Below, piece after piece: positions 1 through 32,011 of a DNA stretch of 32,011 nt. A program made the translations under genes and the position numbers. Below the pieces are notes generated by a model that saw nothing but the letters and a program-made list of their open reading frames with translations, was not told the origin of the DNA and ran no database searches. The stretch comes from Clostridia bacterium (GTDB lineage: Bacteria > Bacillota > Clostridia > Oscillospirales > QAKW01): NCBI GenBank assembly GCA_017436525.1, contig JAFSCX010000027.1, positions 1 through 32,011 of the forward strand, given 5' to 3'. How positions within the stretch are numbered: position 1 is the stretch's first letter; each line of letters opens with the position of its first letter.

Positions 1-1589
1 GGCGGTTCCAGCCGGTTTTGGTGGAGGAGCCGACAGTGGAAGATACCATCTCCATTCTGCGAGGCCTTGAGGAGCGCTATGAGGTTTATCATGGCGTGAA
101 AATTCAAGATCAAGCGTTGATTGCTGCGGCAACCCTTTCCAATCGCTATATTACTGATCGTTTTCTTCCCGATAAGGCCATCGATCTGGTGGATGAGGCT
201 TGCGCATTGATCAAGACAGAGATGGAATCGATGCCGACAGAGCTGGATGAGCGCCAACGAAAGATCATGCAACTGGAGATTGAGATGCAAGCGCTGAAAA
301 AGGATGATGATCCCTTCTCCAACGCACGTCTTGCGGAATTGGAGAAAGAAGCCGCCGCCCTGCGGGATGAATTCAACGGCATGAAGGTCCGCTGGGAAAA
401 TGAGCGGCAGGCAATCTCGATCGTTCAAAAGTTGCGTGAAGAGATTGAGCAGACCAATCAGGCCATTCAGCAAGCAGAAAATCAATATGATCTTACCAAA
501 GCTGCCGAATTGAAATATGGGAAACTGCCTGATTTGAAGCAAAAATTAGAAAAAGCAGAGCAGCAGGAGAAGCAGGAAAATAAGGGCGATTCTTTGCTGA
601 GAGATAAGGTTACCGAAGAAGAAATCGCTAAGATTGTGGCAAGATGGACCGGGATTCCCGTAGCAAAATTAATGGAAGGGGAGCGGGAAAAATTGCTTCA
701 TCTGGATGAGATTCTTCACCGCAGAGTGATTGGTCAGGATGAAGCGGTTCAGAAGGTGAGTGATGCGATTTTGCGCTCGCGGGCAGGGATTCAGGATCCC
801 GATCGTCCCATTGGCTCATTCCTTTTCTTAGGCCCTACCGGTGTGGGAAAAACGGAGCTTGCAAAAGCGTTGGCGGAAGCGCTTTTTGATGATGAAAAGA
901 GTATGATCCGTATTGATATGAGCGAGTATATGGAAAAATATTCCGTTTCCCGCTTGATTGGTGCTCCGCCGGGATATGTGGGCTATGATGAGGGCGGTCA
1001 GCTGACCGAGGCGGTGCGCCGCCGCCCTTATTCGGTGGTGCTCTTTGATGAGGTGGAAAAAGCTCATCCCGATGTATTTAATGTATTGCTTCAGGTATTG
1101 GATGACGGGCGAATCACCGATAGCCAAGGGCGTACCGTTGATTTCAAAAATACCATCATCATTCTCACCTCCAATTTAGGCTCCGATCTCATTTTGGAAG
1201 GGATTGAAGAGGGGGAGATTACCCCTGCCGCAAGAGAAGGGGTAGAGCAGCTTCTGCGCCGTTCTTTCCGCCCCGAGTTTCTTAATCGTTTGGATGAGAT
1301 TGTATTTTATAAGCCTCTTACCCGTGAGAATATCGGCTTTATAGTAGAGCTTCTGCTGAAGGATCTTAGAAATCGGCTGGAGGAAAAGCAGCTTCACCTT
1401 TCTCTTACAGAGGCGGCAAAAAATTATTTTGCCGATGCAGGATATGATCCGAATTTCGGTGCGCGCCCCTTGCGCAGATTGATGCAGCAACAATTGGAGA
1501 CGTTGATTGCCCGCCGCATTTTAAGAGGAGATCTTCAGCCTGATATGACGCTGAATGTGGATTATAAAGACGGAAAATTAACCTTGTAA
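1..1589 (+). CDS. clpB: ClpB disaggregase, 5'-truncated by window edge
   Basis: ClpB is the Hsp100 AAA+ chaperone that threads aggregated proteins through a hexameric ring together with DnaK/DnaJ/GrpE in the cytosol. The reading frame is open from base 3 ([10 protein letters not shown]), so the gene starts upstream; the N domain and the first Walker A are outside the window. Counting from the Val at base 18, the end of NBD1 is followed by a charged coiled-coil middle domain (about residues 75-190), the link motif [12 protein letters not shown], the second Walker A GPTGVGKT (272-279), Walker [11 protein letters not shown] (about 340-349) and the C-terminal D2 small domain with NFGARPLRR. The long middle domain separates ClpB from ClpA, ClpC and ClpE. 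About 528 of the usual 860 or so residues are present. No frameshift is visible. A strong terminator follows the stop. Confidence 0.97.
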
Positions 1590-1592
1590 TAT

Positions 1593-1629
1593 AAAACGGC
1601 TCAAAACATGAGGTTTTGAGCCGTTTTTT
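1593..1629 (+). terminator. Intrinsic terminator of clpB
   Basis: A perfect 15-bp stem (1593-1607 with 1613-1627) around a 5-nt loop ends in a run of six T. It begins 3 nt after the clpB stop. The stem sequence AAAACGGCTCAAAAC is bracketed by A and T runs, so it could also work from the other strand, but no minus-strand gene ends here. Confidence 0.93.
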
Positions 1630-1724
1630 AGTGCACATAAAGTCTAATTATATGTTGCTGTTTTTTAACTTTATGTTTATAATTTAACACAAAGTTGCAA
1701 AAAAATCTCGTTTTTTTTAATTTT

Positions 1725-1757
1725 ATGTTGCAATTATGCAACATGATGTGATACAAT
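1725..1757 (+). promoter_or_regulatory. araC-type gene promoter with overlapping palindrome
   Basis: A -35-like TTGCAA (1728-1733) and a -10 TACAAT (1752-1757) are separated by 18 nt and lie about 30 nt before the AraC gene. The -35 box is embedded in a perfect inverted repeat ATGTTGC-6 nt-GCAACAT (1725-1744). Related GTTGC half-sites occur upstream near 1653 and 1694. The position suggests an operator, possibly for autoregulation; that is inference. The rest of 1630-1787 is AT-rich with no gene. Confidence 0.55.
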
Positions 1758-1787
1758 TATCATATCATCAAAACTTGAGGTGTATTT

Positions 1788-2648
1788 ATGCAAAAATATC
1801 TTGAGCGCGAAGAGCATTTTTCCTTTAATGAAAATGATTTTCCTGATGTGCGAATGAGCTTTTGCTGCTGTCATCGGTATAATCCATCGGAAAAATTCGG
1901 TCCGATTACGCCTAATCGCTATGTGTTGAATATAGTGGAGGCGGGGCGTGGCGCATTAGAATTGGGCAATCGCCGCCATTCAGTGGTTACCGGCCAAGCC
2001 TTTGTTCTCTTCCCCGGTAAGACCTACCGTTGGAAGGCGGATGGCCTTGAGCCTTGGAATTATATCGGAATTGAATTTATCGGTGAGGGTGTTGAAAAGA
2101 TGTTTGCTGATTTTGGCATCACGCCTCAAAATCCGGTGATTAATTTTTCCTCTCCTCATAAGGCAATGGACGCGGCCTATGATCTCTTTATGGAATGTGA
2201 GAAGAAATATCGCAATCATTTTGGCCTATGCGTATGCTTCCATCATCTTTTGGAATGTTTGGAAGAGAGCCTTGTGGTGAAGAAGATGCCTGCCAAAAAT
2301 TTCTATATGACTCGTGCTGTGGAATACATAAAAGAAAATTATAATCAAAATATCAGCGTTGAGAATATTGCCAATATGCTTGGAATCGAGCGGAGCTACC
2401 TCTCTCGTCTGTTCAAAACATATAAGAATAAGAGTACGCAAAATTACATTATTGATTATCGCATTCAGCGAGCCAAAAAAATGTTTGAAGAAGAGGATCT
2501 GAATGTCTCTCAGGTCTGCACCGCAGTGGGATATACGAATATTTATTGCTTCTCCCGCATCTTCAAAAGCCGCGTAGGCATGAGCCCGAAGGAATATCGG
2601 GCAGTATGCAAGCATTCTAATAAAGAAATTGAAATGGAGACAGTATAA
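1788..2648 (+). CDS. AraC-family transcriptional regulator
   Basis: This 286-residue protein has the two-part AraC/XylS layout. Residues about 20-110 form a cupin-like effector domain, with VLNIVEAGRGALEL and a FVLFPGKTYRW strand typical of AraC-type ligand-binding domains. The C-terminal 100 residues hold two helix-turn-helix units: ISVENIANMLGIERSYLSRLF (about 189-209) and LNVSQVCTAVGYTNIYCFSR (about 238-257), ending in the family hallmark GMSPKEYR (264-271). The start is supported by TGAGGTG 7 nt upstream. It is a single-gene unit between the clpB terminator and its own terminator. Members of this type often control sugar or surface-polymer genes, but no target is adjacent, so the effector and regulon cannot be named. 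Confidence 0.9.
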   Translation: MQKYLEREEHFSFNENDFPDVRMSFCCCHRYNPSEKFGPITPNRYVLNIVEAGRGALELGNRRHSVVTGQAFVLFPGKTYRWKADGLEPWNYIGIEFIGEGVEKMFADFGITPQNPVINFSSPHKAMDAAYDLFMECEKKYRNHFGLCVCFHHLLECLEESLVVKKMPAKNFYMTRAVEYIKENYNQNISVENIANMLGIERSYLSRLFKTYKNKSTQNYIIDYRIQRAKKMFEEEDLNVSQVCTAVGYTNIYCFSRIFKSRVGMSPKEYRAVCKHSNKEIEMETV

Positions 2649-2672
2649 TGGGCGGTTTAACCGTCCATTTTT
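2648..2672 (+). terminator. Terminator of the AraC gene, between convergent genes
   Basis: ATGGGCGGT (2648-2656) pairs with ACCGTCCAT (2660-2668), including one G-T pair, around a 3-nt loop, followed by TTTT and further T-rich sequence. It overlaps the last base of the AraC stop and the stop codon of sigF on the other strand. On the minus strand the hairpin is not followed by a T run, so it should mainly stop plus-strand transcription. Confidence 0.75.
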
Positions 2673-3321
2673 ATTTATATTTATCTCTGAGTTCCTTCAA
2701 AATCTTCCGTTCCATGCGGCAGACAGAAACTTGGGAGAGCCCTAAAATTTCGGCAGTTTTGCTTTGCGTCTCTTCCTTAAAATAGCGCAAAACCAATAGG
2801 GAGCGTTCTTTAGGAGGGAGAGTAGAGAGCATTTGGCGCGCTACCACCCGATTGAGAGAGCGCTCCTCGGTAGATTCCATTTTAGCGGTAACGCCGCCCT
2901 CTTCCGGCGGAAGATCCAAAGAAAGGGTGGGGCGCACCGCATCTAAGGCCGTAATGATTTCTTCGGGAGACAGGTTTGTCCGCTCAGCGATTTCAGAAAT
3001 TTTAGGCTCTCTTCCCAAAATTTGCTCCAATTCTTTTTGTGCACGATCGATTTTTAACTTGTTTTCTTTATGCCTGCGGGATACTTTGAGCTCAGAATGA
3101 TCCCGAAGATAGGTTTTGATCTCTCCAATGATTTTTGCTACTGCATAGGTGGAAAATTTAATCTCACGCGCAGGGTCAAAGTCTCTTGCCGCTTTGATCA
3201 GTCCCATCGATCCGATTTGGAAAAGATCTTCCTCTTCTACGCCAAATCCCCGATATTTTTTGACCGCCATGCGTACAAGCCCTAAATTTTCTTCTACAAG
3301 GCGGTCCTTAAGGGTCGGCAT
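2671..3321 (-). CDS. sigF: Forespore sigma factor SigF (SpoIIAC), N-terminally short
   Basis: SigF is the first compartment-specific sigma factor of sporulation, acting in the forespore. The 216 residues contain sigma region 2 (EEEDLFQIGSMGLIKAARDFD, with FSTYAVAKIIGEIKTYLRD), the SigF/SigG-type segment LKVSRRHKE, region 3 (EQILGREPKISEIAERTNLS) and a region 4 helix-turn-helix (SKTAEILGLSQVSVCRMERKI). The order spoIIAA-spoIIAB-sigF identifies it as SigF rather than SigG. The gene begins 1 nt after the spoIIAB stop. An in-frame stop at 3337-3339 with no start codon in between fixes ATG 3321 as the earliest start. The protein is therefore about 35-40 residues shorter than B. subtilis SigF (255) at its N-terminus. 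The ribosome site is poor (AGG touching the ATG), suggesting translational coupling to spoIIAB. Confidence 0.93.
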   Translation of the reverse strand: MPTLKDRLVEENLGLVRMAVKKYRGFGVEEEDLFQIGSMGLIKAARDFDPAREIKFSTYAVAKIIGEIKTYLRDHSELKVSRRHKENKLKIDRAQKELEQILGREPKISEIAERTNLSPEEIITALDAVRPTLSLDLPPEEGGVTAKMESTEERSLNRVVARQMLSTLPPKERSLLVLRYFKEETQSKTAEILGLSQVSVCRMERKILKELRDKYK

Positions 3322-3322
3322 C

Positions 3323-3757
3323 CTATGGCCGAGCTTTTATGTATTTGGTGAGGGCGACTGTAGTCCCGCTTCCCCTGCGGGAGTGCACCTTTACCTTGTC
3401 CATAAAGGTCTCCATGATTGTAAAGCCCATTCCGCTGCGCTCTTCCTCATTGCCGGTGGTGAAGAGAGGCTCCATGGCCTGCTTGATATCATCAATTCCT
3501 TCACCTTTATCTTTGATGGTAATCGTAAGACGCCCCCCTTCATAAAGACGTGCTGTGATGGTAATAGGTCCGAAGGACTCTTTATAGCCATGGACAATGG
3601 AATTGGTTACTGCCTCGCTTACCGCTGTTTTGATTTCGCTGATTTCTTCTACCGTAGGATCAGCCTGAGAAGCAAATGCCGCTACCGCGATTCTTGCAAA
3701 CCCCTCATTGGCGGATCGGGAAGGGAAGGTGAGTCGAATATGATTGCTTGCTTTCAT
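3323..3757 (-). CDS. spoIIAB: Anti-sigma F factor and serine kinase SpoIIAB
   Basis: SpoIIAB binds and inhibits SigF and phosphorylates SpoIIAA, using a GHKL-type ATP-binding fold. In the 144 residues the N box is SEAVTNSIVHGY (47-58, with Asn52), the G1 box is DKGEGI (83-88), the ATP-lid segment is EPLFTTGNEEERSGMG and the G2 glycines lie at SGMGFTIM (108-115). Length matches the family (about 146). It lies 2 nt after the spoIIAA stop and 1 nt before sigF, the standard operon. A strong AAAGGAGGT sits 6 nt before the ATG, inside the end of spoIIAA. Confidence 0.96.
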   Translation of the reverse strand: MKASNHIRLTFPSRSANEGFARIAVAAFASQADPTVEEISEIKTAVSEAVTNSIVHGYKESFGPITITARLYEGGRLTITIKDKGEGIDDIKQAMEPLFTTGNEEERSGMGFTIMETFMDKVKVHSRRGSGTTVALTKYIKARP

Positions 3758-3759
3758 GT

Positions 3760-4074
3760 TTATACCTCCTTTCGGACCGTTACATAGCGGTCCAGTTGCG
3801 CCATTTCAAAGATTTTTTTAGCAGGATTGCAGAGATGGCGCACCTCTACCGATCCGTCGATGGAATCCATCAGTTTTCTGCGTCCCATAACGATGGCAAG
3901 ACCGGAGCTATCCATAAAACTAACGCCGCCGAAATCCATAATCAATAAGATCGGCCGATGCCTGCGGATCTTAAAATCAATGGTTTTTGCCACCGCCGCC
4001 GCGCAATGGTGGTCGATTTCACCTTGCAGATGTACCTCCAGCTCGTTGTAATTCTGAATAAACTTTAGATTCAT
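3760..4074 (-). CDS. spoIIAA: Anti-anti-sigma factor SpoIIAA
   Basis: SpoIIAA is a STAS-domain protein that releases SigF by binding SpoIIAB; SpoIIAB inactivates it by phosphorylation and SpoIIE reactivates it. The 104-residue sequence shows GEIDHHCA near the N-terminus and the phosphorylation loop FMDSSGLAIVMGR, in which Ser57 matches Ser58 of the B. subtilis protein. It is slightly shorter than the B. subtilis protein (117). It is first in the operon. GGAGG lies 7 nt before its ATG and directly after the T run of the folC terminator, leaving almost no conventional leader; see the promoter entry at 4107-4141. Confidence 0.95.
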   Translation of the reverse strand: MNLKFIQNYNELEVHLQGEIDHHCAAAVAKTIDFKIRRHRPILLIMDFGGVSFMDSSGLAIVMGRRKLMDSIDGSVEVRHLCNPAKKIFEMAQLDRYVTVRKEV

Positions 4075-4085
4075 TGTTTTCCTCC

Positions 4086-4125
4086 GAAAAAAAGCAGTCT
4101 TCCGCTATTATAACGGAAGACTGCT
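4086..4125 (-). terminator. folC terminator abutting spoIIAA
   Basis: Read on the minus strand, a perfect 12-bp stem AGCAGTCTTCCG (4125-4114) with CGGAAGACTGCT (4104-4093) has a 9-nt loop and is followed by seven T (4092-4086). It lies 18 nt after the folC stop, and the next bases are the spoIIAA ribosome site. It should insulate spoIIA from folC/valS transcription. The plus strand also has a T run after the stem, so the structure is bidirectional. Confidence 0.9.
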
Positions 4126-4141
4126 GTATTTTTTTGTCGTA
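4107..4141 (-). promoter_or_regulatory. Candidate spoIIA operon promoter with 0A-like box
   Basis: A perfect TATAAT (minus strand, 4112-4107) occupies the loop of the folC terminator. The expected -35 position, 17 nt upstream, is a run of A with no -35 match. A near-match to the Spo0A box (TGTCGTA on the plus strand, 4135-4141, against TGTCGAA) lies 22 nt upstream of the -10, roughly -36 to -42, where Spo0A sits at promoters such as spoIIG. A transcript from here would start in the second arm of the hairpin and so could not form the terminator. The base matches are seen; the function is inferred. Confidence 0.4.
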
Positions 4142-4143
4142 AT

Positions 4144-5430
4144 TTAAGGGTTGCTGAAAATCTTTTTCAAAGCTTGCGCAATATCGCCGGCTGTATATAA
4201 AGAGCCGCAGGCGATGATCGGGCGGCCGTGGCTTTGCTCCTTGGCAAGAGCGGCGGCCTCCTCGAAACTGCTGCAATGGAAGACATTTTCGCAATAGGGC
4301 TCCGCAATATCCCGAATCTCATGGGCGGGAATTGCGCGTGGAAGGGGCGGCTCAATGCCGATAAAAGAATGGCTGAGAAGGGCCAGCTTTCTGATGGCAT
4401 ATTGATAGGGCTTATCCCTCATCATCCCAAAAATAATAATAGGCTCTTCAATATGAAGGGCAGAAATGCTTGAAAGAAGAGCATCAATTCCCTCTTTATT
4501 ATGGCCGCCATCCAGAAAAATGGCAGGCTGATCCCCAATTTTTTCCATTCTTGCGGGAATGTAGGCTTGCTTGATGCCGCTTTGCAGCTGCTGCTCGGAG
4601 AAGGTGAGAGCCCCTTTATTTTTTAAGCAATCTAACGCCTCTATGGCCGTAAGGGCGTTTGCAATCTGATGGGGACCTTGAAGGGTGAGCGTATAGGGAA
4701 TTCCTTTATATTCAAAAGAATTATTCTGCTCATCTAAAAGATTCAATGCTGCCTCATCAGCGATATAAAGAGGTGCTCCTTGCTCTTGGGCGCAGCGTTC
4801 GATCACTGCAAGCGCAGTTTCGGGGTTGCGTTGATATGCTATAATCGGGCAGCCCTCTTTAATGATTCCGCTCTTTTCATAGGCGATTTTTTCAATGGTA
4901 TCTCCTAAAATTGCGGTATGATCCAAAGAGATGGAGCAGATTACAGAGGCGAGAGGCTTTTGGATAATATTGGTGGCATCATAACGCCCGCCCATGCCGG
5001 TCTCCATAACCAAAAGATCGACTGCCTCCTCCTTGAAATAAAGAAAGCCAATCGCAGTTACGACCTCAAATTCATTGGGCGCTTCTTGCCCTGCCTGCTC
5101 CATAGCATTGCACGCGGCAGCGACACGCTTGCATAAAGCAAGAAGCTGCTCCTCACCGATCAAAGCACCGTTGATGGCAAATCGCTCTCTGAAGTCATAA
5201 ATAAAAGGAGAGGTGAAAAGGCCGGTTTTATAACCGGCCTCTTTTGTAACCGAAGCAATCATGGTGGCGGTAGAGCCTTTTCCGTTGGTTCCCGCAATGT
5301 GGATGCAGGGGAGGGAATCCTGAGGATTCCCAAGCTGATCCATTAAAGCCTTCATGCGGGCAAGGGTAGGCATCTTGCCGTGGGTCTTTCGGCTGTGTAT
5401 AAAATTTAGAGCTTCTTGATAATGATTCAT
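4144..5430 (-). CDS. folC: Folylpolyglutamate synthase / dihydrofolate synthase
   Basis: FolC is a Mur-ligase-family enzyme that adds glutamate to folates, and in bifunctional forms to dihydropteroate, using ATP in the cytosol. Over 428 residues it shows the P-loop GTNGKGST (47-54), the following segment [19 protein letters not shown], the [12 protein letters not shown] segment, the metal- and ATP-binding stretch [36 protein letters not shown] and the C-domain [15 protein letters not shown]. Length is normal (about 430). Its ATG overlaps the valS stop by 4 nt (ATGA), so it is translationally coupled to valS, a common Firmicute pairing. It is transcribed from the T-box-controlled valS promoter and stopped by the terminator ahead of spoIIAA. 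Folate polyglutamylation supports the one-carbon steps of the purine operon elsewhere in the window. Confidence 0.95.
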
Positions 5431-8045
5431 CGATTCTGCATTTCTTCAATGCTTTCCTTAAGGGAAGCGCAAAGGGCGCTGAATTTATCCTTCTTTGCTT
5501 TTTCCTCTTCTACCAAAGCAGCAGGTGCTTTGGCGAGGAAGCCTTGATTCTTCAACTTTCCTTCTACTCTTGCAAGCTCACTTTCTGCCTTCTTCAGTTC
5601 TTTGCTCAGACGCTCAATTTCTTCGGCGATATCCACCAACTGATCAAAGGGCATATAAAGATTTGCACCATTGCAGACAAGCTTTACAGCTCCTTCCGGC
5701 GGTTGCTCATTGATATAGAGCTCTTCGCAGCTGGCAAGCTTTTTATAGAAATCATCAGAGCCTTCAAACCAATCTGCGTTGGAGGTCTCAATATAGAGGT
5801 TTGCCCGTTTATTATGGCCAACATTCATCTCAGCTCTGCGGTTGCGGATTGCCTTGATGGTCTCCATAATATGCTCCATTTTTTCTGCGCCTTTTGCAAA
5901 GTTCAAACTCTCATCATAGGTGGGGAAGGCGGCGGTCATGATGGATTCTTCTTTGGTGGGCAATGCTTGCCAAATTTCCTCGGTGATGAAGGGCATGAAA
6001 GGATGCAGCATCTTCAGTGCACCGGAGAAGACATAAAGCAATACCTTCTGCGCACCTTCGCTTTCCTTTCCGCCTTCATAAAGGCGGGGCTTCACCAATT
6101 CAATATACCAATCGCAGAAAAGATCCCAAATGAAATCATAGATCTTCTGCAGAGCAAGGCCGATCTCAAATTTATCGAGATTTTCGGTTACATCCTTTAC
6201 TACATCATTATAGCGAGTGAGGATCCATTCGTCCTCGGGGCGCAGATTTTCGGTTGAGAAGGAAAGATCTTCCCCTTTAAGATTCATCAGGATGAAACGG
6301 GCGGCATTCCATACCTTATTGGCAAAGTTTCTGGAAGCCTCAACCCGCTCGGGATAATAGCGCATATCATTGCCGGGGGCATTGCCGGTGGCAAGGGTAA
6401 AGCGCAGAGCATCGGCACCGAAATCTTTGATGACCTCAAGGGGATCAATACCGTTGCCCAAGGATTTGCTCATCTTGCGGCCTTGGCTATCCCGCACAAG
6501 ACCATGGATCAAGATATGCTTGAAGGGGACCTCTCCCATCTGCTCCAGGCCGGAGAAGATCATTCTTGCCACCCAGAAAAAGATGATATCATAGCCGGTT
6601 ACAAGAACGCTGGTGGGATAATAGTAATCCAATTCTTTGGTCTTTTCGGGCCAACCTAAGGTAGAGAAGGGCCAAAGAGCAGAGGAGAACCAAGTATCCA
6701 ATACATCCTCTTCCTGCCGCATGGCAGCGCCGCATTTGGGGCAGGTATGGATGTCTTCTTTAGCAATGACCATCTCGCCGCAGGCATCGCAATAGTAGGC
6801 GGGAATCCGATGGCCCCACCAAAGCTGGCGGGAAATGCACCAATCGTGCACATTTTCCATCCAGTTGATATAGGTCTTGGAGAAACGATCGGGTACAAAT
6901 TTTGCTTCGCCTGCCCGAACCTCCTTCAGAGATTTTTCAGCCAAAGGCTTCATTTTTACAAACCATTGCCGGGAAGCCATTGGCTCTACGGTGCATCCGC
7001 AACGATAGCAAGCGCCTACATTATGAGCGTGCTCTTCGATCTTCACCAAATAGCCGCCCTCTTCCAGATCTTTTACAATCTGCTTGCGTGCCTCATAGCG
7101 ATCCATGCCTTGATACTTGCCGCCGTTGGCGTTGATTTTGGCGTTGCCGTCCATAACCAGAATTTCCTCCAGATTATGGCGCTTGCCGACCTCAAAGTCG
7201 TTGGGGTCGTGGCAGGGGGTGATCTTAACGCATCCGGTACCGAATTCTTTATCCACATATTCATCGGCGACAACAGGGATTTCTCTTCCCACTAAAGGCA
7301 AAATCAGCATCTTGCCCACCAAATGAGTATAGCGCTCATCCTCGGGATGGACTGCTACCGCAGAGTCGCCCAGCATCGTCTCGGGGCGGGTGGTAGCGAT
7401 GGTTACATATTCATCACTATCTTTTACAGGATAGCGAATATGCCAGAAATGGCCTGCCTGCTCTTCATAGGAAACTTCTGCATCCGAGAGGGCGGTGGTG
7501 CAATTGGGGCACCAGTTGATAATGCGGTTGCCTCGATAAATCAGGCCTTTTTCATAAAGGTTTACAAAGACCTCTTTTACAGCCTTGGAGCAGCCTTCAT
7601 CCATGGTGAAGCGTTCCCGCTCCCAATCGCAGGAAGCGCCCAGCTTTTTGAGCTGATTGATGATCCGATCGCCATACATCTTTTTCCAATCCCATACCCG
7701 CTCCAAAAACTTTTCGCGGCCCAGATCATAGCGCGTCAGGCCCTCCTCTTTGCGGAGCACCTCCTCAACCTTGATTTGGGTGGCAATTCCTGCATGGTCG
7801 GTGCCGGGAATCCAAAGGGCGTTATAACCCTGCATTCTCTTATAACGAATGAGGATATCCTGCAAGGTTTCGTCCAAAGCATGGCCCATATGCAGATGGC
7901 CGGTTACATTGGGGGGCGGAATCACGATGGTAAAGGGCTTTTTGCTCTCATCCGGCTCGGAATGGAAATAGCGGCCCTTCAGCCAAAAATCGTATATCCG
8001 ATCCTCAAATTCCTGAGGATTATATACCTTTTCCAATTCTTTCAT
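5427..8045 (-). CDS. valS: Valyl-tRNA synthetase
   Basis: ValS is a class I synthetase that charges tRNA-Val and edits misactivated threonine. The 872-residue protein carries the HIGH-type motif HLHMGH (50-55), the editing (CP1) domain with [17 protein letters not shown], a zinc-ribbon-like CDACGEMV / CPKCGAAM segment in the insertion, the KMSKS motif (524-528), the anticodon-binding domain and a C-terminal coiled-coil arm (about 800-872) typical of ValS. I chose ATG 8045 because AAGGAG lies 8 nt upstream; a GTG three codons earlier overlaps that ribosome site. A T-box leader and a good promoter precede it. It overlaps folC by 4 nt. Confidence 0.97.
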
Positions 8046-8059
8046 TTTATACACTCCTT

Positions 8060-8322
8060 AAAAAATAAAAGCTCGTCTCAAAGAATAATCCTTGAGACGA
8101 GCCTTGAATTACATTCTTCAATACCCGCGGTACCACTCAATTTGCGCATAATATGCGCCTCTCGAAAGCTTTATCGCAGCTTACACGTGAGGGTCTAATA
8201 AAAGCATTCGCTTCGTTCTTCCTCAAGGCTCAAAAGCTACAACCCAAGAATCCACTTGTGCGGCTTGCACCATCCGCCGCCTCTCTGCATCCGGAATTTC
8301 TAAGGTCCTCTTCGTCAACACC
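8060..8322 (-). promoter_or_regulatory. T-box riboswitch (valine) upstream of valS
   Basis: The leader between the promoter and valS holds the conserved T-box core AGTGGTACCGCG (minus strand, 8137-8126), which pairs with the acceptor end of uncharged tRNA. It is followed by a terminator whose 5' arm can pair into the antiterminator. Upstream are Stem I elements: GAAGAGGA, an AGAGAG loop and GGTGCAAGCCGC. Adjacent GTT (8243-8241) and GTA (8240-8238) triplets lie where the specifier is expected, and both are valine codons; I cannot tell which is used without folding. By family knowledge, uncharged tRNA-Val would allow readthrough into valS-folC. Confidence 0.92.
8064..8102 (-). terminator. T-box-regulated terminator
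   Basis: On the minus strand GCTCGTCTCAA (8102-8092) pairs perfectly with TTGAGACGAGC (8081-8071) around a 10-nt loop, followed by TTTTATTTTTT. It ends just before the valS ribosome site and is the expression platform of the T-box. Confidence 0.9.
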
Positions 8323-8328
8323 TTAAAA

Positions 8329-8358
8329 ATCATATCATATATGCAAAGATTTTGTCAA
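8329..8358 (-). promoter_or_regulatory. Promoter of valS-folC
   Basis: The minus strand has a consensus -35 TTGACA (8358-8353), an 18-nt spacer and -10 TATGAT (8334-8329), placing the start near 8322, just before the T-box Stem I. A second TATGAT at 8339-8334 is only 13 nt from the -35 and is less likely. The promoter begins within 4 nt of the stop of the upstream ttcA-like gene. Confidence 0.82.
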
Positions 8359-8361
8359 TAG

Positions 8362-9087
8362 CTAATTGGTTTCGTTATTTAATTTCCATCCATCTAAATC
8401 GCTTCTTTGAATTGCACCGAAAAGCTTTTCGCGGATTCCGGGATATTTTTCTTCTGCGCGCAGGAGAAGGTTCTTGACCTCCTGCCGTTTGGAGGCGTGA
8501 TCCATGGGGCAGGGGTTTTTAACCGGAGCAATCCCGCAACGCTCAACTGTATTTTTGATCTGATGCTCCGTGAGATAGATCATCGGCCGAATGACCCGCA
8601 CATCCTTGCGATCCAGATAGGTAACCGGCTGAAAACAGCCGATCCGCCCTTCAAACATTAAGTTCATAATGAAGGTTTCAATGGCATCATCCCGATGATG
8701 GCCGAGCGCAATAGTCTCAGCTCCGTTTTCACGGGCGGCATCATGAAGGCAGGCGCGGCGCATCTTTGCGCAAAGGGAGCATGGATTGCTCTCCTTGCGG
8801 GTTTCGAAAACCAAGGGGGCAATATCGGTCTTTCGAACGATAAAAGGCACCTCCAGCTTTTCGCAATGAGCCCGCAAAGCATCCATATTTATATGATCAA
8901 AGCCGAGATCGATAAATAAGGCAAACACCGAAAACTTTGCAGGGTGATAAAAAGAAAGTTTTTTCAGCGCTTCCAGCATCAGCATGGAGTCTTTCCCGCC
9001 GGAAAGAGCGACTGCGATTCGCTCATTGGGGCGAATCATTTGATAATCATCAATAGCGCGGCGCAGATATCCCATGGTCTGCTGCAT
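8362..9087 (-). CDS. ttcA: TtcA-like tRNA 2-thiocytidine (C32) synthase
   Basis: TtcA uses ATP and an Fe-S cluster to thiolate cytidine 32 of some tRNAs. The 241-residue protein has the PP-loop SGGKDS (29-34), ALFIDLGFD, the pair NPCSLC (Cys103, Cys106), the GHHRDDAIETFIMNL helix and a third cysteine in NPCPMD (Cys193). The 90-residue spacing between the first and third cysteines matches E. coli TtcA (Cys122, Cys125, Cys213), which separates it from TilS. I set the start at ATG 9087, preceded by AAAGGAGG; upstream in-frame ATGs at 9114 and 9141 lack a ribosome site and the first would read through it. It is a single gene. Target tRNA is inferred from the family; clostridial members are little studied. 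Confidence 0.85.
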   Translation of the reverse strand: MQQTMGYLRRAIDDYQMIRPNERIAVALSGGKDSMLMLEALKKLSFYHPAKFSVFALFIDLGFDHINMDALRAHCEKLEVPFIVRKTDIAPLVFETRKESNPCSLCAKMRRACLHDAARENGAETIALGHHRDDAIETFIMNLMFEGRIGCFQPVTYLDRKDVRVIRPMIYLTEHQIKNTVERCGIAPVKNPCPMDHASKRQEVKNLLLRAEEKYPGIREKLFGAIQRSDLDGWKLNNETN

Positions 9088-9112
9088 GGCTGCCTCACCT
9101 CCTTTTTGCTCC

Positions 9113-9141
9113 ATTTTAATGGGATTTTTTGAAAAATGCAA
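9113..9141 (-). promoter_or_regulatory. Candidate promoter of the ttcA-like gene
   Basis: On the minus strand TTGCAT (9141-9136) and TAAAAT (9118-9113) are spaced by 17 nt, placing the start about 20 nt before the chosen ATG with the AAAGGAGG site just inside the transcript. The -35 match is weak (TTG only). The remainder of 9142-9243 is AT-rich and holds nothing else I can support. Confidence 0.45.
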
Positions 9142-9243
9142 ATATTTTCTGTAAATAGAAAGTGAGCAAATCGGAGAAATAAAGAGAAAAATAGAGTAAA
9201 TAAAAGATTTATAGTTACAGTTTAATTTTTTTGAAAAAAGTTA

Positions 9244-9272
9244 TTGACATTGGTTACGGGCTGTATTATAAT
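9244..9272 (+). promoter_or_regulatory. Consensus promoter of rplM-rpsI
   Basis: A perfect TTGACA (9244-9249) and a perfect TATAAT (9267-9272) are 17 nt apart, the ideal housekeeping promoter, as expected for ribosomal protein genes. The predicted leader is only about 37 nt, too short for the L13 leader RNA known from other Firmicutes, and no such structure is visible. Confidence 0.92.
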
Positions 9273-9315
9273 AACGTGGCAACGAAAAAGAAAAGTTCAA
9301 ATGGAGGAAAACAAG

Positions 9316-9744
9316 ATGTCTACTTTTATGAAAAAGCAAGAGCAAGTTTCCCGTAAGTGGTACATTGTGGATGCAGCCGATAAGCCCTTGGGCCGCGTTG
9401 CTACCCAGATTGCTACCATTCTGATGGGAAAGCATCGTCCCGATTATACTCCTCATGTTGATGGCGGCGACTGTGTTATCGTTATCAACGCAGCAAAGGT
9501 TGTATTAACCGGCGATAAGCTCAATAAGAAGTTCTACCGTTATCATACCGGTCATATCGGTGGTTTGAAAGAGATCAGCTATAAGCGGATCATGGAGAAC
9601 CGTCCCGAGCAGGCTGTGGAGCTGGCTGTTAAGGGTATGCTGCCCAAGAATAAGATCGCTTCCGCTGCAAAGACCCGTCTGAGAGTATTTGCCGGTGCTG
9701 AGCATAATCTGGATGCTCAGAAGCCCGAAGTATTCGAGAAGTAA
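9316..9744 (+). CDS. rplM: 50S ribosomal protein L13
   Basis: L13 is an early-assembling protein of the large subunit. The 142 residues match the family length exactly and show SRKWYIVDAADKPLGRVATQ, LMGKHRPDYTPHVDGGD, KKFYRYHTGHIGGLKE and the C-terminal AVKGMLPKNKIASAAKTRL followed by RVFAGAEHNLDAQKPE. The start is ATG 9316, with GGAGG 8 nt upstream; the frame is open further upstream but that segment overlaps the promoter. It is first of two genes, 14 nt ahead of rpsI, the near-universal bacterial pairing. Codon use is strongly biased, as in highly expressed genes. Confidence 0.98.
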   Translation: MSTFMKKQEQVSRKWYIVDAADKPLGRVATQIATILMGKHRPDYTPHVDGGDCVIVINAAKVVLTGDKLNKKFYRYHTGHIGGLKEISYKRIMENRPEQAVELAVKGMLPKNKIASAAKTRLRVFAGAEHNLDAQKPEVFEK

Positions 9745-9758
9745 GGAGGACTTAAACC

Positions 9759-10157
9759 ATGTATAACAACGAAAATTATTTCTATGGCACCGGCAGAAGA
9801 AAATCTTCCGTAGCCAGAGTTCGCCTGCTTCCCGGAAGCGGCAATGTAACCATCAACGGCAGAACCATGGACGATTATTTCGGCCTTGAGACCCTCAAGC
9901 TGCTGGTTCGTCAGCCTCTGGAGTTGACCGGCACCATGGGTAAGTTTGATGTCATCGTTAATGTCGTCGGCGGCGGCGTAAGCGGTCAGGCAGGTGCAAT
10001 CCGTCATGGTATCACCCGCGCTCTCATCGAGTCCGATGAGACCTTGAAGCCCGTTCTGAAGAAGGCCGGCTTTGTAACCCGCGACCCCAGAATGAAGGAG
10101 AGAAAGAAGTACGGTTTGAAGGCCGCACGTCGCGCTCCTCAGTTCTCCAAGAGATAA
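9759..10157 (+). CDS. rpsI: 30S ribosomal protein S9
   Basis: S9 is a small-subunit head protein whose C-terminal tail reaches the P-site tRNA. The 132-residue sequence shows the N-terminal [47 protein letters not shown] and the basic tail [20 protein letters not shown] ending in SKR, all diagnostic. It follows rplM with AAGGAGG 9 nt before its ATG. A terminator follows about 90 nt downstream. Confidence 0.98.
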
Positions 10158-10167
10158 CAGACTTATC

Positions 10168-10390
10168 TCAAGAGCACTCGCTTGGGGCACATTCGCAAAG
10201 AGAAAAATCGGTTTTGAAACCATCTTTTCCGCCCAAACACAACAAAAAAATCCCGCTATGCGTCAGCATGGCGGGATTTTTATTCTTGCGTCTGAACAAA
10301 AAATCTGTGTTTCAAAACTACCAATTAAACCCCGATTGATAGCATTTGAGACGAATGTTCCCTTTGTGAATGTGCCCTTGGGTGCTCTTT
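10168..10390. repeat. Diverged inverted repeat around the rpsI terminator
   Basis: Left-arm sequence 10168-10233 recurs in reverse complement at about 10300-10390. The best block is AAGAGCAC...GGGGCACATTCGCAAAG (10171-10200) against the complement of 10362-10389 (AAGAGCACCCAAGGGCACATTCACAAAG). A second block shares GTTTTGAAAC (10211-10220 and complement near 10310-10319), with an insertion in the right arm. The rpsI terminator lies between the arms. In the right arm there is also a 15-nt tandem repeat, GAATGTTCCCTTTGT then GAATGTGCCCTTGGG (10353-10382). No protein-coding signal is seen. It could be two inverted copies of a dispersed intergenic repeat or one large RNA hairpin. From 10391 to 10522 I see only AT-rich sequence and a GC-rich patch (10397-10411). 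Confidence 0.6.
10247..10284 (+). terminator. Terminator of rplM-rpsI
   Basis: AAAATCCCGCTATGC (10247-10261) pairs with GCATGGCGGGATTTT (10266-10280), with one G-T pair, around a GTCA loop, followed by a T-rich tail. The preceding A run makes it bidirectional. Confidence 0.92.
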
Positions 10391-10522
10391 TTTTGTGCGG
10401 CGTGCGGCCTTTTTCTCAAACGGTATTCTGCAGTATTTATGTTTAATTTTCCAAACAGTTTTTGTTTATCGCCCCCTCATAATGTTAGAATCAACAATTT
10501 TGAAAAACTGAATCCCTTTGCA

Positions 10523-10552
10523 TTGACAAAATAACATATATTATGATATACT
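10523..10552 (+). promoter_or_regulatory. Promoter of the purine operon
   Basis: A perfect -35 TTGACA (10523-10528) and a -10 TATACT (10547-10552) are 18 nt apart; TG at 10544-10545 makes an extended -10. The start would fall near 10559, just before the first paired element of the riboswitch. Confidence 0.85.
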
Positions 10553-10567
10553 ATTTTTTGTTTTAAG

Positions 10568-10638
10568 GTTCTTTGCAACTGACGGAATAAGTGGTGTACC
10601 ACAAGGGAACAAAGGACTATATTGCCGACCGTCTGGGC
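10568..10638 (+). promoter_or_regulatory. ZTP (pfl-motif) riboswitch aptamer
   Basis: The leader matches the ZTP/ZMP riboswitch plan. P1 is GTTCTTTG (10568-10575) with CAAAGGAC (10610-10617). Inside it are the conserved ACTGACGGA (10578-10586), a small hairpin GTGG-TGTA-CCAC (10591-10602) and AAGGGAAC (10603-10610). After a short linker comes the signature CCGACCGTCTGGGC (10625-10638), which closes the pseudoknotted second half. Its last bases form the 5' arm of the terminator that follows, so ligand binding would favour readthrough. ZTP signals shortage of 10-formyl-THF, which fits an operon for purine synthesis ending in fhs. The identification rests on motif recognition, not a covariance search. 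Confidence 0.9.
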
Positions 10639-10677
10639 GCCCTATTCCTGCTTAGGAATGGTGCGCCCTTTTCTTTT
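10635..10677 (+). terminator. Riboswitch-controlled terminator ahead of purE
   Basis: GGGCGC (10635-10640) pairs with GCGCCC (10663-10668); an inner stem of 7 bp (10642-10648 with 10655-10661) continues after one mismatch to a TGCTTA loop. TTTTCTTTTT follows. The 5' arm shares CTGGGC with the aptamer, the usual ZTP expression platform. Confidence 0.9.
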
Positions 10678-10706
10678 TACGGTAAAAATAAAGGAGGATT
10701 GATTTC

Positions 10707-11189
10707 ATGAAAAAAGTAGCAGTCATGATGGGAAGCGATAGTGATCTGCCTATCGTACAAAAAGCATTGGATACCCTTTCTTCCTTCGGTGTACCCTATG
10801 AGGCGCATGTCTTTTCTGCCCATAGAACACCAGAGCAAGCAAGAGATTTCAGCCGTGCTGCCAGAGCGAATGGCTTTGGCGCGATCATTTGCGCTGCCGG
10901 TATGGCGGCCCATCTTGCAGGTGCTGTGGCAGCAAATACCACTCTGCCTGTAATCGGCATTCCCATTCAATCTAAAGGGCTCGGCGGCATGGACGCCCTC
11001 TTATCAACTGTAATGATGCCTCCCGGAATCCCGGTAGCTACTGTTGCAATTGATGGGGCTGTTAATGCCGCTTTATTATCGATTCAGATTCTTGCAGTAG
11101 AGGATCAAGAACTTGCCGCAAAGCTGGATGAGAAGAGAGTGAAGGATGCAGAGGTTGTATTGGCGAAGGATGCCGCCCTGCAAAAATAA
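10707..11189 (+). CDS. purE: PurE, AIR carboxylase / N5-CAIR mutase
   Basis: PurE makes carboxyaminoimidazole ribotide, from N5-CAIR in class I enzymes or directly from AIR and CO2 in class II. The 160 residues show the phosphate loop MGSDSDLP (8-15), SAHRTPE (37-43), the glycine/alanine loop AAGMAAHLAGAVAA (63-76), PVIGIPI (81-87) and MMPPGIPVATVAI. Length is typical of the single-domain enzyme. The loop reads AAGMAAHLAG rather than the AGGAAHLPG of E. coli. No purK lies beside it, so the class cannot be settled here. It is the first gene of the operon, with AAAGGAGG upstream. Confidence 0.95.
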   Translation: MKKVAVMMGSDSDLPIVQKALDTLSSFGVPYEAHVFSAHRTPEQARDFSRAARANGFGAIICAAGMAAHLAGAVAANTTLPVIGIPIQSKGLGGMDALLSTVMMPPGIPVATVAIDGAVNAALLSIQILAVEDQELAAKLDEKRVKDAEVVLAKDAALQK

Positions 11190-11225
11190 GTTTGAAATTT
11201 TATTTATATAAAGGAGAACGAAAAA

Positions 11226-11906
11226 ATGAAACTTGTTTACACCGGAAAGACCAAAGACGTATTTGCACTTGAGAACGGCAACTATCTTTTGAAATTTAAG
11301 GACGATTGCACCGGTAAGGACGGTGTGTTTGATCCCGGCGAAAATTCTGTCGGCCTCACTATCGACGGTGTGGGTGATGTGAACCTCAGAATGTCGATCT
11401 ATTTCTTTGAAAAAGTTAATGCTGCAGGAATCAAGACTCATTATGTAGATGCATCCCTTGAGGATACCACCATGGAGGTTCTTCCTGCTAAGGTATTCGG
11501 TAAGGGTCTTGAGGTAATCTGCCGCCATAAGGCAGTAGGAAGCTTCTATCGCCGCTATAGTGATTATATCGAAGAGGGCGCTGATCTGCCCGCATATGTC
11601 GAGATGACCTTCAAGAACGATGAAAAGGGCGATCCCTTGGTAACCAAAGACGGCCTTGTAGATCTCGGTGTTATGACTGCTAAGCAGTATGACGATATGA
11701 AGGAGATGACCCAGAAGATCACCCAGATTGTGGCCGATGATCTGAAAGAAAAGGGCTTGATCCTTTATGATATCAAATTTGAGTTTGGATATGATGCTGA
11801 AGGCAATGTCATGCTGATTGATGAGATCGCCTCCGGTAATATGCGGGTTTATAAGGATGGCCAGTATATCGATCCTATGACCTTGAGTGAATTGTTCTTT
11901 GCATAA
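11226..11906 (+). CDS. purC: SAICAR synthetase
   Basis: PurC condenses CAIR with aspartate using ATP. The 226-residue protein shows the N-terminal [15 protein letters not shown], the Asp-rich [10 protein letters not shown] loop, the substrate segment [14 protein letters not shown], and near the end [24 protein letters not shown] with [10 protein letters not shown]. It is slightly shorter than E. coli PurC (237). AAAGGAG sits 10 nt before the ATG. It follows purE by 36 nt and precedes purF by 20 nt within one transcript. Confidence 0.93.
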
Positions 11907-11926
11907 TTAGGAGGAGCGCATAATCT

Positions 11927-13351
11927 ATGGGAGGATTTTTTGGAATCACCTCAAAAAATGAATGTTTGTCGGATGTCTTTTTCGGCGTCGACTATCATTC
12001 TCATCTCGGAACCCGCCGAGCAGGGATTGCCGTTTACGATGAAGAGATAGGCCTTCAGCGGCAGATTCACGGTATTCAAAACGCCCCTTTTCGCACCCGC
12101 TTTGAGCATGTGCTTACAGAGATGGAGGGAAAGGCTGCAATCGGCTGTATCAGCGATTGGGATCCGCAACCGCTGCTGATCCGCTCTAAATTGGGTGCCT
12201 TTGCCATCTGCATCATCGGTAGGATCAACAATGCGCAGGCGCTGATCGATCAGTACCTAAAGGAAGAAAACGGCCATTTTGATGCCATGACCGGCGGCAA
12301 TGTAAACGCCACAGAGCTGACCGCCGCGCTGATCAGCCAAAAGGAAAACTTTTTAGAAGGAATCCGCTTTGCGCAATCCATGATCGAGGGCACTGCCAAT
12401 ATCTTGATCATGACGAATAACGGCTCCCTTATTGCCGCAAGGGATAAGGTGGGCCGCTTGCCCGTGCTGATCGGAAAAGGCGAGGATGGCCATTGTGTTA
12501 CCTTTGAATCCTTTGCCGCCACAAAACTGGGATTTGAGATTGTGAAGGAGTTGGGCCCCGGCGAGATCGTGGAGCTTGTCCCCGAGAAGATCACAGTGCT
12601 CAATGAGGCATCAGAAAAAAAGAAGATCTGCTCCTTCCTCTGGAGCTACTACGGCTATCCCACTTCCGGTTATGAGGGGGTCAATGTAGAGACCATGCGA
12701 TATCGCAACGGCGCTCTGATGGCCGAAAGTGATAAAGAAAAGGGAATCGCAGAGGAACTGGATTATGTAGGCGGAATGCCCGATTCCGGTATTCCTCATG
12801 CGATCGGCTATGCCAATAAGAGCGGCATCCCTTATGCAAGAGCCTTTATTAAATATACGCCCACCTGGTCGAGAAGCTTTACTCCCGTAAAGCAATCGGA
12901 TCGGGATCGGGTGGCAAAGATGAAGCAGATTCCTGTTCATGATCTGATCCAGGATAAGAAATTGCTGTTTGTGGATGATTCTATCGTCCGTGGCACCCAG
13001 ATCAAGGAAACGGTGGATTTCCTCTATGAAAACGGTGCAAAGGAAGTCCATATGCGCTCTGCTTGCCCGCCCATCATGTTTGGATGTAAGTATCATAACT
13101 TTTCCCGCTCCACCTCTGATATGGATCTGATTGCCCGCAGGGTAATCATGGAACTGGAAGGAGAAGAGGGCTTTAACTACATTGATGAATATATCGATGA
13201 TAAGACCGAGCGGGGAAAAGCCCTGCGTAAGACCCTTTGCGAGCGATTCAATTTTGCATCCTTGGAATATCAGTCCCTTGAAAATATTATTAAAGCGATA
13301 GGCTTGCCCGAATGTGATCTTTGCACCTATTGCTGGAACGGAAAGGAATAA
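11927..13351 (+). CDS. purF: PurF homologue with degenerate glutaminase domain
   Basis: PurF makes phosphoribosylamine from PRPP. The C-terminal phosphoribosyltransferase half is intact: the PRPP motif VDDSIVRGT is at 349-357, and the cysteines expected to bind the 4Fe-4S cluster of Bacillus-type PurF are in place (Cys235, Cys387, and Cys463/466 in the C-terminal CDLCTYCWNGK). The N-terminal Ntn-hydrolase half is not. The protein begins MGGFFGI where active enzymes have the catalytic Cys (CGIFGI), and an in-frame stop two codons upstream (11921-11923) excludes a propeptide. QHRGQES is HLGTRRAG; the substrate Arg is Ser76 (GCISD); the oxyanion Asn is Ile97 (IIGRINNA); the glutamine-binding Asp is Ala128 (NATE). 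It should not hydrolyse glutamine and may use ammonia directly; that is inference. Position between purC and purM supports the PurF role. Confidence 0.88.
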   Translation: MGGFFGITSKNECLSDVFFGVDYHSHLGTRRAGIAVYDEEIGLQRQIHGIQNAPFRTRFEHVLTEMEGKAAIGCISDWDPQPLLIRSKLGAFAICIIGRINNAQALIDQYLKEENGHFDAMTGGNVNATELTAALISQKENFLEGIRFAQSMIEGTANILIMTNNGSLIAARDKVGRLPVLIGKGEDGHCVTFESFAATKLGFEIVKELGPGEIVELVPEKITVLNEASEKKKICSFLWSYYGYPTSGYEGVNVETMRYRNGALMAESDKEKGIAEELDYVGGMPDSGIPHAIGYANKSGIPYARAFIKYTPTWSRSFTPVKQSDRDRVAKMKQIPVHDLIQDKKLLFVDDSIVRGTQIKETVDFLYENGAKEVHMRSACPPIMFGCKYHNFSRSTSDMDLIARRVIMELEGEEGFNYIDEYIDDKTERGKALRKTLCERFNFASLEYQSLENIIKAIGLPECDLCTYCWNGKE

Positions 13352-13354
13352 GAA

Positions 13355-14395
13355 ATGAACAATTCGAGATCCGAAAGTTATGCTGCTGCCGGTGTTGATA
13401 TCACTGCCGGCTATAAAGCGGTTGAATTGATGAAAAGCCATGTCGCCCGCACGAAAACTGCAGGCGCTGATATTGATATCGGTGGCTTTGGCGGGCTTTT
13501 TGTACCTGATATTGCGGGGATGAAGAAGCCTGTCCTTGTGAGCGGGACCGATGGTGTGGGCACCAAGCTGAAGATGGCTTTTTTGATGGACAAGCATGAT
13601 ACAGTAGGCATCGATTGCGTCGCAATGTGCGTCAACGATGTTATCTGCTGCGGTGCAAAGCCCCTTTTCTTCTTGGATTATATTGCTTGCGGCAAAAATG
13701 TCCCCGAAAAGATCGCCCAAATCGTATCCGGTGTAGCAGAAGGCTGCGTTCAGAGCGGTGCTGCCCTCATCGGCGGCGAAACTGCTGAAATGCCCGGCTT
13801 TTATCCTGTGGATGAATATGATCTTGCAGGCTTTGCCGTCGGTATTGTTGATGCCGAAAAGGTAATTGATAATAAGACCATGAAGGCAGGCGATGTGGTC
13901 ATTGCACTGCCCTCCAGCGGTGTTCATTCCAATGGCTTCTCCCTTGTGAGAAAGGTGTTTGATGTAGAAAACGCCGATATCAAGACCCCTCGCGCAGAAC
14001 TGGGCGGTCTTTCTGTGGGCGAGGCGCTGCTGACCCCCACCAAGATCTATGTCAAGCCCATGAACGCCCTCTTTGAGGAGATCAAGGTCAAAGGTGTATC
14101 CCATATCACCGGCGGCGGCTTCTATGAGAATATTCCCAGAAGTATTCCCGACGGGCTTTGCGCTAAAATTGATAAGAGCGCTGTGCGCGTACTGCCGATC
14201 TTTGATTTAATTGCTAGAGTTGGAAATATTCCCGAGCGGGATATGTATAATACCTTCAATATGGGTGTGGGCATGAGCATTGTGGTCGCTCCCGAAGATG
14301 CCGAGCGGGCTCTTGCTGTTTTGACTGAGCAGGGTGAGAAGCCTTATATCATCGGTACAATCATTGAAGGCGCGGAAAAGATCATTCTTGAATAA
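13355..14395 (+). CDS. purM: AIR synthetase (PurM)
   Basis: PurM closes the imidazole ring of FGAM with ATP to give AIR. The 346-residue protein has the family sequence [20 protein letters not shown] at the N-terminus, [13 protein letters not shown] (63-75), [30 protein letters not shown], and [14 protein letters not shown], all typical of the PurM/PurL ATPase fold. It starts 3 nt after the purF stop; AAAGGA lies within the end of purF. Length is normal. Confidence 0.97.
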
Positions 14396-14408
14396 GGAGG
14401 ATGCGATT

Positions 14409-15029
14409 GTGAGAGATTCGCAAACGCGGATAGCTGTATTGGTTTCCGGCGGCGGTACCAACCTTCAAGCGTTGATCGACGCTCAAAAAGCCGGAATTCT
14501 TCAAAACGGCAAGATTGAGCTGGTTCTTTCCGGCAATCCGGATGCCTATGCGCTGGTTCGTGCTGAAAAGGCGGGGATTCCTGCTGTAACCGTAGGCAGA
14601 AAGGCTTGTGCAAATCGTGAAGAATTCGAGAGCAAGCTTCTTGCTGCGTTGGAAGAATATAAAATCGATCTTATTGTTTTGGCAGGATTTATGCATATTT
14701 TGTCGGCCGATTTTACCGGTCGGTGGCCGGAGCGGATGATCAATGTTCATCCCTCCTTGATTCCGTCCTTTTGTGGCGAGGGCTTTTATGGGCTGAGAGT
14801 CCATGAGGCGGCCCTTCGCTATGGGGTAAAGGTTACGGGCGCAACGGTGCACTTTGTCAACGAAGTGCCGGATGGCGGGCGAATCATTGCTCAAAAGGCG
14901 GTAGAGATTCAAGAAGGGGACACCCCTGAAATTCTTCAAAAGCGCGTTATGGAAGAAGCAGAGTGGATTTTGCTGCCCCGCGCTGTCGAAAAGGTGAGTA
15001 TGGCAATCAGAAAAGGAGAGCGGATATGA
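14409..15029 (+). CDS. purN: GAR formyltransferase (PurN)
   Basis: PurN transfers a formyl group from 10-formyl-THF to GAR. The 206-residue protein has VLVSGGGTNLQALIDA (11-26), the loop INVHPSLIPSF with catalytic Asn112 and His114, and Asp155 in VPDGGRII. After PSF there is a slightly longer loop (CGEGFYGLRVHEA) than in E. coli PurN, a form I associate with clostridial members. The start is GTG 14409, with AAGGAGG 8 nt upstream; the frame is open further upstream but that segment lies within purM. Its stop overlaps the next ATG by 3 nt. Confidence 0.95.
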   Translation: MRDSQTRIAVLVSGGGTNLQALIDAQKAGILQNGKIELVLSGNPDAYALVRAEKAGIPAVTVGRKACANREEFESKLLAALEEYKIDLIVLAGFMHILSADFTGRWPERMINVHPSLIPSFCGEGFYGLRVHEAALRYGVKVTGATVHFVNEVPDGGRIIAQKAVEIQEGDTPEILQKRVMEEAEWILLPRAVEKVSMAIRKGERI

Positions 15030-15748
15030 ATATTTATGAAGTGAAATCGATGGGTGAGCGGATCGCAGGCAATAGCTATGTGGGCCGCGGGATTGTAATC
15101 GGAAAGACTGCCGATGGTAAAAAAGCCGCCGCTGCTTATTTTATTATGGGCAGAAGCGAAAATAGCCGTAATCGCATCTTTACCGAGAAGGATGGCGCTG
15201 TTTATACCGAGCCCTTTGATCCTTCCAAGGTAGAAGATCCTTCCCTTATCATTTATGCCGCTCTTCGTGAGTATGAAAATAAATTAGTAGTTACCAATGG
15301 GGATCAGACCGATACTGTGGTTAATTTCCTCAAGCAGGATGGTACCTTTGCGCAAGCGCTTACCACCCGCGAATTTGAGCCCGACGGCCCCAATTGGACC
15401 CCTCGCATCAGCGGTATGCTTACCTTTGATGAAAATGATTTTACTTATGAGATGAGCATCTTGAAAAGCGCAGATGCAGAAGGAACTGCCTGCAATCGCT
15501 ATCATTTTGATTATCCCTCTTTGGCAGGATTAGGCCATTTTATCCATACCTATGTATGCGACGGAAATCCCATCCCCACCTTCCAAGGGGAGCCTGAGCG
15601 TGTATCTATCCCTGATGATATTGATACCCTTACCGAGGATATCTGGAGCAACTTGGATGCTGATAATAAGATCTCTCTTTATGTGCGCTATATCGACCTT
15701 GCTACAGGGGAATCGGAAAGCCGCATGATCAACAAAAATTGCAGATAA
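15026..15748 (+). CDS. purO: PurO-type IMP cyclohydrolase
   Basis: This 240-residue protein resembles the IMP cyclohydrolase-like family (PurO, first known from archaea), which closes FAICAR to IMP and is unrelated to the N-terminal domain of PurH. Supporting sequence includes GNSYVGRGIVIGKTADGKKA, AAYFIMGRSENSRNRIF, LVVTNGDQTDTV and EFEPDGPNWTPRISGM. It overlaps purN (ATGA) and precedes the stand-alone AICAR formyltransferase by 16 nt, so the two together replace bifunctional PurH. AAAAGGAG lies 7 nt before the ATG. The function rests on family recognition and operon position. Confidence 0.85.
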   Translation: MNIYEVKSMGERIAGNSYVGRGIVIGKTADGKKAAAAYFIMGRSENSRNRIFTEKDGAVYTEPFDPSKVEDPSLIIYAALREYENKLVVTNGDQTDTVVNFLKQDGTFAQALTTREFEPDGPNWTPRISGMLTFDENDFTYEMSILKSADAEGTACNRYHFDYPSLAGLGHFIHTYVCDGNPIPTFQGEPERVSIPDDIDTLTEDIWSNLDADNKISLYVRYIDLATGESESRMINKNCR

Positions 15749-15764
15749 GAAAAGGAGCAGCAAA

Positions 15765-16949
15765 ATGAAAGAATTTGAATTAAAATACGGCTGTAACCCC
15801 AATCAGAAGCCTTCTAAGATTTTTATGAAAGACGGCAGCGATCTGCCTATTAAGATCCTCTCCGGCCGGCCCGGTTATATCAATTTTTTGGACGCCTTTA
15901 ATTCTTGGCAGCTGGTAAAGGAATTGAAAGCCGCTTTGGGTCAACCGGCGGCCACCTCCTTTAAGCATGTAAGCCCTACCTCTGCCGCTGTTGGAAATCC
16001 TTTGAGCGCTGAGCTGAAGAAGGCTTGCTTTGTAGATGATATTGAGGGCTTGGATGAATCTCCCTTGGCTTGTGCCTATGCCAGAGCAAGAGGCACCGAT
16101 CGCATGAGTTCTTTTGGCGATTTTATTGCTCTTTCCGATATTTGCGATAAAACCACCGCTCTGCTGATCAAGCGGGAAGTATCCGATGGTATTATTGCTC
16201 CCGGCTATACCGATGAGGCGCTGGAGATCTTGAAATCCAAGCGGAAGGGCAATTATAATATTATTGAAATTGACCCTGATTTTACCCCCGACCCTGTGGA
16301 GACAAAAGAAGTCTATGGAATCACCTTCCAGCAAGGTCGTAATGAATTTAAGATTGATGAAGAGCTCCTTTCCAATCTTGTTACTGAAAATAAGGTTTTG
16401 CCCTCTGAGGCTAAGCGTGATCTGATTATCGCCTTGATTACTTTGAAATATACCCAATCCAATTCTGTCTGCTATGCGGTGGATGGCCAAGCAATCGGCG
16501 TAGGCGCAGGCCAGCAATCCAGAATTCATTGCACCCGTCTTGCAGGCAATAAGGCGGATGTATGGCATCTTCGCCAGCATGAGAAGGTGCTGAATCTGCC
16601 CTTCCTGCCCACCCTTGGCAGACCGGATCGTGATAATGTAATTGATAGCTATATTAATAAAAATGAAGAAGATGTATGCAAAGACGGCGTATGGCAGAAG
16701 TATTTCACCACCCGTCCCGAGCCCCTCACTGCCGAAGAGGCAAGAGCCTATCTTGATTCTTTGAGCGGCGTGGCCCTCGGTAGCGATGCATTCTTCCCCT
16801 TTGATGATAATATTGAGCGCGCAAAGCGGAGCGGTGTTTCTTATATTGCTCAGCCCGGCGGCTCTATTCGTGATGATGTAGTGATCAATTGCTGCGATAA
16901 ATACGGGATGGCCATGGCCTTTACCGGTATGCGCTTGTTCCACCATTGA
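15765..16949 (+). CDS. purV: Stand-alone AICAR formyltransferase
   Basis: This 394-residue protein corresponds to the C-terminal AICAR transformylase part of PurH, without the IMP cyclohydrolase domain. It uses 10-formyl-THF to make FAICAR. Visible signatures are the catalytic Lys-His pair in SFKHVSPTSAA (Lys67, His68), ARARGTDRMSSFGDFIALSD, YTQSNSVCYAVDGQAIGVGA, GQQSRIHCTRLAGNKAD and SDAFFPFDDNIERA ending RLFHH. The start matches the beginning of the transformylase domain (MKEFELKYGCNPNQKPS), so it is not a truncated PurH. The purV name follows usage for separate archaeal-type enzymes. Confidence 0.9.
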   Translation: MKEFELKYGCNPNQKPSKIFMKDGSDLPIKILSGRPGYINFLDAFNSWQLVKELKAALGQPAATSFKHVSPTSAAVGNPLSAELKKACFVDDIEGLDESPLACAYARARGTDRMSSFGDFIALSDICDKTTALLIKREVSDGIIAPGYTDEALEILKSKRKGNYNIIEIDPDFTPDPVETKEVYGITFQQGRNEFKIDEELLSNLVTENKVLPSEAKRDLIIALITLKYTQSNSVCYAVDGQAIGVGAGQQSRIHCTRLAGNKADVWHLRQHEKVLNLPFLPTLGRPDRDNVIDSYINKNEEDVCKDGVWQKYFTTRPEPLTAEEARAYLDSLSGVALGSDAFFPFDDNIERAKRSGVSYIAQPGGSIRDDVVINCCDKYGMAMAFTGMRLFHH

Positions 16950-16970
16950 TGGAAGAAGGAGAATAAGAGA

Positions 16971-18242
16971 ATGAAATTATTGGTTGTGGGCGGCGGAGGC
17001 CGCGAGCATGCCATTATTAAAAAATTAAAGGAAAATCCCAATGTAACCGAGATTTTTGCCCTCCCCGGCAACGGCGGCATGGCAGAGGAAGCAACCCTTG
17101 TGCCGATTGGTGCAAAAGAGATTGAAAAAATTGTAGAATTTGCGGTAAAAGAAAAGATCGACTATGCAGTGGTTGCTCCCGATGATCCGCTGGTACTTGG
17201 TGCAGTGGATGCTCTGAACGAAAAGGGGATTCCTTGCTTTGGCCCCAAGGCTAATGCGGCTATTATTGAGGGGAGCAAGGTCTTTTCTAAGGATCTGATG
17301 AAAAAATACGGAATTCCTACTGCGGAATATGCGGTCTTTACCGATTGCGGCGATGCACTTGCTTATCTGGAAACCGCTCCTGTTCCTACCGTTATCAAAG
17401 CAGATGGCCTTGCTTTAGGCAAGGGTGTTGTCATTGCGCTGACCCGCGATGAGGCAAAGAACGCTGTCTGCTCCATGATGGAGGATAAGGTTTTCGGAGA
17501 GAGCGGAAGCCGCGTGGTAATCGAGGAATTTCTTACCGGTCCGGAGGTCTCTGTCCTTTCCTTTACCGATGGAGAAACGGTAGTGCCCATGGTCTCTTCC
17601 ATGGACCATAAGCGTGCTTTAGATGATGACAAAGGGCTGAATACCGGCGGAATGGGTACAGTCGCGCCCAATCCTTATTATACCGATGCTGTTGCTGAGC
17701 GGTGTATGAAGGAAATTTTCCTTACTACCATCAAAGCAATGAAAGCGGAGGGGCGCCCCTTCAAAGGCTGCCTTTATTTTGGGTTGATGCTGACGCCCAA
17801 GGGGCCTAAAGTCATTGAATATAACTGCCGCTTTGGGGATCCTGAGACGCAGGTGGTATTACCTCTGCTGGAAAGCGATTTGCTCACTATTATGCAGGCT
17901 ACTACCAATGGTACTTTGGCAGAAACTCCCGTGAAATTCAAAGATGCCCACGCCTGCTGCGTGGTGATGGCATCGGAAGGATATCCCGGAAAGTATGAAA
18001 CCGGCAAGGAGATCACTATTCCCAATGAAATCAAGGGTGATGTCTTTGTGGCAGGTGCTAAGCTTTCGGATGGAACGCTTTTGAGCGCAGGGGGGCGTGT
18101 CCTCGGCGTCTGCGCTGTAGAGGATTCGCTGAAGGGTGCCATTGATGCCGCTTATGAAAAGGTTTCCCGTATTCATTTTGATAACGCTTTCTGCCGTAAG
18201 GATATCGGCCGGCGGGCGCTGGCCGCGGGAAGAGAGGAGTAA
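16971..18242 (+). CDS. purD: GAR synthetase (PurD)
   Basis: PurD is an ATP-grasp ligase joining phosphoribosylamine and glycine. The 423-residue protein shows the N-terminal LLVVGGGGREHAI, FGPKANAAIIEGSKVFSK, the ATP-binding KADGLALGKGVV, EEFLTGPEVSVLSFTDG, the MDHKRALDDDKGLNTGGMG loop and the metal-binding VIEYNCRFGDPETQVVLP. Length is standard. It uses the unstable product of PurF, so it lies in the same operon. AGAAGGAG lies 9 nt upstream of the ATG. Confidence 0.98.
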   Translation: MKLLVVGGGGREHAIIKKLKENPNVTEIFALPGNGGMAEEATLVPIGAKEIEKIVEFAVKEKIDYAVVAPDDPLVLGAVDALNEKGIPCFGPKANAAIIEGSKVFSKDLMKKYGIPTAEYAVFTDCGDALAYLETAPVPTVIKADGLALGKGVVIALTRDEAKNAVCSMMEDKVFGESGSRVVIEEFLTGPEVSVLSFTDGETVVPMVSSMDHKRALDDDKGLNTGGMGTVAPNPYYTDAVAERCMKEIFLTTIKAMKAEGRPFKGCLYFGLMLTPKGPKVIEYNCRFGDPETQVVLPLLESDLLTIMQATTNGTLAETPVKFKDAHACCVVMASEGYPGKYETGKEITIPNEIKGDVFVAGAKLSDGTLLSAGGRVLGVCAVEDSLKGAIDAAYEKVSRIHFDNAFCRKDIGRRALAAGREE

Positions 18243-18247
18243 ATAAA

Positions 18248-21200
18248 TTGGTATATCGTATCTATGTGGAAAAAAAGCCGGCTCTTGCCGGTGAGGCGCG
18301 GGATTTGCGCCATGAGATTCGCCATATCCATCAGATTAAATCTTTGGAATCTGTGCGGATTATCAATCGCTATGATGTAGAAAATATTGAAGAAGAGTTA
18401 TTTAACTACGCGGTAAAAACCGTCTTTTCCGAGCCCCAACTGGATCAAACCTATGAATCGGTTGAGGCGGATGGTGCATATGTATTTGCGGTAGAGTATT
18501 TGCCCGGTCAATTTGATCAGCGGGCTGATTCTGCCGCCCAATGCATCCAGATTATCTCTCAAGGGGAGCGCCCCACAGTCAGAACCGCTAAAGTATATTT
18601 ACTTTACGGCTCTCTTACCGAAGAAGAGATTCAAACCATCAAAAAGAGCGTAATCAACCCTGTGGAATCCCGTGAGGCAGCCTTAGAAAAGCCCGAAACG
18701 CTGCAGGTAGCCTATGAGATTCCCGAGACGGTAGCAACTCTTGACGGCTTTTTGAAATTAGACCGTGAGGGTCTTGCTGAATTTGTAAAGAATTATGGTC
18801 TTGCAATGGATGAGGACGATATCGCATTTTGTCAAGCTTATTTCCAAAAAGAGGGCAGAGATCCCACCATTACGGAAATTCGCATGATTGATACCTATTG
18901 GTCGGATCATTGCCGCCATACCACCTTCCTCACCACCATCGATGATGTGAAATTCGAGGATGCTCTTCTTCAGAGCGCTTATGAAGATTATATTGCTACC
19001 CGTAAAGAGCTTGGCCGTACCAAGCCGATCAATCTGATGGATATCGGCACTTTAGCTGCAAAATACCTTCGCTCTGTGGGTAAGCTTGATAAGCTGGATG
19101 AATCGGAAGAAATCAATGCTTGCACCGTTAAGATCGAAGTGGAGGCGGATGGCAAAAAAGAGCCTTGGTTGCTTCTTTTCAAGAATGAGACCCATAACCA
19201 TCCCACTGAGATCGAGCCTTTTGGTGGTGCAGCCACCTGCATCGGCGGAGCAATTCGCGATCCTCTTTCCGGAAGAAGCTATGTCTATGGTGCTATGCGC
19301 GTAACCGGTGCTGCAGATCCTTTGAAGCCTGTAAAAGAAACGCTGGAAGGAAAGCTGCCTCAGCGCAAGATTGTTACAACCGCTGCCGCAGGCTATTCAT
19401 CTTATGGCAATCAGATCGGCCTTGCAACCGGCATGGTCGATGAGCTTTATCATGATGGTTATGCCGCGAAGCGTCTGGAGATTGGCGCTGTGGTAGGCGC
19501 TGCTCCTGCTGAGAACGTGCGCAGAGAGTGCCCCGCTCCCGGAGATGTTGTCATTCTTCTGGGTGGCCGTACCGGTCGGGATGGATGCGGCGGTGCTACC
19601 GGCTCTTCCAAATCCCATACCCTGCAATCTTTGGAGAGCTGCGGGGCTGAGGTGCAGAAGGGAAATGCCCCTGAGGAACGGAAACTTCAGCGCCTTTTCC
19701 GCAATTATGAGGCCTGCCGCATGATTAAACGCTGCAACGATTTCGGTGCAGGCGGTGTATCGGTTGCGATTGGTGAGTTGGCCGATGGATTGAAAATTGA
19801 TTTGAATGCTGTCCCCAAAAAATATGATGGTCTGGATGGTACAGAGCTTGCGATCAGCGAATCTCAGGAGAGAATGGCTGTAGTGGTAGAACCCAAGGAT
19901 GTAGAGCGGTTTATTGAGCTTGCAGATCAAGAGAACCTTGAGGCAACCGTTGTGGCTAAGGTTCAGGCAGATCCTCGCTTGGTTATGCATTGGAATGGTA
20001 ATGTCATTGTCGATATCAGCCGTGAATTTTTGAATTCCAATGGTGCTGAGAAGCATATTACCATTACTCCTGCAGCGCCCGCTTGCTATCGCAAGAAAGT
20101 TGGGGAAGATTTTGCTCAGGAATTAAAGGATCTTGCAGGGGACCTTAATGTCTGCTCCAAGCGCGGCCTTTCCGAGCGGTTTGATTCCACCATCGGTGCC
20201 GGCACCGTCTTGATGCCCTTTGGCGGTAAGAATCAGTTGACCCCCATTCAGGCGATGGTGCAGAAAATCTCCATGGAAGAAAAGCATACCGATGATTGCT
20301 CTTTGATGGCTTGGGGCTATAACCCCTATGTAGCAGAAAAGAGCCCTTATCACGGCGCTTATCTTGCAGTGGTTGAGTCTGTCTGCAAATTGATTGCAAC
20401 CGGCGCAAAATTTGAGGATGTATATCTTACTTTCCAAGAGTATTTTGAGCGCCCCGGTAAGGATGGTAAGCGTTGGGGCAAGCCTTTGGCAGCCCTTTTG
20501 GGTGCATTTGAGGCGCAGAAGGATCTGGGAATCGCCGCGATCGGCGGTAAGGATTCCATGAGCGGTACCTTTGAGCAGCTGGATGTTCCTCCCACCTTGG
20601 TTTCTTTCGCTGTTACTACAGGGAAAACGGGCGAAATTGTACCCAACCATTTCAAGAAGGCGAGTAATCGCGTTGTATTACTGCAGCCCGAATATAATGA
20701 GAATCATCTTCCCGATGCTTCTTCTTTAATGAAGCTTTTTGATACGGTTACCGATCTCTTGAGAAGCGGAAAAGCAGTTACTGCCTATACCCCCGGCTTC
20801 GGCGGTGTGGCTGAGGCGGTAATAAAGATGGCAATGGGCGATGGATTTGGCTTTGCATTTGATGAGAGCCGCACCATGGAAGAGCTCTTCGGCTATCAAT
20901 ACGGCAGCTTCCTGCTGGAGCTTTCAGAGGAAGCGGAGATTGGCTTGCCCATCGGTGTTGTTACCGCTGAAAAGAGCTTTGTGAAGGGCGAAGAAAAGGT
21001 AAGCCTTTTTGAGATCGAAGATCTTTATGAAAATAAGCTGGAGAGTGTATTCAGTTGCAATATTACCCATCCTGAGCAACCCATGGAGACCTTCTCCTAT
21101 GAAGCAAAGGAGCGGGTAGCGCCTGCTATTAAGGTAGCGAAGCCTAAGGTTTTGATCCCTGTATTTCCCGGCACCAATTGCGAATTTGATAGCGCAAGAG

Positions 21201-21940
21201 CCATGCGGGATGCGGGGGCTGATCCTGAGATTTTTGTCATTAACAATCGTTCTGCAGAAGGGATCAATCGCAGCGTGGAAGCCTTTAGCAATAAGTTGAA
21301 GGAATCTCAGATTGTTTTTGTCCCCGGCGGATTTTCCGGCGGTGATGAGCCGGAAGGCTCCGGTAAATTTATTACCGCTTTCTTCCGCAATGCCGCAGTA
21401 AAAGAGCAGGTAACTGCCCTTTTGGAAGAGCGGGATGGCTTGATGCTTGGTATTTGCAATGGATTTCAGGCTTTGATTAAGCTGGGTCTTGTCCCTTATG
21501 GCAAGATCATCGATACCGATGAGAATTGCCCCACCTTGACCTTCAATACCATTGCGCGCCATCAATCCAGAATTGTCCGCACCCGCGTTGCTTCCAATAA
21601 GTCTCCTTGGCTTGCCGGCGCTCAGGTGGGGGATGTCTATCATGTACCGATCTCTCATGGCGAAGGCCGATTCCTTGCAGATGAGAAATTGATCCGTCAG
21701 TTGGCTGAAAACGGTCAAATTGCTACTCAATATGTAGATATGGACGGGAATGCCACCTCCGATATCCATTTCAATCCCAATGATTCCTGCTTTGCGATCG
21801 AGGGAATTACCTCTCCCGATGGCCGCGTATTCGGTAAGATGGGTCATTCGGAGCGCTATGCAGATGGACTCTATCGCAATGTGCTGGGTAAATATGATCT
21901 GCAGATGTTCCGCTCTGCAGTAGAATATTTCAAAAAATAA
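18248..21940 (+). CDS. purL: FGAM synthase, single-chain PurL
   Basis: PurL converts FGAR, glutamine and ATP to FGAM. The 1230-residue protein is the large single-chain form, not the PurS/PurL/PurQ split of Bacillus. In order it has an N-terminal PurS-like domain, a linker, the first AIRS-type domain with YWSDHCRHTTF (about 217-227), NHPTEIEPFGGAATCIGGAI, a second AIRS half with GGKDSMSGTF, and a C-terminal class I glutaminase (LIPVFPGTNCEFDSARAMRD) with triad Cys1070 (GICNGFQAL), His1200 and Glu1202 (GHSER). Unlike PurF, its glutaminase is intact. The start is TTG 18248, with GAGGAG upstream; the MVYRIYVEKK start agrees with clostridial relatives as I recall them. Confidence 0.97.
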   Translation: MVYRIYVEKKPALAGEARDLRHEIRHIHQIKSLESVRIINRYDVENIEEELFNYAVKTVFSEPQLDQTYESVEADGAYVFAVEYLPGQFDQRADSAAQCIQIISQGERPTVRTAKVYLLYGSLTEEEIQTIKKSVINPVESREAALEKPETLQVAYEIPETVATLDGFLKLDREGLAEFVKNYGLAMDEDDIAFCQAYFQKEGRDPTITEIRMIDTYWSDHCRHTTFLTTIDDVKFEDALLQSAYEDYIATRKELGRTKPINLMDIGTLAAKYLRSVGKLDKLDESEEINACTVKIEVEADGKKEPWLLLFKNETHNHPTEIEPFGGAATCIGGAIRDPLSGRSYVYGAMRVTGAADPLKPVKETLEGKLPQRKIVTTAAAGYSSYGNQIGLATGMVDELYHDGYAAKRLEIGAVVGAAPAENVRRECPAPGDVVILLGGRTGRDGCGGATGSSKSHTLQSLESCGAEVQKGNAPEERKLQRLFRNYEACRMIKRCNDFGAGGVSVAIGELADGLKIDLNAVPKKYDGLDGTELAISESQERMAVVVEPKDVERFIELADQENLEATVVAKVQADPRLVMHWNGNVIVDISREFLNSNGAEKHITITPAAPACYRKKVGEDFAQELKDLAGDLNVCSKRGLSERFDSTIGAGTVLMPFGGKNQLTPIQAMVQKISMEEKHTDDCSLMAWGYNPYVAEKSPYHGAYLAVVESVCKLIATGAKFEDVYLTFQEYFERPGKDGKRWGKPLAALLGAFEAQKDLGIAAIGGKDSMSGTFEQLDVPPTLVSFAVTTGKTGEIVPNHFKKASNRVVLLQPEYNENHLPDASSLMKLFDTVTDLLRSGKAVTAYTPGFGGVAEAVIKMAMGDGFGFAFDESRTMEELFGYQYGSFLLELSEEAEIGLPIGVVTAEKSFVKGEEKVSLFEIEDLYENKLESVFSCNITHPEQPMETFSYEAKERVAPAIKVAKPKVLIPVFPGTNCEFDSARAMRDAGADPEIFVINNRSAEGINRSVEAFSNKLKESQIVFVPGGFSGGDEPEGSGKFITAFFRNAAVKEQVTALLEERDGLMLGICNGFQALIKLGLVPYGKIIDTDENCPTLTFNTIARHQSRIVRTRVASNKSPWLAGAQVGDVYHVPISHGEGRFLADEKLIRQLAENGQIATQYVDMDGNATSDIHFNPNDSCFAIEGITSPDGRVFGKMGHSERYADGLYRNVLGKYDLQMFRSAVEYFKK

Positions 21941-21954
21941 AGGAGAAGTAAGTC

Positions 21955-23628
21955 ATGGCTTATTTAACGGATATTGAAATTGCGCAGCAATGTAAAATGA
22001 AGCCGATTTCCGAGATTGCCGCTACCGCTCATGTAGAAGAGGAGTATTTAGAGCATTACGGAAAATATAAGGCAAAAATTGATCTTTCTTTATTAAAAAA
22101 GGAGCGTAAGGACGGTAAATTGGTATTGGTAACTGCCATCACACCTACCCCTGCCGGCGAAGGGAAGACTACCACCACCATCGGCCTTGCAGATGGTTTG
22201 CGCCGGATCGGAAAAGATGTTACCGTGGCTTTGCGTGAGCCTTCCTTGGGCCCTGTCTTTGGAATCAAAGGCGGTGCCGCAGGCGGCGGCTATGCGCAGG
22301 TTGTTCCTATGGAGGATATCAATCTTCATTTTACCGGTGATTTCCATGCCATCGGCGCGGCGAATAATCTCTTGGCTGCCATGCTGGATAACCATATTCA
22401 GCAGGGAAATGCCCTTGGAATCGATGTTAAGAAGATCACATGGAAGCGCTGCGTGGATATGAATGACCGCCAGCTTCGGAATGTGATCGATGGTTTGGGC
22501 GGCAGAATGCAGGGCGTGCCCCGCGAGGATGGCTTTGATATTACGGTTGCCAGCGAAATCATGGCAGTTTTGTGCCTTTCCGATTCTATTACCGATCTGA
22601 AGGAGCGCCTTGCACGCATTATCGTGGGCTATACCTACGATGATCAGCCTGTAACCTGCGGCCAGCTGAAGGCCCATGGTGCAATGGCTGCTTTGCTGAA
22701 GGATGCCCTGAAGCCGAATCTTGTGCAGACCTTGGAAGGCACTCCTGCTTTTGTGCATGGCGGGCCCTTTGCCAATATTGCTCATGGCTGCAACTCTGTT
22801 ATTGCCACCAAAATGGCAATGAAAATGGGCGATTATGCCATTACAGAAGCAGGCTTTGGTGCAGATTTGGGCGCCGAGAAGTTTTTGGACATCAAATGCC
22901 GCATGGCCGGCTTGACTCCTGATGCTGTAGTTGTAGTTGCTACTATCCGCGCTCTGAAGATGCATGGCGGTCTTGCCAAAACCGAGCTTGGAAATGAGGA
23001 TCTTGCTGCATTGGAAGCGGGTATTCCCAATTTGCTGCGCCACGTTTCTAATATTAAGAATGTATATCGCTTACCCTGCGTAGTGGCAGTGAATCGTTTC
23101 CCCACCGATACCGATGCGGAAATTGATTGCTTAATTGAGCGTTGCAAGGCGTTGGGCGTAAATGTTGTCCTTTCTACTGTCTGGGCCGATGGCGGAGCCG
23201 GGGGAGAGGAGCTTGCCAAAGAGGTTGTTCGTCTATGCGAAGAAGAGCAGGGTGATTTCACCTTCTGCTATGAAGACGATACAACCATTGCTGAGAAAAT
23301 CGAGGCAATTGTGAAGAAGATCTATGGCGGCGACGGTGTAAATATTCTTCCTGCCGTTCAAAAGCAGATTGACCGTCTTACAGAGCTTGGCTATGGCAAT
23401 TTGCCTGTATGCATGGCAAAGACCCAGTATAGCTTTTCGGATGATCCCACTAAGCTGGGCGCTCCAGAAGGCTTTACTGTAACGGTGCGTAATATCAAAA
23501 TTTCTGCAGGTGCAGGCTTCATTGTTGCTCTGACAGGCGAAATTATGACAATGCCCGGTCTGCCCAAGAGCCCTGCCGCCGAGCGGATCGATGTGGACGA
23601 AAACGGCGTTATTACCGGACTTTTCTAA
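21955..23628 (+). CDS. fhs: Formate-tetrahydrofolate ligase
   Basis: Fhs makes 10-formyl-THF from formate, THF and ATP, the one-carbon donor for PurN and the AICAR formyltransferase. The 557-residue protein shows the P-loop [10 protein letters not shown] (65-74), [69 protein letters not shown] and [16 protein letters not shown] at the end. Length is typical. It is last in the operon, 14 nt after purL with its own AAAGGAG, and is followed by a terminator. Its inclusion makes the operon self-sufficient for the formyl donor and explains control by a ZTP riboswitch. Confidence 0.98.
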
Positions 23629-23649
23629 TCTGTAAAGTATAATACCTTT

Positions 23650-23685
23650 ATATGCGGATGCGAAGGCATCCGCATATTCTTTTTA
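23650..23685 (+). terminator. Terminator of the purine operon
   Basis: ATATGCGGATGC (23650-23661) pairs perfectly with GCATCCGCATAT (23666-23677) around a GAAG tetraloop, followed by TCTTTTTAT. It closes the ten-gene transcript 21 nt after fhs. Confidence 0.93.
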
Positions 23686-23693
23686 TAAAACTA

Positions 23694-23722
23694 TGGAAAT
23701 TTTATAATTTATATAGTATAAT
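23694..23722 (+). promoter_or_regulatory. Candidate promoter of the lepB cluster
   Basis: A -10 TATAAT (23717-23722) has TGGAAA (4 of 6 to consensus) 17 nt upstream at 23694-23699. Another TATAAT at 23703-23708 lacks a -35 at proper spacing outside the preceding terminator. The predicted start is about 28 nt before lepB. Confidence 0.6.
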
Positions 23723-23757
23723 AAATTGATAAAGTATTTCTAAAGGGGCGATTGCCA

Positions 23758-24273
23758 ATGAAAAAATTGTCTGTAAATTTATTAGAACTTCTGGATTCGG
23801 TCATTATTGCGCTGGTGGCGGTGATGGTGATCTTTAGTCTCTTTTTCCGCATTTATGTAGTAGATGGTAAATCCATGAATTCTACATTGACTCATCAAGA
23901 CCGGTTGCTGGTATCGCAACTTTTCTATACGCCCAAGCAAGGGGATATTATCTGCTTTGTGGCCAAAGACCTTAATGATAAGATTTTGGTTAAGCGGGTG
24001 ATTGCTACCGAAGGGCAGACCGTGGATATCACAGATGATTTCATTGTAACGGTCGATGGCGTGCCCTTGGTTGAGGATTATCTTGATCCGGGCATTTATA
24101 CCAATCCAAAGTATTTTTCTTTTCCCTATACTGTGAAGGAAAATGAAGTATTCTGCCTTGGTGATAATCGGATCGATTCCAAAGATAGCCGTGATCTTGG
24201 GCCTATTGAGAATAAATATATTCTCGGCCGCTTGATTCTGCGGCTTTTCCCCAATACCGGAATCGTCAAATAA
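23758..24273 (+). CDS. lepB: Type I signal peptidase
   Basis: Signal peptidase I removes signal peptides on the outer face of the membrane. The 171-residue protein has one N-terminal membrane segment (about 12-30), the catalytic Ser39 in DGKSMNSTL, the catalytic Lys79 in ILVKRVIA, and the conserved box GDNRIDSKDSRDLGPI (136-151). The short length is the Gram-positive type. ATG 23758 has AAAGGGG 9 nt upstream; an in-frame TTG two codons earlier is too close to that site. It leads a cluster in which rbgA and rnhB follow, as in many Firmicutes, but two cell-surface genes intervene. Confidence 0.96.
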   Translation: MKKLSVNLLELLDSVIIALVAVMVIFSLFFRIYVVDGKSMNSTLTHQDRLLVSQLFYTPKQGDIICFVAKDLNDKILVKRVIATEGQTVDITDDFIVTVDGVPLVEDYLDPGIYTNPKYFSFPYTVKENEVFCLGDNRIDSKDSRDLGPIENKYILGRLILRLFPNTGIVK

Positions 24274-24282
24274 GGAGTTCCT

Positions 24283-25716
24283 ATGAATTTCACATCGCTG
24301 GAATATCTGATATTTCTTGCCATAGCCTTTCTGATCTATTTTCTCTTAGGTCAAAAAGCGCGGATTTATTGGCTTCTGGGGTGCAGCTATTATTTTTACG
24401 GGTGCTGGAATCCCAAATACGCACTTTTGATGCTTTTTTCTACTCTTATCACTTATCTCAGCGGCCTTTTTATCGGAAAAAGCAAGACAGAGCGTCAGAA
24501 GAAAATATATGTATTTCTATCTTTTTTCGTCAATTTAGCGATCCTTTTTGTTTTCAAGTATTATTCCTTTTCCGTTGGAGCGTTGAATCGGCTTTTTGCT
24601 TTGAAGATTCCCGAAACGCTGAATCTTTTACTGCCGGTCGGAATCAGCTTTTATACCTTTCAGGCCCTTAGCTATACATTGGATGTCTATCGTAAGGATG
24701 TGGAAGTGGAGCGGAATTTCTTCCGCTATGCATTGTTTGTCTCTTTCTTTCCCCAGCTTGTTGCGGGGCCGATTGAAAAATCCAAGGATCTTCTGAAGCA
24801 ATTTTATGTAAAGCATCCGTTTTCGTGGGAGCGGTTTCATCAAGGGGTTCTTTGGATTGCGATTGGATTTTTCTATAAGTTGGTAATTGCCGATCGTGCA
24901 GCAATGGTCGTCAATCAAGTATATAATCATTTGGATTCATATCAAGATGGCGGAGGCCTGTATTTAATCGCCGCAACGGTTTTATTTGCCATTCAAATTT
25001 ATTTTGATTTTCATGCCTATTCCACCATTGCGAAGGGCAGTGCTCTCATGATGGGTTATCATCTGAGCCAAAATTTCAAAAAGCCTTATTTTGCTGTATC
25101 GATTAAAGATTTTTGGCGCAGATGGCATGTGTCTTTGAGCTCATGGTTTAAGGAGTATCTTTATTTTCCTTTAGGGGGCAGCCGTAAAGGCTTTTGGCGC
25201 ACACAGATCAATTTGATGATTGTTTTCATGGTGAGTGGTCTTTGGCATGGCGCTGCGTGGACTTTTGTGGTTTGGGGTGCCCTTCACGGCGCTTATCAGG
25301 TAATCGAAAATTTGGTTCAAAGGGATAGCAACAGCAAAAACAACACCTCTTTGCTCAAGAAAGTATTTAAGATCATATTCACTTTCTGCCTTGTGGATTT
25401 TGCGTGGATCTTCTTTAGAGCCAATTCCATGGGCGATGCCTTTAAGGTGATCGGAAATCTTTTCGATTTCGGAAAGCCGATCGGCGCTGATTTGCTTGGT
25501 TGCAGTGGTGTAGAAATGGTGATCTTGCTGGTTGCATGTGCCGCTGTTTTTGGCTTGGAGCTGATCTCCGAAAAGGTGGATTTGCTTAAGTTTCTATATA
25601 ACCGAAATATCGTTGTGCGGTATACATTTTATTATATTTTGATTTTTGCCGTAATCATCTTCGGCATTTATGGCCCCGGATTTGATGCGCAGGAATTTAT
25701 TTATTTCCAATTCTGA
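24283..25716 (+). CDS. MBOAT O-acyltransferase (AlgI/DltB-like)
   Basis: This 477-residue integral membrane protein belongs to the MBOAT family, which moves acyl groups across the membrane to extracellular polymers. It has many hydrophobic segments throughout, the family stretch YFYGCWNPKYALLMLFST near the N-terminus, LLPVGISFYTFQALSYTLDV, SFFPQLVAGPI, IKDFWRRWHVSLSSWFKEYL, and the conserved histidines His322 (LWHGAAWT) and His335 (ALHGAYQ). The layout is nearest to AlgI/PatA-type acetyltransferases. It starts 9 nt after lepB and pairs with the SGNH-like gene 8 nt downstream. The polymer substrate is unknown; no dltA or dltC is present, so D-alanylation is less likely than O-acetylation. Confidence 0.92.
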   Translation: MNFTSLEYLIFLAIAFLIYFLLGQKARIYWLLGCSYYFYGCWNPKYALLMLFSTLITYLSGLFIGKSKTERQKKIYVFLSFFVNLAILFVFKYYSFSVGALNRLFALKIPETLNLLLPVGISFYTFQALSYTLDVYRKDVEVERNFFRYALFVSFFPQLVAGPIEKSKDLLKQFYVKHPFSWERFHQGVLWIAIGFFYKLVIADRAAMVVNQVYNHLDSYQDGGGLYLIAATVLFAIQIYFDFHAYSTIAKGSALMMGYHLSQNFKKPYFAVSIKDFWRRWHVSLSSWFKEYLYFPLGGSRKGFWRTQINLMIVFMVSGLWHGAAWTFVVWGALHGAYQVIENLVQRDSNSKNNTSLLKKVFKIIFTFCLVDFAWIFFRANSMGDAFKVIGNLFDFGKPIGADLLGCSGVEMVILLVACAAVFGLELISEKVDLLKFLYNRNIVVRYTFYYILIFAVIIFGIYGPGFDAQEFIYFQF

Positions 25717-25724
25717 GGTGAGGA

Positions 25725-26648
25725 ATGAAACGTATTTTTAAGGACATTGTATTTGTAGCTATATTCCTTTTGCTGCTTGGGATATGCTCTGATATTTTTG
25801 TGCTTAAGGGAAATGGTTATGGATCGGATGTCTGGTCATTTTATGAGCTGAAAAGAAATTCTTTGGATGTTGTCTTTCTCGGATCATCTCATAGCTATGC
25901 CTCCTTTTCTCCGGAAGTGATTGAGAAGCAGGCAGGCTTGAAATCTTATAACTTCGCTACGCAGCAGCAGCCAATGTCGATCACTTATTACTATATGAGG
26001 GAGGCTCTCAAGCGCCATCAACTTCAAACGATTGTATTGGAAGCGAGGATGCTTACGGTTGATGATGCATTTATGAAAGAGGGTGTTGTTCGAGATGCTT
26101 TGGATAAAATGCCCTTATCTTTCAATAAACTGAGAGCAATCAATGCCAGCGTTGAAAAGCCGCAGGATCGGGTTTCATATTATTTGAATATCATTAAATA
26201 CCATAATCGCTATGATCGCTTGAATAAGAATGATATAGCAAGCGGAATTCTTCGTAATGGAATTGATAATAATGGATTCAAGGCACTGGAATCCAAATTG
26301 GATATATGGAATGATAATAAAGAGATTTTGAAGATAGAAGAGAAGCAAGAAATCAGCGATAAGAATTTGTTTTATTTGGAAAAGATTGTGAATCTCGCCA
26401 ATGAGCGCGGCATTCGCTTAATCATTGTAAAGAGCCCCTGCTTGCTAGCTGCCAAAGAACGAAAAAATCTCAATTGGGTGGAGCAATATGCCACTGAGCG
26501 AGGAATCGAGTTTATCGACTATAATGAACGGGTAGAGGAGCTTGGCTTGATTGCAGGCGATTATTATGATAAAGGCCATTTATCTGCAAAAGGTGCTGAA
26601 AAGGTGAGCGTAGATGTTGCAAAATATCTGATAGCCGATCAACAATAG
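25725..26648 (+). CDS. Membrane-anchored SGNH/DltD-like protein, acylation partner
   Basis: This 307-residue protein has an N-terminal membrane segment (about 7-27) and an extracytoplasmic domain with SGNH-hydrolase features: the nucleophile motif FLGSSHS (51-57) and the C-terminal Asp282/His285 in YDKGHLSAKG. DltD- and AlgX/AlgJ-type proteins have this plan and work with an MBOAT partner to place acyl groups on cell-wall or exopolysaccharide polymers. Position 8 nt after the MBOAT gene supports such a pair. By eye it looks more AT-rich than its neighbours, compatible with later acquisition but not measured. GAGGTGAGGA precedes the ATG. Exact reaction is unknown. Confidence 0.82.
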   Translation: MKRIFKDIVFVAIFLLLLGICSDIFVLKGNGYGSDVWSFYELKRNSLDVVFLGSSHSYASFSPEVIEKQAGLKSYNFATQQQPMSITYYYMREALKRHQLQTIVLEARMLTVDDAFMKEGVVRDALDKMPLSFNKLRAINASVEKPQDRVSYYLNIIKYHNRYDRLNKNDIASGILRNGIDNNGFKALESKLDIWNDNKEILKIEEKQEISDKNLFYLEKIVNLANERGIRLIIVKSPCLLAAKERKNLNWVEQYATERGIEFIDYNERVEELGLIAGDYYDKGHLSAKGAEKVSVDVAKYLIADQQ

Positions 26649-26659
26649 GAAGTGAAAGA

Positions 26660-27523
26660 ATGGAAGAAAACAGACTTTTAATAAATTGGTATCCCGGTCA
26701 TATGACCAAAACACGCCGCTATATCGAAAAAAATATTTCGATGGTGGATTTGGTCATTGAAGTGGCGGATGCGCGCGTGGTGCAGAGCAGCCAGAATCCC
26801 GATTTCAATCGGCTGCTCGCCAATAAGAAGCGCTTGATGGTTCTGACCAAGAAAGATTTAGCGGATGAGGCGGTCAGCAGCCGATGGATGAATTATTTTA
26901 AGAATGAGGGGCGCACCGTCTTGCTGATCGATAGTGCCAAAGGGCAGGGGACAAGCGAGATTCTTCCTACTGTGAGGAATATGCTGAAAGAGCAGATTGA
27001 TCGTGCGGCTGAAAAGGGGATGAGAAAGACCATTCGGCTGATGATCTGCGGTGTTCCCAATTCGGGAAAGAGCACCTTGATTAATACCCTTTGCCGCCGC
27101 CGCGCGGCAGAGGCGCAAGATCGGCCGGGCGTAACCCGCGGCGGTCAATGGGTAACTCTTTCCGGCGATGTAGAATTATTGGATACACCGGGCATTCTTT
27201 GGAATAAATTCGAGGATATGCAGCAAGGGATTCATCTTGCCCTTACCGGCGCCATAAAAGATGATGTGGTGGATAGGGAAGAGCTTGCTTTGGAATTGAT
27301 TAAAATTCTTCGGGTAAAGTATCCCAAGAGCCTTGAGGAACGCTATAAAATCGAGGTGGATGCCGATGATATGCCCCTCGATATTTATGAAAAAATCTGC
27401 CGCGCAAGAGGATTCATCATGCGCGGAAATGAATATGATTATACGCGATGCGCCGCTGTATTGCTGGATGAATTTCGCGGCGGTAAGCTGGGAAGAATCT
27501 CTTTGGAGGAGCCAAATGCTTGA
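26660..27523 (+). CDS. rbgA: Ribosome biogenesis GTPase RbgA (YlqF)
   Basis: RbgA is a circularly permuted GTPase needed for late maturation of the 50S subunit in Firmicutes. The 287-residue protein has the permuted order: WYPGHM (10-15), G4 TKKDL (63-67), then G1 GVPNSGKST (131-139), the PGVTRGGQ switch and G3 DTPG (175-178), followed by the C-terminal helical domain. Length matches B. subtilis RbgA (282). GGAAGTGAAAG lies before the ATG. It overlaps rnhB by 8 nt, so the two are translationally coupled, the usual Firmicute arrangement. Confidence 0.97.
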   Translation: MEENRLLINWYPGHMTKTRRYIEKNISMVDLVIEVADARVVQSSQNPDFNRLLANKKRLMVLTKKDLADEAVSSRWMNYFKNEGRTVLLIDSAKGQGTSEILPTVRNMLKEQIDRAAEKGMRKTIRLMICGVPNSGKSTLINTLCRRRAAEAQDRPGVTRGGQWVTLSGDVELLDTPGILWNKFEDMQQGIHLALTGAIKDDVVDREELALELIKILRVKYPKSLEERYKIEVDADDMPLDIYEKICRARGFIMRGNEYDYTRCAAVLLDEFRGGKLGRISLEEPNA

Positions 27524-28118
27524 TTTTCATCTGGAAGAGGAATGTAAAAATAAAGGATATAAGATCATCTGCGGAGTGGATGAAGCCGGCAGAGGATGCC
27601 TATGCGGCCCTGTCTGCGCGGCGGCAGTAATTTTGCCCGAAGGCTGGAATCATCCGGATCTTAATGATTCAAAAAAACTTTCCCCGAAGCGCAGAGAAGC
27701 GTTGTATGATGCTATTTTGGAAAATGCGGTTTCTTATGGAATCGGATGGGGGAGTGTGGAGGAAATTGATTCTATCAATATTCTGAATGCGGCCATGCTT
27801 GCCATGCGGCGTGCGATTGATGAATTAGCTTTTACGCCCGATATTGCTTTGGTAGACGGAAATTGCGCAAGAGGCTTTACCGTCCCTGCTAAGACGGTGA
27901 TCGGCGGTGATGGAATTTCTCCCTCGATTGCAGCGGCTTCTATTTTGGCAAAGGTTTCCAGAGATCGGCTTTGCATCGAGATGGATCGGGATTTTCCTCA
28001 ATATGGAATTGCAGGCCATAAGGGCTATTGCACCAAGGCGCATCGGGAGGCTTTGCTGGAGCATGGGCCCTCTTCCATTCATCGAAAATCTTTTATGAAA
28101 AAAATATTGGGCGAATAA
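27516..28118 (+). CDS. rnhB: Ribonuclease HII
   Basis: RNase HII cuts RNA in RNA-DNA hybrids and single ribonucleotides embedded in DNA. The 200-residue protein shows ICGVDEAGRG (18-27, Asp22 and Glu23 catalytic), DSKKLSPKRREALYD, ALVDGN with the third acid, and SPSIAAASILAKVSRDR with the fourth. The start is ATG 27516, preceded by GGAGGAGCCAA and overlapping the end of rbgA; the open frame further upstream runs inside rbgA. It lacks the N-terminal extension of B. subtilis RnhB (255). Confidence 0.96.
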   Translation: MLDFHLEEECKNKGYKIICGVDEAGRGCLCGPVCAAAVILPEGWNHPDLNDSKKLSPKRREALYDAILENAVSYGIGWGSVEEIDSINILNAAMLAMRRAIDELAFTPDIALVDGNCARGFTVPAKTVIGGDGISPSIAAASILAKVSRDRLCIEMDRDFPQYGIAGHKGYCTKAHREALLEHGPSSIHRKSFMKKILGE

Positions 28119-28119
28119 A

Positions 28120-28476
28120 ATGAAGATCTATGGCTTAGGATTAAAAGGAGAGCAGGCTGCAAAGCGGTTTCTCAAAAAGAAGGGCTATAAGATTCTGGAT
28201 GCGAATTATCAATGCCGCTTTGGTGAATTGGATCTTATAGCCAAGGATAAAGAATGCTTGGTGTTTTGCGAGGTTAAAACCCGAAGCCTTGGTGCACTGG
28301 CAGAACCTCAGGAGAGTGTTACTCCGGCCAAGCAGAGAAAAATGATCAAAACGGCTTTGTTTTATCTGCAGCAAACCCAATTTGACGGTCCTTCTCGATT
28401 TGATGTGATTGCAATAAAGAAAGATGAAAAGGGTGCGCTTCAGATCGAGCATCTGGAGAATGTATTTACATGCTGA
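28120..28476 (+). CDS. yraN: YraN/UPF0102 endonuclease-like protein
   Basis: This 118-residue protein is a YraN-family (UPF0102) member with a PD-(D/E)xK nuclease-like core: GLKGEQAAKRFLKKKGYKIL, then FGELDLIAKD (Glu36, Asp38) and LVFCEVKTR (Glu51, Lys53), followed by KQRKMIKTALFYLQ. The family commonly lies next to rnhB, as here, 1 nt after its stop. The biological role is not established. The ribosome site is weak (GGGCG 7 nt upstream), suggesting coupling to rnhB. Confidence 0.93.
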   Translation: MKIYGLGLKGEQAAKRFLKKKGYKILDANYQCRFGELDLIAKDKECLVFCEVKTRSLGALAEPQESVTPAKQRKMIKTALFYLQQTQFDGPSRFDVIAIKKDEKGALQIEHLENVFTC

Positions 28477-29393
28477 ATTATTTTGCCGATCTACATTGCG
28501 ATACCCTTTGGCGCTGTTATGAGCAACGCTGGGATTTATCTCATCCTGCATTGCAGGTAAAAGAGCATCCATCTTTTGTGCATCTTCAAAACTATGGAAT
28601 TTATATTCCGGACAGTGTGGGAGATTCTCTTGCATATTTCAAGAAAATATATGATCATGGAATGATGCTTTTTAAGGCTCATTCTCAATATGTTCATTGC
28701 CGCAATGTCAAGCAAATACATGAAGCCATCGCAGAAGGGAAAACCCCTTATTTGATCAGTATTGAAGGGGGCTGCCTTTTTAACGAAGATGATTCTTATA
28801 ATCGCGCTGTTGCGGGAGAATTAAAGGAAAAGGGAATCGCCTTTATTTCCCTTTGCTATAATAAGGGGAATATTCTTGCAGGGGGGATTCTTTCGCCCGA
28901 AAAAGGATTGAGCGATGCGGGGAAACGGGTTGCTTTATTGCTTCATGAATGGGGCATTTCCATTGATATTTCCCATCTGAATCATCGATCGGCAGATGAG
29001 ATGCTCACTTTGCTGCCCGATGGAATAGTAGCGACTCATTCGAATTGCTTTTCTTTGGTGGATCATCCCCGTAATCTTACCGATGAGCAGATAAAATCAA
29101 TCATCGCTAAGAACGGCTTGATCGGCTTGAATTTTTATCCGCCGTTTTTAAGAGGAAAGGCAGCGAATTCAGATGATGTCTTATCTCATCTTGAGCATCT
29201 TGAGCGATTAGGCGGGCAGGATGTAATTGCGTTCGGAAGCGATTTTGACGGGATGGAATCCAACCCTTCCGATCTTTGCTCTACCGAAGATCTGCCAAGG
29301 TTTTATGAAAAACTTTCGGCAAAGGTAGGGGAGCGGGCAAATAAATATTGTTTTGAAAATGTAATGCGTTATTTAGATTGTCATTTCAAATAA
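28470..29393 (+). CDS. Membrane (renal-type) dipeptidase, peptidase family M19
   Basis: This 307-residue protein belongs to the M19 zinc dipeptidases. It has the metal motif DLHCDT (His9, Asp11), SIEGG with the bridging Glu, ISLCYNKGN, IDISHLNHRSADEM, IVATHSNCFSLVDHPRNLTDEQIKSI and FGSDFDGM. No signal peptide is visible, so it is probably cytosolic despite the family name. It overlaps yraN by 7 nt and has no ribosome site of its own beyond GGAG 11 nt upstream, implying translational coupling. Substrates are likely dipeptides; members accept D-amino acid dipeptides, but nothing here fixes the specificity. A terminator follows immediately. Confidence 0.93.
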   Translation: MLNYFADLHCDTLWRCYEQRWDLSHPALQVKEHPSFVHLQNYGIYIPDSVGDSLAYFKKIYDHGMMLFKAHSQYVHCRNVKQIHEAIAEGKTPYLISIEGGCLFNEDDSYNRAVAGELKEKGIAFISLCYNKGNILAGGILSPEKGLSDAGKRVALLLHEWGISIDISHLNHRSADEMLTLLPDGIVATHSNCFSLVDHPRNLTDEQIKSIIAKNGLIGLNFYPPFLRGKAANSDDVLSHLEHLERLGGQDVIAFGSDFDGMESNPSDLCSTEDLPRFYEKLSAKVGERANKYCFENVMRYLDCHFK

Positions 29394-29394
29394 A

Positions 29395-29419
29395 AAAGAG
29401 CGTCTTGCAGACGCTCTTT
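29395..29419. terminator. Bidirectional terminator between dipeptidase and DUF1540 genes
   Basis: AAAGAGCGTC (29395-29404) pairs with GACGCTCTTT (29410-29419) around a 5-nt loop. On the minus strand it is followed by TTTTTTATTT counting the stem end, a strong terminator for the DUF1540 gene. On the plus strand the T tail is short (TTTA), enough for weaker termination of the lepB cluster. Confidence 0.85.
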
Positions 29420-29429
29420 AGGCGGAAAG

Positions 29430-29594
29430 TTATTTTTCCTGATAGGTTTTGCAGAAGGTATCGGCGCTTTCGGTGCAGTTGGCGCAGTTACATACCTCAA
29501 TTCTTTCGGCGGTGCATTTATTGTCCGTCGTGTGATAGTAACAGTTATTTACCTTGCAATCGACACCTTGGTTGACTGAATGATTGGATTTCAT
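29430..29594 (-). CDS. Small Cys-rich DUF1540 protein
   Basis: A 54-codon frame begins at ATG 29594 with AAAGGAGTG upstream and ends at 29430, directly ahead of a strong terminator. It encodes seven cysteines (positions 13, 18, 27, 35, 37, 40 and 48). The pattern VDCKVNNCYYHTTDNKCTAE followed by RIEV and a later Cys resembles the DUF1540 domain (Cys-x4-Cys...Cys-x-Ala), common as small proteins in spore-forming Clostridia. The cysteine spacing suggests metal binding; function is unknown. It is alone on the minus strand between plus-strand genes. The upstream -10-like CATACTA suggests sporulation control; see the promoter entry. Confidence 0.9.
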   Translation of the reverse strand: MKSNHSVNQGVDCKVNNCYYHTTDNKCTAERIEVCNCANCTESADTFCKTYQEK

Positions 29595-29618
29595 TGTTCA
29601 ACACTCCTTTCCGTCCAT

Positions 29619-29648
29619 TAGTATGGATTGAAAGAATAAAAATATTAC
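29619..29648 (-). promoter_or_regulatory. Possible sporulation-type promoter of the DUF1540 gene
   Basis: On the minus strand CATACTA (29625-29619) fits the -10 pattern CATnnTA used by SigG-type forespore sigma factors, with GTAATA (29648-29643) 17 nt upstream as a partial -35 match. No housekeeping -35 is found at a suitable distance. The start would be about 18 nt before the ATG. Short motifs like this arise by chance, so this is tentative. Confidence 0.3.
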
Positions 29649-29664
29649 GAAAGGCGGAATTTTT

Positions 29665-30441
29665 TTGGCACTTTATGTTTTGGGTGATCCGCATCTATCT
29701 TTTTCTGTGGATAAACCCATGGATATCTTCGGCGCGCGCTGGAAAAATCACGCCGAAAAAATCAAAAAGAATTGGAATGATACAGTAGGAAACGAGGATA
29801 CGGTGGTTCTGGCGGGGGATCTTTCTTGGGGGATTTCCCTTGAGGAAGCCAAGGAAGACCTTGCTTTTTTACATTCTCTTGCAGGCAAAAAGATTTTGCT
29901 GCGCGGGAATCATGATTATTGGTGGGAAACCCATGCCAAAATGCAGCGATTTTTCGATGAAAACGGTTGGGATGATTTTTATATATTGCATAATACTTCG
30001 ATTTTTGCGGAAGGCTTCTCTCTTTGCGGTACCCGTGGATGGAATGTGAGCGAAGGAGGCGAGCAGGACCAAAAGATTTTACGCAGAGAGATGCAAAGGC
30101 TGGAGCATTCATTGAGCGCGGCGAAAGCAGATGCGGAAAAGATCGTGTTTTTTCATTTTCCGCCGATGGAGAATGATGCTTCACCCTTTTTGCCGATTTT
30201 GAAAAAATATGGAGTTCGGCTTTGCTATTATGGGCATTTGCATGGAACCAAAGCATTGAATACTGCATCTTTTGAGCAAGACGGAATTCAATTTCATCTG
30301 ATATCATGCGATGCCGTCAGCTTCACCCCGCGATGCGTTTCGGATGATTTTCAAGGCTTAACTGCAAAAAACAAGCAAATTAGCCAAAAAAATCACAGAT
30401 TTTGGAGGAAACTTCTCTCTTATTTCATTAGAAAGAGTTGA
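29665..30441 (+). CDS. Calcineurin-like metallophosphoesterase
   Basis: This 258-residue protein has all motifs of the metallophosphoesterase fold in order: GDPHL (Asp8, His10), LAGDLSWG (Asp52), LRGNHDYWW (Asn82, His83), FFHFPP, and YYGHLHG near the C-terminus. It looks like the YkuE/serine-threonine phosphatase-like group with a C-terminal basic tail. No signal peptide is present, so it is presumably cytosolic; the substrate is unknown. The start is TTG 29665, with GAAAGGCGG upstream, since the sequence ALYVLGDPH begins the first strand right after it. It is divergent from the DUF1540 gene, and the tig promoter -35 overlaps its stop. Confidence 0.9.
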   Translation: MALYVLGDPHLSFSVDKPMDIFGARWKNHAEKIKKNWNDTVGNEDTVVLAGDLSWGISLEEAKEDLAFLHSLAGKKILLRGNHDYWWETHAKMQRFFDENGWDDFYILHNTSIFAEGFSLCGTRGWNVSEGGEQDQKILRREMQRLEHSLSAAKADAEKIVFFHFPPMENDASPFLPILKKYGVRLCYYGHLHGTKALNTASFEQDGIQFHLISCDAVSFTPRCVSDDFQGLTAKNKQISQKNHRFWRKLLSYFIRKS

Positions 30442-30466
30442 CAATTTTGCATTTCAATTATAAAAT
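30438..30466 (+). promoter_or_regulatory. Promoter of tig
   Basis: A perfect TTGACA (30438-30443) overlaps the stop codon of the metallophosphoesterase gene; TAAAAT (30461-30466) follows after 17 nt. The start would be about 34 nt before tig, whose ATG has GGAGGT upstream. Confidence 0.85.
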
Positions 30467-30507
30467 AAGATAGTTATGAATGAAATTCATATGGAGGTAG
30501 AAAAAGG

Positions 30508-31851
30508 ATGAATGTTAAAGAAGTAAAGAAGCTGGAAAAAAGCACGGTCGAGATGATCGTTGAAGTAAAGGGCGAAGAGTTCAAGAAAGCTGTTGACGCT
30601 GCTTTCAAGAAGAATCTTTCTAAGATCACTGTCCCCGGCTTCCGTAAGGGTAAGGCTCCCCGTAAGTTGGTTGAGAGCTTGTATGGCGAAGGGGTGTTCT
30701 TTGAGGATGCAGTAAATGCTCTTTATCCCGAAGCTTATGAAAATGCTGTTAAGGAATCTGATCTGAAGGTTGTAGCACAGCCCGAGATCGAAATTACTGA
30801 AGTAGATGCAGAGGGCTTCACCTTTAAGGCTGTTGTAGCTGTAAAGCCTGAGGTTGAGGTGAAGGCTTATAAAGGAATTAAAGCCACCAAAAATGTCTAT
30901 ACTGTAACCGAGACGGAAGTAAAGGCTCGTCTGGAGCAGTTGCAGAAGCAGAACGAGAGAACCATCGTTGTTGAGCGTGAGTCCAAGGATGGCGATACTG
31001 TCAACATCGATTTTGATGGTTCTGTAGACGGGGTTCATTTTGATGGCGGCAAGGGCGAGAACTATGATCTTGTCCTGGGCAGCGGCAGCTTTATCCCCGG
31101 CTTTGAGCCTCAGTTGGTAGGCAAGAAGGCCGGCGAGGAAGTGAAGGTTGAGGTTACCTTCCCCGAGGATTATCATGCAGAGGATCTGAAGGGCAAGGCT
31201 GCAATCTTTGATTGCAAAATCAACGAAGTGAAAGAGACTGAGGTTCCCGAGCTGGATGATGAATTTGCAAAGGATGTAAGCGAATTCGATACTTTGGCTG
31301 ATCTGAAAAAGGATATCAGAAAGTCCATCAAGGAGCAGAAAGAGCGTCAGGCAGCAAATGAGCTTGATAATGCTTTGATCGATGCTCTGCTTGAGAATAC
31401 CGAGGTTGAGATTCCTGCTGCTATGGTTGATCAGAAGGTTGATACCATGTGTGGCGAATTTGAGCAGAGACTTGCAGGCTCCGGCTTGAATCTGAAGACC
31501 TATCTGCAGTATACCGGTATGGATGAGGCTTCCTTCCGCAAGGGCTTTGAAGAGGATGCTCAAAAGCAGGTGAAGGTTCGCCTTGCTTTGGAGAAGGTTG
31601 TTGAGCTGGAAGGCATTGTAATTTCCGATGAGGATGTTGAGGCTGAATATAAGAATATTGCCGATGCATATAATATGCCTGTTGATCAGATTAAGATGTA
31701 TATCCCCAATACCGAGATCATGATGGATTGCGCAGTTGGTAAGGCAGTTGAGGTAATTCGCAACAATGCTGAGGTTACCGAGGAAAAGGTAACTGCTAAG
31801 AAGACTGCCGCTAAAAAGCCTGCAGCTAAGAAAGCAGAAGATAAAGAGTAA
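30508..31851 (+). CDS. tig: Trigger factor
   Basis: Trigger factor is the ribosome-bound chaperone and prolyl isomerase that meets nascent chains at the exit tunnel. The 447-residue protein has the N-terminal ribosome-binding domain with VPGFRKGKAPRKL (42-54), an FKBP-type isomerase domain (about 150-240, with DGDTVNIDFDGSVDGVHFDG and GSGSFIPGFEPQLVG) and a helical C-terminal chaperone domain. The last 20 or so residues are a Lys/Ala-rich tail (KKTAAKKPAAKKAEDKE), which is an addition to the E. coli form (432). clpX and clpP often follow tig; the window ends too soon to see them. Confidence 0.97.
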   Translation: MNVKEVKKLEKSTVEMIVEVKGEEFKKAVDAAFKKNLSKITVPGFRKGKAPRKLVESLYGEGVFFEDAVNALYPEAYENAVKESDLKVVAQPEIEITEVDAEGFTFKAVVAVKPEVEVKAYKGIKATKNVYTVTETEVKARLEQLQKQNERTIVVERESKDGDTVNIDFDGSVDGVHFDGGKGENYDLVLGSGSFIPGFEPQLVGKKAGEEVKVEVTFPEDYHAEDLKGKAAIFDCKINEVKETEVPELDDEFAKDVSEFDTLADLKKDIRKSIKEQKERQAANELDNALIDALLENTEVEIPAAMVDQKVDTMCGEFEQRLAGSGLNLKTYLQYTGMDEASFRKGFEEDAQKQVKVRLALEKVVELEGIVISDEDVEAEYKNIADAYNMPVDQIKMYIPNTEIMMDCAVGKAVEVIRNNAEVTEEKVTAKKTAAKKPAAKKAEDKE

Positions 31852-31859
31852 TAATTTCT

Positions 31860-32011
31860 TTAGGGTGAGTAATTAAACTTGAACCCGCCGCAAAGCGGCA
31901 TATTTCGGTACTTTTCACCCAATTTGTTCTCGCAAGGCGGCAGCCTTGCTTCATCCAAATTGAGCAAAAATTCCACAAAATCTTCTCCCTTTGCGGTCAA
32001 GGATTTTGAAA
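31860..32011 (-). other. Structured tail after tig; possible partial minus-strand frame
   Basis: Three hairpin-forming segments lie in a row: GCCGC-AAA-GCGGC (about 31887-31899), GCAAGG-CGGCAG-CCTTGC (about 31933-31950) nested inside AATTTG...CAAATT, and CAAAATC...GATTTTG up to the window edge. None has a good T run, so a clear tig terminator is missing. One minus-strand frame stays open for about 50 codons from the window edge to a stop at 31860-31862, ending GGFKFNYSP. I recognise no domain. It could be the end of a convergent gene or a dispersed structured repeat. Confidence 0.35.

Follow-up and report, generated by a model that had tools for sequence, protein, structure and literature searches.

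A probable spoIIG-type promoter inside the folC terminator upstream of the spoIIA operon in Oscillospirales

Expression of spoIIA arms sigma-F and is a commitment step in sporulation. Plain promoters have a spacer of 17, whereas the spoIIG and spoIIE promoters of Bacillus subtilis, which use sigma-A and Spo0A~P, have a 0A box replacing the -35, a long box-to-10 spacing of 21-22 bp and a good -10; paired 0A boxes 10 bp apart are expected for Spo0A. The arrangement described here, between folC and spoIIAA, likewise has a 0A-like box in place of the -35, a long spacer and a good -10, but it serves spoIIA and has its -10 within a terminator hairpin. In C. difficile the same place before the same operon is taken by a sigma-H promoter: its spoIIAA promoter is a sigma-H -35/-10 with a mapped start (accessible part of PMC7438776), of the form AGGAATA-N14-GAAT, and not box-N21-TATAAT. 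For the Spo0A DNA-binding domain of C. difficile, the accessible part of PMC3485338 describes low-affinity binding to the DNA ahead of spoIIAA, spoIIE and spoIIGA. In Salmonella tufB-secE, the terminator of the upstream operon overlaps the next promoter and affects expression and fitness (Brandis 2019, as cited in the accessible part of PMC7055797). The present locus resembles tufB-secE in that the terminator of one operon overlaps the promoter of the next, and differs in genes and phylum, in the putative Spo0A-type developmental promoter and in the position of the -10 at the hairpin apex. As tufB-secE makes terminator–promoter overlap already known, it is the spoIIA arrangement that would be new and widespread; a literature search, with most subscription journals outside its scope, found no description of a spoIIA promoter placed in the loop of a terminator.

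The window, meaning the whole 32,011-nt stretch of DNA analysed (Clostridia bacterium, Oscillospirales; GCA_017436525.1, contig JAFSCX010000027.1), carries valS, folC, spoIIAA, spoIIAB and sigF in this order on the minus strand. Judged from sequence, the 69-nt spacer between folC and spoIIAA is very probably a fused terminator and spoIIG-type (sigma-A plus Spo0A) promoter for spoIIA. A sequence-only reading of this DNA had proposed that the short gap holds a strong terminator whose T run reaches the spoIIAA ribosome site, that a perfect TATAAT without a -35 sits in the terminator loop, and that a near-0A box occupies the position used at spoIIG-type promoters; all of these features were recovered (Table 1). 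In the sigma-70 scan of the window, the loop TATAAT is not the -10 of any listed promoter spaced at 16-18 nt. An 0A-like box, a spacing within 21-22 bp and a sigma-A -10 are thus all present, and terminator and promoter physically overlap, the -10 being within the folC hairpin. A second 0A-like box 10 bp upstream, which is enriched in the wider group, is absent from the window.

Table 1. Features of the folC–spoIIA region of the window, listed in the direction of transcription
Feature	Positions	Strand	Basis and remarks
folC	4144–5430	-	TIGR01499, 366.9 bits (cut-off 162.65); stop codon 4146-4144; presumed target of hairpin termination
folC–spoIIAA spacer	4143–4075	-	69 nt
Near-0A box TACGACA (TGTCGTA on +)	4135–4141	-	Sequence; one mismatch to TTCGACA/TGTCGAA
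Box-to-TATAAT spacer, 22 nt	4113–4134	-	Pattern match 4107-4139
Intrinsic terminator hairpin	4093–4125	-	5' arm 4125-4114, 3' arm 4104-4093; fold and terminator scan
-10 element TATAAT, in hairpin loop	4107–4112	-	Sequence
Predicted spoIIA transcription start, in 3' arm	4099–4101	-	Inferred, 6-8 nt past the -10
Terminator T run	4087–4092	-	Scan
spoIIAA ribosome site GGAGG	4081–4085	-	Sequence
spoIIAA	3760–4074	-	TIGR02886, 72.5 bits (below cut-off 114.75); adjoins spoIIAB and sigF; ATG from 4074
spoIIAB	3323–3757	-	TIGR01925, 196.7 bits (cut-off 135)
sigF	2671–3321	-	Best equivalog TIGR02885, 205.5 bits (below cut-off 321.45)

The SigF of the window is short, at 216 aa, and together with SpoIIAA, SpoIIE, SpoIIGA and a sigma-H-like protein it scores well under its family cut-off, marking a lineage with several divergent sporulation proteins. 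Elsewhere in the window, a ZMP/ZTP riboswitch (10565-10645, plus strand, 61.5 bits) precedes a purine synthesis cluster and formate-tetrahydrofolate ligase. A strong terminator-like hairpin of 17 pairs (8068-8105, minus strand) lies directly upstream of valS, accompanied by TTGACA-N18-TATGAT at 8358-8329, and may be an attenuator; the window scan gave no T-box upstream of valS at the Rfam threshold.

The spacer hairpin folds at -26.3 kcal/mol (z -7.4), which none of 200 shuffles equalled; it has 12 Watson-Crick pairs, or 15 with those possible inside the loop, and with a stable stem that contains G+C and a T run directly behind it, it has the form of an intrinsic terminator. The stem is not a repeat, as the stem half GCAGTCTTCCG occurs at just two further places in the 1.75 Mb genome, and a repeated element was ruled out as its origin. 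RNA from the predicted start would fold at -3.0 kcal/mol, against -26.3 kcal/mol for folC read-through RNA; such an RNA would be unable to form the hairpin, in agreement with the earlier proposal that a transcript begun in the second arm escapes termination.

A perfect -10 in such a loop may have a trivial origin, as TTATAA is its own reverse complement and for that reason suits a hairpin loop. The hairpin would then be the folC terminator only, with TATAAT a by-product of an AT-rich palindromic loop, and spoIIA would be read leakily from an upstream promoter, either a sigma-H promoter in folC or a weak sigma-70-like candidate (9/12 matches) found by the scan at 4170-4141, just upstream of the loop TATAAT. 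Such an upstream start has a parallel in the mapped sigma-H start of C. difficile spoIIA (accessible part of PMC7438776), and a sigma-H-like gene is present in the window genome; we nevertheless consider it unlikely. RNA from 4170-4141 would contain the whole hairpin, and RNA from any upstream site would include the entire terminator. The box stands at a fixed spacing to the -10, and other terminators seldom have a loop -10: a match of 5/6 or better was present in 16/50 terminator hairpins at most 130 nt upstream of spoIIAA compared to 16/311 of the remaining terminator hairpins of this DNA. The latter 16 include two spoIIA hairpins read on their opposite strand, and with these two removed from both counts the contrast gives a Fisher value of 7e-8, relatedness being ignored.

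Within the window genome, TATAAT with a T run and GGAGG occurs at 12 places. The 11 besides spoIIA were examined for hairpins; one (L130, -17.1 kcal/mol) has a hairpin over TATAAT and the hairpin finder reported none at the other ten, by which a general habit of this genome was ruled out. The pattern CGACA-N19-24-TATAAT occurs at five places, compared to seven for the backward pattern, and is therefore not significant genome-wide by itself; among the four places other than spoIIA, one precedes spoIIE.

The family sample comprised 12 genomes including that of the window, and spoIIAA was found in 11 of them, six of the genus and five others, all 11 having folC upstream on the same strand (BLAST). 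The sequence-only reading had looked to relatives for joint conservation of the loop -10 and the 0A-like box, and counted against itself any that kept the hairpin without them. Hairpin, box-like site and loop -10 are kept in 6/6 members of the genus, with TATAAT in four and TACAAT in two, and with TACGACA, TTCAGCA, TCCGGCA, TTCGACA, ACCGACA and ATCGACA as the box-like sites 21 or 22 nt upstream. Among the other family members, 4/5 keep the box, the 21-22 nt spacing and a -10-like loop; in the second genus the loop hexamer is TATAAT in one and TAATAT in three, at the same place. The proposed co-conservation is thereby supported, less well by the three TAATAT loops and with one misfit, G007, where the best hexamer at spacing 21 is TAACCT and lies in the 5' arm; the T run of the G003 hairpin is weak. 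With G007 left out, the centre of the -10 is 0.5 to 1.5 nt off the hairpin centre in all ten family members measured.

In an alignment of these ten sequences, 9/12 stem pairs are changed on both sides and 96.7% of cells remain paired, while pairing drops to 35-58% in slid controls. From this comparison, what is conserved in the stem is the pairing, its bases being exchanged freely, whereas in the -10 and the box the letters themselves are conserved. The pairing would matter only in RNA from upstream, because RNA starting past the -10 lacks the 5' arm. The covarying stem with a kept -10 is the strongest single argument, pointing to a working folC terminator and a working promoter element in the same DNA.

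The comparison was extended to the order with 110 loci, taken as two sets of 30 and 80; removal of five second copies with identical upstream DNA, and of L026, which was too short, left 104 rows. These include near-copies (L119, L121 and L122; also L076 and L077), and relatedness among the genomes inflates all of the survey counts. A motif learner seeded with TTCGACA and TATAAT was run on the 104 spoIIA upstream regions with a threshold of 9 bits, and the learned motif was T-T-C/T-G-A-C-A and TATAAT at a spacing of 21 (82%) or 22 (17%), these two spacings making up 99% of the motif weight. It reached at least 9 bits before spoIIA in 74/104 rows compared to 1.7% of shuffles, the remaining 30 rows falling under the threshold; the 74 rows represent 72 contigs, since L065, which was retained, is on the same contig as L011, and L089 on that of L023. 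In 3084 windows from the same loci, some containing the spoIIA region itself, the motif reached this score in 3.0%. A second survey drew on 99 genomes, 91 of which have spoIIAA; apart from the 30 that had already supplied loci, 60 of the other 61 were taken (G023 was left out), and as L185 (G051) was too short, 59 further genomes remained, one row of which, L163, is on the same contig as L122 of the first set. The motif reached at least 9 bits in 43/59, with 1.7% in shuffles, and fell below in 16. As the start of the motif learner was set by hand, a count over every spacing from 10 to 32 served as a freer test: strong matches to both elements numbered 34 at spacing 21 compared to 0.6 in shuffles, and 7 at spacing 22 compared to 0.2, the next highest counts being 8 at spacing 12 and 7 at spacing 24.

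These data also bear on whether the promoter is real but independent of Spo0A, TTCGACA being a widely spaced -35, which we hold to be slightly less probable still than a start upstream. TTTGACA-like variants exist, with T at the third box position in 34%, and the window box is one mismatch from the 0A core. C dominates this position, however, as it does in the 0A core TGTCGAA (accessible part of PMC3485338), and a spacing of 21-22 is far from that of plain promoters. A second box-like site 10 bp upstream also speaks for Spo0A in the group, although the window lacks it: the mean score at this offset was -4.9 compared to about -11 at most other offsets, and 7/73 exceeded 3 bits; a lesser mean-score peak at offset 13 likewise had 7/73. 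The layout is, moreover, common to spoIIE and spoIIGA.

The latter two operons serve as an internal comparison. Spo0A (227.6 bits, cut-off 200) and SigE (361.6 bits, cut-off 339) are both encoded in the genome of the window, and its SpoIIE and SpoIIGA are the best and only family matches, both under their cut-offs. The spoIIE promoter reads TCCGACA-N21-TATAAT and that of spoIIGA TTCGACA-N21-TATACT. When 5 spoIIE and 11 spoIIGA upstream regions of the genus and family were scored by the spoIIA-trained model (L137 had no upstream DNA), 14/16 reached at least 14 bits, the others being L155 (9.0) and L156 (8.7), and the best site had a spacing of 21 in 16/16. As spoIIE and spoIIGA share the spoIIA promoter layout, spoIIA is grouped with these partner operons. 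No terminator hairpin was found in the 130 nt upstream of spoIIE or spoIIGA in any of the 16; of the three partner operons, spoIIA is the only one whose predicted promoter is wrapped in a terminator. A separate feature of spoIIGA in the genus is the distance of 12 nt from the first base of the -10 to the ATG in 5/5 matches (L146-L150; G002 had no match), which would place the start at or beside the ATG; from these positions spoIIGA looks leaderless in the genus of the window.

Across the order, the terminator over the -10 is mostly seen where folC is near. If folC is no more than 160 nt away, rows of at least 9 bits have the -10 covered by a hairpin with T-rich tail in 25/26 in the raw count and in 24/25 after the removal of the duplicate L089, which was also taken out of the tree, Fisher and placement counts. 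In other contexts this was seen in 6/48 motif rows, of which 22 have a hairpin upstream of the promoter and 20 have no hairpin in 150 nt (Fisher 1e-12, relatedness ignored). Four rows have folC within 160 nt and a motif under 9 bits, L009 and L050 with the hairpin and L010 and L075 without it; for L064 and L082, promoter and terminator are fused with no folC found upstream by BLAST. The -10 is at the hairpin loop or top in 23/73 compared to 6.1 expected if it were placed at random within these sequences, while any overlap of hairpin and -10, at 30 compared to 19.1, is in moderate excess only. With a start 7 nt past the -10, the RNA would lack the 5' arm completely in 27/30 overlap rows, the exceptions being L021 (94% lacking), L096 (67%) and L115 (61%). 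Of the further genomes, 16/43 with the motif overlap a hairpin, in ten family codes; nine would lose the entire 5' arm, one 94% and six 64-74%. Counting f1 and f18, the overlap is seen in 12 family codes altogether. On a tree of SpoIIAA, SpoIIAB and SigF made by a quick method from 103 rows, with L050 counted as overlap, overlap needs 10 changes when scored on the motif rows, folC adjacency needs 9, and the labels are clustered.

A covarying stem acts in RNA from upstream, and this is also what would be seen if spoIIA had a long leader read from upstream, in which the hairpin served as a regulated attenuator, with control by antitermination. Yet the minimum-energy and centroid folds of the spacer are the terminator itself, and 43/74 motif rows have box-N21/22-TATAAT without an overlapping hairpin; of the readings considered, we give the attenuator the least credence, and it is very improbable.

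Hairpins of other kinds were also seen before spoIIA. In L109, L110, L116 and L117, the 0A-like box overlaps one hairpin arm, and the hairpin tail points to the -10 (TTTTTATACT in L109); in this different type of fusion the hairpin fills the box-to-10 spacer without holding the -10. In L119, L121, L122 and L163, there is an inverted repeat upstream of spoIIAA, TTTGACAA...TTGTCA, which stops 3 nt short of the -10 and may be two facing 0A-like boxes and not a terminator.

With regard to sigma-H, AGGAWW-N14/15-GAAT is absent from the 250 nt upstream of the window spoIIAA, and no sigma-H promoter was found there. The strict motif is present in 4/9 rows on the Clostridiaceae side (including Clostridium tepidiprofundi and Fervidicella) compared to 2/94 others, which further disfavors a start upstream of the hairpin; on the same side, three rows from named Clostridium species (L072, L108 and L079, the last being Clostridium paridis, one of the 74 rows with the Spo0A-type motif) do not show it. 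Relaxed scores over all rows were at shuffle level for at least 9 (62 compared to 63) and above it for at least 10 (24 compared to 13) and for 11 (5 compared to 0.4). As the window genome has a sigma-H-like gene (132.6 bits, cut-off 294.8), the promoter would be what changed and not the presence of sigma-H. The comparison makes a change of promoter class within Clostridia likely, with sigma-H on part of the Clostridiaceae side and a Spo0A-type promoter in most others.

In the mechanism favored here, polymerase arriving from folC would make the full hairpin and T run and stop; folC message would then not feed spoIIA, as this polymerase halts at the hairpin. At high Spo0A~P, the regulator would bind the box at the -35 position and, in the manner of spoIIG and spoIIE, bring RNA polymerase with sigma-A to the TATAAT that lies 22 bp further downstream, with spoIIA transcription starting at about 4100 inside the 3' arm. 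Lacking the 5' arm, the new RNA would be unable to form the terminator and would continue past the T run, giving spoIIAA a leader of about 26 nt. The same 33 bp would thereby be a terminator to polymerase from folC and a -10 and start region to polymerase recruited by Spo0A~P. The compact device for insulation and activation that the sequence-only reading envisaged gains support from the kept box and -10, the covarying stem and the similar layout at spoIIE and spoIIGA.

It is conceivable, though doubtful, that the overlap is in addition a switch through which spoIIA reads folC transcription and growth together with Spo0A~P. Because every folC transcript passes through the box and the -10 before it ends, Spo0A and polymerase would be swept off the promoter as long as folC is actively transcribed. 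If this were true, spoIIA could fire only after a fall in the growth-linked transcription of folC, and the order would have rewired spoIIA from sigma-H to Spo0A plus transcriptional interference.

The locus would be a clear case of one short DNA read in two ways, as a stop for upstream RNA and as a start for RNA beginning within it, and it cautions annotation that promoters and terminators are not mutually exclusive. The promoter survey suggests that much of this order, mostly uncultured gut Clostridia, drives spoIIA from a spoIIG-type promoter and not from sigma-H, and that in 12 sampled family codes this promoter is fused with the upstream terminator. With a spoIIG-type promoter on spoIIA, the spoIIA, spoIIE and spoIIG operons would share one input.
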